The notes beneath the pieces were generated by a model. The model was not told where the DNA came from and made no database searches. It saw only the letters and a list, made by a program, of their open reading frames with translations. Source: Limnochorda pilosa (GTDB taxonomy: Bacteria; Bacillota; Limnochordia; Limnochordales; Limnochordaceae). From it: DNA of 64,000 nucleotides. How positions within the stretch are numbered: the first letter of the stretch is position 1; every line of letters begins with the position of its first letter. Below are positions 1-64,000 of this stretch, piece after piece. Where the stretch lies: positions 2,046,001-2,110,000 of the forward strand of contig NZ_AP014924.1 of assembly GCF_001544015.1 (NCBI RefSeq), read 5' to 3'. Position numbers and translations under genes: made by a program.

Positions 1-2
1 GC

Positions 3-317
3 TTGCCGCCGGCCCCACCCCCCGGCCCGGCAGTGGCCTCGCTGCTGGCCCTGGCCGTTCTCTGCACCTCCCTCGCCTACCTGATCTACTTCCCGCTGCT
101 GAAGCGGGTGGGGCCCACCCGGACCCTCACCGTCACCTTCCTGGTGCCGGTCTTCGGGACGCTGTGGGGTGCCCTCTTCCTGGACGAGGCGGTGGGGGCT
201 GCGACGGTCCTGGGCCTGACGCTCATCCTTCTGAGCATCCTGTTCGTGACGGAGCCCCGGCGCGCCGCCAGCGCCCCGCAGCCCGCCCCATCCGTTTCCG
301 AAGGAGGTCGGCGGTGA
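3..317 (+). CDS. EamA/DMT-family permease, C-terminal part (partial)
   Basis: This is the C-terminal end of a drug/metabolite transporter (EamA) membrane protein; the gene begins left of the window, so the first visible codon is not a start. About 100 residues remain, forming the last three hydrophobic segments. A tract typical of the second EamA repeat, ending in the LFLDE motif, lies near residues 25-63. The tail after it is short and polar. Its TGA overlaps the GTG start of the methyltransferase that follows (GTGA), so the two are probably co-transcribed. Substrate unknown: members export amino acids, nucleosides or drugs. Confidence 0.75.
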   Translation: MPPAPPPGPAVASLLALAVLCTSLAYLIYFPLLKRVGPTRTLTVTFLVPVFGTLWGALFLDEAVGAATVLGLTLILLSILFVTEPRRAASAPQPAPSVSEGGRR

Positions 318-1513
318 TCCGCGTCGTTCTGAAGCAATGCCGCCGCCGCCGGGTGGAGGCCGGCCACCCCTGGGTCTTCGACAACGAGGTGGCCCGTGTC
401 GAGGGCGAGCCGGGATCCGGAGCCGTGGTGGAGGTGGTGGACCACCGGGGCCGCTTCCTGGCCCGGGGCGCGTTCAGCGCGCGCTCGCGCATCCGGGTCC
501 GGCTCCTGACCTGGGACCCCTCCGAGGCGGTGGACGCCGGCCTCATCCGGCGGCGGATCGCCCAGGCGTGGGCCCTCCGCGAGCGCATCCTGGACGCGGA
601 AGCCCTGCGGGCCTGCCGGGTGGTCTACAGCGAGGCGGACTTCCTTCCCGGCCTGGTCGTGGACCGCTTCGGCGACGTCGTGGTGGTGCAGGTGCTCTCG
701 CAGGCCATGGAGCCCTGGACAGAGGCAGTCCTGGAGGCGGTACAGGAACTCTTCGGGCCTGCGGCCGTCCACGAGCGGAGCGACGCGCCCGTGCGGGAGC
801 TGGAGGGGCTGAAGCCCAGGGTGGGGCTGCTTCGGGGCCGCCTGCCCGACGCGGTCTGGATCCGCGAGCACGGCCTTGAGCTGAAGGTGGACGTGGTCTC
901 GGGCCAAAAGACCGGCTTCTTCCTGGACCAGCGGCAGAACCGCCTGGCCATCCGGCCCTTCGCCCGGGAAGCCCGGGTCCTCGACTGCTTCGCCCACACG
1001 GGCGGCTTTGCCCTCAACGCCCTCGCCGGCGGCGCCCGGCACGTGACGGTGGTGGAAGTCTCGCCCGAAGCCCTCGCCCTCGCCCGGGAGAACTCCGAAC
1101 GCAACGGCTTCGCCCACCGGATGGAGCTGCGGGAGGCCAACGCCTTCGACGTCCTGCGCGACCTGGATCGGGCCGGAGAGCGGTACGACTTGGTGGTCCT
1201 GGACCCACCGGCCTTCGCCAGGACCCGGCACGCGCTGCCCAACGCCCTGCGGGGCTACAAAGAGATCAACCTGCGGGCCATGCGGCTGCTGGAGCCCGGG
1301 GGCTTCCTGGCCACGGCCTCCTGCTCGGGTGCGGTGGAGCCCGACGTCTTCCTGGCCATGCTGCAGGAGGCCGCCGTGGACGCGCACGTGATCCTCCGGC
1401 AGGTAGCCCTCCAGGGCCAGGCCGCCGACCACCCCGTCCTCCCCGGCGCCCCCGAGACCCGCTACCTCACCTTCGGGATCTTCCAGGCCTTCCCCCGGGG
1501 GGGCCGGCGGTAG
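314..1513 (+). CDS. Class I SAM-dependent rRNA methyltransferase (RlmI/RlmK family)
   Basis: A 399-residue 23S rRNA (cytosine-C5) methyltransferase-like protein. The start is GTG at 314, seven bases after an AAGGAGG ribosome binding site that lies inside the preceding gene; longer in-frame starts would overlap the permease by 150 bases. An N-terminal PUA-type RNA-binding region (roughly residues 1-75) is followed by a linker with the family motif GQKTGFFLDQ. The Rossmann methyltransferase fold carries the SAM-binding motif DCFAHTGGFALNA near residue 222 and the catalytic LDPPAFAR near 294. A cysteine in TASCSG fits the family active site. E. coli RlmI modifies C1962; the exact target here is inferred. 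Confidence 0.9.
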   Translation: MIRVVLKQCRRRRVEAGHPWVFDNEVARVEGEPGSGAVVEVVDHRGRFLARGAFSARSRIRVRLLTWDPSEAVDAGLIRRRIAQAWALRERILDAEALRACRVVYSEADFLPGLVVDRFGDVVVVQVLSQAMEPWTEAVLEAVQELFGPAAVHERSDAPVRELEGLKPRVGLLRGRLPDAVWIREHGLELKVDVVSGQKTGFFLDQRQNRLAIRPFAREARVLDCFAHTGGFALNALAGGARHVTVVEVSPEALALARENSERNGFAHRMELREANAFDVLRDLDRAGERYDLVVLDPPAFARTRHALPNALRGYKEINLRAMRLLEPGGFLATASCSGAVEPDVFLAMLQEAAVDAHVILRQVALQGQAADHPVLPGAPETRYLTFGIFQAFPRGGRR

Positions 1514-1540
1514 GAGCGACGAAGCCCGGCCTCGCGCCGC

Positions 1541-2506
1541 CTACGCCCACCACATGGCCCCGGGCGCTTCCCGGATGACGGCCTCCTTCAGGGTGGCCAC
1601 CGCCTTCTCGAAACCTTCCTGGCCCGACATGAGGCTGTCCTCGTGCTCGATGCTCAGCACCCAGTCGTAGCCCACCAGGCGGAGGGCGCTCACCAGGTCG
1701 CGCCAAACCGAGAGGTCGTGGCCGTAGCCCACGCTCCGGAAGATCCACGAGCGCTGGGCCTCCCGGCCATAGGGCGTAGTGTCCAGGCCGCCGTTGACGG
1801 GGAAGTTGATCGGATCCAGCGCCGTGTCCTTGGCATGCACGTGGAAGATGGCCTCGCCCAGCGCCCGTATCGCGTGCACGGGCTCGACGCCCTGCCACCA
1901 GAGGTGGCTGGGGTCGAAGTTGACTCCGAGCTCGGGTCCCACCGCCTCCCGCAGCCGCAGGGCCGTCTCGGGGTTGTAGACGAGGAAGCCCGGATGCATC
2001 TCAAGACCGATCATGCGCACGCCCTGCTGCCGGCAGAAGGCCATCTCCTCACGCCAGTAGGGGATCGCCTCCTCCTCCCACTGGTAGCGGAGCACCTCCT
2101 GGTAATCCGGCGGCCAGGCGCACGTCACCCAGTTGGGCCAGCGGGCGCCGGGGTGGTCACCAGGGCAGCCCGAGAAGGTGTTGACCCGCTCCACGCCCAG
2201 GCGGGAGGCCAGGGTCACCGCCTGGCGGAACTCCCGGCGATAGCGCTCCCGCTCGGCCGCCTGGGGGTGCAGCGGGTTGCCGTGGACGCTCAGGGCGCTG
2301 ATCGCCAGCCCCCGCGAGTCCACCGCCGCCCGGAAGGCCCGGAGCGCGCCCTCGTCCTGGAGCAGGCGATCCGGGTCGCAGTGCGCCTTGCCCGGGTACC
2401 CGCCGCAGCCGATTTCCACCGCGTCCAGCCCCTGCGCTTTGACGTACTCCAGGGTCTCCTCCAACGGCCGGTTGCCGAAGAGGACGGTCAGGACCCCGAG
2501 TTTCAC
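1541..2506 (-). CDS. Sugar phosphate isomerase/epimerase (xylose-isomerase-like TIM barrel)
   Basis: A member of the AP-endonuclease-2/xylose-isomerase-like TIM-barrel family that isomerises or epimerises sugars or inositol derivatives. Numbered from the longest possible start (ATG at 2533), metal-ligand candidates are E178 (GLEMHPG), D207 (NFDPSH), H233 (HVHAKD) and E296 (SIEHED), the usual arrangement. I prefer the GTG at 2506: it has a GGGAGGGG ribosome binding site upstream and gives the typical family start VKLGVLT. The gene is divergent from a ROK regulator that heads an Rbs-type importer operon with a Gfo/Idh dehydrogenase, suggesting a shared carbohydrate pathway. Substrate cannot be read from sequence. 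Confidence 0.88.
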   Translation of the reverse strand: MKLGVLTVLFGNRPLEETLEYVKAQGLDAVEIGCGGYPGKAHCDPDRLLQDEGALRAFRAAVDSRGLAISALSVHGNPLHPQAAERERYRREFRQAVTLASRLGVERVNTFSGCPGDHPGARWPNWVTCAWPPDYQEVLRYQWEEEAIPYWREEMAFCRQQGVRMIGLEMHPGFLVYNPETALRLREAVGPELGVNFDPSHLWWQGVEPVHAIRALGEAIFHVHAKDTALDPINFPVNGGLDTTPYGREAQRSWIFRSVGYGHDLSVWRDLVSALRLVGYDWVLSIEHEDSLMSGQEGFEKAVATLKEAVIREAPGAMWWA

Positions 2507-2570
2507 CTTCCCCACCCCTCCCTGCGCGAGCATGGCGCTCTCTTTTGATCCGCGTTTCGCTCAACGTATC

Positions 2571-2598
2571 CCAGGTTCCTGCAACATGGAACTCCTGG
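2571..2598. promoter_or_regulatory. Candidate operator between isomerase and ROK regulator
   Basis: An imperfect palindrome lies in the divergent intergenic region, with half-sites CCAGG-TTCC and GGAA-CT-CCTGG around the centre TGCAACAT. ROK repressors commonly bind such dyads and control divergent sugar genes. No clear consensus promoter could be placed around it, so the role is inference. Confidence 0.3.
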
Positions 2599-2641
2599 CA
2601 GCCATTATCTGCCTGGATTCGTTCAGATCTGGAGGAATTGG

Positions 2642-3964
2642 GTGCAGAACCTCGAACTGATGGGTGAGAACCTCCTGCGGACGGTCCGGCCATGGGGAAT
2701 CAGGCGGGCCGTCCTCGGGGGCACGAACGGAGCGGATGGGCTCGTGGCCGCCCACGACCGGGCTGCAACCGGCCTCCAACACGCCATCATCCAGACCCTC
2801 CGGCGCGAAGGTCCCCAGAGCCGGGCGGACCTGGCGCGGCGGCTGGGCGTCAACCGGAACAACCTGGCCGATCCCCTGGCGGCCCTGACGGCCGCGGGCT
2901 TCGTTCACGAGCCCAACCTGGCGGCCTCCACAGGGGGACGGAAGGCCCGTCTCGTGGAGTTGAACGCCCGGGCCGGCTTCATCGCCGCCGTCGACCTGGG
3001 GGCCACCAGCCTCGACGCCGCTGTGACCGACCTTCAGCTTCACATCCTGGCCGAGCGCAGCGAGCCCGTGGACGTGGCCCAGGGCCCCACCCTGATGCTG
3101 GAGCGGGCCACCCAGATGGTCCGGGCGCTCCTGGCCGATCTGGGCCTCACCCCCGACCGCCTGCTGGGCGTGGGTATGGGCGTGCCGGGTCCGGTCGACT
3201 ACCGGCTGGGCCGGACCGTCTCGCCCCCCATCATGCCCGGGTGGAACCAGTTCCCCATCAAGGACCACCTGGCGGAAGCCTTCGGCTGCCCTGCCTACGT
3301 GGACAACGACGTGAACATCATGGCCCTCGGCGAGCAGTTCGCCGGCCTGGGCCGCGGCGCCGAGAGCTTCATCTTCGTCAAGCTGGGAACGGGCATCGGC
3401 GCCGGCATCGTGCTGGGAGGCCGCATCTACCGAGGGTCCGACGGTTGTGCGGGCGACATCGGCCACATGGCCGTGGACGGCTCCGACGTCCTCTGCCGCT
3501 GCGGGAACGTGGGCTGCCTGGAGGCCCTGGCCGGCGGGCCGGGCATCGCCCGGCGGGCGCGGCTGGCGGCCGAGGCAGGGCGGGCGCCTCGGGTGGCCTC
3601 GTTCCTGCAGGAGCACGACGAGCTCACGTCGGTGGATGTGGGGCACCTGGCCGCACAGGGCGATCCCGGAGCCGTGGAGGTCATCCGGGAGACGGGGCGC
3701 CTGGTGGGCCGGGTCATGGCCTCTTTGGTGAACGTGCTCAACCCCTCGCTGGTCGTCATCGGCGGCGGCGTCGCCCAGATCGGCGACGTGCTCCTGGCCT
3801 CCATCCGGGAGGCGGTCTACCGGCGGTCGCTGCCGCTGGCCACCCGCCACCTGCGGATCGAGCGCTCCGCCGTCGAGCCCCGGGCGGGCGTGCTGGGAGC
3901 GGCCGTGATGGCCCTGGACGAGGTCCTGTCGGCCGAGGGTCTGGAAAGGAGCCTGCGAGCGTGA
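2642..3964 (+). CDS. ROK-family transcriptional regulator
   Basis: A 440-residue ROK repressor. The N-terminal MarR-like winged helix (about residues 45-105, with QSRADLARRLGVNRNNLADPL as recognition helices) binds DNA. The remainder is a sugar-kinase-like ROK domain with the Asp-Leu-Gly-Ala phosphate loop near 118 and the zinc motif CRCGNVGCLE near 284-293. The GTG start at 2642 sits six bases after GGAGGA. Its TGA overlaps the GTG of the permease. The position at the head of an Rbs-type importer operon and opposite a sugar isomerase indicates a sugar-responsive local regulator. The effector is unknown. Confidence 0.92.
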   Translation: MQNLELMGENLLRTVRPWGIRRAVLGGTNGADGLVAAHDRAATGLQHAIIQTLRREGPQSRADLARRLGVNRNNLADPLAALTAAGFVHEPNLAASTGGRKARLVELNARAGFIAAVDLGATSLDAAVTDLQLHILAERSEPVDVAQGPTLMLERATQMVRALLADLGLTPDRLLGVGMGVPGPVDYRLGRTVSPPIMPGWNQFPIKDHLAEAFGCPAYVDNDVNIMALGEQFAGLGRGAESFIFVKLGTGIGAGIVLGGRIYRGSDGCAGDIGHMAVDGSDVLCRCGNVGCLEALAGGPGIARRARLAAEAGRAPRVASFLQEHDELTSVDVGHLAAQGDPGAVEVIRETGRLVGRVMASLVNVLNPSLVVIGGGVAQIGDVLLASIREAVYRRSLPLATRHLRIERSAVEPRAGVLGAAVMALDEVLSAEGLERSLRA

Positions 3965-4998
3965 AGCGCGAAGCCGGAGATCCCCCCGTGAGCTGCCAAG
4001 AGGCGGGACTGGCGGGCAGCCCCCGGGAGCAGGGCCGGGCGGAGCGGCCCCTGGGTTCCACCCTGGCCGGCTGGGCCCGCTCCATCTGGCGGGAGTACAG
4101 CGTGGCGCTGGTCTTCCTTCTCTTCGCGGGGGTCGCCTCGTTCCTCTCCCCCTACTTCTTCACCCGCTCCAACCTGGCCAACGTGCTTCGCCAGGTCTCC
4201 GACATCGGCATCGTCGCCGCGGGCGAGATGCTGGTGATCGTCACGGGCGGCATCGACCTCTCGGTGGGGTCCGTGGTGGCCATGGCCAGCGTGCTCTCCA
4301 TGATGGTGCAGGGCAGCGGGGTCGCCGCCATGTTCGGGGCGGGCCTGGCCGCGGGCGTGGCCGCCGGATGGATCAACGGGCTCCTGGTCACCCGGGGCCG
4401 GGTGGCGCCCTTCGTGGCCACCCTGGCCATGATGGCCATGGCCAAGGGGGTGGCGCTGATCGCCACCAGCGGTCAGCCCGTCTACGGGCCCTACGCGGAA
4501 ACCTTCTTCTACTGGCTGGGGAACGGGCACCTGCTGGGGCTCTCGACCCCCATCGTCCTGCTGCTCCTGACCTACGGGCTGGGCCATTTCGTGCTGCGGT
4601 ACACCGCCTTCGGGCGCAACCTGCTGGCCGTGGGCGGCAACGAGGAGGCGGCCCGGCTCGCAGGCGTCCGGGTGGACCGGGTGAAGCTCGCCGCCTACAC
4701 CCTCAGCGGCCTCACCGCCGCGGTGGGCTCGCTGCTCATCACCTCCCGCATGAACACGGGCTCCCCCATCGCCGGCAGCTTCTACGAGCTGGACGCCATC
4801 GCCGCGGTGGTGGTGGGCGGCGCCTCGCTGAGCGGGGGGCGGGGTTCCTTCGTGGGGACCTTCTTCGGCCTGCTGATCCTGGGCACCATCGCCAACGTCC
4901 TGAACCTGCTCAACGTCTCGCCCTACTTCCAGTACCTGGCCCGCGGCCTCATCATCGTGGCGGCGGTCCTGCTCCAGAGGCGTCAGGGCACGACGTGA
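3961..4998 (+). CDS. Rbs/Xyl-type sugar ABC transporter permease
   Basis: An integral membrane permease of 345 residues of the BPD_transp_2 (RbsC/XylH/AraH) type. It has a polar N-terminal tail of about 40 residues, then eight or more hydrophobic helices. The family motifs GGIDLSVGS and AVGGNEEAARLAGV (cytoplasmic coupling loop) are visible. The GTG start overlaps the stop of the ROK gene by four bases, so translation is likely coupled. Partners are the binding protein (5142-6110) and the duplicated ATPase (6118-7656). A 143-base gap separates it from the binding protein, an unusual order because the binding protein usually comes first. Confidence 0.92.
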   Translation: MKREAGDPPVSCQEAGLAGSPREQGRAERPLGSTLAGWARSIWREYSVALVFLLFAGVASFLSPYFFTRSNLANVLRQVSDIGIVAAGEMLVIVTGGIDLSVGSVVAMASVLSMMVQGSGVAAMFGAGLAAGVAAGWINGLLVTRGRVAPFVATLAMMAMAKGVALIATSGQPVYGPYAETFFYWLGNGHLLGLSTPIVLLLLTYGLGHFVLRYTAFGRNLLAVGGNEEAARLAGVRVDRVKLAAYTLSGLTAAVGSLLITSRMNTGSPIAGSFYELDAIAAVVVGGASLSGGRGSFVGTFFGLLILGTIANVLNLLNVSPYFQYLARGLIIVAAVLLQRRQGTT

Positions 4999-5141
4999 GG
5001 CCCTGCGCGCCAGGCTTGGAGGGAAGCGAAGCCGTAAGGGCAAGAGCACGCACCCTGCACCCCTTGGGGGGGATGGAGGCCCGTCAGGCCTGGCAGGCCG
5101 GCACGGAGGTTCAGAACAGGCATCACGGGGAGGACATCATC

Positions 5142-6110
5142 GTGAAGGTACGGATGCGGGTCCTGGCAGCCCTGGTCCTGGCGCTCCTGATCGCCCTTAG
5201 CGCAGGCGTCGCCTCGGCCGCTTCGGATCGGGTCGTCATCGGCTTCTCGTCGCCGGGCGCGGACCACGGGTGGCTCGCGGCCATCCAGCACTACGCCCGG
5301 GAGGCGGCCGGCCGCCACGCCGACGTCCAGCTGGTGCTCACCGACGGACTCAACAGCGTTCAGAAGCAGATCTCCGACGTGGAGACGCTCATAGCCCGCA
5401 AGGTGGACGTCATCGTGCTGCTTCCCATGGACGGGGCGGCGCTCACGCCCGTGGCCCGCAAGGTGAGGCAGGCCGGGATCCCGCTGGTGAACCTGGACCG
5501 GAAGCTCTCCGAGCCCGTTTACGACGTCTACATCGGCGGCGACAACTACGGCATCGGCCGGGCGGCCGGCGAGTACATCGCCCAGCGCCTGAACGGCAAG
5601 GGCACCGTGGTGGAGATCCAGGGGCTTCCCGGCATCTCGGTGACCGAGGACCGCTCCCGGGGCTTCTACGACGTGATCAAGCAGTACCCGGGCATCAAGG
5701 TGGTCGCTTCACAGAACGCCGACTTCCTCCCGGACCGCGGCCTGCGGGTGATGGAGAACATCCTGCAGGCGCAGCCCAAGATCGACGCTGTCTACACCCA
5801 CGACGACGACATGGCCATGGGCGTGGTCCAGGCCATCCGCAACGCCGGCCGCCAGGACGAGATGTTCCTCACGGGGGTGGGTCCGCTCAAGCGGGCCATG
5901 GAGATGGTAAAGAACGGCGTGGCGCCCTACGCCGCCACCTTCAACTACAGCCCCGTCATGGCCGCGAGCGGCGTGGAGCTGGCCTACCGGATCGCCAAGG
6001 GCCGGGGGCTCGAGGAGCTCTGGGAGCCCACCATGCCCAAGGAGATCATCCTGGACGCGACCCTGGTCGGTCCCGAGAACGTGGACCAGTGGATGAACCT
6101 GGGCTTCTGA
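5142..6110 (+). CDS. Sugar ABC transporter substrate-binding protein (RbsB-like)
   Basis: A 322-residue periplasmic-binding-protein-like protein (Peripla_BP_4). The GTG at 5142 follows GGGGAGGA by seven bases; the next candidate is ATG at 5154. A signal peptide with a long hydrophobic core ends near residue 27 (ASA-A), and no lipobox cysteine is evident. Typical ribose-binding-type segments include ETLIARKVDVIVL, GIPLVNLD, YIGGDNYGIGRAAGEYI and the hinge region YTHDDDMAMG. It would deliver a monosaccharide or related polyol to the permease at 3961-4998. The ligand is not predictable here. Confidence 0.92.
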   Translation: MKVRMRVLAALVLALLIALSAGVASAASDRVVIGFSSPGADHGWLAAIQHYAREAAGRHADVQLVLTDGLNSVQKQISDVETLIARKVDVIVLLPMDGAALTPVARKVRQAGIPLVNLDRKLSEPVYDVYIGGDNYGIGRAAGEYIAQRLNGKGTVVEIQGLPGISVTEDRSRGFYDVIKQYPGIKVVASQNADFLPDRGLRVMENILQAQPKIDAVYTHDDDMAMGVVQAIRNAGRQDEMFLTGVGPLKRAMEMVKNGVAPYAATFNYSPVMAASGVELAYRIAKGRGLEELWEPTMPKEIILDATLVGPENVDQWMNLGF

Positions 6111-6117
6111 GGAGTCG

Positions 6118-7656
6118 ATGACGGTGAAGGCACCGGACGAGCTCCTGGTCTGCCGGAAGGTCACCAAGCGCTTCCCCGGCGTGGTGGCCCTGGACGGCGT
6201 CGACTTCGACGTGCGCCGCGGGGAGATCCACGTGCTGCTGGGCGAGAACGGCGCCGGCAAGTCCACGCTGGTGAAGCTGCTCTCGGGCGTCCACCGGCCG
6301 GACGCGGGGACCCTTTCCCTGGAGGGCCGGCAGGTGGCGTTCGCCAGCCCCTTCGAGGCCCAGCAGGCCGGGATCTCCACCGTCCACCAGGAGCTCGCCC
6401 TGGTGCCCCACCTGACTGCGACGGAGAACATCTTCCTGGGGGCGCTGCCCCGTTCGAGGCGCCTCTCCCCCGTCATCGACTGGCGCGCCGCCCGGCTCCA
6501 GGCCCAGGCGCTCCTGGACCGGCTCGGCGCCCACGTGCCGCCTGACGCGCCCGTGGGCGAGCTCTCGGTGGCGCAGCGCCAACTGGTGGAGATCGCCCGG
6601 GCCCTCCGCTTCCGCTCCCGGCTCCTGATCCTGGACGAGCCCACCTCCAGCCTGAGCGACGAGGAGGCCCAGACCCTCTTCCGGGTGATGCGCCAGCTCG
6701 CCGACACCGGCGTGGCCGTGGTCTTCATCTCCCACCGCCTGGCGGACGTGTACGCGGTGGGCGAGCGGGTCACGGTGCTGCGCGACGGGCGCAAGGTGGG
6801 CACCTACGCGCTTCGGGAGATCGACGAGGCGGAGCTCATCAAGGCCATGGTCGGCCGGGAGGTGGCCACCCAGTACCCCCGCCACCGGGCGCACCCAGGG
6901 CCCGAGGTGCTCCGGGTGGAAGATCTCCGGCTCCCCGGCGCCCGCCATGCCATCGGCTTCAGCCTCCGTGAGGGCGAGATCCTGGGGCTCGCCGGGCTGG
7001 TGGGCAGCGGGCGAACCGAGCTGGTGCGGGCTCTCTTCGGTGCGGATCCCATGGCCGAGGGGCGTGTCTGGGTGGACGGCCGGCCCGTCAGGATCCGCCG
7101 GCCCGGCGACGCGATTCGGGCCGGCCTCGGCTTCGTACCCGAGGACCGGAAGGCCCAGGGGTTGATCCTGGGCCACCCGGTGCGCCACAACATCACCCTG
7201 GCCGTCCTGCACCACCTGGTGAACCGACTGGGCGTCGTGCGCGGCGGCGAGGAGCGCCGCGTGGCAGGCCGGCTCATCGAGCGGATGAACGTGCGGCTCC
7301 ACGACGACCTGCAGCCCGTGGCAAGCCTCTCGGGGGGCAACCAGCAGAAGGTGGTCCTGGCTCGCTGGCTCGCGGGCCGGAGCCGGGTGATCGTCATGGA
7401 CGAGCCCACCCGGGGCGTGGACGTGGGGGCCCGCTGGGAGATCTACCGGCTCATCGTCGAGCTGGTGGAGCAGGGTCTGGGTGTGATCATCATCAGCTCT
7501 GAGCTGCCGGAGGTCCTTGGCCTGGCCGACCGGATCCTGGTCCTGCGGGAAGGTGAGCTCGCCGGGGAGCTGCCCGCCGCCCAGGCCACCCAGGAAGCGG
7601 TGATGCGCCTGGCGGTCCCCGCCGGGAACCGGAGCGACGTGGTGGGAGGGCGATGA
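6118..7656 (+). CDS. Sugar ABC transporter ATP-binding protein (RbsA-like, two ABC domains)
   Basis: A 512-residue duplicated ATPase of the RbsA/XylG/MglA type. Domain 1 has Walker A GENGAGKST (residues 42-50), signature LSVAQRQ and Walker B LLILDEPTS. Domain 2 has the degenerate family P-loop GLVGSGRTE, an intact signature LSGGNQQK and Walker B VIVMDEPTRG. The ATG at 6118 follows GGAG closely. The end overlaps the next gene by four bases (ATGA). It powers import with the permease and binding protein just upstream. Confidence 0.94.
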   Translation: MTVKAPDELLVCRKVTKRFPGVVALDGVDFDVRRGEIHVLLGENGAGKSTLVKLLSGVHRPDAGTLSLEGRQVAFASPFEAQQAGISTVHQELALVPHLTATENIFLGALPRSRRLSPVIDWRAARLQAQALLDRLGAHVPPDAPVGELSVAQRQLVEIARALRFRSRLLILDEPTSSLSDEEAQTLFRVMRQLADTGVAVVFISHRLADVYAVGERVTVLRDGRKVGTYALREIDEAELIKAMVGREVATQYPRHRAHPGPEVLRVEDLRLPGARHAIGFSLREGEILGLAGLVGSGRTELVRALFGADPMAEGRVWVDGRPVRIRRPGDAIRAGLGFVPEDRKAQGLILGHPVRHNITLAVLHHLVNRLGVVRGGEERRVAGRLIERMNVRLHDDLQPVASLSGGNQQKVVLARWLAGRSRVIVMDEPTRGVDVGARWEIYRLIVELVEQGLGVIIISSELPEVLGLADRILVLREGELAGELPAAQATQEAVMRLAVPAGNRSDVVGGR

Positions 7657-8861
7657 GGATGGAGCGTGGTGAGGTGGCCGGGGACCGGCCGGTGCGGGTG
7701 GGCGTTTGCGGGTTGGGCTTCATCGGCCCGGCCCACGTGGAGGCGCTCGGCCGGGTGGCTGGCGTGGAGGTGGCGGCCGTCTCCTCCCACCGGGTCGGCC
7801 GGCTGCGCGAGGTGGCCCGCCGCTACCGGATCCCCCGGGTGCACACCTCCCACGAGGCGCTGATCAACGACCCCGAGATCGACGCCGTCCACATCTGCAC
7901 GGGCAACCGGGAGCACTTCGCCCTGGCGCGCCGGGCCATGGAGGCGGGCAAGCACGTGGTCTGCGAGAAGCCCCTGGCTGCCACCCTGGAGGAGGGCAGG
8001 ACCCTGGCGGGCCTCGCGGCCAGGGCACCCGGCCGGGTCCATGCGGTGAACTACCAGTACCGCCACTACCCCATGGTGGCGGAGGCCCGCACGCGGGTAC
8101 GCGCCGGCGAGCTGGGCCCCCTCTACCTCATCCACGGCCGCTACGTCCAGGACTGGCTCCTGTGGCCGGCGGACTACAACTGGCGGGTCGACCCGGCCCG
8201 CTCGGGCCCATCGCGGGCCTTCGCCGACATCGGCTCCCACTGGTGCGATCTGGTGGAGCACGTGACAGGCGAACACATCGTGCGGCTCTCGGCCAGGCTC
8301 CGGACGGTGATTCCCCACCGAGTCCCCCGTGAGGCGGGCGCGTTCGAGGGCACCGTCGCGCCGCCCGCCGGGGCGGGCCGAATGGATGACGCAGGGCGCT
8401 CCGTGGCCGTCTCCACCGAGGACCTGGCGCTCGTGCACTTCGAGACCGACCGGGGTACGGCCGGCTCCCTGGTGGTCTCCCAGGTGAGCGCAGGGCACAA
8501 GAACGACCTGCGCTTCGAGCTGAACGGCGCCCGGGCCTCCCTGGCCTGGGCCCAGGAGACCCCCGAGCGCCTCTGGCTGGGCAGGCGCGACGCACCCAAC
8601 GCCGCGCTCACCAAGGAGGCGGCCCAGCTGGGCGCTGAGGCCGCCGCCCTGACCCACTACCCGGCCGGCCATCCCGAGGGCTACCCCGACGCCCTGAAGA
8701 ACCTCTTCGCCGCCGTGTACGACCGGGTGCGGGATCCCTCCCGATCACCCTCCTACCCCACCTTCGCCGACGGTCTCCGGTCCCTGGAGCTCGTGGCCGC
8801 CGTGCTGGCCAGCGCCGGGGAGGGCGGGCGCTGGGTGGAGGTCGCGGGCAACGTCCCCTGA
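7653..8861 (+). CDS. Gfo/Idh/MocA-family oxidoreductase
   Basis: An NAD(P)-dependent dehydrogenase of 402 residues. The Rossmann motif GVCGLGFIGPAH lies near residues 11-22 and the family EKP motif (VVCEKPLAA) near 107. The C-terminal GFO_IDH_MocA alpha/beta domain follows, with H-containing ADIGSHWCDLVEH near the substrate pocket. The ATG start overlaps the ATPase stop and is preceded by GGGAGGG, giving tight coupling to the importer operon. With the divergent isomerase it suggests oxidation then isomerisation of an imported sugar or inositol; the substrate is inference. Confidence 0.9.
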   Translation: MRMERGEVAGDRPVRVGVCGLGFIGPAHVEALGRVAGVEVAAVSSHRVGRLREVARRYRIPRVHTSHEALINDPEIDAVHICTGNREHFALARRAMEAGKHVVCEKPLAATLEEGRTLAGLAARAPGRVHAVNYQYRHYPMVAEARTRVRAGELGPLYLIHGRYVQDWLLWPADYNWRVDPARSGPSRAFADIGSHWCDLVEHVTGEHIVRLSARLRTVIPHRVPREAGAFEGTVAPPAGAGRMDDAGRSVAVSTEDLALVHFETDRGTAGSLVVSQVSAGHKNDLRFELNGARASLAWAQETPERLWLGRRDAPNAALTKEAAQLGAEAAALTHYPAGHPEGYPDALKNLFAAVYDRVRDPSRSPSYPTFADGLRSLELVAAVLASAGEGGRWVEVAGNVP

Positions 8862-8947
8862 GGTCCGAGCCTCTCGTTGCTCCCGTCCGTCATGAGGGGC
8901 CGCGGACGCCATCCCGACATCGTCCGCAGCCCTCTTCGCGCCCGTCG

Positions 8948-10756
8948 TCAGCCTTCCGGGTCGAGCAGCCGGTTGGTGACCGCCTCATCCACGTTCACCA
9001 GGCCCGGCAGGAGCCCCATCTCCACCATCCAGGCGGCGAAGGCCCGCCACTCCTCCAGGTCGTGGAGGCCGGGCCGTCCCGTGGCCGGGTCGAGGAGCAC
9101 CGGGGCCAGGAGCTCAATCCCCCTGCGGGCCAGCTCCCGGTCCAGGTCGGGGTTCTGGTCCAGGAGATGGCGCGCACCCTGGGCGGGATCGGCGACCACC
9201 GTCTCGTATCCCCGGGAGAGGGCCCGCAGGAAGCGGCGCAGCACGTCACCGCGCCGGGCGAGGGTCTGCTCGCTGGTGGCCAGGATCAGCGCCGGGTTGT
9301 TGGGCACGCCCCACTCCTCCACGTGGATCACCCGGGGGTCGAAGCCGAGCAGCTCCACCTCCACTCCCTCCACGTTCCAGAAACCGCCCACGATGGCATC
9401 CACCCGGCGGCTCAGCAAGGCCGGGATCAGGTCGTAGCCCACGTTGATGGCACGCACCTGGCCGGGATCCACTCCATCGTGGACCAGGATCGATCTCAGG
9501 ATGGCATCGGTGTCGACCGTTCCAGGCACTCCGACGGTCCGGCCCGCCAGGTCCGCCGGGCGCCGGATGCCCGCCTCGACCAGGCTGATCACCGAGTTGA
9601 GCGGCCGTTGCACCAGCTCCATCACCGAGACCACAGGGATCCCCTGACTGCGGGCCTGCAGGAGTTCGGGGGCGTAGGTGATGGCCAGGTCGCTCCGGCC
9701 CGCGGCCACCTGGGTGAGGGCGGCCGAAGGGTCTGCGGGGACCCGCAGGGCCACCTGCAGGCCTTCGTCCTCGAAGGCTCCCATGGCCCGTGCGGCGTAG
9801 ATGCCCACGTGGTCCGCGTTGGGCTGCCAGTCCAGGATCACGTCCACCTTCTCCGGCGCGCCGCTGGGCGAGGCCGCCTCGGCGTGTGGCAGGTCCAGAG
9901 GCCCAGGGAACCCGACCGTCAGGAGCCCTGCCACCCCTACCGCCAGAAGCGCATGGCGGCCCGACGGACGGCTGCCGTGCCGCGACGCCTCCTCATGGCT
10001 CCGGAGCCATGGGAGGCTCAGATACTCCACCAGGCGGGTAAGGGCGAATAAGGCGAACCCGGCCGCCGAGAGGAGCGCGATGGCCCCGAAGAGCCGGCTG
10101 GTCTGGAACTGGGAGATCGCACGGATCATCAGGTATCCCATCCCTTCGTCGGTTCCCACCCACTCACCAAAGATGGCCCCCACCACGCTCCAGGCTGCGG
10201 CCAGTCGGAGGCCTGAGAAGAAATAGGGCAGGGCGTTCGGAAGCTCGACTTCCCGGAAGGTGACCCAGTGGCCCAGGCGGAGGGTGCGCATCAGGCGCAG
10301 GTAATCCGGATCGGTCCCGCGGAGCCCGTCCACCGTGTTCACCACCACCGGGAAGAAGCAGAGAATGGCCACCACCAGGACCTTGGGAAGCAGGGTGTAG
10401 CCGAACCAGACGGTGAGCACCGGCGCCAGCGCCACAACTGGCACCGTCTGAGACGCCACCAGCCAGGGCTCCAGCACCCGGGCCAGCAGGGGCGAGACGT
10501 GGATGCCGATCGCGAGGGTCAGGCCCACCACCACCGCCAGGACCAGCCCCAGGAGAGCCTCGACCAGCGTGACCTGGAGGTGGGGCAGCATCAGCGCAGC
10601 CGACGCGGCCAGCTCTCGCCCGATTTCCGATGGGGTGGGCAGGAGCCACGGGGGTACCTGCCAGAGCCGCACCCCTCCCTCCCAGGCCAGGAGGCCCGCC
10701 GCCAGGCCCAGTCCGGGTGCAGCCCACCGGGAGGCATGGATCCGCCAGCGGATCAC
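8948..10756 (-). CDS. Fused ABC permease / NMT1-type binding protein (ThiX-ThiY-like) for a thiamine precursor
   Basis: A 602-residue fusion. Residues 1-255 are a BPD_transp_1 permease of the SsuC/ThiX type with about six helices and an EAA-like coupling loop (EVELPNALPYFFSGLRLAAA). A further hydrophobic helix (about 268-290, ending in an AEA-like signal-cleavage sequence) leads into an extracellular NMT1/THI5-like domain (about 300-600) with DWQPNADHVGIYAARAMG and VGVPGTVDTD. ThiY proteins with this fold bind formylaminopyrimidine. The GTG start overlaps the ATPase stop (GTGA). Placement under a TPP riboswitch supports a hydroxymethylpyrimidine-precursor importer. The fusion puts binding protein and channel in one chain at fixed stoichiometry. 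Confidence 0.9.
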   Translation of the reverse strand: MIRWRIHASRWAAPGLGLAAGLLAWEGGVRLWQVPPWLLPTPSEIGRELAASAALMLPHLQVTLVEALLGLVLAVVVGLTLAIGIHVSPLLARVLEPWLVASQTVPVVALAPVLTVWFGYTLLPKVLVVAILCFFPVVVNTVDGLRGTDPDYLRLMRTLRLGHWVTFREVELPNALPYFFSGLRLAAAWSVVGAIFGEWVGTDEGMGYLMIRAISQFQTSRLFGAIALLSAAGFALFALTRLVEYLSLPWLRSHEEASRHGSRPSGRHALLAVGVAGLLTVGFPGPLDLPHAEAASPSGAPEKVDVILDWQPNADHVGIYAARAMGAFEDEGLQVALRVPADPSAALTQVAAGRSDLAITYAPELLQARSQGIPVVSVMELVQRPLNSVISLVEAGIRRPADLAGRTVGVPGTVDTDAILRSILVHDGVDPGQVRAINVGYDLIPALLSRRVDAIVGGFWNVEGVEVELLGFDPRVIHVEEWGVPNNPALILATSEQTLARRGDVLRRFLRALSRGYETVVADPAQGARHLLDQNPDLDRELARRGIELLAPVLLDPATGRPGLHDLEEWRAFAAWMVEMGLLPGLVNVDEAVTNRLLDPEG

Positions 10757-11592
10757 GAAGGCACCCCCTGCCCGTCACGCAGCCCCAGCGCCCGCAAGAT
10801 CCGGTTCCGAAGGGTGACCCCCTCCTGGCTGGCCAGGTATCCCTCGCGCTCGGATTGGGGCGCCTCGATGCCTACCTCGTCCGCCACCCGGGCCGGACGC
10901 GGAGTGAGCACGTACACGCGATCCGACAGGAGGAGGGCCTCGTCCACGTCGTGCGTCACCAGGAGGATGGCCGCATCGAACCGCTGCCAGGCATGGAGGA
11001 GCCACCGGTGCAGGGAACGGCGAGTGATCCAGTCCAGCGCGCCCAGGGGCTCGTCGAGCGCCACTACCCGGCGGCCCGCCAGGAAGGTGCGGAGGAGAGC
11101 CACGCGCTGCCGCTCCCCGCCCGACAGGGTCGACGGGTAGGAACGTTCGAAGCCGGCCAGGCCGAAGAGGGGGAAGTAGCCGGCGGCTTCCCGGGCGGCT
11201 TGACGCCCGTCCAGCCCCGCGGAGCGGAGCCCCAGCGCCGCGTTGTCGACGGCCCTCTTCCAGGGCAGCAGCAGATCCTTCTGCGGCATGAGAGCCACCC
11301 GGCCCAGGCGTTCGCAGGACCCGTCCACCTCGATGCTGCCAGCCGACGGCTCCTCCAGACCTGCCACCACGTGGAGGAGGGTACTCTTGCCGCACCCGCT
11401 GGGCCCTACCAGGCCCACGAACTCGCCCTGCCGGACCTGGAGGTCCAGCCCGTCCAGCACCGTAAGCCCGCCGGATCCGACCCGGAAGCGCTTCACGACA
11501 CCCCGGAGCGAAACGGCCGGCACGTCCGTCGAGGCCCTGACTCGACCGGGTGTCGAGGGAGCAGGCAACGCCAAGGGCCGCACCTCCCGCAT
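10753..11592 (-). CDS. ABC transporter ATP-binding protein (ThiZ-like), thiamine-precursor import
   Basis: A 279-residue nitrate/sulfonate/taurine-type ATPase with Walker A GPSGCGKST, Q-loop MPQKDLLLPW, signature LSGGERQR and Walker B VVALDEPLGALD. The frame is open to a GTG at 11670, but that codon lies in the 3' strand of the riboswitch P1 helix and upstream of an intrinsic terminator (11631-11654). The first start after the terminator is ATG 11592, with GGAG eight bases upstream, so I take that one. The downstream partner is the permease/binding-protein fusion. Confidence 0.9.
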   Translation of the reverse strand: MREVRPLALPAPSTPGRVRASTDVPAVSLRGVVKRFRVGSGGLTVLDGLDLQVRQGEFVGLVGPSGCGKSTLLHVVAGLEEPSAGSIEVDGSCERLGRVALMPQKDLLLPWKRAVDNAALGLRSAGLDGRQAAREAAGYFPLFGLAGFERSYPSTLSGGERQRVALLRTFLAGRRVVALDEPLGALDWITRRSLHRWLLHAWQRFDAAILLVTHDVDEALLLSDRVYVLTPRPARVADEVGIEAPQSEREGYLASQEGVTLRNRILRALGLRDGQGVPS

Positions 11593-11630
11593 GGTCGCTC
11601 CACGACCCGGGGGATGGGCCCTCGAAGCGG

Positions 11631-11654
11631 AAAAGCCGCCCGTGGACAGGCGGC
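11631..11654 (-). terminator. Intrinsic terminator of the TPP riboswitch expression platform
   Basis: Read on the minus strand, GCCGCC, an eight-base loop, then GGCGGC is followed directly by TTTT. It lies between the TPP aptamer and the ATG of the ThiZ-like gene. This is the arrangement expected for a ligand-induced transcription-termination switch. Confidence 0.75.
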
Positions 11655-11663
11655 CAGGTTCCT

Positions 11664-11755
11664 GTTCCACGTTGCTCTCCGCCGGTATGACCCGGATCAG
11701 GTCCTAAGGGTTGGGGATCGCTCCCCTCTCAGCCTCTCGGCACCCCTAGTGGAAC
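11664..11755 (-). promoter_or_regulatory. TPP riboswitch (THI element)
   Basis: On the minus strand the leader contains the conserved THI-box blocks CTAGGGGTGCC, GAGGCTGAGAGG, ACCCTTAGGACCTGATC and GGGTCATACCGGCGGAGA in the right order and spacing. A perfect 7-bp P1 helix closes it, pairing GTTCCAC (11749-11755) with GTGGAAC (11664-11670). Thiamine pyrophosphate should favour the terminator just downstream and switch off the importer genes. A GGCGG tract in the aptamer 3' side could pair with the CCGCC arm of the terminator as an anti-terminator; that pairing is inference. Confidence 0.95.
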
Positions 11756-11784
11756 GACGCTATGCGCTTGTTGTCCTGGTTCCA

Positions 11785-11813
11785 AGTATAGCCTGGGCCG
11801 GCGCGCGCGGCAA
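11785..11813 (-). promoter_or_regulatory. Sigma-A-type promoter of the TPP-regulated operon
   Basis: On the minus strand TTGCCG and TATACT are separated by exactly 17 bases, about 30 bases upstream of the first riboswitch helix. This places transcription start near 11778, so the whole aptamer is in the leader. Confidence 0.65.
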
Positions 11814-11950
11814 GCGCCGGCAGCGGGCCGGGCCCCACCAGGAGATGGGCTCACCGGGGCGAAGATCTCGGGGTACGGCGACCGGCCGGGAGCCGGTGCC
11901 GGACGAGAGGGGGGCCTGCCACGTCCACCTACCGGGTCTACCTCGACGCT

Positions 11951-12538
11951 GTGCAACGTGCGGACCTGCCCGTCTACGCCCGGTGGTTCAGCGACCCCGG
12001 ACTCCAGGCGCTGGTCAACCCCGGCGTCGTCTTCCCCTACACCGAGGAGGACGAGGAGAAGTGGTACGAGGAGGCGGTGCGCCGGCCCCGGGCCGAAGGC
12101 CGGGGCTACACTTTCGCGATCCGGCTGCGGGAGGGCGACCGGCTCATCGGCAACGTCAGCCTGGCGAACGTGGACGCCAAGAACCGCTCGGCAACGTACG
12201 GGATCGCCATCGCGGACCCAGCCGCCCGCGGCCAGGGCTACGGCCGGGAGGCCACCGAGCTGATCCTCCGCTTCGGCTTCCGGGAGCTCAACCTCCACCG
12301 GATCCAACTCTGGGTCTTCGCCTACAACGAGCGGGCCATCCGCATGTACCGGGAGATCGGCTTCCAGGAGGAGGGACGCCGCCGCGAGTCCATCTTCCGG
12401 GACGGGCGCTACCACGACGACCTCCTGATGGCCATCCTGGACCGCGACTTCCACGAGCGCCACGGAGACGGGGAATCCTCCATCCCTGCAGAGGCGTCCC
12501 GAGTTCCGTCCCCCGACCCGGCCGGTCCGGGCCGATAG
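11951..12538 (+). CDS. GNAT-family N-acetyltransferase (RimJ/RimL-like)
   Basis: An Acetyltransf_3-type enzyme related to ribosomal-protein and aminoacyl acetyltransferases. The acetyl-CoA pyrophosphate-binding region GRGQGYGREA-like segment is near the middle (ARGQGYGREATELI), followed by NLHRIQLWVFAYNERAIRMY typical of RimJ/L. The only standard start is GTG at 11951, which has no ribosome binding site and removes the first beta strand. In-frame homology-like sequence (TYRVYLDAVQRADL) continues upstream to an ACG at 11921 preceded by GAGAGGGGGG at good spacing, so ACG initiation or a lost ATG is possible. Substrate unknown. Confidence 0.82.
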   Translation: MQRADLPVYARWFSDPGLQALVNPGVVFPYTEEDEEKWYEEAVRRPRAEGRGYTFAIRLREGDRLIGNVSLANVDAKNRSATYGIAIADPAARGQGYGREATELILRFGFRELNLHRIQLWVFAYNERAIRMYREIGFQEEGRRRESIFRDGRYHDDLLMAILDRDFHERHGDGESSIPAEASRVPSPDPAGPGR

Positions 12539-12722
12539 CCGCCCACGAGCGCGTGGCCGGCCCTCGCCCGGAAGACGTCGACGCCCATCCAGGCGCCTCC
12601 TCGTTTCCACCCCGAGCTCCTCGCGTGACGGCTCCGCCAGACGGTGCACCTTTGGGTGGCGCTCGGTCGAACGCGGTCCCGCCGGGGAGGATTCGGTCCC
12701 AGGGAAACGAAGAGAGGTGTGG

Positions 12723-12740
12723 TTGTGATCGCGAGCACAA
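12723..12740. promoter_or_regulatory. CRP/FNR-like palindrome upstream of fixABCX
   Basis: The sequence TTGTGATCGCGAGCACAA is a near-perfect dyad matching the CRP/FNR-family pattern TGTGA-N6-TCACA at all but one position. It lies 56 bases before the fixA start in a 257-base intergenic stretch that otherwise shows no gene. Regulation of an electron-transfer operon by such a protein is plausible but inferred. Confidence 0.4.
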
Positions 12741-12795
12741 TATCCCACTCCAGTCGACGCCGCTGCAGCCCCGGTCCGGAAAGGATGGTCGCCCC

Positions 12796-13764
12796 TTGCA
12801 CGTGGTCGTCTGCATCAAGCAGGTGCCGGACAGCCGGGAGATCCGCATCGACCCCGTCAGCAACACCCTCATTCGGGAGGGCGTGCCGGCCATCGTCAAC
12901 ATCTTCGACCTCCACGGGGTCGAGGAGGCCGTGCGCATCAAGGAACGGATCGCGTGCACCCGCGTCACCGTGCTCACCATGGGCCCGAAGTCGGCCCGCT
13001 CCGCCCTGCAGGAGTGCATCTCGCTGGGGGCGGACGAGGGCGTTCTGGTGTCGGACCGGGCGTTCGCCGGGGCCGACACCCTGGCCACATCCTACGTCCT
13101 GGCCGAGGCGATCCGCATGGCCGCCCAGGTGTGGGGCCCCGTGGACCTGGTGATCTGCGGCAAGCAGACCCTCGATGGGGACACAGGCCAGGTGGGGCCC
13201 GGCATCGCCGCCCGGCTGGACCTGGAGCAGCTCACCTACGTGGAGCGCATCCGGTCCGTGGACCCTGACGCGGGGCGCATCACGGTCGAGCGCCACCTGG
13301 AGGACGGCGTGGAGGTGGTGGAAACCTCCCTGCCCGCGCTGGTGACGGTGGTGGAGGGAATCAACGAGGTCCGCCGGGCCAGCATGCCCGGCATGCTGCG
13401 GGCGGTTCGGTACGAGCCCCTGGTCTGGACCGTGGCCGACTTCCCCGAGATCGACCGCTCGCGCCTCGGGCTGAAAGGATCGCCCACCGTGGTGGGGAAG
13501 GCCTGGGTCCCCGAGCCCATCACCCGCTCCGGCGAGGCGCTGGGCGGACCCGATGGGGATGGCAACGGAAACGACTCAGCGGCCCAGGTCGCCGCGGCGC
13601 AGCTCTTCGACCGCCTCCTGGCCACGGACCTGCCCGCCCGGCTGGGGTGGACCGGGGTCGGTCCGATGGAGGGGAGCACCGGAAGCGGCACCCGCGACCC
13701 CTCCCCACATGATCACGCCGTCGAAGAAGGCAACGGCGTCGCAGCGGACGGGAGGGGGCGTTGA
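12796..13764 (+). CDS. fixA: Electron transfer flavoprotein beta subunit (FixA)
   Basis: ETF beta subunit, first gene of fixABCX. I chose TTG 12796, giving the canonical start MHVVVCIKQVPDS; no ATG gives a better fit. AMP/FAD-binding ETF segments are visible, including DLVICGKQTLDGDTGQVGP and ETSLPALVTVVEGINEVRRAS, the ETF-beta signature. At 322 residues it is about 60 longer than usual because of a Gly/Asp-rich linker and a C-terminal tail after residue 236. FixA/FixB carry the bifurcating flavin, oxidise NADH and send electrons to ferredoxin/flavodoxin and, through FixC, to quinone. This role is established for the family. Confidence 0.93.
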   Translation: MHVVVCIKQVPDSREIRIDPVSNTLIREGVPAIVNIFDLHGVEEAVRIKERIACTRVTVLTMGPKSARSALQECISLGADEGVLVSDRAFAGADTLATSYVLAEAIRMAAQVWGPVDLVICGKQTLDGDTGQVGPGIAARLDLEQLTYVERIRSVDPDAGRITVERHLEDGVEVVETSLPALVTVVEGINEVRRASMPGMLRAVRYEPLVWTVADFPEIDRSRLGLKGSPTVVGKAWVPEPITRSGEALGGPDGDGNGNDSAAQVAAAQLFDRLLATDLPARLGWTGVGPMEGSTGSGTRDPSPHDHAVEEGNGVAADGRGR

Positions 13765-13766
13765 CG

Positions 13767-14930
13767 ATGGCACGTGTGCCGAAGCGGGCTTCAGAGCCCG
13801 TCCCGCCGGAGACCCCAGCCGAGGCCCAGGTCCTTTCGGAGCACGAGGGGATCCTGGTCATCGTGGAGCAGCGGCTGGGCCAGGCCCGGAGCGTGAGCTG
13901 GCAGCTCCTGGGCCAGGGACGGCGTCTGGCCGACAAGCTGGGCACCAAGCTCATGGCGCTGGTCCTGGGATACCGGGTTGAGCCGGTGGCCCGGGAGGCG
14001 ATCGCGTACGGCGCGGACGTGGCCTACCTCTGGGACGACCCCGTTCTCGAGCGTTACCGCACGCGGCCCTACAGCGAGGCGGCCGTCCACGTGATCCGAG
14101 CCGAAAAACCCGAGATCGTCCTGGTGGGCGCCACCTACACCGGCCGCGATCTGGCGGGGGCCGTCGCCACGCGGCTCGAGACGGGCCTCACCGCCGACTG
14201 CACCCTCCTCGACGTGGAGCCGCCCCCCACCCGCCTGCTGCAGGCCAGCCGCCCGGCCTTCAGCGAGAAGCTGATGGCCACCATCCTCTGCAAGAAGCGG
14301 CGCCCCCAGATGGCCAGCGCCCGGCCCGGTGTCTTCGAGGCGCTCCCCCCGGACCCGAACCGTTCGGGACGCGTCGTGCGGGTGGGATCGACCCTGCGCG
14401 AGGAGGACGTGGCAGCCCGGGTCCTGGACTTCATCCAGGACCCCGACCGGGTGAACCTGGAGGACGCCACCGTGATCGTCGCCGGCGGCCGGGGGGTGGG
14501 CGGCCCGCAAGGGTTCCAGCTCCTTCGCCAGCTGGCCCAGGTGCTGGGTGGCGAGGTGGGCGCCTCGCGGCCTGCGGTGGAGGCGGGCTGGATCGACCGG
14601 GCCCATCAGGTGGGGCAGACGGGCCAGACCGTCCGCCCCAAGCTCTACATCGCCTGCGGCATCAGCGGTGCGGTGCAGCACCTGGTGGGCATGGAGGGCA
14701 GTCAGGTGATCGTGGCCGTGAACCGGGAACCCGACGCCCCCATCTTCCGCGTGGCGGACTACCGCATCGTGGGGGACCTCCACCAGGTGGTGCCCGCCCT
14801 GATCGCCGAGGCGCGCCGGCGCCTGGGGCCGCTGGATGAAGGCGACGCGCCGGGGAACCAGAGCGCCGTCCGCACCTCCGGCGCATCGCCCGTGCACGGC
14901 ACCCGAGAGGGGGTCCAGGATCGTGGCTGA
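13767..14930 (+). CDS. fixB: Electron transfer flavoprotein alpha subunit (FixB)
   Basis: ETF alpha subunit, 387 residues. ATG 13767 follows GGGAGGGGGC by seven bases and lies two bases after the fixA stop. The C-terminal FAD domain is canonical: AGGRGVGG near residue 240, then QVGQTGQTVRPKLYIACGISGAVQH (flavin-contacting tract) and NREPDAPIFRVADYRIVGDL. An N-terminal extension of about 30 residues precedes the ETF fold. It pairs with FixA and docks to FixC. The end overlaps fixC by eight bases. Confidence 0.94.
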   Translation: MARVPKRASEPVPPETPAEAQVLSEHEGILVIVEQRLGQARSVSWQLLGQGRRLADKLGTKLMALVLGYRVEPVAREAIAYGADVAYLWDDPVLERYRTRPYSEAAVHVIRAEKPEIVLVGATYTGRDLAGAVATRLETGLTADCTLLDVEPPPTRLLQASRPAFSEKLMATILCKKRRPQMASARPGVFEALPPDPNRSGRVVRVGSTLREEDVAARVLDFIQDPDRVNLEDATVIVAGGRGVGGPQGFQLLRQLAQVLGGEVGASRPAVEAGWIDRAHQVGQTGQTVRPKLYIACGISGAVQHLVGMEGSQVIVAVNREPDAPIFRVADYRIVGDLHQVVPALIAEARRRLGPLDEGDAPGNQSAVRTSGASPVHGTREGVQDRG

Positions 14931-16242
14931 CGAGCGGTTCGATGCGGTGGTGGTCGGGGCCGGGCCGGCGGGTACTGCAGCGGCCTACACCATGGCCAAG
15001 GCCGGCCTCTCGGTGGTGCTGCTGGACCGGGGCGAGTTCCCCGGCGCCAAGAACATGTTCGGGGGGATCATCTACCGCCAGCAGCTGGAGGAGCTGATCC
15101 CCGGCTGCACCCAGGAGCCCGGCTTCCCGGTGGAGCGCCACATCACCGAGCAGCGCTACTGGCTCCTGGGGCCTGAGTCGGTGGTCTCCATCGGCCACAA
15201 GCACGAGCGCTTCAACAGGTCGCCCCATAACGCCTGGAGCGCCTTCCGGGTCAAGTTCGACCCATGGCTCGCCGGCAAGGCGGAGGAGGCCGGCGCGCTG
15301 CCCATCTACCAGACCGCGGCCACCGGTCTGATCCGCGACGGATCCGGTCGGGTGGTGGGGGTCCACACGGACCGGCCCGACGGTGACCTGCACGCCGGCG
15401 TGGTCGTCATCGCCGACGGGGTCAACGGCCTCCTGGCGGAGCAGATCGGCGTCCACCGCCCCTGGCGCCCCGACGAGGTGAGCCTGGCGGTGAAGGAAGT
15501 GATCGCCCTTCCCCGGGAGAAGATCGAGGACCGCTTCAACCTCGAGGGGGACGAGGGAACCACCATCGAGTTCCTGGGGGCGACCTCGCAGGGCATGACC
15601 GGCCTCGGCTTCCTGTACACCAACCGGGAGAGCTTCTCCCTCGGCATCGGTGTCATGGTCAGCGACCTGCAGCGCACGGGCGTGAAGCCCTACGAGTTGC
15701 TGGAATCGGTGAAGCGGCACCCGATGATCCGGCGGCTCATCGCCGGAGGGGAGACCAAGGAGTACTCGGCCCACCTCATCCCCGAGGGGGCGTGGTGTTC
15801 GGTCCCCCCGCTCTCGGGCGACGGTTGGGTGATCTGCGGCGACGCCGCCCAGATGGTGGACTTCGTCCACCGGGAGGGCACCAACCTGGCCATGGCCTCG
15901 GGGCACCTGGCGGGTGAGGCCGTGGTGGAGGCGAAGCAGCGGGGCGACTTCAGCGCCGCCTCCCTGGCCGGCTACGACCGCAGGGTGCACGCCTCCTTCA
16001 TCCGGGCCGACCTGAAGAAGATCCAGCGGATGCCCGCGTTCCTCCACGGCCAGGATCCGGCCCGCCTCTTCGACGGTCTGATCGGTGCGATGAACGAGGC
16101 GGCGTATCGCTACTTCCTGGTGGACGGGCTCTCCAAGGCCCAGGCCCAGCGCCAGATGCTCCGGAAGCTGATGCAGGCGGCCGGCGGGCCTTCGGGCGCG
16201 CTGAGGCTCGCCTGGCGAGGATGGAGGGCGATGAACGCATGA
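14923..16242 (+). CDS. fixC: FAD-dependent oxidoreductase FixC (ETF-quinone oxidoreductase-like)
   Basis: A 439-residue flavoprotein of the ETF-QO/FixC family. GTG 14923 starts within the fixB end. The dinucleotide-binding motif VVVGAGPAGTAAAYTMAKAG occupies residues 8-27; a second FAD motif, GWVICGDAAQMVD, is near 302. A hydrophobic membrane-associating segment typical of ETF-QO is weak here. With FixX it accepts the exergonic branch of electrons and reduces the quinone pool. It overlaps fixX by four bases. Confidence 0.94.
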   Translation: MADERFDAVVVGAGPAGTAAAYTMAKAGLSVVLLDRGEFPGAKNMFGGIIYRQQLEELIPGCTQEPGFPVERHITEQRYWLLGPESVVSIGHKHERFNRSPHNAWSAFRVKFDPWLAGKAEEAGALPIYQTAATGLIRDGSGRVVGVHTDRPDGDLHAGVVVIADGVNGLLAEQIGVHRPWRPDEVSLAVKEVIALPREKIEDRFNLEGDEGTTIEFLGATSQGMTGLGFLYTNRESFSLGIGVMVSDLQRTGVKPYELLESVKRHPMIRRLIAGGETKEYSAHLIPEGAWCSVPPLSGDGWVICGDAAQMVDFVHREGTNLAMASGHLAGEAVVEAKQRGDFSAASLAGYDRRVHASFIRADLKKIQRMPAFLHGQDPARLFDGLIGAMNEAAYRYFLVDGLSKAQAQRQMLRKLMQAAGGPSGALRLAWRGWRAMNA

Positions 16243-16589
16243 GCTCCCGCACGCGCACGGCCGCGGCACCGGCGGCGGCATCACGGACCCCTGAGGCGGC
16301 CCCGGCGCCTCCGGTGGCCCTGGAAGAGAAGCTCTTCACCATCCGCTACCGGGCTGACCGGGCCTCCCACCTGGCCATCCGCGATCACGCGGTCTGCGCC
16401 GCGTGTTCCCGCCCATGCGAGAGCGTCTGCCCCGCCCGGGTGTGGGAGTGGAAGGCCGAGGAGGGCCGCATGCAGGTGGCCTTCGAGAACTGCCTCGAGT
16501 GCGGCACCTGCCGCATCGCCTGCCGCCAGGGAAACATCGACTGGCGCTACCCCACGGGCGGTGCGGGGATCGCGTACCGGTACGGGTGA
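16239..16589 (+). CDS. fixX: Ferredoxin-like protein FixX
   Basis: A 116-residue iron-sulfur protein that completes the FixABCX complex. After an Ala/Pro-rich N-terminal tail of about 28 residues come two cysteine clusters, CAACSRPCESVCP and CLECGTCRIAC, arranged as in FixX, which carries one [4Fe-4S] cluster next to ETF-QO. The ATG at 16239 overlaps the fixC stop; an upstream in-frame ATG at 16221 is an alternative. Electrons pass from FixC flavin to FixX and quinone. Confidence 0.92.
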   Translation: MSSRTRTAAAPAAASRTPEAAPAPPVALEEKLFTIRYRADRASHLAIRDHAVCAACSRPCESVCPARVWEWKAEEGRMQVAFENCLECGTCRIACRQGNIDWRYPTGGAGIAYRYG

Positions 16590-16603
16590 GCCGTGGGGCG
16601 GAG

Positions 16604-17540
16604 ATCCCGAATTCGCGCCAGCTCCCGGCTGCTTCCTCGCCGGCGTTTCCCTCGGCGGCCCCTTCCGGCCAAGAGTGGACCTGCAGAGGCGTGTCTTCCT
16701 GGTCGGCCCCAACGCTTCCGGTAAGTCGAACTTCCTCACGCCCTGCGCTTCCTGCACGATGTGGTTTCCGTGGTCCGCGAACTGGACCGATCTGTTGGGC
16801 GGACGAATGACCCGTACGGGGGCGACTTCCTGGAACAGGTGGCCAGGACCGCCAAGAACACCAGGCAGGCCCGACTGAGCCGGATTCAACGTGCGCTTCG
16901 CATCGCCGTGCCACAACTGAGCGAACTGCAGCTGTCGCAGGATGCTCGAGGCGCCTGGCACCTTCGGGGCCGGTACGAGCATTGGCGACCGCAAGGTGCG
17001 TGGCAGACCGAAAAGCATCTGTCCGACGGTACTCTCCGACTCCTCGGTCTACTCTGGGCTGCACTCGACGGCCAGGGCCCTCTTCTGCTGGAGGAGCCGG
17101 AGCTTTCCCTTCACCCTGAAGTCGTCCGGCACATTCCGCAGATGTTCGCGAGAATGCAGCGCCGCACAGGCCGACAGGTCTTCATCAGCACCCATTCGCC
17201 GGATTTGCTTCGCGATGACGGGATCGGTTTCGACGAGGTCTTGCTGCTGGTCCCCGCTTCCTCCGTGTCCGGCTTGGCCAGGTGCCGACATCACCGGACC
17301 ACGAGGCCGATGCCAAGCGCTCGTTGATTGACCCGGCCCGTCGTTCCACCAGCAGCGCCGGACGCGACGACATGGTCCCGCGGCCAGGGAGCGGTCGCGC
17401 AATCGGTCCCGCGTGCACGTCCCGACTCATAGAGTATGCTTCGTCCCACTGGCGCATCGATGTGGCACAGGAAGCCTCGGAGAGCCTACGTCGAGCGGTT
17501 AGGGCTCTTCAAGCACAGGTTGAGCGGGCTAGCTAGGGCC
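16604..17540 (+). pseudogene. AAA/ABC-type ATPase (AAA_21-like) broken by frameshifts
   Basis: Pieces of one ATPase are spread over different frames. Frame one carries the Walker A region VFLVGPNASGKSNFL ending near 16738. Losing a single base there shifts the continuation (ALRFLHDVVSVVREL) into the frame open until 17327, which contains the Walker B LLLEEPELSLHPEV and the STHSPDLL motif. Near 17275-17285 the reading shifts again (VPTSPDHEADAKRSL in the next frame), and the 3' end has no coherent frame. A DUF4276/RloB-like partner often follows such ATPases; a short tail ending GLFKHRLSGLARAEA near 17490-17545 may be its remnant. GC content is lower than its neighbours, consistent with acquired defence-type DNA. 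A sequencing error could explain one shift but hardly both. Confidence 0.7.
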
Positions 17541-17595
17541 GAAGCTACGGAATAGGTTCCCAGGTCGCTGGCACCGTTTCTGGCAACCCGACCTC

Positions 17596-18954
17596 CTATG
17601 AACCATCATCGGCCGGACCGTCGGCCAGCCTCTGGATCAGGGCCGCGAGCGTGGCCGACGTAACCTTCCGCTCCTCCAGCGCCCTGAGGGCCGTCTCCAG
17701 CACCTGTGGATCCCGGATCCAACCGCGGGCCTGGGACTCCTGTTTCCCCACATACTCGCACATGCGGCGAAGCTGGTCCGCATAGGCGGCCAGGTTCCTG
17801 GGAGCGAGGCCAGGCAGCTGCGGCGAGCCGGTCCCCGCCTCTTGCGCCAGGGCCGCCCTCAACCGCTGTGTCATCTCCTGGGCGCGGGCCAGCCACTCCT
17901 CCACCTTCAGCCCCGTGCCCTGCAGGAACATGCGCCGGACGATGGGCCGCTGGAAAGCGGTCAGCTCGGCGTACTCGCGGACGTTCTCCTCAATGATCGC
18001 CTCCATTCGCTCGTTCAGGGCCAGGGCCTCATGAAGAAGGTCGCCCAGGTCAGCCGGTGGGCGGGGTACGCGGGCTGAAGCGTGCGATGTGGGCTCCACC
18101 GTGCCTGTACGCACCTCCGCGGCAACAGCCTCGGGGGATGCGAGGCGAGCGTGGGGTTTCCCGTCTGAATCCAGGCCCAGGGCAGCCAGGCCGGCGACGT
18201 AGTCCGCCTCCTGGCCGTGAAACTCAGCTGCATGCAGAAGGGTCCCCACCAGGCCCGTGGCGCAGAGCTCGGCCGGGATCACCTGCCCCCCGCTCTGCCG
18301 GATGAAGCCGTCGAGGCTGAGCCCGTACAGAGGCGCCAGGTGGCGCATGGCGTCCATCAGTCCCGGCGTCTCCACCATGCCGGGAGCAAAGCCGTAGACG
18401 GCGACCCCACACCCCTCCCCAATCTCCTGTGCCAGGGAGCTCGCCAGCGATCGCAACCCGGTCTTGGAGGCCAGGTACGGGGCCAGGTACGGCATGCCTT
18501 CAGCCGACTCCATGAAGACCACCACGCCCTCGCCCCGCTCGAGCATGCCCGGCAGGAAAGCCTTCACGCCCAGGAAGGCACCCCGCAGGTTCACGGCGAA
18601 GACCCGGTCCCACTCCTCCAGCCGGTGCTCCAAAACCGGCTTGGTAGTGACGAAGGCTGCGTTGTTCACCAGGACGTCCGCTCGGCCGAAAGCGCGGAGT
18701 GCCTGGTCGCGCAGGTGCTCCACGCTCTCGGAGTCCGACACGTCCGTGCGAACGAAGAGGGCCTCGCCGCCGCCGGAGCGGATGAGGCGCTCGACTTCCA
18801 GGCCTTCGTCGCTCAGCTCGGCCAGCACCGTGGCGGCACCCAGCCGGGCCAGGATCCGGGCCGTCTCCCTCCCGATCCCCCTCCCTGCCCCGGTGACGAT
18901 GGCCACCTTGCCCTGCAGCACCGTCCGATCGACGGAAGCCCGCTCGATGATCAT
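17596..18954 (-). CDS. SDR-family oxidoreductase with helical C-terminal extension
   Basis: A short-chain dehydrogenase, 452 residues against about 250 for the family. The N-terminal domain has the cofactor motif TGAGRGIG (21-28), NNAA (97-100) and a plausible catalytic triad S150, Y160 and K164 (YLASK). After residue 260 comes a charged, Ala/Leu/Glu-rich region predicted mostly helical and not resembling a known domain to me. The start overlaps the stop of alpha-glucan phosphorylase by four bases (ATGA), indicating translational coupling. The substrate is unknown; coupling suggests a link with glycogen or maltodextrin metabolism, which is inference. Confidence 0.85.
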   Translation of the reverse strand: MIIERASVDRTVLQGKVAIVTGAGRGIGRETARILARLGAATVLAELSDEGLEVERLIRSGGGEALFVRTDVSDSESVEHLRDQALRAFGRADVLVNNAAFVTTKPVLEHRLEEWDRVFAVNLRGAFLGVKAFLPGMLERGEGVVVFMESAEGMPYLAPYLASKTGLRSLASSLAQEIGEGCGVAVYGFAPGMVETPGLMDAMRHLAPLYGLSLDGFIRQSGGQVIPAELCATGLVGTLLHAAEFHGQEADYVAGLAALGLDSDGKPHARLASPEAVAAEVRTGTVEPTSHASARVPRPPADLGDLLHEALALNERMEAIIEENVREYAELTAFQRPIVRRMFLQGTGLKVEEWLARAQEMTQRLRAALAQEAGTGSPQLPGLAPRNLAAYADQLRRMCEYVGKQESQARGWIRDPQVLETALRALEERKVTSATLAALIQRLADGPADDGS

Positions 18955-20570
18955 ACGGACCCCGCTTCAGGTGCGTAGAGCCTGTCCACGTACGCCCTCA
19001 TCATGGTAGCGGCGGAGAACGCGTCCACGGTGGATCGGATGCTCTCCCGCATCATGCGGATCCAGCGTGGGCGGTCCTGGTAGTACGTGGGCACGACTTC
19101 CCGCAGCAGCACTCGGTAGAGCGCCTCCAGGTCGTGGGCGTCGGGGTCGGGGCCCTCGTAGCCGTCACCGAGCTGCCACCCGTTCTCCCCGTGACGGCAG
19201 GCCTCGGGCCACCAGCCGTCGAGGACGCTCAGGTTGAGCACGCCGTTCATGGCCGCCTTCATCCCCGACGTGCCGCACGCCTCCAGCGGCCGGATGGGGT
19301 TGTTCAGCCAGAGATCGGTGCCCCGGGTGAGGGCCCGGCCCACGGCCATGTCGTAGTCGGGCACGAAGACGACGCTCTCGGGGAAGCGGCGGCTCGCGTC
19401 GACCAGGCGGGCGACGATCTCCTTCCCCGTGTCGTCCAGGGGGTGCCCCTTGCCGGCGAAGACGATCTGGATACGGCCGTCCCGCAGGTAGGGCTCGATC
19501 ACCTGGGGCCGACGGAAGATCAGGTCGCTCCGCTTGTAGGGGGCGGCCCGCCGGGCGAAGCCGATCAGGAGCTTGTCGGCTGCCAGGCGAATCCCCGTGC
19601 GTTCGTGGATGAAGGCGAGGGTTTCTGCCTTCAGCGACTGGTGGGCCTGCCACAGCGCCTCGTCGGAGCCGCTGGCCGCAGAGACCATGCGCCGGTCCTG
19701 CCAGGTGGGCACGTGGACGCCGTTGGTGATGCCGGTGATCTCGGGGGCATCGGTCACCTGGGCCCACATGCGGCGGGCGGTGCGGGCGTGGAGCTGGGAG
19801 ACGCCGTTCGCCGCCCGGGCCAGCCGCAGGCCCGCCACGGTCATGTTGAAGGGGTTCCCCCCGATCTGCTCCATCTGCTCGCGGGAAAGGCCGTTGAAGG
19901 CGCCCAAGTACTCCAGCAGCTCCAGCCGGTGGGACTCGTTCCCCGCCTCCACGGGTGTGTGGGTGGTGAAGACGATCTGGCCACGGGTGGCCTGCCAGGC
20001 CTCGTCGAAGGTGCTGCCCGCCTCCATCTTCTCCCGGATCAACTCGATGCCCGCCAGCACCGCGTGCCCCTCGTTGAAGTGGTAGACGTCGGGCTCGAAG
20101 CCCATGGCCCGCAGGAGCCGCACGCCGCCGATCCCTAAGATCATCTCCTGGGCCACTCGCTCCTCACCGAACCACCCGTAGAGCTGCCCCGTGATCCACC
20201 GGTCCTCGTTCTCAGGGAGGTTGGTGTCCAGGAGGTAGAGGGGCGCGTTGCCGAAGGCGTCCAGGAGCCACGCTCGGGCCTTCACCTCTCGCCTCCGGAT
20301 GGGCACGGTCACGGTGAGCCCCGTGTCCTGCAGCCGCCGGTACATGTGGTCGTTCAGCGGGTAGGCGTCCACTGGGCGGCCGCCCTCGATGATCTGCCGG
20401 GTGTATCCTTGGCGCCAGAGGAGCCCCAGCCCCACCAGAGGCAGGCCGGCGTCGCCGGCAGCCTTCAGGTGGTCGCCTGCCAGGATCCCGAGCCCGCCGG
20501 CGTAGAGCGGGAAGTCCTCGTGCAGGCCGTACTCCATGCAGAAGTAGGCAACCTTGGGCCGTGCGTCCAT
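18951..20570 (-). CDS. glgP: Alpha-glucan phosphorylase (GlgP/MalP family, short form)
   Basis: A PLP-dependent phosphorylase of 539 residues that releases glucose 1-phosphate from glycogen or maltodextrin. It belongs to the short alpha-glucan phosphorylase type, far smaller than the roughly 800-residue muscle/E. coli type. Family segments include VAYFCMEYGLHEDFPLYAGGLG at the N-terminus, FNEGHAVL, TTHTPVEAGNE, GITNGVHVPTW, GFARRAAPYKR and EACGTSGMKAAMNG, the PLP-lysine region. I chose ATG 20570 (AGGGGTG upstream) over the GTG at 20597. It is translationally coupled to the SDR downstream. Confidence 0.92.
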   Translation of the reverse strand: MDARPKVAYFCMEYGLHEDFPLYAGGLGILAGDHLKAAGDAGLPLVGLGLLWRQGYTRQIIEGGRPVDAYPLNDHMYRRLQDTGLTVTVPIRRREVKARAWLLDAFGNAPLYLLDTNLPENEDRWITGQLYGWFGEERVAQEMILGIGGVRLLRAMGFEPDVYHFNEGHAVLAGIELIREKMEAGSTFDEAWQATRGQIVFTTHTPVEAGNESHRLELLEYLGAFNGLSREQMEQIGGNPFNMTVAGLRLARAANGVSQLHARTARRMWAQVTDAPEITGITNGVHVPTWQDRRMVSAASGSDEALWQAHQSLKAETLAFIHERTGIRLAADKLLIGFARRAAPYKRSDLIFRRPQVIEPYLRDGRIQIVFAGKGHPLDDTGKEIVARLVDASRRFPESVVFVPDYDMAVGRALTRGTDLWLNNPIRPLEACGTSGMKAAMNGVLNLSVLDGWWPEACRHGENGWQLGDGYEGPDPDAHDLEALYRVLLREVVPTYYQDRPRWIRMMRESIRSTVDAFSAATMMRAYVDRLYAPEAGSV

Positions 20571-20700
20571 GGGAACACCCCTGTAACGTTTGCACACAGT
20601 CGATGATACGCTTCGAGCCGCCCGCCGGTGATCCCTGCTCGGCAGGAACCGCGCCTCTCATGGCGAATTCGAGTCATTACCGTCCCACAGGCCGGGCCCC

Positions 20701-21702
20701 ATGGGGAGCCTCAAGGAGGCGATTCCCCTGGCTCGACCGATGATGCATCCCCGTCCCGGACGCCGTGTGCGGCGCCGCCCCGTGGTCGAGGCGATCACGG
20801 ACTTCCTCATCCACTTGCGGCTGGAGCGCGCGTCCAGCCCCAATACCCTGCGGGCCTACCGGCGCGACCTGCACAGCTTCTGCCGGTTTCTCTCGGAACG
20901 GGGGGCCGATCCCCACGTCACCCCGCCCGACGCCATCATGCGGCCCGACGTCCGTGCCTACCTGGCGCACCTGTCGTGCGGCCGGGCGCTCCGCTCCTCG
21001 TCGGTGAGCCGCCACCTGGCGTGCCTGCGTTCCTTCTTCCGGTTCCTCAACCAGGACCCTGCGTGGCGCCTTGCCCACGATCCCACCGCCGGCATCCCCC
21101 ACCCCAGGGTGGTGAGGGAGGGCCCGCCCCTCCTCTCGGCCCTGGAAGTGGGGCGGATCCTGGCCGCCTGTGAACGGCTCTCCCCCTACCCGCTGAGGGA
21201 TCTGTGCGCTCTCCGTCTCCTGGCTCAGACAGACTGCCGGGTGAGCGAGCTGGTGCGCATGGAGCTGCACGACGTGGCCCTGGACCGCCGGGTCGCCACC
21301 CTGCGCGGCGCGGACGACCGCGTCCGGCGGGTGCCGATCCCGCCCTCCACCGAGGCCTGTCTCCGCCGGTACCTGCAGGTGGAGCGCCCCCAGCTCGCGG
21401 CGGCCGGGCCCCTGCCCCACGACGCGCCCCACGGGCAGCTCTTCCTCAACGCCCAGGGCGCCGGCCTGAGCGCGAGCAGCGTCGAGCGCCTCTTCCGTCG
21501 GGCCCGGATCGAGGCCGGGATTGCGATGCCCGCCTCACTCCACACGCTGCGCCAGAGCTGGCTCACCTTCCTGGTGGCCGGCGAGAGCGCGCCGCCCCAT
21601 CCAAGGACGTGGGCGGTGAACGGGTCGTCACCGGTCACGCGGTTCCGTCGCGACGCCAGCCGGCGCGTGGCGGAACCCGTGGGCGGGGCTTCCCTCGTCT
21701 GA
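20701..21702 (+). CDS. Tyrosine recombinase/phage-integrase-like protein, C-terminus degenerate
   Basis: A XerC/D-type protein. The N-terminal SAM-like core-binding domain (about residues 30-115) and the start of the catalytic domain are clear: TDCRVSELVRMELHDV holds the first catalytic Arg, and SLHTLRQSWLTFLVAGE is the HxLR box. The usual Lys-containing beta hairpin reads GADDRVRRVPI without an obvious Lys. After VAGE the expected GH...Y segment is absent and the sequence becomes unrelated. The catalytic Tyr is not visible in any frame, so strand cleavage is doubtful. The start is uncertain (20701 or ATG near 20740). A 13-bp inverted repeat lies just downstream. Confidence 0.75.
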   Translation: MGSLKEAIPLARPMMHPRPGRRVRRRPVVEAITDFLIHLRLERASSPNTLRAYRRDLHSFCRFLSERGADPHVTPPDAIMRPDVRAYLAHLSCGRALRSSSVSRHLACLRSFFRFLNQDPAWRLAHDPTAGIPHPRVVREGPPLLSALEVGRILAACERLSPYPLRDLCALRLLAQTDCRVSELVRMELHDVALDRRVATLRGADDRVRRVPIPPSTEACLRRYLQVERPQLAAAGPLPHDAPHGQLFLNAQGAGLSASSVERLFRRARIEAGIAMPASLHTLRQSWLTFLVAGESAPPHPRTWAVNGSSPVTRFRRDASRRVAEPVGGASLV

Positions 21703-21710
21703 ACGGGATT

Positions 21711-21754
21711 GGCACGAACGGGCCATACCCACGGCGGTACCGCCCGTTCGTGCC
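21711..21754. repeat. Perfect 13-bp inverted repeat after the recombinase
   Basis: GGCACGAACGGGC (21711-21723) and GCCCGTTCGTGCC (21742-21754) are perfectly complementary around an 18-base centre. No T-run follows, so it is a weak fit to an intrinsic terminator. It could be a recombination or attachment site remnant or a 3' stabilising hairpin. Confidence 0.6.
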
Positions 21755-21916
21755 CATCCTTACGGGCTCTCCGCGGGGGACGTTTGCCCTGCCCCTTTCA
21801 GGACATCTCTCCCTTACACGGTCAGGTCTTCCACCAGAGAATGATAATGGTCGCTATTCAGGACCGGCCATCCTGCGGGCGGCCTGCTCTTCCGGGGCAA
21901 GCAGCCGCCCGGGGGG

Positions 21917-22618
21917 ATGCGCCCGTCGGGGGTGCTCGCGATTTCGAAGCGCCGTCTGCTCGTATCGACTTCGGTCGTCCTCCTGGCCGCAGCAGCGCTC
22001 TGGCTCGGGGCGGGGAGGCTCGGTCTGCTCCCGGGCGAAACCGCTCGCACCACCTCCCCAGGGGCCACGTCCGGCTTCTCCGGGCGGGCGATCGACCCCC
22101 CGCTTCCCGCCCCCGACTTCGCCATGATCGACCACCACCGCCGCCCCTTCACCCTGAGCGGGCTGCGCGGCCGGGTGGTCGTCCTCTTCTTCGGCTACAC
22201 CAACTGCCCCGACGTCTGCCCCACCACCTTGGGCCAGTTCAAGCGGGTCAAGATCCTGCTGGGCGACGATGCCCGCGATGTCCAGTTCCTCTTCGTCACC
22301 GTGGACCCCGGGTACGACTCGCCCGAACGCTTGGCGGGCTACGTGGGCGTCGTGGATGCGGACTTCCTCGGGTTGTGGGCCTCGCCCGAAGAGCTCCAGC
22401 CCGTCCTGAGCGCCTACGGGGTCTTCGTGGAGAAGGAGCCGGCCTCCGAGTCACCCGTGGGCTACTGGATCACCCACACCGCCTCCTCCTACGTGATCGA
22501 CCGGCAAGGACGGTTGCGGCTCCAGGAGCCCTTCGGGAGCGAGGCAGAGAAGGTGGCGGCGGACGTGCGCCGGCTGGTGCAGGAGTCATTCGAAGGGAGG
22601 CAAGCCGATGCCCGCTGA
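21917..22618 (+). CDS. SCO1/SenC-family copper chaperone for cytochrome oxidase
   Basis: A membrane-anchored thioredoxin-fold protein of 233 residues that delivers copper to the CuA centre of cytochrome c oxidase. One N-terminal helix (about residues 13-33) anchors it. The copper ligands are C97 and C101 in NCPDVCP and H187 in YWITHTAS, all present. The downstream genes encode PCuAC, a second SCO-like protein and a ba3-type oxidase, so the function is well supported by context. The gene overlaps the PCuAC start by 11 bases. Confidence 0.93.
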   Translation: MRPSGVLAISKRRLLVSTSVVLLAAAALWLGAGRLGLLPGETARTTSPGATSGFSGRAIDPPLPAPDFAMIDHHRRPFTLSGLRGRVVVLFFGYTNCPDVCPTTLGQFKRVKILLGDDARDVQFLFVTVDPGYDSPERLAGYVGVVDADFLGLWASPEELQPVLSAYGVFVEKEPASESPVGYWITHTASSYVIDRQGRLRLQEPFGSEAEKVAADVRRLVQESFEGRQADAR

Positions 22619-23186
22619 CCGTACCGCCACCCGCAGGGTCGGCGCCGCGGCCCTGATTCTCGTGGCCGTGGGCGCCGCGCTCTTCCTGGCCGTCTTTCCC
22701 ATCCCTGCCCGCACCGCGGACCCGCCCAGCCCGGCCTCGGTGGCGGCGGGCCCCGTGGAGATCGAGGGAGCGTGGGCCCGTCCCGGCATGGAGGGCGGCC
22801 ATTCGGCCGCGTACTTCACCCTGGGCAACCGGGGCGACCGGGAGCTGGAGCTGAAGGGCGCCCGGGCCGACGTGGCCACCGATACCCAGATCCACCGCAC
22901 GCTCCTGGAGGAACGGACCGCGCCCGACGGCTCGGTTCAGCAGGTGATGCGGATGGTGCTGGCCGGAGACATCGAGCTCGACCCCGGTGAGCAGGTGGTC
23001 TTCAAGCCCGGCGGGCTTCATGTGATGCTCCTGGGCCTGAAGCGGGCCCTTGCGGAGGGCGACACGATCCGGCTCGCCCTCTTCTTCGACGACCTCGCGC
23101 CGGTGGAGCTGGAGGTCCCCGTGCTGCCGCCTACCGAGACGGGCGCCGGCATGGGGATGGGCATGGAAGCGTCGGGCGGCATGTGA
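22608..23186 (+). CDS. Periplasmic copper chaperone PCu(A)C
   Basis: A 192-residue exported copper-binding protein (DUF461/PCuAC). A signal anchor (about residues 10-33) precedes the cupredoxin-like domain. The Cu(I) ligand pattern is visible: AYFTLGNRGD, H in QIHRTLLE, M in VMRMVLAG and the pair in GLHVMLLGL. A Met-rich tail (GMGMGMEASGGM) may add copper sites. It works with SCO to metallate CuA. The ATG overlaps the SCO gene and has GGGAGGC upstream. Confidence 0.92.
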   Translation: MPADRTATRRVGAAALILVAVGAALFLAVFPIPARTADPPSPASVAAGPVEIEGAWARPGMEGGHSAAYFTLGNRGDRELELKGARADVATDTQIHRTLLEERTAPDGSVQQVMRMVLAGDIELDPGEQVVFKPGGLHVMLLGLKRALAEGDTIRLALFFDDLAPVELEVPVLPPTETGAGMGMGMEASGGM

Positions 23187-23217
23187 GCGATCCCGCGCCG
23201 GGAGGGGGGCAGGCGCC

Positions 23218-23952
23218 GTGAAGCCGGGCGTGCGGCAGAGGGTGAGGCCCCGCTGGAGCCTCATCGCCCTGGGGGCGGGGGTGCTCTCCGCGGCGGGCCT
23301 CTTCTACTTCGCCCTGGCCCAGCCCGTGAAGGTCCTGCCGCTGATGGAGCCCGCACCGGTCTTCGAGCTGGTGGATGCCACGGGCGCCCCCTTCCGCTCC
23401 CACGAGCGGGACGGGCGCATCGAGATCTACTTCTTCGGCGCTTCCCGGGACACCGGCCGGATCGAGGAGCTCTTCGCTCTGATGCGCGACGGCGCCCAGG
23501 AGCTGGCCTCCCGGGGCTGGCTCGGAAGGCGGGCCGAGCTGGCCTTCGTCACCCTCGACCCCGACCACGACGACCCGACGGTCCTCGCGGACCTGTCCCA
23601 GGTCGTGGGCGCACCGGAGATGACGGAGGCGCAGGAGAGTCCTGGACCTGCCGGCCGCGGCCTTCACTTCCTCAGCGGATCGCCGGTGGCGGTGAAGCTG
23701 GCCGTGGGCAGCGGCTTCGGCCTCTACTACGAGCCACCGGTGCAGGTGGGGAAAGGGCTCCGCTTCGTCTATGAGCCGACGGTGATCGTCGTGGACGGCG
23801 GGGGCACCGTACGGGGCCGCTACCCGGCCGCGGCCATCGACCCCGAGATCCTGGTGCGGGACGTGGGCCTGCTGGTGGAAGAGGCGGATGCAGCGGGCGC
23901 TTCCAGGCTTCTCTTCGCAGGCGCCCACCTCTTCCTCTGCTACGCCCGATGA
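23218..23952 (+). CDS. SCO-like protein lacking the copper-binding cysteines
   Basis: A 244-residue protein with one N-terminal helix (residues 13-35) and a thioredoxin-like fold. Segments such as IEIYFFGASRDTGRIEELFALM and LAFVTLDPDHDDPTVLADL parallel SCO1 around the active site. The CPxxC motif is replaced by GASRDTG, and the conserved His is not evident. The GTG at 23218 follows GGGAGGGGGG by nine bases. It lies between PCuAC and the oxidase genes. It could be a structural or redox assembly factor; its role is not established. Confidence 0.7.
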   Translation: MKPGVRQRVRPRWSLIALGAGVLSAAGLFYFALAQPVKVLPLMEPAPVFELVDATGAPFRSHERDGRIEIYFFGASRDTGRIEELFALMRDGAQELASRGWLGRRAELAFVTLDPDHDDPTVLADLSQVVGAPEMTEAQESPGPAGRGLHFLSGSPVAVKLAVGSGFGLYYEPPVQVGKGLRFVYEPTVIVVDGGGTVRGRYPAAAIDPEILVRDVGLLVEEADAAGASRLLFAGAHLFLCYAR

Positions 23953-24015
23953 GTCGCCCGGCGGGGAGCGGCCCTTCGGGGCAGGGCCTTACCAACCCAA
24001 CGGAGGTGAAGAGTC

Positions 24016-24183
24016 GTGCAGCCTGAGGACGCGCTGCGAGCAAGGAGGAGCGAGGTTCCGTCCACCCAGGTGGAGCCGGAGCTAGCGGCACCACGCGGGA
24101 CCCTCGCCATCCTTCTCGTCTACATGCTGGTCATCATCGGACTGTGGGGATACACGTACGTCAGCCTGATCCTGAGGAGCTAG
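24016..24183 (+). CDS. Cytochrome c oxidase subunit IIa (ba3-type small subunit)
   Basis: A 55-residue single-helix protein. GTG 24016 is eight bases after GGAGGTGA. A polar N-terminal half is followed by one transmembrane helix (residues about 30-51: TLAILLVYMLVIIGLWGYTYV). In Thermus-type ba3 oxidases a 34-residue subunit IIa supplies the first helix missing from subunit II, and this gene sits immediately before subunit II, as expected. Size and position support the call; sequence conservation in such peptides is weak. Confidence 0.8.
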   Translation: MQPEDALRARRSEVPSTQVEPELAAPRGTLAILLVYMLVIIGLWGYTYVSLILRS

Positions 24184-24187
24184 AGCC

Positions 24188-24670
24188 ATGCACGTACACC
24201 CGTACGAGCGGACGTGGATCGTCATCTCGGTGGCCCTGCTCATGGTCTTCGGCGTGGCCATCGTCGTCAGCAGCCTCTCCCTGGGCGTTGAGATCCCAGG
24301 GTTGAGCGCCCGGCTTGCTCCGGTCACGGCGGGCGGCGTCTCCTACGACCAGCCGTGGGTGCGGGAGCTGGGGCCGGGCCGCTACGAGGCCAACGTCTTC
24401 GCCCAGATGTGGACCTTCCAGCCCAACGAGATCCGGGTGCCAACGGGGTCCACGGTGACCTTCTTCCTGCACAGCCGGGACCTGGTCCACGGCTTCAAGA
24501 TCGTGGGGACCAACGTGAGCCTCATGGCCATCCCGGGCCAGGTGAACAAGGTCTCCTACACCTTCCGGCAACCCGGCGAGCACCTGATCGTCTGCACCGA
24601 GTACTGCGGGGTGGGCCATCAGGCCATGTTCGCCCGGGTCATCGTCGAAGACGTGCGAGCTTCGCGGTAA
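24188..24670 (+). CDS. coxB: Cytochrome c oxidase subunit II (ba3-type, CuA domain)
   Basis: A 160-residue ba3-type subunit II with a single N-terminal helix (residues 10-33) and an external cupredoxin domain. All CuA ligands can be placed: H101 (DLVHGF), C136, E138, C140, H144 and M147 in CTEYCGVGHQAM. Its short length and single helix separate it from two-helix aa3 subunits. It accepts electrons from cytochrome c and passes them to subunit I. It sits four bases after subunit IIa. Confidence 0.95.
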   Translation: MHVHPYERTWIVISVALLMVFGVAIVVSSLSLGVEIPGLSARLAPVTAGGVSYDQPWVRELGPGRYEANVFAQMWTFQPNEIRVPTGSTVTFFLHSRDLVHGFKIVGTNVSLMAIPGQVNKVSYTFRQPGEHLIVCTEYCGVGHQAMFARVIVEDVRASR

Positions 24671-24684
24671 GGGGGGCACGGTTC

Positions 24685-26343
24685 ATGGCAGAGAAGGCGG
24701 TAACCAACTACCAGGTGAGTCCCGGCGAGAAGAAGCTGGCACTGCTCTTCATCCTCGTCGGGTTCGCGCACCTGTTGATCGGCGTCGTCATGGGTCTCCT
24801 CCAGGGGCTCGAGCACGCGGGCCTCGACCTCTTCCCCTTCATCCCGGCGCTGAAAAGCTACTACCAGGCGCTCTCCATCCACGGCGTCTTCAACGTGCTG
24901 CTCTTCACCACGTTCTTCATCGTGGGCTTCCTGGGCTTCGCGGCGAGCCACGGCTTCGAGCGGCCGCTGGCCAGCGTGAAGCTCGCCTGGGTCAACTTCT
25001 GGCTCATGCTGGCGGGCGCTCTCCTCACCGACTGGGCGCTCCTCACCAACCAGGCGTCGGTGCTCTTCACCTCGTACGCGCCCATGAAGGCGCACCCGAC
25101 CTACTACATCGGCCTGGCCATCGTGGTGGTGGGCACCCTCCTGCTCCTTCTCAACCTGGTGCTCACCTACCTGGCCTGGCGCCGGGAACGGCCGGGCGAG
25201 CGGATCCCCCTGCTCCCCTTCGGCGCCCTGGTGACCATGATCATGTGGGGCATGGCGAGCGTCGGGGTGGTGGTGGAGTTCGTCTTCTTCCTCATCCCCT
25301 GGTCGCTGGGGTGGATTGCGGAGGTGGACCCGCTCCTCACCCGCACCTTCTTCTGGGAGAGCGGCCACCCCATCGTCTACTTCTGGCTCCTGCCGGCCTA
25401 CATGTCGTGGTACTTCCTGCTGCCCCGGCAGGCGGGCGGGAAGCTCTTCAGCGAGCCGCTGGCGCGCCTGGCCTTCCTGCTCTTCATCCCGCTCTCGCTG
25501 CCCGTCGGCTTCCACCACCAGTTCTTGGACCCCGGGGTCTCCCAGGGATGGAAGGCCATCCACGCCGTCCTCACCTTCGGCGTTTTCATCCCCAGCATGA
25601 TGACGGCCTTCACGGTGCTGGCCTCGGTGGAGACGGGCGGCCGGGCCCGGGGCGGGCAGGGCCTCTTCGGCTGGATCCGCACGCTTCCCTGGGGTGATCC
25701 CTCGTTCACCGGCCAGGCGCTGGCCATGGTGCTCTTCGCCCTGGGCGGGGCGAGCGGGCTCATCAACGCCTCCTACACCCTGAACCTGGAGGTCCACAAC
25801 ACCCTCTTCATCCCCGGGCACTTCCACCTGACGGTGGGCACGGCAGTGGCGCTCACCTTCATGGCCATGAGCTACTGGCTCATCCCTCACCTGACGGGCC
25901 GGGATCTCTGGAGCCGCCGGTTGGGCCTGGTGCAGGTGGTCCTCTGGTTCGTGGGCATGACCTTCATGTCCCGGGGCATGAGCTGGGCTGGGATTCTGGG
26001 CGCTCCCCGCCGGACCATGCTCGGAGCCTCACCCTACCTCCAGCCCACCTGGGATGTGCCGCTCCAGCTTGTGGCCATCGGCGGCGCCATCCTCACCACC
26101 TCCGCCGTCCTCTACTACTGGAACCTGGTCGCCACCCTGGCGAGCCGGCGCCGCACCGCCGACGTGGAGGTGCCCCTGGCCGAGCCGCTGGAAGGGCGGG
26201 GACTCTTGCCCCGGTACCTGGACCGCTTCGCCCCCTGGGTGGTGAGCGGCGCCCTGCTGGTGCTGATCGGCTACGGGCCCACCCTGGTCCGGTTGCTCAC
26301 CAACATGCAGACTGTCGCTGCCCCGCTCCTGAGACCCTTCTGA
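24685..26343 (+). CDS. coxA: Cytochrome c oxidase subunit I (ba3 / B-type)
   Basis: A 552-residue heme-copper oxidase catalytic subunit with about 13 helices. ATG 24685 follows AAGGGGGG. Active-site residues are visible: the low-spin heme His in SIHGVFNV, the CuB His-Tyr crosslink motif GHPIVYFW, the CuB pair in GFHHQF, and the heme ligands in PGHFHLTVG. The GHPIVYFW form and the absence of the D-channel motif mark it as B-type, usually high-affinity, with a K-channel analogue only. It reduces O2 and pumps protons. Copper chaperones lie directly upstream. Confidence 0.96.
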   Translation: MAEKAVTNYQVSPGEKKLALLFILVGFAHLLIGVVMGLLQGLEHAGLDLFPFIPALKSYYQALSIHGVFNVLLFTTFFIVGFLGFAASHGFERPLASVKLAWVNFWLMLAGALLTDWALLTNQASVLFTSYAPMKAHPTYYIGLAIVVVGTLLLLLNLVLTYLAWRRERPGERIPLLPFGALVTMIMWGMASVGVVVEFVFFLIPWSLGWIAEVDPLLTRTFFWESGHPIVYFWLLPAYMSWYFLLPRQAGGKLFSEPLARLAFLLFIPLSLPVGFHHQFLDPGVSQGWKAIHAVLTFGVFIPSMMTAFTVLASVETGGRARGGQGLFGWIRTLPWGDPSFTGQALAMVLFALGGASGLINASYTLNLEVHNTLFIPGHFHLTVGTAVALTFMAMSYWLIPHLTGRDLWSRRLGLVQVVLWFVGMTFMSRGMSWAGILGAPRRTMLGASPYLQPTWDVPLQLVAIGGAILTTSAVLYYWNLVATLASRRRTADVEVPLAEPLEGRGLLPRYLDRFAPWVVSGALLVLIGYGPTLVRLLTNMQTVAAPLLRPF

Positions 26344-26426
26344 CCCGCCTCCTCGCTCGGAGGCCACACGACGCGCCCCCGGGGGGGCCGCCATGCCAGG
26401 ATCGGAGGATCCCGGCGGGCGGTCCC

Positions 26427-26846
26427 TCATTTCTGCCCCGGTTCCGCCCGTGGCTCGTAAGCTGGCACCCTGGCGATGCTGGTCATGGCCACCCAGCGTA
26501 CGGGGAACGCTCCGGGCCGCTCCGCCTGGTAGGCTTCCAGCTCCCGGGCCACCCGGATCATGAAAGCACCGAGCTCCTCGGGCGTCATGTGAACGTCGTG
26601 AAACTGGAAGTGGACGCCGCGTTTCTCGCGCACCGCCTCGTCGTAGACGTCGCGCACGTTGTCGAAGAAGCCCTGGCCCACAACCCGGCTGAGCGCCTGG
26701 AAGCCTGGCAGCTCCTTGAGCTGCTGGCTCACGTCGATGGTCTCGGCGCTCACCTGGTAGAAGCGCTCCACGATGCCGTTCACCAGGTGCTCGCCCACCT
26801 CCTCGAGGAATTGGCCTTTGACGAGCTGGCGCACGTGGTAGTGCAC
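26427..26846 (-). CDS. ArsR-type regulator lacking most of its HTH (5'-truncated)
   Basis: A 139-residue remnant-like protein. It begins with the second half of a winged helix (GKVHYHVRQLVKGQFLEEVGE, counting codons upstream of the GTG), then a ligand-type region with NGIVERFYQVSAETIDVS. ArsR-family HTH_20 regulators have about 40 more residues before this point, and none can be read upstream in this frame. The gene follows the MFS exporter on the same strand, a common pairing. Either it is a pseudogene from a 5' deletion or a shortened protein that cannot bind DNA normally. Confidence 0.6.
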   Translation of the reverse strand: MHYHVRQLVKGQFLEEVGEHLVNGIVERFYQVSAETIDVSQQLKELPGFQALSRVVGQGFFDNVRDVYDEAVREKRGVHFQFHDVHMTPEELGAFMIRVARELEAYQAERPGAFPVRWVAMTSIARVPAYEPRAEPGQK

Positions 26847-26921
26847 CTTGCCGGATCGGCCGGGGTCCGCTGTTCGACGACCGTCGCCTCCGTCGCGGCC
26901 CTGCCTGCCTCTCTCCCCGCC

Positions 26922-28196
26922 TCACGACGGCGGCGCGCTCGCCTTCTCCGCCGCCTCCCGCCGCAATTCCCGGAAGGGCCAGGTCCAGAGGAGCGCGGCG
27001 GACGTGGCCATCACCAGCACCCCCAGGGAGGCGAAGACGATGGGAATGGAGACCCTCTCGGCCACGGCGCCGGCGACCCCGGCCGAGAGCGGCATCGCCG
27101 CCAGCACCAGGGTGCCCATGAGCGAGCTCACCCGTCCCATCCGATCCTCAGGGGTCCGCCGCTGGACCAGCGAGCTGAAGCCAGCCTGAGCGAAGGGAAT
27201 CGCGAGCCCCATACCGGCGGCGACCGCGACCGCGGCCCACGCGGACGGAACCAGGCCGAGGAGACCGTAGGCGAGGCCGACCCCCACCATACCCCACCGC
27301 AGGAGGATGACCTCGGCCGTCCCCTTGAAGATCTGCCCCACCAGCGCCGCACCCACCAGCGCGCCAGCGGTGAACCCCATGAAGATGAGGGAAAGGGCCT
27401 CGGGCCCCAGACCCAGAGCTCCCCTGGCGAAGACCGGCATCAGGGCGTTCAACGGTCCCAGGGCGAAGTTGACCACCCCGGCCAGAACGATGGCGAAGAG
27501 GACCACCTTCTCCGATCGGACGAAGGCGAGCCCTTCGCCCAGCTCCCTCAGGAACGGCCGGATCTTCAGCGGCAACCGCTCCCGCTCCAGCTCGGGCACG
27601 GCGGACACCACCACGCTCAGGGCGGAGAGGAAGAAGGTGACCGCGTCGGTCACCACGGCCGCCGTGACCCCCAGAGAGGCCACCACCACGCCTGCGGCGC
27701 CGAGGCCGAACAACTGGGCAAGGCTGCTCGCGAACCCGTAGATGGCGTTGGCCGCCACCAGGTTCTCCCTGCCCACCATCAGCGGCACCACCGCGCCCCG
27801 AGCGGGCAGCTCGAAGACCTCGAAGATCGAGTTGACAAAGGTGACCACGAAGAGCATCCAGACCGGAAGGCTGCCCAGGGCCCAGAGGGCGGCCACGCTC
27901 AGCGTCACCAGACCCCGGCCCACGTCGCAGGCGATCATCACCCGCCGCCGGGACCAGCGGTCCACCAGCACCCCTGCGAAGGGGCCCAGGAAGATGGACG
28001 GCAGGGTGTTGACCACCACCAGCGTCCCCATCATGAGCGTGGAGCCTGTGAGCTCCAGGATGATCCACATGAAGGCGATCACGTCCAGCGCGTCGCCGAA
28101 ACGCGAGACCACCTGCCCTGCCCAGATCCGGGCGAAGTCCCGCTTGGCCCGAAGCACCCCCAGCCCGCTGAGGCTTCCCGCCTGAGGAGCCGGCAC
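26922..28196 (-). CDS. MFS transporter (MFS_3, enterobactin-exporter-like)
   Basis: A 424-residue major-facilitator permease with about twelve helices. The loop 2-3 motif reads GVLVDRWSRRRVMI, the family signature A. The layout and residues resemble EntS/macrolide-type exporters (MFS_3). It lies 40 bases after a second MFS gene and next to a truncated ArsR-like gene, so a regulated drug or metabolite efflux function is likely. The substrate is unknown. Confidence 0.88.
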   Translation of the reverse strand: MPAPQAGSLSGLGVLRAKRDFARIWAGQVVSRFGDALDVIAFMWIILELTGSTLMMGTLVVVNTLPSIFLGPFAGVLVDRWSRRRVMIACDVGRGLVTLSVAALWALGSLPVWMLFVVTFVNSIFEVFELPARGAVVPLMVGRENLVAANAIYGFASSLAQLFGLGAAGVVVASLGVTAAVVTDAVTFFLSALSVVVSAVPELERERLPLKIRPFLRELGEGLAFVRSEKVVLFAIVLAGVVNFALGPLNALMPVFARGALGLGPEALSLIFMGFTAGALVGAALVGQIFKGTAEVILLRWGMVGVGLAYGLLGLVPSAWAAVAVAAGMGLAIPFAQAGFSSLVQRRTPEDRMGRVSSLMGTLVLAAMPLSAGVAGAVAERVSIPIVFASLGVLVMATSAALLWTWPFRELRREAAEKASAPPS

Positions 28197-28236
28197 GGCT
28201 CTGCCTCCTCATCCCGCCTTGTAAACGCGATCGCGC

Positions 28237-29475
28237 CTACCGTCCGGCGGCGCCCTGGACCGCCTCGCTGTGGCCCGCGGCCGGGCGCGGCACCAGGGCC
28301 ACCAGGGCCAGGGCCAGCAGCGGTAGAACGGCCATCACCGGCCAGACCGCCGGGGCGCCCCACCGGTCGGCCACCATGCCCAGGAGGGTGACGCCGAAGC
28401 CCCCCGTCCCCACCGCGGCGCCCAGCATGAGCCCTGTGGCCGTCCCCAGGCGGCTCGGCAAGAGCTCCTGGCCGAAGACGATGGTCACCGGGAAGCTGGA
28501 GGTAAGGAAGAAGCCCGCCACCGCCACCAGCGGAAAGAGGAGCGCGTCCGGCGTACGGGGCAGCAGGTAGAAGAGGAGCGGCGGCACGGCCAGGCTCGTC
28601 ACGATCACCGGCTTACGGCCGAGCCGGTCGGCCAGGGCACCGCCCACGATGCTCCCGGCGGCGCCAGAGAGCAGGTAGGTGGAGAGGAGCGCCCCCGAGA
28701 AGGCCGCCGAGCGCCCCAGGTGGGTGACGAAGTAGAGCGGCACGAAGGCGTTGGTGCCCGTGTGGACCCACGTGCGCAGGACCACCGCCCCAAGGAGCAG
28801 CAGGAGCGGGCCCCACAAGTCCCCGTCCCTTGCTTTGGCCTCCGTTCGCACCGCGTGCCGGTGCGCCGACTCCCGCCTTCGGATGCGCCCGTACGAGTAG
28901 AGGAGGACCCCCAGGGCCACCGCACCGAGGAGGCCGTACCCCGCCGCCGTGGCCAGCACCCCCGCCCCCAAGAGCAGGGTGGTGAGCACCGGGCTCACCC
29001 CGAACCCCGCGTTGCCCCCCACCTGGAAGATGCTCATGGCCACGCCCCGTCGCTCGCCCCCGAAGAGGTAGGTCATCTTCGACGCCTCGGGGTGGTAGAC
29101 GGCGGCCCCGATCCCCTGGAGGAGCACCGCGACCACCACGACCCAGAGGCTCGGTGCGAGCAGCGCGGCCGCCAGGGCCACGGTGGAGAGCGCAAGACCC
29201 CCGAGCAGGAGCCAGGTGGTGCGCACCCGGTCTCCCACCGCACCCACCACCGGTTGGAGCGCCGCCGACCCCAAGGTGGCCGCCAGCAGGAGGAGCCCCG
29301 TGGTGGTGTACGAAAGACCGTAGAGCGCCTGCCAATGCGGCAGAAGGACCGGAATCGCGCCCGAGACCACGTCCACCGCGAAATGGCCGAAGCTGATCGC
29401 GAGCAGCACCCAGGTAGCCAAGCCCATCGCTCCCGTTCCGATTCCTGCGTGGTCCGAGGATCCTCCTGGCATCAT
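28237..29475 (-). CDS. MFS transporter, fosmidomycin-resistance (Fsr)-like
   Basis: A twelve-helix MFS protein of 412 residues with features of the Fsr group: the early [18 protein letters not shown] segment, [13 protein letters not shown] and the mid-protein loop [13 protein letters not shown]. Fsr exports fosmidomycin, an inhibitor of the MEP pathway enzyme Dxr. The gene is divergent from ispG, another MEP enzyme, 111 bases away. The start may be ATG 29475 or ATG 29427 (MGLATW, with GGGAGCG upstream). Family resemblance is seen; the substrate is inference. Confidence 0.82.
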
Positions 29476-29586
29476 TCGCCGCGAGAGGGCGGCCGCCTGC
29501 CGCAGTCCCCCGTTCTCCGCCCCCGCTCCTTTGTGATAGACTGGCTACTGGGCGCCCGATGCGCGTCGCCCCGAGGAGGGACCCGA

Positions 29587-30972
29587 GTGACCCGCAACGA
29601 CCGCTGGAGCCGGCCCGGCGCCATCTGGCCGCCGTTGGCCCCCCCGGCCCGCCGAAACCCCGAGGCCGCCCCGGGAGCCGAGGAGGCCGCCGCGGACCTC
29701 CCCGAGCCCGCGCCCGAGACCAACCCCTGGGCCCACCTGGAGCGGCCCCGGCGCCGGCCCACCCCGCCCGTGCGTGTCGGTGACGTGGTGATCGGCGGCA
29801 GCCACCCCGTGGTCGTCCAGTCCATGACCAACACCGAGACGGCCGACGCGGAGGCCACCGCTCGCCAGGTGGTGGAGCTGTCCCGCGCCGGGAGCGAGCT
29901 GGTGCGGATCACGGTCAACACCGACGAGGCGGCCCAGGCCGTGCCCAGGATCGTTCAGCGGGTACGGGCCGAGGGCGTGCGGGTTCCCGTGGTGGGGGAC
30001 TTCCACTACAACGGCCACCTCCTCCTCACCCGCTTCCCGGCTTGCGCCGAGGCGCTGGACAAGTACCGCATCAACCCCGGCAACGTGGGCACCAAGCACC
30101 GGGACGAGAACTTCGCCCGGATCATCCAGGTGGCCAGGGATCGGGGCAAGCCCGTCCGCATCGGGGTCAACTGGGGCTCCCTGGACCAGCAGCTCCTTAC
30201 CTCCCTCATGGAGGACAACGCCCGCCGGGAGCGTCCATGGAGCGCCCGGGCCGTCACCCTGGAGGCCATGGTGCAAAGCGCCCTCCGCTCGGCCCGGCTG
30301 GCGGAGGAGCTGGGGCTGCCCCACGACCAGATCGTGCTCAGCGCCAAGGTTTCTGCCGCGCCGGACCTCATCGCCGTCTACAGACGGCTGGCCGAGCTCT
30401 CAGACTACCCACTCCACCTGGGCCTCACTGAGGCCGGCATGGGCCTGCCGGGGATCGTGGCCAGTGCCGCGGCCCTGGCCCCGCTCCTGACCGCCGGCAT
30501 CGGCGACACCATCCGGGTCTCCATCACCCCCGAGCCGGGGGGCGATCGCACCGAGGAGGTGCGGGTGGCCCAGCAGATCCTCCAGGCCCTGGGCCTGCGC
30601 ACCTTCACCCCCCAGGTGACCGCCTGTCCGGGCTGCGGGCGTACGACGAACAGCTTCTTCCAGGAGATGGCCCGCGACATCCAGGCGTACCTGCAGGAGC
30701 AGCTTCCCGCCTGGAGGGAGCGGTACTCGGGCGTGGAGGAGCTGAAGGTGGCGGTGATGGGGTGCGTGGTGAACGGACCCGGCGAGAGCCGCCACGCGGA
30801 CGTCGGCATCTCCCTGCCCGGAAGCGCCGAGGAGCCCAAGGCACCGGTGTACGTGGACGGGAGGCTGCGCACCACCCTTCAGGGCGACGACATCGTCCCC
30901 CGCTTCATCGAGCTCCTGAACGAGTACGTGGAGACTCGCTTCGGCAGGAAGGCCGAGCCGGCCCGGCGGTAG
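29587..30972 (+). CDS. ispG: 4-hydroxy-3-methylbut-2-en-1-yl diphosphate synthase (IspG/GcpE)
   Basis: The [4Fe-4S] enzyme converting MEcPP to HMBPP in isoprenoid synthesis, 461 residues. GTG 29587 follows GAGGAGGG by about seven bases. A Pro/Ala-rich extension of about 55 residues precedes the TIM barrel, which starts near [22 protein letters not shown]. Cluster ligands are in [12 protein letters not shown] and GCVVNGPGE near the C-terminus. The long N-terminal extension is unusual for the family. It is followed at 69 bases by pxpA. Confidence 0.95.
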
Positions 30973-31041
30973 GGCGGGGTGCGCTGTCAGCGGGCCGATC
31001 GCATGCGGCCCTCGGCGTCTCCGTCATAGGAGGTGAGGTCG

Positions 31042-31848
31042 ATGGCGGCGCGGGAGCGGAGAGGGCCTGGACGCGGGTCCACCCAGCCCGAATCCGCCGT
31101 CGTCGACCTGAACGCGGACCTGGGCGAGAGCTTTGGCCCCTACACCCTGGGGAACGATGCCGACATCCTCCGCTGGATCACCTCGGCCAACGTCGCGTGC
31201 GGTTTCCACGGGGGCGACCCCCGGGTGATGCGGAAAACCGTTGCCCTCTGCCGCGAGCGAGGCGTGGCCGTGGGCGCCCACCCCAGCTACCCGGACCGGG
31301 TAGGCTTCGGCCGCCGGGTGCTCTGGGCCACCCCCGACGAGGTGGAGACCGACGTGGTCTACCAGGTCGGTGCCCTCCTGGCCTTCTGCCGGGCCGAGGG
31401 GGTGCCGCTCCACCACGTGAAACCCCACGGCGCCCTCTACAATGTCGCGGCCCGGGATGAGGAGACCGCCATGGCCGTGGCCCGCGCCGTGCGGTCCGTG
31501 GATGCATCGCTCCTCCTCTACGCCCCACCCGGCTCCGCCCTGGCCCGGGCGGCCGAGACGGTACGGCTGCGCGTGGCGCTGGAGGGCTTCGTGGACCGGC
31601 GCTACCAGCCCGATGGAACGCTCCTGAGCCGCAGGGAGCCCGGGGCGGTGATCCACGCCCCCGAGGAGGCGGCCGCCCAGGCCTGGGCGATCGCGATCGA
31701 CCGCGCGGTGCGCGCCCGCTCGGGTGAGGTGGTCCCCTTGCCTGCCCGCACCCTCTGTGTCCATGGCGACAACCCCGCAGCACTGGCCATCCTCGAGACG
31801 GTCCGGGCCACCCTGGACCAGGCGGGCATCCTCGTGGCCGCGCCGTGA
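31042..31848 (+). CDS. pxpA: 5-oxoprolinase subunit A (PxpA, LamB/YcsF family)
   Basis: A 268-residue LamB/YcsF-family protein that with PxpB and PxpC hydrolyses 5-oxoproline to glutamate using ATP. Motifs include VDLNADLGESFG, NVACGFHGGDP, GAHPSYPDRVGFGRR, HHVKPHGALYN and CVHGDNP, all diagnostic. ATG 31042 follows AGGAGGTGAGG. No pxpB, pxpC or transporter is near, so the gene is separated from its usual partners. It may share a transcript with ispG. Confidence 0.93.
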   Translation: MAARERRGPGRGSTQPESAVVDLNADLGESFGPYTLGNDADILRWITSANVACGFHGGDPRVMRKTVALCRERGVAVGAHPSYPDRVGFGRRVLWATPDEVETDVVYQVGALLAFCRAEGVPLHHVKPHGALYNVAARDEETAMAVARAVRSVDASLLLYAPPGSALARAAETVRLRVALEGFVDRRYQPDGTLLSRREPGAVIHAPEEAAAQAWAIAIDRAVRARSGEVVPLPARTLCVHGDNPAALAILETVRATLDQAGILVAAP

Positions 31849-31885
31849 TGCGGATCTTGCTGGCGAAACACTGGGCACCGGGGCG

Positions 31886-32155
31886 TCAGGCGGGGCGGCT
31901 CTCGGCGGGGCGGTCCGCCTCCATCGCGCCGCTCCGCCCCTCCCTCACCCAGCAGATCTCCTCGTAGCGCACGTGGTGCCGGACCCGGCGGCCGTCCAGC
32001 AAGACCAAGTGGTCGCGAAAGGCCGCCGCCACCGTCCCGGCGAGGCGGCCGCAGGTGGTGGCCACCTCCACCTCCCGGTTCACCAGCCCCGCCATGTGCG
32101 CCGCAAAGGTTCCCGTGCCCGGGGACGGCTTGAGCTGCCAGGACCTCCACACCAT
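31886..32155 (-). CDS. Small Sm-like protein (DUF2642/YuzF-like)
   Basis: An 89-residue protein. ATG 32155 follows GGGAGGAAGGTG. The core is a short beta-barrel-type repeat of the form LVNREVEVATT, GRLAGTVAAAFRDHLVLLDGRR, HHVRYEEICWV. It resembles small Sm-like/DUF2642 proteins of spore-formers, some of which are spore-coat related. The C-terminal tail is charged. No functional partner is apparent nearby. Family assignment is from pattern memory only. Confidence 0.6.
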   Translation of the reverse strand: MVWRSWQLKPSPGTGTFAAHMAGLVNREVEVATTCGRLAGTVAAAFRDHLVLLDGRRVRHHVRYEEICWVREGRSGAMEADRPAESRPA

Positions 32156-32317
32156 GGGATCACCTTCCTCCCGGGCCGCGGGCGCCCGGATCCGGGGCGC
32201 CCTGCGCGCCTGCCATAGGAGGCCGCCACGTTCGACGGCTCCTTGCTGGCAGGATACGCGCCCATCCAGGCTCCGGCACGGGACGTCCATCCCATTGATG
32301 ACAGGGGGTGCACGGTC

Positions 32318-34684
32318 TCAGCCCTCCGCCCCGACCTCCTCCCGCAGCACCCGGGCTGCAGCCACCAGGTTGCGGAGGGACGGGGTCACCTCGTCGTAGG
32401 AGCGGGTCTTGAGGCCGCAGTCGGGGTTCACCCAGAGCTGGGCTGGGTCCAGGACCTGGGCGGCCCGGCGGAGGAGGTGCTCCATCTCCTCCCGGCCGGG
32501 CACCCGGGGCGAGTGGATGTCGTAGACCCCCGGGCCGATCTCGTTGGGGTAGCGGAAGGCGACGAAGGCGTCCAGGAGCTCCATGCCCGAGCGGGAGGCC
32601 TCGATGGAGATCACGTCCGCGTCCAGGCCGGCGATGGCGTCGATGATGTCGTTGAACTCCGAGTAGCACATGTGGGTGTGGATCTGGGTCTCGTCCCGCA
32701 CGCCGGCCGTGGCCAGGCGGAAAGACTCGCTGGCCCAGCGGAGGTAGCCGGCCCAATCGGCGCGCCGCAGGGGGAGGCCCTCCCGGAAGGCGGGCTCGTC
32801 GATCTGGATCACGCCGATGCCGGCGGCCTCCAGGTCCAGCACCTCGTCGCGGATGGCGAGGGCGATCTGCCGGCACGTCTCCGAGCGGGGCTGGTCGTCG
32901 CGCACGAAAGACCACTGCAGGATGGTGACGGGGCCGGTCAGCATCCCCTTCACCGGGCGGTCGGTGAGGGACTGGGCGTAGGTGATCCAGCGGACGGTCA
33001 TGGGGGCTGGGCGCCAGACGTCCCCGTAGATGATGGGAGGCTTCACGTAGCGGGAGCCATAGCTCTGCACCCACCCGTGCTCGGTGAACGCGAAGCCCTC
33101 GAGCTGCTCGCCGAAGTACTCCACCATGTCGTTCCGCTCGGGCTCCCCGTGGACCAGCACGTCGAGCCCCAGCCCCTCCTGGAGCCGCACCACCCGCTCG
33201 ATCTCTGCCTTGATCGCTGTCTCGTACGCCGCCTCGTCCAGCTCCCCCCGCCGGAGGCGCGCGCGCAGCCGGCGGATCCCCCCCGTCTGGGGGAAGGAGC
33301 CGATGGTGGTGGTCGGGAAGGGCGGGAGGCCGAGACGGGCTTGCTGGGCGCTCCGGCGCTCGGTGTGCGGGCTGCGGCGACGGGCCTGCTCGGAGGTGAG
33401 CGAGACGAGGCGGGCCTGCACCTGCGGGTTCTCCCGCCGGGCAGAGCTCCGGCGCGCCTCCACCTGGGAGCGGCTCGCCTCCAGGGCCGTGCGCACCGCG
33501 TCCCGCCCCTCGTTCAGGGCCCGAGCCAGTACCGCCACCTCGTCCAGCTTCTGGCGGGCGAAGGCGAGCCAGCCCTTCAGCTCAGGATCCAGGGCCGTCT
33601 CCAGGCTCAGGTCCACGGGCACGTGCAGGAGCGAGCAGGAGGGCGCCACCTGCAGCCGGTGGGAACCCAAGGCCTTCCGGGCCCGCTCCATGGGTTCCAG
33701 CGCCGCGGCCAGGTCGGTCCTCCAGACGTTCCGGCCGTCCACCACCCCCAGGGAGAGGGTGAGGCCCTCGGGAACCCCGTGGGCCAGGACCTGGTCGAGC
33801 TGCTCCGGTGCCCGCACCAGGTCCAGGTGGAGGCCGTTCACGGGCAGGGCCAGCGCGGTCTCCAGGTTCTCGCGCAGACCCTCGAAGTAGGTGGCCACCA
33901 GGAGCTTCAGGTTTCCGGCGGCTTCCCTGAGGGCCGCATACGCCCGGCGGTAAGCGTCGTGCAGGGACCCCTCGGGCGGCGGATCCAGGGCCAGGAAGGG
34001 CTCGTCCACCTGCACCCATGCCGCTCCGGCCTCGCGCAGCTCGGCCAGCAGCTGCTGGTAGACGGGCAGGAGGGTGTCCAGCAGGGAGAGGCGGTCGAAG
34101 GCGCCGCCCCGGGCCTTTCCAAGCAGCAGCAAGCTGACGGGACCGATGAGGACCGGCCGGGTGTCGAAGCCGGCCTCGCGGGCCTCCCGGAACTCGTCCA
34201 CAGGTTTCTTGGAGGCCAGCTCGAACCGCTGGCCGCGGTGCAGTTCGGGGACGATGTAGTGGTAGTTGGTGTCGAACCACTTGGTCATCTCCATGGCCGG
34301 CACGCCCGATGGGGCCACGCCGGCCTCCGTCCCAGGCCGGACCTCCCCGCCGGCGCCGCGGGTCGGGCCCGAGACGCCCCGCGCCATGGCGAACGCGGTC
34401 GCCAGGGGTACGGGCCCGCCCTCCCAACCGAACCGCTCGGGCACCGCCCCTACCACGCAGGCCATGTCCAGCACCTGGTCGTAGAAGGAGAAGTCGTTCG
34501 AAGGGATGGCGCCCAGGCCAGCGTCGCGCTGAAGGCCCCAGTGGCGCAGCCGGAGCTCCCTTCCCACCGCCAGGAGCGCGTCCTCCCCCAGCTCACCCTT
34601 CCAATAGGCCTCGGTGGCCCGCTTCAGCTCCCGCCCGGCCCCGATCCGTGGAAACCCCAGGTTCCCAGCGACCGCCAACAGCAT
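32318..34684 (-). CDS. metE: Cobalamin-independent methionine synthase (MetE)
   Basis: A 788-residue enzyme that transfers a methyl group from 5-methyltetrahydropteroyltriglutamate to homocysteine. Both TIM-barrel halves are present: the N-terminal half begins [15 protein letters not shown], and the C-terminal catalytic half begins [12 protein letters not shown] near 455. Zinc/homocysteine ligands are in HTHMCYSEF near 660 and NPDCGLKTR near 745. Length is standard. The 157-base leader to transaldolase holds three consecutive hairpins but no recognisable SAM or cobalamin riboswitch. Expression could be on the transaldolase transcript. Confidence 0.95.
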
Positions 34685-34697
34685 TCCCTCCCGCGTC

Positions 34698-34792
34698 GGG
34701 CCGGATCCGGCCCTATTGGCCCTACTGGAAGGGCCGGCACGGCGCCGGCCCGGTTTCGAGCTTCATTCGGCGGCAGGAGAGGCTCTCCTGCC
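34698..34792. repeat. Three consecutive hairpins in the metE leader
   Basis: Between transaldolase and metE lie three inverted repeats: GGGCCGGATCCGGCCC (34698-34713), GGGCCGGC with GCCGGCCC around a 5-base loop (34731-34751), and GGCAGGAG with CTCCTGCC around a 5-base loop (34772-34792). None has a following T-run. They could form a structured leader for metE or stabilise the transaldolase transcript. Confidence 0.55.
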
Positions 34793-34841
34793 CGGCACCC
34801 GGAGCCGGCCCGTTCGAGCACGGCGACGGGGACCGCGCCGC

Positions 34842-35489
34842 TCACTGGGGGACCTTCTGCCAGTCCTTCAGGAACCGCTCGAGCCCCACGTCGGTGAGGG
34901 GGTGCTGGAAGAGCTGTTCCAGGGTCTCAAGCCTGAGGGTGATCACGTCGGCCCCGATCAGGGCCGCCTCCAGCACGTGCTGGGGGTGCCGCACCGCCGC
35001 CACCAGGATTTCGGTGGAGAAATCGTAGTTGTCGTAGATCTGGCGGATCTCCTCCACGATCCCCATCCCCTCGTGCCCGATCGCGTCCAGCCGGCCCACG
35101 AAGGGGCTCACGTAGGTGGCTCCCGCCTTGGCCACCAGCAGGGCCTGGAGGCTCGAGAAGCAGAGGGTGGCGTTGATTTTGACGCCCTCCTGGCTCAGCA
35201 CCTTCATGGCCTTGACGCCCTCCACGATGGTGGGGACTTTCACCACCACGTTGGGGGCGAGTCGGGCCAGCTCGCGGGCCTCCTTGACGATGCCCTCCTT
35301 GTCGGTGGCCACCACCTCCAGGCTCACCGGCTCCTCCTGCAACTCCGTGAGGATCTCGTCCACCACCTGCCGGAAGGTCTTGCCCGTGGCCGCCACGTGG
35401 CTCGGGTTGGTGGTGACCCCGTCGAGCACGCCCAGCTCCTTCGCCCGGCGGATCTCTTCGATCTTGGCCGTGTCCAGGAAGAACTTCAC
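34842..35489 (-). CDS. Transaldolase / fructose-6-phosphate aldolase (TalC-type)
   Basis: A 215-residue small transaldolase. The start GTG 35489 follows GAGGAGGG by about seven bases; a longer in-frame start exists but lacks support. Family motifs are FFLDTA at the N-terminus, GVTTNPS, the Schiff-base lysine K84 in VVVKVPT, and NATLCFSSLQAL. Members exchange dihydroxyacetone units between sugar phosphates (pentose phosphate pathway) or act as fructose-6-phosphate aldolase; sequence alone does not separate these reliably. Located just upstream of metE on the same strand. Confidence 0.92.
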   Translation of the reverse strand: MKFFLDTAKIEEIRRAKELGVLDGVTTNPSHVAATGKTFRQVVDEILTELQEEPVSLEVVATDKEGIVKEARELARLAPNVVVKVPTIVEGVKAMKVLSQEGVKINATLCFSSLQALLVAKAGATYVSPFVGRLDAIGHEGMGIVEEIRQIYDNYDFSTEILVAAVRHPQHVLEAALIGADVITLRLETLEQLFQHPLTDVGLERFLKDWQKVPQ

Positions 35490-35727
35490 GCCGTTCCCTC
35501 CTCGTTCAATCGCCTGCCCGCGGGACGGGCAGAGGCTCACATCCGATGCGATACACGTTCAGCATCTCCTGGGTCAGCGTGGCCCCTCGCAGAAACGCAC
35601 CCGGGAGCAACACCTGACACCCTGTCGTGACAGGCGAAACCCAGGTGTACTTCGACAGCGCAAGAGCAGATCCTGGAAACGACCGGATGCATCGCATCGG
35701 TCGCGCCGTCCCACCTCGTGGAGGGGA

Positions 35728-36105
35728 TCACTCCGTTTGAGCCAGGACCTGCCTCGCTTCCCGGAGATCGATCCTCGCCCTGTGCCCGTGCTTCTCCAGG
35801 AGTGCCGACAGGTTCGCACCATTCAGCAGCGTCAGAGGCTTACCCTTGGTGAACTCGTAGGCATCGGGGCCGAAGTCGGCCGTCGTGACAAGGATTCCCT
35901 TGTTTGCACCCTCGTTGATGACGGTTCCGTACAAGTCCCGGACAGATCGACGGCACGAAAGGCCGTCCGGCTCACCTGTACTGAAAGGATACAGGCGTTC
36001 ACCTGCTTGCCTGTGGCTGGATCGATGGATTTGACCCAGCCATTGAACACAATCTGCTTGAGGGCGTCCAGCGAATCAGCCTCGAAGAGCTCGTAGACGC
36101 CGCGT
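35728..36105 (-). pseudogene. Restriction-endonuclease-like (Mrr/DUF-type) gene remnant
   Basis: Two fragments of one protein lie in different frames. The 5' part (from about 36104) reads VYELFEADSLDALKQIVFNGWVKS...CILSVQVSRTAFRAVDLSG in one frame. The 3' part, 35934-35728, reads RDLYGTVINEGANKGILVTTADFGPDAYEFTKGK in another; this matches the conserved end of restriction-endonuclease-like proteins (Mrr-cat type) with the GILVTTSxFGPDAxEF tract. Material expected between the two is missing, so a deletion plus frameshift is likely. The GC content is lower than around it. It fits a decayed defence gene. Confidence 0.7.
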
Positions 36106-36110
36106 TACCT

Positions 36111-37088
36111 TCACCCACCCAGCGCCCGGACCACCATCTCCAGCACGGCCTCCGCGTCCACCCTCATCGCCACCTGCACGTTGGGCCGGCGGGATTCCCG
36201 GTCGGCGGGCATCCTTCGCCCGTCGCAAACCGTCATCCCGTACGTCTGCTCGCCCCGGGTCTCCACACGCACCTCCATGGGCTCCAGCTCAAAGAGCTCC
36301 GGGGCAGCCACGAAGGCTACCGCGCAGGGGTCGTGCAAAGGTGCGCCTATCTCTTCCTCACCGAAGTGGCGGGCCGTAGTCTGCAGGTAGAAGGAGAGGA
36401 GGTCGGCCAGGGCGCCCGCGATCGGGCTCCTGCCCCGGCGCACCCGCTCCACGTGCCGCCGGGTGAGGCGCACCTGGTGGGTTAGGTGGAGCCCCATCAT
36501 CACCAGAGGCACGCCCGATTCCAGCACAATCCGGGCGGCCTCGGCGTCGGCCCAGATGTTGAACTCGGCCGCGGCGGTGACGTTCCCCGGCCCGGCGGAT
36601 CCCCCCATGAAGACGATCCGTTTGAGCTGCTGGGCAAGCCCGGGGCGAAGGCGCAGGGCCAAGGCCACATTGGTCATGGGCCCCGTCACCACCAGGGTCA
36701 GCTCGCCTGGTGCCCCCGAGGCCCGCCGGAGCAAGGTTTCCGCCGCGCCCTCGGGGTCCGGCCCCGTCTCCGTGGATGGCAGCCCCTCGCCCACCGTGTC
36801 CAGCCCGCTCTCCCCGTGGAAGGAGAGCGCGTCCACCGGATCGCGCACCAGCGGCCGCGCCGCGCCGGCGTGAACGGGCACGTCGCTCCCCACCGCCCGC
36901 AGGATCCTCAGGGCGTTCCGCGTCGTCTTCTCCAGGGGGGCGTTCCCGGCCACGGTGGTCACCGCCTCCGGGCGGAGCCGTGGGTGGCGGAGCGCCAGGA
37001 GGATGGCCGCCATGTCGTCGTGGCCGGGATCGCAGTCCAGGATGAGCCGCTCGGGAACACCGGTCGTCTCCCCCGCTGGCATGCTCAC
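36111..37088 (-). CDS. Inosine-uridine-preferring-type nucleoside hydrolase
   Basis: A 325-residue nucleoside N-ribohydrolase (IUNH superfamily). The calcium-binding motif DCDPGHDD (residues 18-25), VVTGPMTNVALAL, and AEFNIWADAEAARIVL are typical, and the C-terminal LHDPCAVAF gives the last calcium ligand Asp. The GTG start overlaps the SDR stop (GTGA). It ends a six-gene operon with a MalEFGK-type importer, suggesting import and cleavage of a nucleoside or ribosyl compound; the substrate is inferred. Confidence 0.92.
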   Translation of the reverse strand: MSMPAGETTGVPERLILDCDPGHDDMAAILLALRHPRLRPEAVTTVAGNAPLEKTTRNALRILRAVGSDVPVHAGAARPLVRDPVDALSFHGESGLDTVGEGLPSTETGPDPEGAAETLLRRASGAPGELTLVVTGPMTNVALALRLRPGLAQQLKRIVFMGGSAGPGNVTAAAEFNIWADAEAARIVLESGVPLVMMGLHLTHQVRLTRRHVERVRRGRSPIAGALADLLSFYLQTTARHFGEEEIGAPLHDPCAVAFVAAPELFELEPMEVRVETRGEQTYGMTVCDGRRMPADRESRRPNVQVAMRVDAEAVLEMVVRALGG

Positions 37089-37840
37089 CGCCCCCGCTCA
37101 GGCGGCGTGGCCATCACGTCGTCGCCCCCGTCCACGATCAGCTCCGTGCCCGTCACCCACGAGGCCTCGTCGGAAAGGAGGTACAGGGCGGCGTACGCGA
37201 TGTCCGCGGCCGACCCGTACCCGGCCAGGTGCTTGCGCTGAACGGGCCGGATGGGCCCCTCGCCCAGAGGCTCCCAGATGAGCCCGGGCGAGATCAGGTT
37301 GACCCGCACGTTGCGCGCCCAAGACTCCCGCGCCAGGCGGCGCACCAGGCCCGTCAGCCCCTCCTTGCCCGCCGAGTAGGCGACCCCTCCCGCGAGGCGC
37401 GTCTGGGGCGCCGCCCCCAGGGCGACGACGGACCCGCCCCCTTGCTCTTCCATGGCCGGGATGCTCGCCCGCGAGAAGAGGAAGAGGGCCCGCATCAGAC
37501 TGGTGAGGGCCTGATCCCACTGATTCGGTTGCAGCGTCTCTGCTCGGCTCTGGGGCTGGTAGAAGCCGCCCGCGGCCGTCACCAGCCCGTCCAGGCGGCC
37601 GAAGGCGACGACGGCCCGATCCACGGCCTCCCGTGCGACGACCTCCACGGTGACGTCTCCCTGCAGGCTCTCCACCTGGCCCCCGGCCTCAGCGCAAAGG
37701 TGTGCCGTCTGCTCCAGCTCGGGGCGGTTCCGTGAGACGAGGACGAGGTGAGCACCCTCCTGGGCCAGGAGGACCGGAATGGCCCGTCCCATGTTGTCGC
37801 CCGCCCCTGCGACCAGCACGACCTTCTCCTGCATGCGCAC
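37085..37840 (-). CDS. SDR-family NAD(P)-dependent oxidoreductase
   Basis: A short-chain dehydrogenase of about 251 residues. I take GTG 37840 (GGAGGG six bases upstream); ATG 37834 is the alternative. The cofactor motif reads GAGDNMGRAI, a variant of TGxxxGxG; AAGG replaces NNAG; the catalytic Tyr-Lys is in YSAGKEG. The missing first Thr and the AAGG site are atypical but known in the classical SDRs. It is co-transcribed and overlaps the nucleoside hydrolase, and follows an importer by 112 bases. Confidence 0.88.
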   Translation of the reverse strand: MRMQEKVVLVAGAGDNMGRAIPVLLAQEGAHLVLVSRNRPELEQTAHLCAEAGGQVESLQGDVTVEVVAREAVDRAVVAFGRLDGLVTAAGGFYQPQSRAETLQPNQWDQALTSLMRALFLFSRASIPAMEEQGGGSVVALGAAPQTRLAGGVAYSAGKEGLTGLVRRLARESWARNVRVNLISPGLIWEPLGEGPIRPVQRKHLAGYGSAADIAYAALYLLSDEASWVTGTELIVDGGDDVMATPPERGR

Positions 37841-37952
37841 GGGCGACCCTCCTCTGCTGGGGATCCCGTACCCCGGGATCCGCTCAAGGTGACGAAAGCT
37901 CTGAGGCCAGCCTACCACCCGCAGAGGGGTGCGGCAAGGTGAATCGCCGCGA

Positions 37953-38858
37953 TCAGCCCTTCACCGCCCCGGCCGTGAAGCCCACCACGAAGCGGTCCAG
38001 GAAGGCGTTGTACAGGAAGGTCAGGGGGAGGCTGGTGATGAGGGCGGCCGCCATGAGCGACCCCCAGTAGTAGACGTCCCCCCGTACCAGGGCCACCGGC
38101 ACGCCCAGGCTCACGGTCATCTTCCCCACCGAGCTGATGAAGGTGAGGGCGTAGACGAACTCCTGCATCACCAGGGTGAAGGCGAAGATCACCACCGTGA
38201 GGACGCCCGGCACCGAAAGGGGCATGACCACCCTCACGATGGCGCCCAGCCGGCTCTGCCCGTCGATCATGGCCTGCTCCTCGATGTCCCGGGGAATGGA
38301 GCGGAAGAAGCCCATCATCAGCCAGGTGGTGAAGGGGATGGTGAAGGTCGGGTAGATGAGGATCAGCGCCCAGAGCGAGTTCTGCAGCCCCAGCACGGAG
38401 ATGAGGCGGGCGAAGGGGATGAAGAGCAGCGTGGGCGGGATCAGGTAGGTCAGGAAGACCCCGATGCCCAACCGCTCGCCCCACCGCCCCACGAGCCGCG
38501 CCAGGCTGTAGCCGGCGGGCACCGCCGCCAGGAGGGTGATAGCCACCACCACGCCTCCCACCAGGAAGGTGTTCCCGAGCCACTGGAGGTACGGCGTGTT
38601 CTGGAAGAGCAGGCGCAGGTGCTCCAGGGTCGGCGGGGCGTTGAAGATCCATGGGATGTGGTCGGGGACCGTGGCGCCCACGTAGAGGTCCCGGTTCTGC
38701 TTGAAGGCGGTGAGGAGCATCCAGTAGAAGGGCATCACCGCGAACAGGGTGAAGCCCACCACCAGGGCGTAGATCCCCACCCGCTGTGCGACCCGCTTCG
38801 CCTGGCGGCTTCGCCGGCGAGACAGCGGGCGGACCGCCTGCGTCGCTACCCCCATCAC
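37953..38858 (-). CDS. Carbohydrate ABC transporter permease (MalG-like)
   Basis: A BPD_transp_1 permease of 301 residues with six helices. The GTG/ATG pair at 38858/38855 overlaps the stop of the preceding permease, with GGAGGTGG upstream. The EAA coupling loop is near EEQAMIDGQSRLGAIVRVVMP and the C-terminus ends FTAGAVKG, standard for MalG/UgpE proteins. It works with the MalF-like protein (38855-39808), ATPase (39795-40844) and binding protein (40930-42426). Confidence 0.92.
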   Translation of the reverse strand: MMGVATQAVRPLSRRRSRQAKRVAQRVGIYALVVGFTLFAVMPFYWMLLTAFKQNRDLYVGATVPDHIPWIFNAPPTLEHLRLLFQNTPYLQWLGNTFLVGGVVVAITLLAAVPAGYSLARLVGRWGERLGIGVFLTYLIPPTLLFIPFARLISVLGLQNSLWALILIYPTFTIPFTTWLMMGFFRSIPRDIEEQAMIDGQSRLGAIVRVVMPLSVPGVLTVVIFAFTLVMQEFVYALTFISSVGKMTVSLGVPVALVRGDVYYWGSLMAAALITSLPLTFLYNAFLDRFVVGFTAGAVKG

Positions 38859-39808
38859 GACTGCCCCACCTCCGATCCCCGGGCCACGCGGAGCATACCG
38901 ATGGCCACCAGCACCAGCAGCGGGAAGAGGAAGACGGCGATGGCCGCCCCCTGCCCCAGGTCCGCCCCCAGGATGCCCTGCTGGAAGGCGTAGCTTGCCA
39001 GCACGTGGGTGGTGTTGTAGGGCCCGCCTCGGGTGAGCAGGTAGACCACGCCCAGGTCCGTGGCGGTGAAGACCACGCCGAAGAGCACGGCCACCGTCAC
39101 CACTGGCAGCAGGAGGGGCACATCCACGTGGAAGAGGCGCCGCCAGAAGCCGGCTCCGTCCACCACCGCCGCCTCCTCCACGTCCTTGGGAAGCGAGGTC
39201 ATCCCTGCGAGGAGCACCACCGTGGCGAAGGGGAGCATGCGCCAGACGTGGACGGTGACGATGGCGATCGTGGCCAGGGTAGGGTCGCCGAACCAGTAGA
39301 ACCACTGGCCGGGGCCCATGAGCCCCACCGCCCGCAAGGTCCAGTTGATGACACTGAAGGTGGAGTCGAAGATCCAGGTCCACGCCATGGAGGCCAGGGC
39401 GATGGGCGCCGCCCACGGCATGAGGATGAGGAAGCGCACCAGGCGCTTCCCTCGGAACTCGCTGTTCAGCACCAGGGCCAGGGTGGTGGCCAGGATCACC
39501 ACCAGGAGCTGCGACACCACCGTGAAAAGCAACGTGTTGCTGAGCGCCCGGCGGAAGATGGGGTCGTGGATAACCCGGGCGAAGTTCTTCAGCCCCACGA
39601 ACGAGAAGGAAAGGCTTCCCGCGCTGGCCTGGCTCAGGGAGAGCACCAGCGCCAGCACGAAGGGTATCCCCACCAGCACGATGACATAAAGCAAGGCCGG
39701 GGTGAGCATGAGGGTTCCCAGCCACTCGGCCCGATCGGCCAGGCGCAGGCCTCCGCGCCGGGCTACCCCGCCGACGGCCTCCCCTGGCAGCTCCCTACTG
39801 ACGCCCAT
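38855..39808 (-). CDS. Carbohydrate ABC transporter permease (MalF-like)
   Basis: A 317-residue permease of the MalF/UgpA type with six helices after a 30-residue cytoplasmic tail. The coupling loop EEAAVVDGAGFWRRLFHVDVPLL is canonical. The start overlaps the ATPase 3' end by 14 bases and the end overlaps the MalG-like gene, so the three are translationally linked. Confidence 0.92.
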   Translation of the reverse strand: MGVSRELPGEAVGGVARRGGLRLADRAEWLGTLMLTPALLYVIVLVGIPFVLALVLSLSQASAGSLSFSFVGLKNFARVIHDPIFRRALSNTLLFTVVSQLLVVILATTLALVLNSEFRGKRLVRFLILMPWAAPIALASMAWTWIFDSTFSVINWTLRAVGLMGPGQWFYWFGDPTLATIAIVTVHVWRMLPFATVVLLAGMTSLPKDVEEAAVVDGAGFWRRLFHVDVPLLLPVVTVAVLFGVVFTATDLGVVYLLTRGGPYNTTHVLASYAFQQGILGADLGQGAAIAVFLFPLLVLVAIGMLRVARGSEVGQS

Positions 39809-40844
39809 GAGATCGCCTCAGTCCCGTGGCCCGGTCGAAGAAGCGCAGCTCCTCCTCGGGCACGCCGAAGTCGTACCGCTCGCCTTCCCGCAAGGCCGCC
39901 GGCACAGTGAAGGGGAGCTTGGCGATGATGGACGCCTCCCGGGCGGCCCGGGGAGCCCCCTCTTCCAGGTGGCCGTAGATGAGCCGGTCTGAGCCAAGAT
40001 ACTCCACGCGGCGTACCCGGAAACCGAAGCGGCGCAGCGCCCGCCCCTCGCCGTACGCGTCCACGGGCAGGAAGCTCTCAGGCCGGAAGCCCAGGATCGT
40101 TCCCGCGTCCAGGTCCAGCAGGTTCATGGGCGGTGAGCCCACGAAGGTAGCCACGAAGGTGTCGGCCGGGTCCGAGTAGACCTCCCTGGGCGTGCCTACC
40201 TGCCGCACCTGGCCTTGGTTCATGACGGCGATGCGGTCGCCCAGCCCCATAGCCTCCACCTGGTCGTGGGTTACGTAGATGGTGGTGGTGCCCAGCTGGC
40301 GCTGGAACTGCTTCAGCTCGTCCCGGGCCGTGGCCCGCAGCTTGGCGTCCAGGTTGGAGAGCGGCTCGTCGAGGAGGAAGACCTCGGGGTCGCGCACCAC
40401 CGCCCGCGAGAGGGCCACCCGCTGCCGCTCGCCGCCCGAGAGCTCCCGGGGGAAGCGCTGCAGGAGGTGCCCGATGCCGAACATCCTGGCCCCTTCGACC
40501 ACCTTCTGCTGGATCCGCTCGGCCGCCATCCGCACCGACTGGAGCGGGAAGGCGATGTTGTCGAAGGCCCGCTTGTGCGGGTAGAGGGCGTAGCTCTGGA
40601 AGACCATGGCCACGCCCCGCTCCCGGGGCGGCACGCTCGCATCGGCCAGAAGGCCGCCGATGTAGATCTCGCCCTCGGTGGGGTGCTCGAGCCCTGCCAC
40701 CATGCGCATGAGCGTGGTCTTGCCGCAACCCGACGGGCCCAAGAGCACCAGCAGCTCCCCGTCCTCGATGGAGAGATCGACCCCGTCCACGGCCCGGACT
40801 CCGTCGAAGTGCTTCTTCAGGTTCTTCGTCTCGACCCGTGCCAC
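39795..40844 (-). CDS. Carbohydrate ABC transporter ATPase (MalK/UgpC/MsmX type)
   Basis: A 349-residue ATPase. GTG 40844 has GGAGG eight bases upstream. Walker A is GPSGCGKTT, Q-loop FQSYALYPH, signature LSGGERQR and Walker B VFLLDEPLSNLD; then a C-terminal TOBE-like regulatory domain of about 100 residues (GFRPESFLPVD). This is the only MalK-type ATPase in the window, although three MalEFG-type importers are encoded, so it may also energise the two systems at 56.3-64 kb. Confidence 0.94.
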   Translation of the reverse strand: MARVETKNLKKHFDGVRAVDGVDLSIEDGELLVLLGPSGCGKTTLMRMVAGLEHPTEGEIYIGGLLADASVPPRERGVAMVFQSYALYPHKRAFDNIAFPLQSVRMAAERIQQKVVEGARMFGIGHLLQRFPRELSGGERQRVALSRAVVRDPEVFLLDEPLSNLDAKLRATARDELKQFQRQLGTTTIYVTHDQVEAMGLGDRIAVMNQGQVRQVGTPREVYSDPADTFVATFVGSPPMNLLDLDAGTILGFRPESFLPVDAYGEGRALRRFGFRVRRVEYLGSDRLIYGHLEEGAPRAAREASIIAKLPFTVPAALREGERYDFGVPEEELRFFDRATGLRRSHGRQ

Positions 40845-40929
40845 CGCTGCGCCTCCTGCCCTTACGGACTGCGATCGGAATCGGGGCCCGAGCCGTCTCC
40901 CGGCCCGGGCCCCGCGATCCGTGCGGCCG

Positions 40930-42426
40930 TCAGGCCACCAGGCCCCGCTCACGCCACCTGGCGAAGATCTCCTTCACCCGGGCTTCCGCTTCGGCCACGG
41001 CCTCTTTCGCGGTCAACGCCCCCGTGGCCACCTTGGCGAACATGTCGGGTAGGACGAAGCTGTCGAAGACCTCGCCGATGGCGGGGTTGGCCGGCCCGGG
41101 ATGCCCCACGTTGGTGGACCACTGGAGGGCGTTCTTGAGGGCGGCCAGCTTGTTCGGAGGATTGGAGCCGAAGGGGTCGTTCCCGGTGACCTGGACCATC
41201 CATTCCTGGCCCGCCGCCTGCCGTTCTGCGAGCGGCACGCCCTTCTCGGCCACCGAGCCCGGGAAGGACGGGAAGTTGTAGAGCTTGCTCGCCATCACCG
41301 CGTCCCGGTAGTTGTCCACCAGGTCCACGAGGAACTTCTTGGCCAGGTCGGGGCTCTTGGCGAACTGCCAGATGAAGTAGGCGCCCATCACGTGCTCGCT
41401 GGCCCACTGGAGGCCGGTCGGGCCCTTGAGGGGCTCGACGAAGAAGGTATCGTCCGCCACAGGCAGGCCGTTGTCCTGCGCGGTGCGGTAGGCCGAGATG
41501 GAGTTGACGATGTAGGCGGTCTGGCTAGCGTTGAACGCCTGGTTGTTGGACGACGCGTTCCAGCTGAGCACCGCCGGGCTCATGGCCTCCCTGTAAAGCG
41601 TGGCCATGAACTCCACGGCCTGGAGGGTGGCATCGGAGTTGAGCACCACCCGCTCGTTCTCGTCCTGCACCGAGGCCCCGTACGACCAGAGCAGCGCCCG
41701 GCTCGCCATGTTGGAGTCGATGTCCTGGGAGAGGCCGATGCCCACCGGGATCTGGACCTGCGGGTATTTCTGCCGGATGGCCTTGCCGCCGTTCAAGAGG
41801 TCCTCCCACGTCTTGGGGCCGTCGGGCATGCCGATGCCGCTCCAGATGCTCTTCAGGTAGTCGCCGGGGTCAGGCACGTAGTTGTCGGAGAAGCCGAACC
41901 ACTTCTCCGTGACGGGGTTGTAGGTGCTCCGCTTGGCCAGGTCCAGGATGGGCCCGTGCCGGCGCTCCACCTCCTGGACCACGTCGGCCATGTCGAGCAC
42001 GTGGGGCTCGAAGGCCGCCGGTGGCGAGATGAACATGAAGAGGTCGTGGCCCTCCTGGGCCGCAACCTCTGCGTTGGCCCGGGGCACCAGGTCTGAGAAC
42101 GCGATATGGTCCACGGTGACCTGGACGTTGTTCTGCTTGCCCCACTCCTGGGCGTACTGGTCGAACCAGACGTCGTAGGCGGGAACGAAGTGGCTCCACT
42201 GGATGATGCGCAGGGTCTGCCGGCCCTGGGCGCGAACCCGGGGCACGAAGACGTACGGAGCCGCCGCGACCGCCAAGGCCCCCGAGCCCGCCCACTTGAG
42301 GACGGTGCGCCGGGTCACGTCCGGGTCGCGGTTCATGAGTCCCTTGCCAGCCGGTGAAGGCGTCGTACCTGCGGACACGTTGCCGTCGTGAAACCCGTCG
42401 CCCAAGCCAAGACGTGTGCTGCTCAC
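40930..42426 (-). CDS. Carbohydrate ABC transporter substrate-binding protein (Tat signal)
   Basis: A family-1 extracellular solute-binding protein with a twin-arginine signal: RRTVLKWAGSGALAVAAAPYVF, cleaved near VRAQG. The start is either GTG 42426 or ATG 42336 (MNRDP); the Tat motif lies about 40 residues in with the first and about 10 with the second. The mature protein begins QTLRIIQWSHFVPAYDVWFD, typical of sugar-binding proteins. It heads the operon with ATPase, MalF-like, MalG-like, SDR and nucleoside hydrolase. Tat export suggests folding before export. Confidence 0.9.
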   Translation of the reverse strand: MSSTRLGLGDGFHDGNVSAGTTPSPAGKGLMNRDPDVTRRTVLKWAGSGALAVAAAPYVFVPRVRAQGRQTLRIIQWSHFVPAYDVWFDQYAQEWGKQNNVQVTVDHIAFSDLVPRANAEVAAQEGHDLFMFISPPAAFEPHVLDMADVVQEVERRHGPILDLAKRSTYNPVTEKWFGFSDNYVPDPGDYLKSIWSGIGMPDGPKTWEDLLNGGKAIRQKYPQVQIPVGIGLSQDIDSNMASRALLWSYGASVQDENERVVLNSDATLQAVEFMATLYREAMSPAVLSWNASSNNQAFNASQTAYIVNSISAYRTAQDNGLPVADDTFFVEPLKGPTGLQWASEHVMGAYFIWQFAKSPDLAKKFLVDLVDNYRDAVMASKLYNFPSFPGSVAEKGVPLAERQAAGQEWMVQVTGNDPFGSNPPNKLAALKNALQWSTNVGHPGPANPAIGEVFDSFVLPDMFAKVATGALTAKEAVAEAEARVKEIFARWRERGLVA

Positions 42427-42488
42427 CTGGACCCCCCCGTGGCGTGGTGGTTGGAGTGTACCGGATGAACGTACATTTCCTGCGTTCT

Positions 42489-42518
42489 ATGGTAGCACTC
42501 GGTCGCAAAAGGCGTCAA
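42489..42518 (-). promoter_or_regulatory. Candidate sigma-A promoter of the importer operon
   Basis: On the minus strand TTGACG and TACCAT are separated by 18 bases, with transcription start near 42481, about 55 bases before GTG 42426. The region is AT-richer than its surroundings, as expected for a promoter. Confidence 0.5.
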
Positions 42519-42705
42519 GGTTGAGTCTTTGCGCTACTATGACTGTGAAAGTGGTTTCGATCTCGCTTACGGGTCGGGTCCTGATGCCGGCGAGCCGGCG
42601 GCCGGGCCCGATCTCCCGGGTGGAATCCCTTGCCCCGAACCGCGCGGCAGTGTATCCTAGCGAGCGCATCCTTTCCTCAAGAGACGCTCCGGGGAGGTCC
42701 CCGCC

Positions 42706-44556
42706 ATCGAGACGCCCTTCCCCTTCACGAACCTGCTCCTGGTCACGCTGATCGCGTTCGTGGTACCCCTGCTCACGGCCCGGTCCCGCCGGCTGAAGAT
42801 CCCGCTGGTGGTGGGCGAGATCCTGGCGGGCGTGCTGGCGGGCCCGTCGGTGCTGGGGTGGGTCACGCCGGACCGCTGGCTCGACTTCCTGGCCACCCTG
42901 GGCCTCACCTACCTCATGTTCCTCTCGGGGCTCGAGGTCGACTTCGGTGCGCTGATGCGCGCGCGGGAGGCCGGGCGCGCGACCCGCAGCTTCCGGGCGC
43001 CTCTATGTTTCTACGGCCTCACCCTGCTCCTCTCGGCCGGGGCCGCGCTCGGCTTCGCCGCCATGGGGCTCGTCCGCAATCCGTGGGTGGCCGCGCTGGC
43101 CATGGCCACCACCTCGCTGGGCGTGGTGCTGCCGATCTTGAAGGAACGGGGCCTGTCGGGGTCGGACTTCGGGCAGCAGCTGCTGCTCGCGGCCCTTGTG
43201 GCCGACTTCGGCACCATGCTCCTCCTGGCAGGCGTGGTGGCCCTCCTCACCGGCGGGAACGTGGCCCATGTCCTCCTGATCTCCGTCCTCTTCCTGGCCT
43301 TCTTCCTCCTCTACCGCCTCGCCCGCGCCGTGGTGCCGCGCGGCGGCTGGCTCGGGGAGCTGGGCCATGCCACGTCCCAGCTCGGGGTGCGGGGCAGCTT
43401 CATGATCATCTTCGTTTTCGTGGCCCTGGCCGAGGGGCTGGGGGCCGAGGTGATCCTGGGGGCCTTCCTGGCCGGCGCGCTCGTCTCCCTGCTGGAGAGG
43501 GGCGAGGCGGAGGATCTGCGCTCCAAGCTGGACGCGATCGGCTTCGGCTTCTTCATCCCTCTTTTCTTCATCATGGTCGGGGTTCGTCTGGAGGTGGGCG
43601 CGGTGCTGGGCCGGCCCGACACGCTGGTGCTGGCGGGGCTCATGTTGCTGGGCCTCTACGGCATCAAGCTCCTGGCGGCGCAGCTGAGCCTGGCGGGACC
43701 TGTGCCCCACCGCCTGGCCAGCGGCTTCCTCCTGGCCCCCGGGCTCAGCCTGGTGGTGGCCGTGGCCGACGTGGCGCTGAGCATCGGGCAGATCGGCATC
43801 GCGCTCCACGCCGCCCTGATCCTGGTGGCCGTGATCTCGAGCCTCATCTCGCCCCTCCTCTTCGACCACTGGGCACCCCGGGCCCGTGACGTGCCCCGGC
43901 ACGTGGTGATCGCGGGCGCCGGCCGGGCATGCCAGGTGCTGGCTCAGCGGCTGGGCGCGCGAGGGCTCCGGGTGCGGGTGGTGGACACCCGGCCCGTGCA
44001 GCTTGCCGAGGCACGCGCCCAAGGCATCGAGTCCGGCGAGCACCCGCTCACCGCCGGCGAGCTCATCGCCCAGGGCCGCAGCTGGGCCGAAGCCGGGGCG
44101 CCACTCACCTGGGTGCTCCCGTCGGATTCCGACGAGCTGAACGCCCGCCTGGCCCTCGACCTGCGGGAGCGGACCGACGAGCCCATCGTGGCCTTCGCCG
44201 GCGACCCGGCCGTGGCCGCCCGCCTGGCGGAGCATCAGATCCAGGCGGTGACGCCGGCCCTCTCGACCCTGATGCTGGCTGAGAACCTGGTGGCCCAGCC
44301 TGAGCTTTTCCACCTCTTCACCGGAACGGACGGCGAGGTGGGGGCGGCCGAGGTTCGCCTGGCCGAGCCCGCATGGCACGAGACGCCTATCCGCCACATC
44401 CCCATCCCCCACGGCGTGCTGCTGCTGGCGGTGGCCCGCGATGGCGAGCACCTCGTGCCCAACGGAGACACCCGCCTGCTCCTGGGCGACCGCATCGCCC
44501 TTGTGGGGCGAAAGGACCTCCTGGACGAAGCGACCCGGCTGCTGGGGCGGCGGTGA
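42706..44556 (+). CDS. Cation:proton antiporter with TrkA-type regulatory domain (KefB-like)
   Basis: A monovalent cation/proton antiporter-2-type membrane protein of about 615 residues. Roughly 12 helices (Na_H_Exchanger) are followed from about residue 390 by a TrkA-N domain (VVIAGAGRACQVLAQRLG) and a TrkA-C-like tail. The usual tool start, GTG 42760, would cut off 18 residues of the first helix. GGGGAGG lies eight bases before an ATC at 42706, which gives IETPFPFTNLLLV, a normal N-terminus for the family; ATC initiation is proposed. The nucleotide motif GAGRAC departs from GxGxxG at its last Gly. The transported ion (K+ or Na+) is unknown. Confidence 0.88.
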   Translation: METPFPFTNLLLVTLIAFVVPLLTARSRRLKIPLVVGEILAGVLAGPSVLGWVTPDRWLDFLATLGLTYLMFLSGLEVDFGALMRAREAGRATRSFRAPLCFYGLTLLLSAGAALGFAAMGLVRNPWVAALAMATTSLGVVLPILKERGLSGSDFGQQLLLAALVADFGTMLLLAGVVALLTGGNVAHVLLISVLFLAFFLLYRLARAVVPRGGWLGELGHATSQLGVRGSFMIIFVFVALAEGLGAEVILGAFLAGALVSLLERGEAEDLRSKLDAIGFGFFIPLFFIMVGVRLEVGAVLGRPDTLVLAGLMLLGLYGIKLLAAQLSLAGPVPHRLASGFLLAPGLSLVVAVADVALSIGQIGIALHAALILVAVISSLISPLLFDHWAPRARDVPRHVVIAGAGRACQVLAQRLGARGLRVRVVDTRPVQLAEARAQGIESGEHPLTAGELIAQGRSWAEAGAPLTWVLPSDSDELNARLALDLRERTDEPIVAFAGDPAVAARLAEHQIQAVTPALSTLMLAENLVAQPELFHLFTGTDGEVGAAEVRLAEPAWHETPIRHIPIPHGVLLLAVARDGEHLVPNGDTRLLLGDRIALVGRKDLLDEATRLLGRR

Positions 44557-44724
44557 GCCAGCGTGCAGGGCTGCCTCTCCCGGGCGGCGCAGGAGTTGCG
44601 GCGAATACGGCGTAAGACGCCTGGTGTTGGGCCAACGCACGCACGAGGCACGGGAGAGCTTCGGAGAGGCGGCCGAGCCGAGCCTCCGGGGCCGTCGCGT
44701 CCTCCAGGAAGGGAGCGCACGCAC

Positions 44725-45504
44725 GTGGGCAATCGAGTGAAGGAACGGCTGAAGCAGGGGCTCCCGAGCGTGGGGAACTGGATCAACATCCCCTCGCCGG
44801 CGGTGGCGGAGCTCCTGGCAGGCCACGGTATGGACTGGCTCCTGGTCGACACCGAGCACTGCCCCACGGACTACGAGACGATCGAGAACCTCCTGCGGGC
44901 GATGCGCGGCACCGAGGTGGTGCCGCTGGTGCGGGTGGCAGGCAACGACCCGGTGCTGATCAAGAAGGCGTTGGACCGGGGCGCCCTGGGGGTCCTGGTG
45001 CCCCTGGTGAACTCCGCGGAGGAGGCGGCCGCCGCGGTCGCGGCCGCCAAGTACCCGCCCGAAGGGATCCGGGGGGTGGCCGGAACCCGGGCCAGCCGGT
45101 ACGGCGCGGACCTGCGGGCCTACTTCGCAAGCTGGAATCAGGACGTGCTGGTGGCCGTCCAGGTGGAGACCCGTCAGGCGCTGGAGCAGGTGGAGGCCAT
45201 CGCGGCGGTGCCCGGCGTGGACGTGGTCTTCATCGGCCCCAACGACCTCTCCGCCAACCTGGGGGTCTTCCAGCAGTACGACCACCCTGCCTTCGCGGAG
45301 GCGGTGGCGCGCGTCCTGCGGGCGACCCGGGCCCACGGCGTGGCCGCCGGCTACATGGCGTCCGACTCGGCCTCCGTCCTGGCCAAGATCGAGGAAGGCT
45401 TCACCTTCGTCTCGGCCGGCAGCGACACCCGCCTCCTGAGCGCCGCGGCCGCCGCCACCTACGGGGCCATCGAGCGGGGATTGGGCGAGCGGGGGTTCCG
45501 CTGA
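44725..45504 (+). CDS. HpcH/HpaI-family aldolase/citrate lyase
   Basis: A 259-residue class II pyruvate aldolase. GTG 44725 follows AAGGGAG by nine bases. Family motifs: VGNWINIPSPAVAELL, DWLLVDTEHCP (catalytic and metal region), VETRQALEQVEAIA and FIGPNDLSANLG. Metal ligands are the Glu in VQVETR and the Asp in GPNDLS. Members cleave 2-keto-3-deoxy sugar acids or hydroxy-keto acids. Near neighbours give no substrate. It would fit with the sugar-acid style genes at 48-56 kb but is not in that operon. Confidence 0.92.
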   Translation: MGNRVKERLKQGLPSVGNWINIPSPAVAELLAGHGMDWLLVDTEHCPTDYETIENLLRAMRGTEVVPLVRVAGNDPVLIKKALDRGALGVLVPLVNSAEEAAAAVAAAKYPPEGIRGVAGTRASRYGADLRAYFASWNQDVLVAVQVETRQALEQVEAIAAVPGVDVVFIGPNDLSANLGVFQQYDHPAFAEAVARVLRATRAHGVAAGYMASDSASVLAKIEEGFTFVSAGSDTRLLSAAAAATYGAIERGLGERGFR

Positions 45505-45544
45505 GAAGGAGCCTCAGCGTGAGGGGCGCCGAAACCACGGTTTT

Positions 45545-45597
45545 CACAGGGTCGCCCGTTCCGCCCGGCGAAAGGGACCGGAGCCGGCGACCCTGTG
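45545..45597. repeat. 12-bp inverted repeat, structured RNA candidate before the CDF gene
   Basis: CACAGGGTCGCC (45545-45556) and GGCGACCCTGTG (45586-45597) are perfectly complementary. Inside, GTTCC (45558-45562) can pair with GGGAC (45573-45577) around GCCCGGCGAAA. No T-run follows on either strand. It lies in the 167-base leader of the metal exporter gene and could be a regulatory leader RNA. Confidence 0.5.
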
Positions 45598-45671
45598 GCG
45601 CGTGCTGCGGCAGGCGGTCGCCCTGCTGAAGCATGCTACTCCGCGTACGGAAGAGGTTGGAGGCTCGATCC

Positions 45672-46580
45672 ATGGACGGCGCACGGGATACAGGCGCCCA
45701 GGCGCAGATGCGGGCGATCCGCAGGGTGCTCTGGGTGGTGCTTCTCCTCAACTGGGCGGTGGCGTCCGCCAAGCTCCTGGTAGGCTCCTGGATCCGCAGC
45801 GCCAGCATGGTGGCCGACGGCTTCCACTCCTTCTCCGACGGCGCCTCCAACGTGGTGGGCCTGGTGGGCGTGAGCATGGCGGCCCAGCCCAGCGACCCCG
45901 AGCACCCCTACGGTCACAAGAAGTTCGAGACCTTCGCCTCGCTGGTCATCGGCTTCATGCTCGTCTTCGTCCTCATCGAGATCGTGCGCTCGGCGGCGGT
46001 GCGGGTGCTGCACCCCCTCCACCCCGAAGTGAGCGTGGCCAGCCTGGTCGTCATGGCCGTCACGATGGTGGTGAACGCCGGCGTCTCCACCTACGAGCGC
46101 CGGGCGGGCCGGCGGCTGGGTTCCGACGTCCTCATCTCCGACAGCGCCCACACCGCGAGCGACGTGCTGGTCTCGGTTTCGGTTCTGGGAACCCTGGTGG
46201 CGGCGCGCCTCGGCTACCCCCGGCTGGACACCTTCATGACCTTCGTGGTTGCGGGCTTCATCGGCCGCGCCGCCTGGCAGATCCTGCGCCACGCCTTCGC
46301 CGTCCTGGGCGATACGGTCGCCCTCCCCGAGGCGTCGCTGCGGCAGGTGGTCCTGGAGGTGGAGGGCGTTCTCGCATGCGACCAGATCCGCAGCCGAGGG
46401 CGTCCCGACGACATCAAGGTGGACGCCGTCATCCGGGTCGACCCCGCCCTGGACGTAGACCGGGCCCATGCCATCGCCGACGCGGTGGAAGCGCGCGTCC
46501 GTGCCTCCTTCCCCGGCGTGACGGACGTGGTCGTCCATGTGGAGCCGGCATCGGGCAGGCTGCCCCTGGCCAGGTGCTGA
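45672..46580 (+). CDS. Cation diffusion facilitator (CDF) metal exporter
   Basis: A 302-residue divalent-metal/proton antiporter. ATG 45672 follows GGAGG by eight bases; ATG 45633 is less supported. Six helices hold the two metal-site pairs D49/H52/D56 (DGFHSFSD) and D157/H160/D164 (DSAHTASD), the full HxxxD signature. A cytoplasmic ferredoxin-like domain (about residues 210-295) follows, with the dimer-interface metal residues VVVHVEP. The Asp-plus-His set at both ends fits Zn2+ or Mn2+/Fe2+ exporters; the exact metal is not resolved. Confidence 0.93.
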   Translation: MDGARDTGAQAQMRAIRRVLWVVLLLNWAVASAKLLVGSWIRSASMVADGFHSFSDGASNVVGLVGVSMAAQPSDPEHPYGHKKFETFASLVIGFMLVFVLIEIVRSAAVRVLHPLHPEVSVASLVVMAVTMVVNAGVSTYERRAGRRLGSDVLISDSAHTASDVLVSVSVLGTLVAARLGYPRLDTFMTFVVAGFIGRAAWQILRHAFAVLGDTVALPEASLRQVVLEVEGVLACDQIRSRGRPDDIKVDAVIRVDPALDVDRAHAIADAVEARVRASFPGVTDVVVHVEPASGRLPLARC

Positions 46581-46582
46581 GC

Positions 46583-46696
46583 GTGATCGACCCGCTTCTG
46601 GCCGACCACGTGCTGCGGGAAGCAGAGCGCTTTTTGGAGATCCTGCGGGCCTTGGAGCGAGGGGAGGAGCAGGTGCCCGCTGGCGAGAGGTTCTGA
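46583..46696 (+). pseudogene. 37-residue fragment resembling the C-terminal end of a DUF2935 protein
   Basis: Two bases after the CDF stop, a GTG opens a short frame encoding IDPLLADHVLREAERFLEIL and then a charged tail. The LLADHxLREAxxFL pattern is like the last helix of DUF2935 ferritin-like-fold proteins. Nothing upstream in this frame resembles the rest of such a protein. It is probably a leftover fragment or a small coupled ORF; the assignment is tentative. The remaining sequence to 46843 shows no gene. Confidence 0.35.
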
Positions 46697-46843
46697 CGAC
46701 GTGCGCGGCCGGACCGCTCCTGGAAAGCGAGCGTGCACCAGGCCGTCCATGCGGTATTGGCACCTCGTCCGGCCCCTGGGCCCGGCCCATCGCCGGCTCT
46801 GGCGTTGGCGTCGGCGGTGAGCCCCGGCACACCAAAAACGTAG

Positions 46844-46872
46844 TTGACTGATAGGAATGTATGACTTACATT
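46844..46872 (+). promoter_or_regulatory. Candidate sigma-A promoter for the TcyP-like gene
   Basis: TTGACT (46844-46849) and TACATT (46867-46872) are spaced by exactly 17 bases in an AT-rich patch. Transcription would begin near 46879, after the ATG at 46861, which argues for a downstream translation start. Confidence 0.55.
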
Positions 46873-46905
46873 GGGCATGAGATCCTCTGGGAGGTGGTCA
46901 CGTCC

Positions 46906-48285
46906 GTGCTGACGACGGCGGTTCATGTCGTCATCCTTCTGCTCTTGATCGCTGGGCTTGCCTGGATGCAGGTGCGGCGGCTGTCCTTCTCGGCGCGCGT
47001 CTTCTCGGGGCTCGGGCTCGGGATCCTCTTCGGGATCGTCCTGCACCAGGTGTACGGGCCCGGATCCGAGGTCCTCAAGAGCTCCATCGACTGGTTCAAC
47101 CTGGTCGGGGTCGGGTACGTGAAGCTCCTGCAGATGATCGTGATCCCGCTCGTCTTCATCTCGATCGTGGCAGCGTTCACCAAGATGGAGCTCACGCAGA
47201 ACGTCGGGAAGGTCAGCGGGCTGATTCTCCTGGTCCTGGTGGGCACCACGGCCATCGCGGCCGCGGTGGGCATCGCCTCGGCGGGGGCGTTCGACCTCCA
47301 GGCGGTCCAGATCCCGCAGGGCAACGCGGAGCTGGCTCAGGCGGCACGCCTGGAGCAGACCTTCGCCACCATCGAGGGAAGGACGCTACCCCAGCAGATC
47401 CTCGAGCTCATCCCGGCGAACCCGTTCCTGGACTTCACCGGGGCCAGGCGGAGCTCCACCCTCGCGGTGGTGATCTTCGCCGCCTTCGTTGGGCTCGCCT
47501 ACCTGGGCGTGAGACGGCGCGACCCCCAGGCGGCCGAGACCTTCGAACGGCTGGTGCAGGCGCTCAACGGCGTGGTCATGGGGATGGTCCGGATCGTCAT
47601 CCGCCTGACGCCTTACGGCGTGCTGGCCCTCATGACCCGGGTGGCAGCCACCAGCGACTACGCGGCCATCTGGCAGCTCGGGAAGTTCGTGGTGGCCTCG
47701 TACGCGGCGCTCCTGGTGATGTTCGGCATTCACCTGCTCCTGCTCACCCTGGCCGGCTTGAACCCGGCGGCCTACGTGAGGAAGGTGCTGCCGGTCCTGG
47801 GCTTCGCGTTCACGTCCCGGTCCAGCGCCGCGACCCTGCCGCTGAACGTGCGGGCCCAGACCGAGGAGCTCGGCGTCCCGCAGGGGATCGCCAACTTCGC
47901 GGGATCCTTGGGGCTCTCCATCGGCCAGAACGGGTGCGCGGGCATCTACCCGGCCATGCTGGCCGTCATGATCGCCCCCACGGTGGGGATCGACCCGTTC
48001 ACGCCCTCGTTCCTCGCGACCGTGATCGCCGTGGTGGCCATCAGCTCCTTCGGCGTAGCCGGCGTCGGCGGCGGGGCCACCTTCGCGGCGATCCTGGTGC
48101 TGTCGGTGCTGGGGCTCCCCGTCGGCCTGGCCGGGCTGCTGATCTCCATCGAGCCCCTGATCGACATGGGGCGGACGGCGGTCAACGTCAGCGGCGCCAT
48201 GACCGCTGGGGTGCTGACGAGCCGGCTCACCAGGCAGTTGAACGCGGAGACGTACGTGGGCGTGGGGCTGCGGGAGCAGGCGTAG
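46906..48285 (+). CDS. Dicarboxylate/cation symporter family carrier (L-cystine transporter TcyP-like)
   Basis: A sodium:dicarboxylate-symporter-type carrier of 459 residues from GTG 46906. This start has GGGAGG 11 bases upstream, follows the candidate promoter, and gives a length close to B. subtilis TcyP (463). Alternatives are ATG 46861 and GTG 46894. Family segments include LQMIVIPLVFISIV, TSRSSAATLPLN (a serine-rich re-entrant loop variant) and SIGQNGCAGIYPAMLAVM. These fit TcyP-type carriers rather than glutamate carriers. The substrate, cystine, is inferred from the subgroup. Confidence 0.85.
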   Translation: MLTTAVHVVILLLLIAGLAWMQVRRLSFSARVFSGLGLGILFGIVLHQVYGPGSEVLKSSIDWFNLVGVGYVKLLQMIVIPLVFISIVAAFTKMELTQNVGKVSGLILLVLVGTTAIAAAVGIASAGAFDLQAVQIPQGNAELAQAARLEQTFATIEGRTLPQQILELIPANPFLDFTGARRSSTLAVVIFAAFVGLAYLGVRRRDPQAAETFERLVQALNGVVMGMVRIVIRLTPYGVLALMTRVAATSDYAAIWQLGKFVVASYAALLVMFGIHLLLLTLAGLNPAAYVRKVLPVLGFAFTSRSSAATLPLNVRAQTEELGVPQGIANFAGSLGLSIGQNGCAGIYPAMLAVMIAPTVGIDPFTPSFLATVIAVVAISSFGVAGVGGGATFAAILVLSVLGLPVGLAGLLISIEPLIDMGRTAVNVSGAMTAGVLTSRLTRQLNAETYVGVGLREQA

Positions 48286-48350
48286 GGACCGTTCCGACGT
48301 GCGGGGCCACGAAAGCGGGCGGAGCAAGCGAACGCAGCAGGCCCTGCCCG

Positions 48351-49469
48351 TCACGACACCTCCGACGCCCAGACCGTCAGCCGCTCGAAGGCCTCCTCGT
48401 CCACCTGAACCCCCAGCCCCGGTCCTGCGGGCACCGGCAGCCGGCCGCCCACCGGGGTCAACTGGGCGCCTACGAGGGCGTCCTTCAGGGGGTTCGGGTG
48501 GGCGTCGTACTCCACGGTGAGGCCGGTGGGGGCGGCGGCGGTCAGGTGGGTGGAGGCGGCCAAGCCGAAGACCGAGCTCCAGCAATGGGGCGAGAAGCGG
48601 CGGTGGTAGGCCGAGGCAAGGGTCGCGGCGGCCCAGGTCTCGGTGACCCCGCCGCAGCGGGTCACGTCGGGCTGCACCACGTCCACCCCGCCCCGCTCGA
48701 TCAGCTCCCGGAAGCCGTGGCGGGTGTACTCGCCCTCGCTTCCCGCCACGTAGCAGGAGAGGGCCCGGGCCACCTGAGCGTAGCCCTCCACGTCCTCCAC
48801 GGGGACGGGCTCCTCCAGCCAGTAGAGGCCGTCTTCTTCCAGGCTCCGCCCGAGGCGGATCGACGTCTTCACGTCGTAGACCCCGTTCACGTCGGCCATG
48901 AGGGTGGTCCCTTCGCCCACGAGCCGGCGCACCGCCCGGAAGACCGCCCGATCGCGCTCCAGTCCCTGCCCCACCTTCACCTTCATGGCCCGGAAGCCGG
49001 TCTCGGCGAAGCGGGCCGCCTGGCTTTCGGCCTCCTCCACGCTCCCCAGGTAGACGCTGGCAGCGTAGCAGTCGACCGTATCGGTGATGGCGCCGCCCAG
49101 GAGCGAGGCCAGGGCTGCATTCAGGGCCTTCCCCTTCAGGTCCCAGAGTGCCGTGTCCACCGCGCTGAGCGCCTCGTAGACCATGCCCTTGGGCCCATGG
49201 TAGCCCACCCCCTCCCGCTGCATCCGGGCCAGGGGATCTCCTGACAGAGGATCTGCCCCCAGCAGGAAGGGGGCATAGAGCTCCTCCACCATGGCCTTCA
49301 CCGACCGGGGCGTCCCGTAGCTTTCGCCGTAGCCGGTCACGCCCTCGTCGGTCTCGAGCCGGACCACCAGCAACCGCCGCGACCGAATGGGCGGGCGCCG
49401 GGCGCTACCGCCCATGGGTTCGGCCAAAGGTGCCTCCAGCAGACGGGTTTCCACCTTGCGGATACGCAT
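48351..49469 (-). CDS. Mandelate racemase/muconate lactonizing enzyme family (MR subgroup)
   Basis: An enolase-superfamily enzyme of 372 residues. ATG 49469 follows GAGGGGGC. All mandelate-racemase-subgroup residues can be placed: KxK at K163/K165, metal ligands D193, E219 and E245, and the Asp-His dyad D268/H295, matching MR numbering with a constant offset of two. Such enzymes abstract the alpha proton of a 2-hydroxy carboxylate and racemise or dehydrate it. It is the last gene of the organic-acid operon, after the GntR regulator. The substrate may be a sugar acid or a sulfonated lactate; undetermined. Confidence 0.92.
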   Translation of the reverse strand: MRIRKVETRLLEAPLAEPMGGSARRPPIRSRRLLVVRLETDEGVTGYGESYGTPRSVKAMVEELYAPFLLGADPLSGDPLARMQREGVGYHGPKGMVYEALSAVDTALWDLKGKALNAALASLLGGAITDTVDCYAASVYLGSVEEAESQAARFAETGFRAMKVKVGQGLERDRAVFRAVRRLVGEGTTLMADVNGVYDVKTSIRLGRSLEEDGLYWLEEPVPVEDVEGYAQVARALSCYVAGSEGEYTRHGFRELIERGGVDVVQPDVTRCGGVTETWAAATLASAYHRRFSPHCWSSVFGLAASTHLTAAAPTGLTVEYDAHPNPLKDALVGAQLTPVGGRLPVPAGPGLGVQVDEEAFERLTVWASEVS

Positions 49470-49534
49470 GCACGTCCGCCCCCTCATCAGGGGTCGTCTG
49501 GTGACGGGTCCGCCACCTACCCCAGGCCGCTGCC

Positions 49535-50197
49535 CTACACCTCGCCCCGCTCGATCGCGGGCCAGTACCGCTCCACGGCTTCGAGCATCCGGGCGACATG
49601 GTCGGAGGCTGCCCGGGCGGCTGCTTCCGGGTCCCTGGCCCGCAGGGCTTTCAGGATCTCCCGGTGCTCCCGCATCGATGCCTCCATCCTACCCGGCAGG
49701 CCGGTGGTGCTGCTCATGACCAGACGGACCTGTGATTCGAGCCCCTCCATGACCTTGAGGAGGGTGCTGTTGCCGGCCATCTCCCGGATCCGGGCGTGAA
49801 AGCCGATGTCATGTTCGCGGTACTGCGCCGGCGAGCCGCCTACCCTCTCCCGCTCGGCCTCCGCGAGGATCCGTTCCAGCTCGGCCGCGTCCAGAGGCTG
49901 GATCCGCTCGGCCGCCCGCCGGGCCGCGAAGCTGTCCAAGGCTTGGCGGCACTCCAGGACGTCCTTCACCTCCGCGAGCGTCAACCGCCGCACCACGGCC
50001 CCCTGCGAGGGGACGATCACGACCAGGCCGTCCCGCTCGAGGCGGGCGATGGCCTCCCGGATCGGCGTCTTGCTCAAGCGGAGCCGCTCCGCCAGCGTGC
50101 GCTCCACCAGCCGGTCTCCCGCCCGCAGGCGCCGGGCCAGGATCTCCTGCCTGAGGAGATGGTACGCCTGCTCCGTCAGGCTGGGAGCCCGCTGCAC
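49535..50197 (-). CDS. GntR-family (FadR/FCD) transcriptional regulator
   Basis: A 220-residue regulator. An N-terminal winged helix (about residues 8-70: AYHLLRQEILARRL, LAERLRLSKTPIREAIARLERDGL) is followed by an all-helical FCD ligand domain with the metal-binding Asp/His residues (FHARIREMAGN). FCD regulators typically sense carboxylates. It lies inside the operon between lyase and MR-type enzyme. The shared element at 51774-51792 and 56158-56180 is a candidate operator. The start GTG 50197 has GGAGAGA upstream at longish spacing. Confidence 0.93.
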   Translation of the reverse strand: MQRAPSLTEQAYHLLRQEILARRLRAGDRLVERTLAERLRLSKTPIREAIARLERDGLVVIVPSQGAVVRRLTLAEVKDVLECRQALDSFAARRAAERIQPLDAAELERILAEAERERVGGSPAQYREHDIGFHARIREMAGNSTLLKVMEGLESQVRLVMSSTTGLPGRMEASMREHREILKALRARDPEAAARAASDHVARMLEAVERYWPAIERGEV

Positions 50198-50236
50198 CGT
50201 CAGCGATCTCTCCGTCGTCAGGTCCCCCTCCCCGAT

Positions 50237-51391
50237 TCACGCACTCCGGTAGAGCTTGGTGAGAACGAATTCCCGGTGGCCCAGGACCTCGGCGGCCGTC
50301 CTGCGGCCCGAGGCCGTCCGCAGCACGAGGTCCATCAGCCGGTCGCCCGCCTGCTCCAGGCTCTCCTCCAAGGTGAGGATCCCCGAGACGTCCAGGTCGA
50401 TGTGCTCGCTCATGGTGCGCACCGTGACCGGGTTGGCGCTCAGCTTGATCACGGGGACGATGGGGTTCCCCACGATGTTCCCCTGTCCCGTGGGGAAGAG
50501 GTGCAGCACCGCACCGCCGGCCGCGAAGAGGGTGATGGCCTCGGCGGCCGCCGACGAGGTGTTCATGAAGTAGAGGCCACGCCCCCGGGGCTCCTCGGCC
50601 ATCTCCAGCACACCGTCCACCTGGGCCTTCCCGATCTTCTGGATGTTCCCCAGCGCCTTCTCCTCGATGGTGGTGAGTCCCCCCGCGATGTTGCCCTGGG
50701 TGGGCTGGGAGCCCAGGAGGTCCGCGTCCTGGTCCAGGATCGCCCGCTGGTACTCGTCGAAGATCCGTTGGAACTTCTCGCGCTCGGCGGGGTCCTTGAT
50801 CCGCTCGGCCACGATCGGCTCGCCGCCCGTCAGCTCCGAGGTCTCGCCGAAGAGGACGGTCCCGCCCGCCGCCACCACGCGCTCGACCGCCTTCCCCACC
50901 GTGGGGTTGGAGGCGAGCCCCGAGGTGGTGTCCGACTCGCCGCACTTGATGCTCATCACCAGCTCCGCCACGGGCGCCTCCTCGCGCCGCAGCTCGGACG
51001 CCTGGTGCACGAACTCCTTGGCCGCTCGGGCCGCCTGCTCGACGATCTTCAGGTCTCCCGACCGCTCGATGTGGAAGGCCGCCACGGGCTTGCCCGTGCG
51101 GGCGATGCCGTCGGCCACCCGCTCGGTCCAGTTGGGCTCGATGCCGATGACCACCGCCGCCGCGACGTTGGGGTTGGCCCCCGTGCCGATGAGGGTGCGG
51201 AAGAAGAGCTCCAGGTCCGCCCCGAACTGGAGCCGCCCGTAGGGGTGCGGGAGGGCGAGGGTGCCCTGGATGATCCGGCTCACCCCCTCGGCCGCCGCGT
51301 TGGAGATGTCGTCCACGGGGATGATGGCCACGTAGTTGCGGACGCCCACGGCGCCGTTCTCCCTGCGGTAGCCCAGGAACGCCTCAGCCAT
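50237..51391 (-). CDS. UxaA-family lyase, large subunit (altronate/galactarate dehydratase C-domain; SuyB-like)
   Basis: A 384-residue GD_AH_C-type protein with the iron-site-type cysteine motifs of the family ([19 protein letters not shown]), and [32 protein letters not shown]. The separate small subunit (51461-51745) makes a two-gene enzyme; lengths of 384 and 94 are close to those known for sulfolactate sulfo-lyase SuyB and SuyA, whereas UxaA or GarD are usually single chains of about 500 residues. Split UxaA forms also exist, so altronate- or galactarate-type dehydratase is the alternative. ATG 51391 follows AGGAGG. Confidence 0.85.
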
Positions 51392-51460
51392 TCGAACAAC
51401 CTCCTGTCAGGTCCGGTCCCGCGTACGGGGCACCGGCCCGCGCTTCTCCCTGTCCGGTAT

Positions 51461-51745
51461 TCACGCCCACCGGGCGCTCTTCAGGTTGTGGGTGTGCACG
51501 TGCTGCCCTGCCCGGATGGCCTGCGTCGCCACGCCGATGGGGACGCCGTACTCCACCACCCGGGCGCCTGCCTCCACGTCCCGCAGGGCAAGCTTGTGGC
51601 CCAGAGGGATCGCTTCGACCACCTCCACCTCCATCCGCTGCCCGCCGTCCTGGACCACTCCGTAAGCCCGCTGCCCGGGCTCGATCGCCTCAACGGCCAC
51701 GCCCACCGCGTCGCCGGAGTCGTGCACGAGGAACCGGTTGCCCAT
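51461..51745 (-). CDS. UxaA-family lyase, small SAF-domain subunit (SuyA-like)
   Basis: A 94-residue SAF-domain protein. ATG 51745 follows GGGAGG by seven bases. Family features are NRFLVHDSGDAVGVAVEAIEPG near the start, IPLGHKLALRDVEAGARVVEYG and VHTHNLKS at the end, as in the N-domain of altronate hydrolases and in SuyA. It pairs with the large subunit 70 bases downstream. It carries the binding surface that completes the active site. Confidence 0.9.
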   Translation of the reverse strand: MGNRFLVHDSGDAVGVAVEAIEPGQRAYGVVQDGGQRMEVEVVEAIPLGHKLALRDVEAGARVVEYGVPIGVATQAIRAGQHVHTHNLKSARWA

Positions 51746-51773
51746 GTGAAGACCTCCCTTCATCGGAGTCTGG

Positions 51774-51792
51774 GTATACGAGATATCATACG
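51774..51792. promoter_or_regulatory. Candidate GntR operator or shared promoter element before suyA-like gene
   Basis: GTATACGAGATATCATACG lies just before the small-subunit gene, directly after the stop of the Ldh2-type gene. Its last 14 bases CGAGATATCATACG are identical to 56167-56180. GTAT and ATAC ends form a short dyad. On the minus strand the shared block contains TATGAT, so a common -10 element is an alternative reading. Confidence 0.45.
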
Positions 51793-52881
51793 CTAACAGT
51801 CTTGCGTTTCCTGCACCGCCAAGGCCTGGAGGCGATCCACCCCAGCCTCCTGAGCCAGGTGGTCGAGTGCGTCCACCGTGGACCCCTCCAGCACGATCCC
51901 CAGCCGGCGGGCCTGCTCTCGCCGAGCCCGTCGACCCTCGCCGGGAAGGTGCGGCTCGCCCGCGTGCACCTCGGGGTCGTGGCCCTTGCTCACGCGGAGG
52001 TTCGTGCGCGCCCCTTGCAGGAGACGGTCCATGCGATCCAGGAAGCTCTCCCGGCCGACGAACGTGTCAGGATCAAGGGCGATCAGTAGGTGGCCGGTAT
52101 CGTAGGGCTGGGGCCAGGTGGGGTCGTTGGGCGGGCTGGGCTCGCCGAACGTCGCGCCCGTGAGGACCGCCGTGAAGACCTCCACGACCAGGGCCAGTGC
52201 AGCGCCCTTGGGACCACCCATGGGGAGTAGCGAGCCCGTTAGGGCTGCGGCCGGGTCCGTGGTCTGGTTCCCCTCGCGGTCGAGCGCCCAGCCTTCGGGA
52301 ATCGCTCGGCCGTCTCGCGCCGCCTGCAGGATGCGGCCTCGCGCGGTCACGCTGGACGAGAGGTCCACCACCACAGGCTCGCCTCGGGTGGGGAAGGCGA
52401 AGGCGACGGGATTGGTTCCATACATCGGCTGGTTTCCGCCCCATGGAGCGATGGCCGGCGGTGAGTTGGTGGAGGCGATCCCAATCAAACGTCGCCTCGC
52501 CATCTTCTCCGCGTACCAAGCCGCGATGCCAAAGTGGTTGCTGCCGCGCACCCCCACCCATCCGACGCCGTGCTCTTCGGCCAGGGTGCAGGCCCGATCT
52601 GCGGCGTGGGCTGCCACGACGGGCCCAAGGCCGTTCAGGCCGTCCAGGAGGGCCGTAGCCCCGCTGCGGGCCACCACGATGCCCACCGAGCTCGGGTTGA
52701 TGAGTCCCTGGCGGACGCGTCCCAGGTAGAAGGGGAGCCTCGCCACGCCGTGGCTGGGGACGCCGGCCTCGTCGGCGGACACCAGCACGTCGGCAAGAAC
52801 CTGGCAACCCTCCTCCGGTACGCCGAAACCCGCGCTCATCCGTTCCACGAAGGCCCGCAGGTCATCGGGCATCACCCACAC
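51793..52881 (-). CDS. Ldh2-family malate/L-lactate/sulfolactate-type dehydrogenase
   Basis: A 362-residue NAD(P)-dependent 2-hydroxyacid dehydrogenase of the MDH type-2/Ldh2 fold (unlike classical LDH). The catalytic His is in VPSHGVARLP. Further family segments are GVRGSNHFGIAAWYAE, TNSPPAIAPWGG and the cofactor region LPMGGPKGAALALVVE. GTG 52881 is chosen: GGGAGA eight bases upstream and 10 residues before the first conserved helix; ATG 52872 is the alternative. ComC, the sulfolactate dehydrogenase, belongs to this family. It oxidises or epimerises a hydroxyacid together with the lyase downstream; the substrate is not proven. Confidence 0.9.
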   Translation of the reverse strand: MWVMPDDLRAFVERMSAGFGVPEEGCQVLADVLVSADEAGVPSHGVARLPFYLGRVRQGLINPSSVGIVVARSGATALLDGLNGLGPVVAAHAADRACTLAEEHGVGWVGVRGSNHFGIAAWYAEKMARRRLIGIASTNSPPAIAPWGGNQPMYGTNPVAFAFPTRGEPVVVDLSSSVTARGRILQAARDGRAIPEGWALDREGNQTTDPAAALTGSLLPMGGPKGAALALVVEVFTAVLTGATFGEPSPPNDPTWPQPYDTGHLLIALDPDTFVGRESFLDRMDRLLQGARTNLRVSKGHDPEVHAGEPHLPGEGRRARREQARRLGIVLEGSTVDALDHLAQEAGVDRLQALAVQETQDC

Positions 52882-52970
52882 CGTACCGGTCTCCCGCGCG
52901 CGTGGACGCGAAGCCTGTTGCCCGGCGCACTCGGGCCCCCATTCACGCCGCCCCTTCGCGACGGATTCGC

Positions 52971-53426
52971 TCACGGCCTCATCCCCGCCCACCACGCGCC
53001 CTCGGGAAGGGGGACCTCGAACCCATAGCGGAAAGCTGCGTAGAAGACGCCGGCGACCAGCATCGCCGCACCCAGGGAGAGAGCTCCCTCTCGGGCGTTC
53101 CGGTCCCGGCTGAGCATCCACGCCGTGACCCCATAGAAGAGGATGCTGGCGGGGAGGAAGCCCAAGCGCGGAATGAGCCAGACGTAGGCGATCGCCCCCG
53201 CCGCCAGGGTCGCCACCCCCCACGTGCCCCCAGGCGTTTCAGAAAGAGGCACCCGCCGCGGCCTCAGGCTGCCCTTCCCGACCAACCCCAGCCCGAAGAA
53301 GGCAACGGTTCCGGCGGCCACCCAGCAGAAGATGCCCCCGAGGTAGCTGAAGCTTCGAGACCCGGCCCAGGCGGCGGCAGCCACGACCAGGAGGAGAAAA
53401 CCTGACCAGCGCTCTGTCTCAACCAT
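52971..53426 (-). CDS. tctB: Tripartite tricarboxylate transporter small membrane subunit (TctB)
   Basis: A 151-residue protein with four hydrophobic helices, the usual size and layout of TctB. ATG 53426 overlaps the end of tctA by eight bases; GGAGG is 11 bases upstream. TctB assists TctA in proton- or sodium-coupled uptake of a carboxylate delivered by TctC. Sequence identity in TctB is low, so the call leans on topology and position. Confidence 0.85.
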   Translation of the reverse strand: MVETERWSGFLLLVVAAAAWAGSRSFSYLGGIFCWVAAGTVAFFGLGLVGKGSLRPRRVPLSETPGGTWGVATLAAGAIAYVWLIPRLGFLPASILFYGVTAWMLSRDRNAREGALSLGAAMLVAGVFYAAFRYGFEVPLPEGAWWAGMRP

Positions 53427-55041
53427 CCTGGCGCCCAACCTCCTCCCTTTGAGATGGAGTCGAGCCCCCGACCGCCAGGCCCGCGACCGAGGTCCTCTGA
53501 GGCCCCGCAGGCCCTGGTCCCCCGGACCCAACCCGCTCGCCCGCGCCGCCCCGGCTTCGGGCCACCCAGCGCGATGCCACCGGCCACGCTGCGGAAACCA
53601 GCGACAGGAGGATCAGCGCGATGGAGATCGGCCGGGTGAAGAAGACCGCCGCGAGCGATCCCGTGGCCCGGCCCATGAGGAGCGACTGGACCAGCCCCTG
53701 CTCCGCGATGGGCCCCAGGATCAAACCCAGGACAATGGGACCGGGCTGAAGGCCCAGTTTCTCCGTGACGTAACCCAGGATGCCGAATCCCAGCATGACG
53801 GCCACGTCCAGCAGGTTGTTCCGGACCGCAAAGGAGCCGATTACACTGAGGAAGACGATGAAGGGAACCAGGAGGTTGATGGGCACGTTGATGATCCGCG
53901 CGATGTATCGAGAAAGGACCATCCCCAGGCCGAAGGTGACGAAGCCGGCCAGGATCATGGCCCAGATGAACGTGTAGGTGACCGAAGCATGGACCGAGTA
54001 GAGGTCCGCCCCCGGCCGCATTCCGTGCAGCAGCAGGGCACCCAGGATCACCGCCGAGGCGGGCGACCCCGGAATCCCGAGGGTGAGGAGCGGGACCATG
54101 GCGCCGGGGGCCACCGCGTTGTTGGCCGACTCGGAGGCCGCCACGCCGTCGATGATCCCCTTTCCGAACTGCTCGGGCCGCCCGGACCATCGGGCCGCCT
54201 CGTTGTACGAGATGAGCGAGGCGATGTTTCCCCCGGCCCCCGGGACGATGCCCACCACCGTTCCGATGATGCTCGAGCGAATCAGGAGGAAAGGCTTGCC
54301 AACCAGCTCCGCCACCACCTCGGCCACTACCCCCGGGCGCTCCCGGTACTCCGCCACCTGGTAGCGCTGGTGCCGCTCTTCCACCATGCGGAAGACCTGC
54401 GGCAGGCAGAAGAACCCGATGAGGGCTACGATCAGGTCGATCCCTGCCTGCAAGGAGGCCAGGCCGAAGGTGAAGCGCACGTCGCCTCCGATGGGCGCGA
54501 TGCCCACCGTGCTGATCAGCAGCCCCAGGGCCCCTCCCGCCAGCCCCTTCCACATCGAGCCCGAGGCGAGCGTTCCGATGATCGTGAGACCGAAGACCGC
54601 CATCCAGAAGTACTCCGGCGGCCCAAAGCGAAGTGATGCTTCGGCCAGCGGCGGCGAGAGCGTGAGGAGCACCACCCCGCCCACCACCGCGCCCACCATT
54701 GAACTGAAGGCCGCCGCCACCAGGGCGTGCTGCGCCTTCCCCTGGCGGGTGAGCGGGTAGCCATCGAAGGAAGTTGCGATGGCTGAAGGCGTTCCGGGTG
54801 TGTTGATGAGGCTTGCAGGGATGGCGTCGCCGTACATCGCCCCCACGTAGAGCCCGCCGAGCATCACCAGGCCTGTTTCAGGCCGCATGGCGAAGGTGAA
54901 TGGGACCAGGAGCGCCAGCCCCATGGTGGCCGTGAGTCCCGGCAAAGAACCCACCACGATTCCGCCCAACACACCCAGCCCCAAGAGGAGCGCGTTGAGC
55001 GGCGCGAAGTTGTTAGCCAGACCGGCCAGCACCGCATCCAT
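53419..55041 (-). CDS. tctA: Tripartite tricarboxylate transporter large permease (TctA)
   Basis: A 540-residue membrane protein with about twelve helices in two repeats. The TctA hallmarks are GSLPGLTATMGLALLVPFTF at the start and GIVPGAGGNIASLISYNEA in the second half, the paired GLxPGxG signatures. The C-terminal 40 residues, Gly/Ser/Arg-rich, extend beyond the usual end and overlap tctB. Starts just 21 bases after tctC. It is the channel of the TTT system. Confidence 0.95.
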   Translation of the reverse strand: MDAVLAGLANNFAPLNALLLGLGVLGGIVVGSLPGLTATMGLALLVPFTFAMRPETGLVMLGGLYVGAMYGDAIPASLINTPGTPSAIATSFDGYPLTRQGKAQHALVAAAFSSMVGAVVGGVVLLTLSPPLAEASLRFGPPEYFWMAVFGLTIIGTLASGSMWKGLAGGALGLLISTVGIAPIGGDVRFTFGLASLQAGIDLIVALIGFFCLPQVFRMVEERHQRYQVAEYRERPGVVAEVVAELVGKPFLLIRSSIIGTVVGIVPGAGGNIASLISYNEAARWSGRPEQFGKGIIDGVAASESANNAVAPGAMVPLLTLGIPGSPASAVILGALLLHGMRPGADLYSVHASVTYTFIWAMILAGFVTFGLGMVLSRYIARIINVPINLLVPFIVFLSVIGSFAVRNNLLDVAVMLGFGILGYVTEKLGLQPGPIVLGLILGPIAEQGLVQSLLMGRATGSLAAVFFTRPISIALILLSLVSAAWPVASRWVARSRGGAGERVGSGGPGPAGPQRTSVAGLAVGGSTPSQREEVGRQDG

Positions 55042-55062
55042 CGTCTCGCCCCCGCCACCCGC

Positions 55063-56034
55063 TCAGAGTTGGCCCAGGTTGCGCAGCAGCTCCATGTACT
55101 CCTGCTTTCTACGGTCCACGTACGCCTGGGCTTCGTCGGCCCCCATCTCAAGCGGGGCGAAGCCCTGCTCCACCATCTGCCTCCTCACCTCGGGCGTGCG
55201 GACGATCTCCAGGAACGCTTCTTCGAGGGTGCGCACCACCTCGTCCGGGGTCCCAGCCGGCACCGCCACCCCGCGATCGATGCTGGGGGTCATCTCGAAG
55301 CCCAACTCCCGGAAGGTCGGGACGTCCGGCAACGCCTCGAACCGCTGCTCGGATCCGATGGCCAGCACCCGGATGCGGTCGCGATGCTGTACAAGGTCGT
55401 CCGAGTTCCCCATGGCAGCCGCCACGTGCCCACCCAGGAACGCCGCCACCTGGGGTGCCGCGCCGGTGAAGGGAACGTAGGTGACGTGGATCCCCGCGAG
55501 CTTCTCCAACTGGGTCGTGGCCAGGTGATGCCCGCTGAAGGTCCCAGAGCCGCCTACGGTGAGGGCGCCCGGGTTCTCCTTCGCATACGCGATGACGTCC
55601 TCTAGCGTCTGGAAGGGGCTGCTCCGCAAGACCGCCAGCCCGATGGGTGTGTTCTGGAACCACGCCACGGGACGGAGCTGGTCCGTCTCGTAGCCGGCGT
55701 CGCCCCGTTGCAGGGGCTGCAGCACGATGTGGGGCATGTTGATGCCGGCGATGGTGTACCCGTCCGGACGGGCGTGGGCTAGCTCCGCCCAACCGACGGA
55801 GCCGCCGCCCCCCACCTTGTACTGGACCTGTACGCTGACCCCCAGCGTCTTCTCCAGGTACGGTTGCTGCCGCCTGGCCTCCACGTCGGACTGCCCGCCT
55901 GGATTGAAGGCGATGATGTACGTCACGGCCCGCTCAGGGTAGCCTGCCTGCGCCGACGCGCCGAGAACCGTCACCAGGATCATGACAGCCGACAAAGCTG
56001 CCACGGCCCTCCCCCACCGGACTATTGGCCACAT
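55063..56034 (-). CDS. tctC: Tripartite tricarboxylate transporter substrate-binding protein (TctC/Bug)
   Basis: A 323-residue Bug-type solute receptor. The start ATG 56034 follows GAGGAGG. A signal peptide ends near ASAQAG (about residue 30). The Bug signatures are IIAFNPGGQSDVEARR, VQVQYKVGGGGSVGWAELAHARPDGYT and VPFTGAAPQVAAFLGGHVAAAM, with the two ligand-binding beta-alpha loops for a carboxylate. Members bind citrate, glutamate, sulfonates and others; the ligand is undetermined. First gene of the operon; a palindrome lies 124 bases upstream. Confidence 0.94.
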   Translation of the reverse strand: MWPIVRWGRAVAALSAVMILVTVLGASAQAGYPERAVTYIIAFNPGGQSDVEARRQQPYLEKTLGVSVQVQYKVGGGGSVGWAELAHARPDGYTIAGINMPHIVLQPLQRGDAGYETDQLRPVAWFQNTPIGLAVLRSSPFQTLEDVIAYAKENPGALTVGGSGTFSGHHLATTQLEKLAGIHVTYVPFTGAAPQVAAFLGGHVAAAMGNSDDLVQHRDRIRVLAIGSEQRFEALPDVPTFRELGFEMTPSIDRGVAVPAGTPDEVVRTLEEAFLEIVRTPEVRRQMVEQGFAPLEMGADEAQAYVDRRKQEYMELLRNLGQL

Positions 56035-56157
56035 GCTGCTGCCTCCTCTGCCGTTCCCATGGTGATTCCCGCCATCTCACCGGCCTTGGCCGGGCTCTCG
56101 CGGCGGTCGATGACCGCCGGCTTGTCCCCGCCCGGTCCGCCGCGGCGGGTAGACGCA

Positions 56158-56180
56158 TATGATATCCGAGATATCATACG
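56158..56180. promoter_or_regulatory. Palindromic candidate GntR operator upstream of the TTT operon
   Basis: TATGATATC (56158-56166), CGA, GATATCATA (56170-56178) is a perfect 9-bp inverted repeat with a 3-base spacer, typical of FadR/GntR-type operators in size. Bases 56167-56180 (CGAGATATCATACG) repeat exactly at 51779-51792. It precedes tctC on the minus strand. Confidence 0.55.
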
Positions 56181-56287
56181 GATGGATTGTCCATTTCTCC
56201 GCTGTTCTGTGTTTTCCTGCCGCGCACCGAGTGTTTTTGCCGAACCGTCGGAAAGCTCCCGAGGCAGAAGGCCCGCCGTCCCTCGGG

Positions 56288-57226
56288 CTACCCCTTGATG
56301 GACCCCGACAGAATCCCCTCGCTGATCCAGCGCTGGAAGAGGGCGTAGATGAGGATCACCGGGACCAGGGCAATGATCAGGCCTGCGAAGAGGGCTCCCC
56401 AATCGGTTTGGTACTGCTGGCGGAGCACCATGTCCGCGACGGCCAGGGGCAGCGTCCGCAGCCGGTCGCTGGAGAGGACGGTGTAGGCCAGCACGTACTC
56501 GCCCCAGTCGGCGAAGAACTGGAAAACGCCGGCGATGACGAGCCCCGTGCGGGCCAGGGGCAGGTCCACCCGCCAGAAGACCTGGGCGTGGCTCGCCCCG
56601 TCGGCCAGCGCCGCCTCTTCCAGCGCCCGGGGCACCGCGTTGAAGAACGGCACCATGAGGAAGATGTTGAAGGGAAACGCGAAGGCCACGTACACCAGGA
56701 TCAGCCCGGTGCGGGTGTTCAGGAGGCCGAGGTGCCCCAGCAGGATGAAGAGCGGCACCAGCACCAGCGCCTGGGGGATCATGAGCCCGCTCACGAACAG
56801 GGTGAGGAGCGCCCGGCGTCCCCGGAAGTCGATGCGGGTGATGGCGAAGGCGGCCATGGCGGCCAGCAGCAGGATCACGGGAACCGCCACGCCTGAGACG
56901 AGCAGGCTGTTGACGAACCCCGAGCCGATGCGGGCGTTGGTCCAGGCGCTGGCGTAGTTGCTCCAGAGCCAGCTCTGCGGCAGCCCCCAGATGTTGCGGA
57001 AGAGCTCCAGGCTCGACTTGAGCGACGTGAGCGCGGTCCAGAGGAGCGGCCCCACCACCAGGGTCGTGTACACCAGCAACCCGGCCTGGGCCAGGAGGAA
57101 GGCCAACGGGACCCGCAGGCGGGCGGGCCGCCGAAGGATGGGCCCGGCCGGGGAAGACCCGGCGCGCGCGGCGACGGCCTCACCCGGACGGTCGGATCCC
57201 GCCTGGCTCGTGGGGCGGGGGTTCAC
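56288..57226 (-). CDS. Carbohydrate ABC transporter permease (MalG-like)
   Basis: A 312-residue six-helix permease. The GTG at 57226 overlaps the MalF-like stop (GTGA) with GGGGAGG upstream. An Ala/Pro-rich N-terminal tail of about 30 residues is followed by the first helix; the coupling loop reads EEAALADGASHAQVFWRVDLPLA, and it ends EGILSGSIKG. It completes the system SBP 58205-59539, MalF 57223-58176, MalG. No ATPase gene follows. Confidence 0.92.
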   Translation of the reverse strand: MNPRPTSQAGSDRPGEAVAARAGSSPAGPILRRPARLRVPLAFLLAQAGLLVYTTLVVGPLLWTALTSLKSSLELFRNIWGLPQSWLWSNYASAWTNARIGSGFVNSLLVSGVAVPVILLLAAMAAFAITRIDFRGRRALLTLFVSGLMIPQALVLVPLFILLGHLGLLNTRTGLILVYVAFAFPFNIFLMVPFFNAVPRALEEAALADGASHAQVFWRVDLPLARTGLVIAGVFQFFADWGEYVLAYTVLSSDRLRTLPLAVADMVLRQQYQTDWGALFAGLIIALVPVILIYALFQRWISEGILSGSIKG

Positions 57227-58176
57227 GCGCGCCTCCCCTCCCCCAGGAGCTGGCGAATGGCGAAGACCGAGACCACCAGCATCAGCACCAGCATGGAGAC
57301 CCCGATGGCGCTCCCATAACCGAACTGCGAGTACTGGAAGGCCTGTTCCACCAGATACGAGGGCACCGTCTCCGTGGCCCGGTTGGGGTTGCCGCCGTGG
57401 GTCATCACCTCCGTGAAGGCGAAGACGCTGTTGAAGCTCAGGACGAGCATGAACACCACGGCCACCACCACGTTCTGGCGAATCAGGGGCAAGGTGATGG
57501 ACCAGAAGCGCTGCCACTCGCTGGCCCCGTCGATGCGCGCCGCGTCGTCGATCTCCCGGTCGATCGCGTAGATCCCCCCCAGGAGCAGCAGGGTGTAGAA
57601 GCCCACCCACTTCCAGATCATGGGCACCGTCACGGCCACGAGGGCCGTGCTCGGCGAACCCAGCCAGCCCCGGGCCCAGCCTCCCAGGCCGGTTCCCCGC
57701 AGGATGCCGTTCAGCAGGCCGAAGATGGGCGAGTAGATGAAGATCCACAAGGTTGCGATGGCCACGTCGCCCATGGCGTTGGGAAAGGGCAGCACCACCC
57801 TGTAGAAGCGGGTCCCGGCGCCCGAGCGGCTGATGGCGACCGCAAGGAGAAGCGCAGCGGGCAGGGCGACGGCGATGGTGAGGGCGACGATCTCGGCGTT
57901 GTTGAGCAGTGCCTTCCAGTAAATGGGGTCGCCCAGGAGCCGGGCGAAGTTCTCCAGGCCAGCGAAGGTGCGCTGCGAGGAGAAGCCCCGCCAGTGGTAG
58001 AGGCTGATGCGCAAAGCGTCCAGGGTGGGGTAGATCACGAAGAGGACGTACAGGGTCAGGGCCGGCAGGACGAAGAGGGCCGCGGACAGGTACCGTTGGG
58101 ATGGGCGCATGGCAATCCCCCGGATCTGCGGCCGGCGGGCAGCCTCGTCGTGGCCGCCCGCCAGCCGTTTCCTCAT
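57223..58176 (-). CDS. Carbohydrate ABC transporter permease (MalF-like)
   Basis: A BPD_transp_1 permease of the MalF/UgpA type with six helices and coupling loop DDAARIDGASEWQRFWSITLPLI. Two starts fit: ATG 58176 (AGGAAG upstream) and ATG 58110 (GGGGGAT upstream), the latter giving MRPSQRYLSAALFVLP, a typical N-terminus. The end overlaps the MalG-like gene. Partners are the SBP upstream and the MalG-like permease. Confidence 0.92.
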   Translation of the reverse strand: MRKRLAGGHDEAARRPQIRGIAMRPSQRYLSAALFVLPALTLYVLFVIYPTLDALRISLYHWRGFSSQRTFAGLENFARLLGDPIYWKALLNNAEIVALTIAVALPAALLLAVAISRSGAGTRFYRVVLPFPNAMGDVAIATLWIFIYSPIFGLLNGILRGTGLGGWARGWLGSPSTALVAVTVPMIWKWVGFYTLLLLGGIYAIDREIDDAARIDGASEWQRFWSITLPLIRQNVVVAVVFMLVLSFNSVFAFTEVMTHGGNPNRATETVPSYLVEQAFQYSQFGYGSAIGVSMLVLMLVVSVFAIRQLLGEGRRA

Positions 58177-58204
58177 GTACGGCGCTTCCTGAGTGCTCGG
58201 TCCC

Positions 58205-59539
58205 CTACGTGCCCAGCGCCAGGTGGTGCTTGGGGATCTTGGCGTCGTTGCGCACGGAGGTGGCCGCCTGCTCGAGGCGGCGAGCCCACTCCTCAGGGCT
58301 GATCTGGCCCTGCAGCAGCGCGGCGCCCGCGTCCACCATGGCCTGCCAGATCTGTGGGTACCAGATCTCCACCGTGTTGCGGAAGTCGTAGGTGGCCTCG
58401 GTCTTCGCCAGCAGCGCCACCGCGCTCCGCACGGCCTCGGAGGGGAGCGCCTCCTCGCTGCCGCGCACGGCCAGCGGGGCTCCCGTGGCCTCTACGATGA
58501 TGCGGGCCATCTCGGGCGAGGTCATGAACTTGAGGAACTCGCCGGCCAGCTCCGGGTTCTTCGCCTTGGACGGGATCAGGAAGTTGGTGGGCTGATCGCT
58601 CTCCACCGGCAGGGCCATCACGCCGTCCGGCCGCCCGAAGGACGGGAGGGTCATGGCCCGCAGCCGGGTGGTTGGTGGCGTCACGTTGGCCATCTCGCTG
58701 GGCAGCCAGCTCCCCACGGGAAGCATGGCCGTCTGGTCCAGCACCAGGAGCATCTGGGACTCGGTGTGGTTCGCGCCCTCCCATCCGGGCGGGAAGTACT
58801 CCCGCGCCGCGTCCTGCCAGATGCGGGCCGCCTGCACGAAGGCGGGGTGCTGCCAAGCGCCCGGCTTCAGGTTGAACGCGTCCTCCAGCACCTGCATGCC
58901 GCCCAACCGGGCCACGGTGGGCAGCAGGAGCCCGTAGTTCAGGTACTGGAAGTCCACGCCCTGCACGCTGATCGGGTAGTAGCCAGCCTGCTTGATGGCG
59001 TCCGCCACGGCCACGAACTGCTCCCAGGTCTCGGGGACCTGCCAGCCTTCTTTCTGCCAGAGGGCCTCATCGTACCACCAGGAGAAGATGTTCATGAACA
59101 GCGGCATGATGTAGTAGTGGCCTTCCCACGCCATGGGCGCCCAGAGGTCCTGAATGAAGGTGTCCATCCAGCGGCCCTCCTGGCCGACCGCCGGGCTCCC
59201 CAGCAGATCATCCAGCGGCTGCACCTGTCCCTCGTAGATGGCCGACCAAACGTCGAAGCCCCAGCCGGGAGCCACCAGATCCGGGGGATTGCCGGAGATG
59301 AAGCGGGGACGGAGCTGCTCCCATACCCGCGGGTTACCCCAGACCTCTACCTTCACGCCCGGGTGCTCCTGCTCGAAGCGGGCGGCGATCTCCTTCAGCC
59401 ACTCGATCCCGTAGCCGCCCTGGAACGCTGCGATCTCCAGGGTCGCGCCTGCCTGTGCGGATGCCTGGACGGTGAGGAACGGGCCGAACATGGCGACCAC
59501 GGCCACGACCGCAACCAGCCTGGATAGCCTGCCCAGCAA
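58205..59539 (-). CDS. Carbohydrate ABC transporter substrate-binding protein
   Basis: A 444-residue family-1 solute-binding protein. The frame is open to an ATG at 59626, but that codon lies inside a terminator hairpin. TTG 59539 follows AAGGAGGG by nine bases and produces a clean signal peptide (LLGRLSRLVAVVAVVAMFGPF, cleavage after ASAQA), so TTG is chosen. Mature-protein segments, LEIAAFQGGYGIEWLKEIAARFEQEHPGV and PMAWEGHYYIMPLF, are standard for the family. It heads the second, ATPase-less importer. Confidence 0.9.
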   Translation of the reverse strand: MLGRLSRLVAVVAVVAMFGPFLTVQASAQAGATLEIAAFQGGYGIEWLKEIAARFEQEHPGVKVEVWGNPRVWEQLRPRFISGNPPDLVAPGWGFDVWSAIYEGQVQPLDDLLGSPAVGQEGRWMDTFIQDLWAPMAWEGHYYIMPLFMNIFSWWYDEALWQKEGWQVPETWEQFVAVADAIKQAGYYPISVQGVDFQYLNYGLLLPTVARLGGMQVLEDAFNLKPGAWQHPAFVQAARIWQDAAREYFPPGWEGANHTESQMLLVLDQTAMLPVGSWLPSEMANVTPPTTRLRAMTLPSFGRPDGVMALPVESDQPTNFLIPSKAKNPELAGEFLKFMTSPEMARIIVEATGAPLAVRGSEEALPSEAVRSAVALLAKTEATYDFRNTVEIWYPQIWQAMVDAGAALLQGQISPEEWARRLEQAATSVRNDAKIPKHHLALGT

Positions 59540-59616
59540 CCTTCTCGCCCTCCTTGAAAGGATGGTGGTGAGCGACCCGTCGAGCAGGTCCACGAAAAGC
59601 GTATCATTGGACATGG

Positions 59617-59657
59617 AAAAGGGCAACCAGGTTTCCCGCCCGTCCCTGGCTGCCCTT
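59617..59657 (-). terminator. Intrinsic terminator after the Gfo/Idh gene
   Basis: On the minus strand AAGGGCAGCCAGG and CCTGGTTGCCCTT form a 13-bp stem (one G-T pair) with a 13-base loop, directly followed by TT and a short T/C tract. It lies 30 bases after the Gfo/Idh stop codon and separates the two importer operons. Confidence 0.75.
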
Positions 59658-59687
59658 CATCCCATCGGTCACGTGGTTCGGCGATCC

Positions 59688-60992
59688 TTAGTCGCTGCTG
59701 CCCGCGGACGAAGCGTTGCGAACCACGGCGCCCCGCACCCGCGCCTCCTCCGCCGCGAAGGCCATCATGTGGCTCTCCAGCGACTCCGCCAGCGAGGTGA
59801 GCGCCTCCTCGGGCGCTCGCCCCGCGCGCCGGGCCTCGAGCCGCCGAACGAACGCCTCCATGAGGCCCTCATCGCCCCCCGCGTGACCGGCACCAGGCCC
59901 CACCTGCACCGTCTCGTGCCCCGAGCCCGGATCCCTTCGCGGTAGGAAGCTCCGCACTTCGATCTCGCCCTTCTCGAGGTGGCCCCGGATCTCGCCCTCG
60001 GTGCCCATGAGCTTCAGCGTGCGGGTGTTCTCCTCGGTGAAGCCACAGACGGTGAAGGCGGCAGTCACCCCGCCCTCGAACTCGATGCTGGCCACCTGGT
60101 GGTCCACCACGTCGTTGTCGCAGCGGTAGACGCACCGCCCGTAGGGGCCAACCCGCAGCGCCCGCAGCCGTCCTTCCCGGCTGAAGTCCCGGGTGATCAC
60201 CGAGACGGGCCAGCCCGTCCAGTCCTCCAGGTTCTCCACGTAGAAACGGACCGCATCGAAGGGGCAGCGCTCGGAGGCGGGGCAGCCGTCGGTGCAGCGG
60301 GCCGGTGCGCCTTCGGGCGCGTTCTCGGCCCGGAAGTGGACCAGCGACCCGAAGGAGGCGAGGCTTCGCCACGAGCTCCCGACCAGCCAGCGGAGCATGT
60401 CCATGTCGTGGCAGGACTTGGCCAGGATCATGGGGCTCGAGGTGGCGGCCTGCCGCCAGTTGCCCCGCACGTAGCTGTGGGCGAAGTGCCAGTAGCCCAC
60501 GTTCTCCGCGTACTGAACCGACACCAGCCGCCCGATGCGGCCCTGGTCCAGAAGCCGCTTCAGCGTCGAGAAGAAGGGCGTGTAGCGGAGCACGTGGGCC
60601 ACGGTCACGCTGCCGCCCTTCTCGGCGCGAAGGCGGTCCGCGGCCTCGGCTACCCGGAGCACCTCCTCCCGGGTGGGGGCGATGGGCTTCTCCAGCAGGA
60701 TGTCGTAGCCCAGCTCCATGGCCCGCAGGGCCGGCTCCACGTGCAGCCGGTCCGGTGTGGCGATGACCACCCCGTCGGCCAGGCGGGGCTGGGCCAGGAC
60801 CGCCTCCCACGAGGCGTACCGCCGTTCCGCCGGAATCCCGTGCCGCTCGCCCAGCTCGTTCCGGCGCTCCTCGCTGGGGTCCGCCACGGCCACGACCCGC
60901 GCGAGGTCCGGGTGTTCCAGGCACCAGCCGGCGTACGCATCCCTTCCCCGGTTCCCCGCGCCGATGACGGCCACCGTGACGGGTGTCTCCAC
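59688..60992 (-). CDS. Gfo/Idh/MocA-family oxidoreductase with Cys-rich insert
   Basis: An NAD(P)-dependent dehydrogenase of about 434 residues. GTG 60992 (AAGGTGG upstream) gives VETPVTVAVIGAGNRG, a normal start; longer starts to 61043 are possible. Rossmann motif VIGAGNRGRDAY, EKPIA family motif and KSCHDMDMLRWLVG follow. A cysteine-rich insert CTDGCPASERCPF in the middle, near residue 240, suggests a small structural metal site, seen in some subgroups. It ends the operon after the MalF/MalG permeases, so it likely oxidises the imported sugar. Confidence 0.92.
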   Translation of the reverse strand: METPVTVAVIGAGNRGRDAYAGWCLEHPDLARVVAVADPSEERRNELGERHGIPAERRYASWEAVLAQPRLADGVVIATPDRLHVEPALRAMELGYDILLEKPIAPTREEVLRVAEAADRLRAEKGGSVTVAHVLRYTPFFSTLKRLLDQGRIGRLVSVQYAENVGYWHFAHSYVRGNWRQAATSSPMILAKSCHDMDMLRWLVGSSWRSLASFGSLVHFRAENAPEGAPARCTDGCPASERCPFDAVRFYVENLEDWTGWPVSVITRDFSREGRLRALRVGPYGRCVYRCDNDVVDHQVASIEFEGGVTAAFTVCGFTEENTRTLKLMGTEGEIRGHLEKGEIEVRSFLPRRDPGSGHETVQVGPGAGHAGGDEGLMEAFVRRLEARRAGRAPEEALTSLAESLESHMMAFAAEEARVRGAVVRNASSAGSSD

Positions 60993-61061
60993 GCGAACCA
61001 CCTTCTCTGCATGAATGTCGGTCCTTCTCGTGCGCCCACTCACAGGAAGAGAGCCATGCTC

Positions 61062-61895
61062 TCAGGTCTTCACCGCTCCGGCCGTCAGGCCGCCTACCAG
61101 ATACCGCTGCACGGCCCCGAAGGCCAGCGCTGCCGGGACGACGGCGATGGTCGAGGCGGCCATCATCTCATGCCAGAAGACGATATTGTAACCGGAGAAA
61201 TCGTAGAGGGCCAGAGGAATGGGGCGCAGCTCGCCCTTCGTAAGGAACGTCAGTGGGAAGAGCAGTTGATCCCACCCGAGGATGAAGGCGTAGATCCCCG
61301 CCGCGGCGAGACCCGGTGCGGCCAGCGGGAGAATCACTCGGGCCATGGCACTGAAGCGGCTGCACCCATCCACCATAGCGGCTTCTTCCAGTTCTCTGGG
61401 GATCGTCCGGAAGTAACCGTGCATCAGCCAGATCACCATGGGCATGGCGAAAGCTGCACTGGCCACGATGACGGCCGTGAGCGTGTTCAGGAGGTGATAG
61501 GCGCGCATCGCCCGGTAGAGCGGAACGACGAACACCACCGGAGAGATCATCTGGGTGGCCAACACGCCGAAGAGGAAAGCGTCCTTCCACCGGAAACGGA
61601 AACGACTTGCCCCGTATGCGGCAGGCGCGCCCAGCCCCACGGCCAACAGGCTGGTAGAGACGGCGATCACCACGCTGTTGCGGAAGGCACCGGCGAACCT
61701 GTAGTCACCGCTCCAGACGTTGGCGTAGTTCTGCCATTGAGGCCTCACTGGAAAGAGGTCCGGTGGCCAGGCGAAAACCTCGTCGAAACTCTTGAGGCTC
61801 GTGCCAATCATGACAACCACGGGAAGCAGCATCGCACCGAGCAGGACGATCAATGCCAAGTGCCGCCCCGCCAACGCCACGGATCTCCATCTCAT
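61062..61895 (-). CDS. Carbohydrate ABC transporter permease (MalG-like)
   Basis: A 277-residue permease with six helices. ATG 61895 overlaps the preceding stop by one base (TGATG), with GGAGGAGA upstream. The coupling loop reads EEAAMVDGCSRFSAMARVILPLA, and it ends GGLTAGAVKT, as in MalG/UgpE. It pairs with the MalF-like protein 61895-62827 and the binding protein 62933-64000. Confidence 0.92.
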   Translation of the reverse strand: MRWRSVALAGRHLALIVLLGAMLLPVVVMIGTSLKSFDEVFAWPPDLFPVRPQWQNYANVWSGDYRFAGAFRNSVVIAVSTSLLAVGLGAPAAYGASRFRFRWKDAFLFGVLATQMISPVVFVVPLYRAMRAYHLLNTLTAVIVASAAFAMPMVIWLMHGYFRTIPRELEEAAMVDGCSRFSAMARVILPLAAPGLAAAGIYAFILGWDQLLFPLTFLTKGELRPIPLALYDFSGYNIVFWHEMMAASTIAVVPAALAFGAVQRYLVGGLTAGAVKT

Positions 61896-62827
61896 CAGAC
61901 CTCTCCTCCCTTCCGCAGCACCCGCCAGTAGACCAGGCTGAAGGCCATGAGGATGAGGAAGATGATGGCCGAATAGGTCGAGGAGACCCCGACATCGTAT
62001 CGGCCGAAGGCTTCCTTGTACGCGTGGATAACGAGAATCTCCGTGGCACGCACCGGACCGCCCCGCGTCAACGTCTGGATGATGTTGAAGGAGTTGAACG
62101 TCCAGACGACGGATAGGTTCGTGGCAACCCCCAACACCGGGGTCAAGAGCGGCAGCGTGATGTCCCGGAACCGGCGCCACGACGTGGCTCCGTCGACGGC
62201 GACCGCCTCGTACAGTTCCCTAGGAATGGACTGCAGGCCTGCCAGCATCACGATGGCCATGAAGGGTATCCCGAACCACATGTCCACGATCATGGTGGAC
62301 AGAAGGGCCGTCGATGGTGAGCCTAGGAAGGAGACGCGTTCATCGACCACCCCGAGCATGAGCAGGAGGTAATTCAGATACCCGTTCTCGCTGTTGTAAA
62401 GCCACTTCCACACGATCGCTCCGATGACTTGAGGGGTCGCCCAAGGAATGAGCAGAAGGACCCTGTAGATCCCGTTCCCCCGGAAGGAGCCATTCAGCAA
62501 TAGAGCCAGAGCAAGGCCGATCAGCGTCTTCCCGAGCACAGAGCCAACGGTCCACACAACCGTTCGCCCAAGGGTCGCCCAAAACGAGGCGTCCCCCAAC
62601 ACCAAACCGTAGTTGCTCAGGCCGACGAAACGACCACCCGCCGCGGGCCGGACAAGCGATTCCTCGAACAGGGAACCCCAAAGGGTTGTCGCCAACGGGT
62701 AGATGACGACCGCGAACAGGAAAACCAGAGCCGGAGCGAGGAAGAGGATCAAGGTCCGCTGCTCCGATCCGAGCCGCCAGGGGAACGGGGGAACCCTTAC
62801 TTGGTCGACGTTCGCGGAGGACTTCAT
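61895..62827 (-). CDS. Carbohydrate ABC transporter permease (MalF-like)
   Basis: A 310-residue permease with six helices after a 25-residue cytoplasmic tail. The coupling loop YEAVAVDGATSWRRFRDITLPLL and QTLTRGGP are typical for MalF/UgpA. ATG 62827 follows GGGGAGG. A strong hairpin lies between this gene and the binding-protein gene upstream. Confidence 0.92.
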   Translation of the reverse strand: MKSSANVDQVRVPPFPWRLGSEQRTLILFLAPALVFLFAVVIYPLATTLWGSLFEESLVRPAAGGRFVGLSNYGLVLGDASFWATLGRTVVWTVGSVLGKTLIGLALALLLNGSFRGNGIYRVLLLIPWATPQVIGAIVWKWLYNSENGYLNYLLLMLGVVDERVSFLGSPSTALLSTMIVDMWFGIPFMAIVMLAGLQSIPRELYEAVAVDGATSWRRFRDITLPLLTPVLGVATNLSVVWTFNSFNIIQTLTRGGPVRATEILVIHAYKEAFGRYDVGVSSTYSAIIFLILMAFSLVYWRVLRKGGEV

Positions 62828-62897
62828 TACGCCACACCTCCCCAGGCAAGCCGTTGCGTCGTGTCATCATGTCGTCTCATCGTCCCGCCGTGCGGTG

Positions 62898-62924
62898 GGG
62901 CCGGTGCGACGTACGCACCGGCCC
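62898..62924. repeat. 11-bp hairpin between binding-protein and permease genes
   Basis: GGGCCGGTGCG (62898-62908), loop ACGTA, CGCACCGGCCC (62914-62924). A T5 run follows only in the plus-strand direction, reaching the stop codon of the binding-protein gene. On the minus-strand transcript it is a stable stem without T-run, like the processing or attenuation hairpins that raise binding-protein over permease expression. Confidence 0.7.
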
Positions 62925-62932
62925 GCCCTTTT

Positions 62933-64000
62933 TCAGAGTTCTGCAGGCACCAGATTCTGGCGACGGAGTTCGGTCACTGCGTTCTTCACTGCCTCCTCGG
63001 GTGTTCGCAACCCAAGAAGGACCGACTGGACCATGTCGACGATGACGTCCTGGAACGGCTCCCACAGCGCCGGTTGCGGCTGCGACGATCCGTACTGAGC
63101 CATGTCCACAAACGTCGCGAAGTACGGATTGCCCTTGAACTCAGGGCGTGCCGCCATGTCGGGTCCCTGAGGTACGAGCCCGCCGATCAGGTCGCGCTGC
63201 ACCTGCTCTTCCTCCGTGGTGATGAAGTCGAGGAAGGTCACCGCCGCGTCCAGGTTGTCCGTTCCGGCCCAGATGCCTGTGCTGTCCGAGACCACTTCGG
63301 TGGCCGTTCCCGCGGGGCCGGCTGGAACCTTCGCGGATGCATAAGGGACCTGGTCGTTTTCCGGAGGCAGACCCGTAGCCCTTCCGCCCCACGGCCCACT
63401 GATGAACATCGCGATTCTCCCCGAGCGGAAGAGGTCCGGTAGCTGCTCGCGGTTGTACTCCAGCGGATTCGGCACGACCTTGTGCGTCCTGTAGAGGTCG
63501 ACGTACTCCTTGAGTGCTGCAACCGCTTCGGGGCTGTCGAGGACCACGTTACCCGCCTCGTCAAACACCCTTCCGCCGTAGCTGAAGAGGATGGTAAAGT
63601 ACTGGGACAGGGTGCTGACGTGGTTCGCTCCACCGATCCCGAAGCCATACATACCGGGATGCTCCTTCTGGATCTCTAGAGCGGTCGCGACCAGTTCGTC
63701 CCACGTCTTCGGAGGCGCTCCGACGAGGTCGGTACGGTAGATGAGAGCCTGCGTGCTATATGCCCTGGGTAGGGCGTATAGCTTCCCCTTGTACGTGACG
63801 GTCTTCAGCAGTGCCGGGTAGTAGATCTGCCCCTTCGTCGTCCCGAAATACTCGTCCAACGGGAGCAATGCGCCCATCTCAGCGAATTCCGGGATCCAAC
63901 GCGAGCCCATCTGGATCAGGTCGGGGGCATCGTCGGCCAAGACCATGTTGACGATACGATCATGAGCGAGGTCCCAGGGAACGTCGATCACTTCCACGCG
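62933..64000 (-). CDS. Carbohydrate ABC transporter substrate-binding protein (5' end outside window)
   Basis: The C-terminal 355 residues of a family-1 extracellular sugar-binding protein; the frame runs off the right window edge, so the start and signal peptide are not seen. Family segments include DDAPDLIQMGSRWIPEFAEMGALLPLDE, PRAYSTQALIYRTDLVGAPPKTWDELVATA and LFRSGRIAMFISGPWGG. It heads the operon with MalF-like, MalG-like and Gfo/Idh genes. Partial because of the window boundary, not a pseudogene. Confidence 0.92.
   Translation of the reverse strand, partial: RVEVIDVPWDLAHDRIVNMVLADDAPDLIQMGSRWIPEFAEMGALLPLDEYFGTTKGQIYYPALLKTVTYKGKLYALPRAYSTQALIYRTDLVGAPPKTWDELVATALEIQKEHPGMYGFGIGGANHVSTLSQYFTILFSYGGRVFDEAGNVVLDSPEAVAALKEYVDLYRTHKVVPNPLEYNREQLPDLFRSGRIAMFISGPWGGRATGLPPENDQVPYASAKVPAGPAGTATEVVSDSTGIWAGTDNLDAAVTFLDFITTEEEQVQRDLIGGLVPQGPDMAARPEFKGNPYFATFVDMAQYGSSQPQPALWEPFQDVIVDMVQSVLLGLRTPEEAVKNAVTELRRQNLVPAEL

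What the first reader, a model, noticed from the sequence alone, without database searches (positions are those of the whole stretch)
17596..20570. SDR with a long helical C-terminal extension translationally coupled to glycogen phosphorylase
The SDR is 452 residues with an intact S150-Y160-K164 site and about 190 extra, charged, mostly helical residues that I cannot assign. It overlaps the short-form GlgP gene by ATGA. The coupling of an alpha-glucan phosphorylase with such an enzyme is not a pairing I recognise.
Basis: partly seen in the sequence, partly recalled or inferred. Interest (0 to 1): 0.5.

Follow-up and report, generated by a model that had tools for sequence, protein, structure and literature searches.

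The report
Helix-tailed dehydrogenase; glycogen pairing not conserved
A common type of dehydrogenase here carries an extra helical domain that no family library names; the domain recurs, fused or alone, in scattered related bacteria, but the neighbouring glycogen phosphorylase gene is not its usual companion.

Summary
Window 17596-18954 (-) encodes a 452-residue short-chain dehydrogenase/reductase (SDR) with TGxxxGxG and N122-S150-Y160-K164. It overlaps a 539-residue short alpha-glucan phosphorylase (18951-20570, -) by ATGA. About 190 residues follow the SDR core: a linker and a ~145-residue domain, predicted all-helical at modest confidence.

The extension is real. A profile found it in ten full-length extended SDRs from 9 of 398 phylum genomes, two of them in this genome. 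The domain also occurs as stand-alone ORFs in five genomes and decayed in two. Extended SDRs and two short relatives form one clade (99/98) against seven classical SDRs. Pfam, NCBIfam and PDB searches gave no convincing match.

The pairing was not found elsewhere. None of 22 other GlgP places held the extended SDR in the flank examined (mostly 1.5-6 kb). None of eight other genomes with an extended SDR had GlgP in the 5-20 kb fetched around it. Four of five such genomes tested whole had no GlgP match.

Best reading: an NAD(H)-dependent SDR with a portable helical accessory domain, beside GlgP only in this lineage. Substrate and domain function are inferred. A new variant of a known kind, of modest interest.

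The parts
17596..18954 (-). SDR with C-terminal helical extension, 452 aa, ATG start overlapping the GlgP stop
   Evidence: ORF and translation; Pfam adh_short 3.3e-45
18169..18921 (-). SDR core, residues 12-262
   Evidence: Pfam match 16-201; alignment A1; blocks of residues 11-190 modelled with mean pLDDT 59-97
18871..18894 (-). cofactor motif TGAGRGIG, residues 21-28
   Evidence: translation; T21, G22, G26, G28 invariant in 7 extended SDRs
18463..18507 (-). catalytic S150, Y160, K164 (N122 lies at 18589-18591)
   Evidence: Y160 and K164 invariant in 7, S150 is T in one of 7
18055..18168 (-). linker, residues 263-300, variable in length and sequence
   Evidence: gapped region in alignment A1
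17620..18054 (-). helical C-terminal domain, residues 301-445
   Evidence: alignment A2, profile hits, predicted helices
18951..20570 (-). short-form alpha-glucan phosphorylase (GT35, TIGR02094), 539 aa; lysine 438 aligns with the lysine of the SxMK motif of known phosphorylases
   Evidence: TIGR02094 632.5 bits against cut-off 191.7; alignment to solved phosphorylases
18951..18954 (-). ATGA overlap: GlgP stop and SDR start
   Evidence: sequence

Best explanation
The gene encodes an SDR with a classical-type catalytic core, most likely NAD(H)-dependent, that interconverts an alcohol and a carbonyl on an unknown small substrate. Its last ~145 residues are a separate, portable helical domain joined by a variable linker. 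I think the domain works as an accessory: it holds subunits together or docks the enzyme to a partner, rather than taking part in the chemistry. The GlgP overlap is a lineage-specific arrangement that may couple expression but does not reveal the enzyme's role. Shown: intact SDR motifs, a homologous extension in a distinct SDR clade, stand-alone and extension-less versions, no GlgP partner elsewhere in what was examined. Inferred: cofactor, reaction, accessory role, coupling.
For: Catalytic N-S-Y-K and glycine motif intact. The residue ending the second strand (E46) is acidic in 7 of 7 aligned extended SDRs, which by general SDR knowledge favours NAD(H). The extension has 8 invariant columns across 7 sequences. 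The domain is found fused in 9 of 398 genomes and alone in 5 of 398. Two SDRs of the same clade lack it, one of them ending about where it would begin. Extended SDRs plus these two form a clade, 99/98, 100% of 200 bootstrap trees. GlgP: 0 of 22 other GlgP places with the extended SDR; 0 of 8 other genomes with an extended SDR had GlgP in the fetched flanks; 4 of 5 genomes tested whole had no match.
Against: No partner, oligomer or substrate was shown. Neighbours of the fused and stand-alone genes are heterogeneous, which gives no functional clue. The domain model has only pLDDT 68 and is low in the full-length model. GlgP flanks were short (1.5 kb for most, one only 25 bases downstream), 13 further GlgP places listed were not looked at, and genomes were sampled from one phylum.
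Confidence: 0.6

Rival explanations
1. The SDR and GlgP form a functional pair in this lineage: the SDR oxidises or reduces a sugar or derivative made from glucose 1-phosphate, and the overlap keeps the two proteins in balance.
For: ATGA overlap on one strand; no strong ribosome-binding site visible before the SDR start (by eye); remote similarity of the core to glucose 1-dehydrogenase models (NF005559, 144 bits against a cut-off of 215).
Against: Pairing not found at other GlgP places or other extended-SDR loci; four of five other genomes with the SDR have no such GlgP match; 4-nt overlaps are common in this window. The model score is below its cut-off and many other SDR models score similarly.
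Confidence: 0.12
2. The helical domain is a sensor: it binds a small ligand and switches the SDR on or off. Stand-alone copies do the same for other proteins.
For: Portable domain, fused and alone; invariant W and D across 12 copies; a GyrI-like ligand-binding protein is encoded near one fused and one stand-alone copy.
Against: No match to a known ligand-binding family at a curated cut-off; the best fold matches are generic helical bundles; the GyrI-like neighbour is seen at only two of 15 loci compared.
Confidence: 0.2
3. The extension is a loosely constrained tail with no function of its own.
For: Domain identity (24-35%) is lower than whole-protein identity (37-46%); it is absent from two SDRs of the clade and the gene is decayed in two genomes.
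Against: Invariant columns across distant copies and intact stand-alone ORFs indicate selection.
Confidence: 0.08

Closest known systems
Classical SDR superfamily (Pfam PF00106 adh_short; FabG, 3-hydroxybutyrate dehydrogenase and glucose 1-dehydrogenase-like enzymes)
   Same: Glycine motif, NNA, N-S-Y-K residues, PG motif; core matches above Pfam cut-offs and many solved SDRs
   Different: About 190 residues longer; no VDGG-type end of the core (by eye); separate clade from seven classical SDRs compared
Alpha-glucan phosphorylase, short form (GT35, NCBIfam TIGR02094)
   Same: 632.5 bits against a cut-off of 191.7; lysine motif aligned to solved enzymes
   Different: 539 residues, lacking most of the N-terminal DUF3417 region (only its last 16 positions match weakly); an ordinary family member, present in 29 of 41 relatives searched
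Mycolic acid reductase Rv2509, an SDR described with distinct structural motifs and listed by my search for SDRs with a C-terminal extension (PMC7065075; search listing and start of abstract seen only)
   Same: An SDR reported with features outside the classical layout
   Different: No sequence comparison was made here; no relation claimed

Membership tests
Classical-type SDR | TGxxxGxG cofactor motif | tested here: met
   T21-G28 TGAGRGIG, invariant T/G positions in 7
Classical-type SDR | Catalytic N, S, Y, K | tested here: met
   N122, S150, Y160, K164
Classical-type SDR | Pfam adh_short above curated cut-off | tested here: met
   154.4 bits against 26.6
Classical-type SDR | Single-domain protein of about 250 residues | tested here: not met
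   452 aa with extra domain; so filed as an extended variant, not a plain classical SDR
Classical-type SDR | NAD(H)- or NADP(H)-dependent oxidoreductase activity | not testable with these tools
   acidic E46 only suggests NAD(H)
Any named NCBIfam SDR subfamily | Score above curated cut-off | tested here: not met
   all 25 models shown, of 213 matched, are below their cut-offs
Short-form alpha-glucan phosphorylase TIGR02094 | Score above curated cut-off | tested here: met
   632.5 against 191.7 bits
Short-form alpha-glucan phosphorylase TIGR02094 | Cofactor lysine motif conserved | tested here: met
   SGMK, K438, aligned with SNMK of solved phosphorylases; that this lysine holds the cofactor is recalled
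Known helical-bundle domain families | Sequence or fold match clearly above background | tested here: inconclusive
   Pfam/NCBIfam none at cut-off; Foldseek best E 0.63; VIA-align best Z 9.2, rmsd 3.7 over 94 residues, within the range the tool gives for unrelated helical bundles

The most novel reading that the evidence does not exclude
The extension is the first noticed member of an undescribed, portable ~145-residue helical domain family that moves between SDR-fused and stand-alone forms across deep-branching Bacillota and regulates or recruits its SDR through a common partner or ligand.
Probability: 0.35. Interest if true: 0.45.

Novelty: new variant of a known kind. Interest (0 to 1): 0.28.

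Why it matters
A well-sampled enzyme superfamily holds a clade with an unannotated domain that also exists alone. If the domain binds a partner or ligand, it would explain a set of hypothetical proteins in poorly studied bacteria and add a regulatory layout to SDRs. The GlgP pairing itself does not appear to matter.

Tried and rejected
GlgP pairing as a conserved unit: rejected. An SDR does lie upstream of GlgP in two congeneric genomes (L051/L030 and L031), but in L051 it ends in an ordinary SDR C-terminus without the extension and a stretch of about 900 bases separates it from GlgP; not the same arrangement.

Extension in the class: the single C-terminal sequence found nothing convincing outside this genome in 72 genomes (one hit at E 0.009 with a stop inside, not followed). 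The more sensitive profile over 398 phylum genomes gave 25 genomes at E <= 0.001: 9 with full extended SDRs, 5 with stand-alone ORFs, 2 decayed, and 9 weak hits (E 6e-7 to 4e-4) that I do not count. Of those nine, two were read and look like unrelated helical proteins (L096, L097; by eye), and seven were not inspected. Only the best few candidates per genome were scored, so counts are lower bounds; two of the seven profile rows come from this genome and the seven rows match themselves by construction.

Plasmids and phages: no match to the C-terminal region. Viral contigs: two SDR hits matching the core only. Genome contigs: four SDR hits matching the core only.

Recurring neighbours: compared at 15 loci; besides same-genus synteny, other SDRs and products of overlapping wrong-frame ORFs, only ABC-transporter ATPases, a GyrI-like protein at two loci, a weak resemblance of a TraB-family protein at two loci, an ORF pair shared by L088 and L094 and one shared by L025 and L026 (the last two not followed). 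No functional lead.

Promoter and terminator scans gave nothing. Literature: six searches; listings and abstract starts seen, and passages of PMC11456536. None of those listings names this domain or pairing; I did not read further, so this is no claim that nothing is in print.

A first tree used a gapped copy of the window protein by mistake; it was rebuilt with the clean sequence and fewer classical rows (7 in place of 11), with the same grouping.

Full report
What is there. On the minus strand, 17596-18954 encodes a 452-residue SDR and 18951-20570 a 539-residue alpha-glucan phosphorylase; stop and start share ATGA. The window lies in a single-contig genome of 3,817,036 bases. Its size, G+C and kin suggest Limnochorda or a close relative; that is recall, not a test.

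The SDR core. Pfam adh_short covers residues 16-201 (154.4 bits, cut-off 26.6). TGAGRGIG (21-28), N122, S150, Y160 and K164 are present. The residue at the end of the second strand, E46, is acidic in 7 of 7 aligned extended SDRs, which in general SDR knowledge points to NAD(H). No NCBIfam SDR model reaches its cut-off among the 25 shown of 213 matched.

The extension. It has no Pfam or NCBIfam match at a curated cut-off, and no PDB sequence match better than E 0.05 for its profile or 3.4 for the single sequence. A search of 398 phylum genomes with the whole protein gave five other genomes with long SDRs, plus a second copy in this genome. Aligned over their length, the other six are 37-46% identical to the window protein; in a pairwise comparison the two copies in this genome share 35% over 450 columns. 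The domain alone is 24-35% identical, with eight invariant columns.

Wider distribution. A profile of the domain reached 25 of 398 genomes at E <= 0.001. Reading the ORFs, nine genomes have ten full extended SDRs (this genome two; G094, G151, G157, G182, G215, G237, G312, G407 one each). Five have a stand-alone ORF of 141-171 residues (G103, G114, G176, G422, G436). Two have decayed copies (G274, G384). Nine weak hits are not counted. One genome (G237) also has a fragment of the domain at a second place. hhalign confirms one stand-alone copy strongly (99.6%) and a distant one less so (92.8%). Twelve fused and stand-alone copies share an invariant W and D. In the class of G312, 3 of 12 genomes had it; among G237 and its relatives, 3 of 61 at E <= 1e-8. 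The family is sparse.

Origin. In a tree of SDR cores, ten extended and two short SDRs form one clade against seven classical SDRs (99/98). The two short members, L013 (273 aa, ending about where the extension would begin) and a second SDR in G312, fall inside the clade, which suggests loss of the domain or more than one gain; ten of 20 inner branches of the first tree and seven of 16 of the second are unresolved.

Structure. The domain alone, from one sequence, is modelled as six helices with mean pLDDT 68 and pTM 0.58. Foldseek finds nothing below E 0.63. VIA-align's best is Z 9.2 (rmsd 3.7, 94 residues) to a syntaxin helical bundle, which the tool says may be only a common arrangement for helical bundles. 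In the full-length model, built with four classical SDRs, the core to about residue 190 is mostly well modelled and the rest is below 60. Helical is therefore likely; the fold is not settled.

GlgP. It is an ordinary TIGR02094 enzyme (632.5 bits, cut-off 191.7) with the lysine motif aligned. 29 of 41 genomes (own and relatives) have one, and this genome has two. In 22 other GlgP places, one of them the second copy in this genome, no extended SDR was found in the flank held (mostly 1.5 kb each side, 6 kb for some, 25 bases downstream in one); 13 further places listed had no locus and were not looked at. No GlgP was found in the fetched stretches around extended SDRs of the eight other genomes (about 5-20 kb), nor around the second copy in this genome. 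Of the five other genomes tested whole, four had no match at E <= 1e-20, and G237 has two on a different contig; three genomes with extended SDRs (G094, G151, G157) were tested only in their flanks. So the pair is seen only here in what was examined.

Coupling. Four-base overlaps occur at 4 of 27 same-strand neighbour pairs called in the window, so the overlap alone says little. Co-expression is plausible and unproven.

Verdict. The extended SDR is a real, recurring, unannotated two-domain SDR variant. The pairing with GlgP is local. The likeliest mechanism is an NAD(H)-dependent alcohol/carbonyl interconversion by the core, with the helical domain as an accessory for assembly or partner docking; both of these are inference.

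Noticed in passing
window 12700-16589 (+): A run of four ORFs that reads as an electron-transfer flavoprotein cluster of FixABCX type (beta and alpha subunits, FixC-like flavoprotein, FixX-like ferredoxin), assigned by eye from the translations.
   Followed up: no
window 16761-17327 (+): A 188-residue ORF matching only the C-terminal part of AAA_21 (profile positions 191-303 of 304), next to the FixX-like ORF; looks like a remnant of a larger ATPase gene.
   Followed up: partly
L021 13440-14240 (-): A second SDR of the same clade about 4.5 kb from the extended one in G312, without the extension and with R in place of the catalytic K (by eye); possibly inactive.
   Followed up: partly
L056 8016-14493 (-): Two short GlgP genes within 5 kb of each other in G237 (68% and 65% identical to the window's), with an ORF that looks like a flavin-dependent reductase between them (by eye).
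   Followed up: no
L092 5757-6360 and L093 1372-2101: Decayed relatives of the extended SDR with a missing or frame-broken core but a recognisable C-terminal domain.
   Followed up: partly
L086 6213-7343 and L094 4307-6037: ORFs beside two stand-alone domain genes resemble each other (30% over 266 residues); the L094 one is a TraB/PrgY/gumN protein, the other has no Pfam match.
   Followed up: partly
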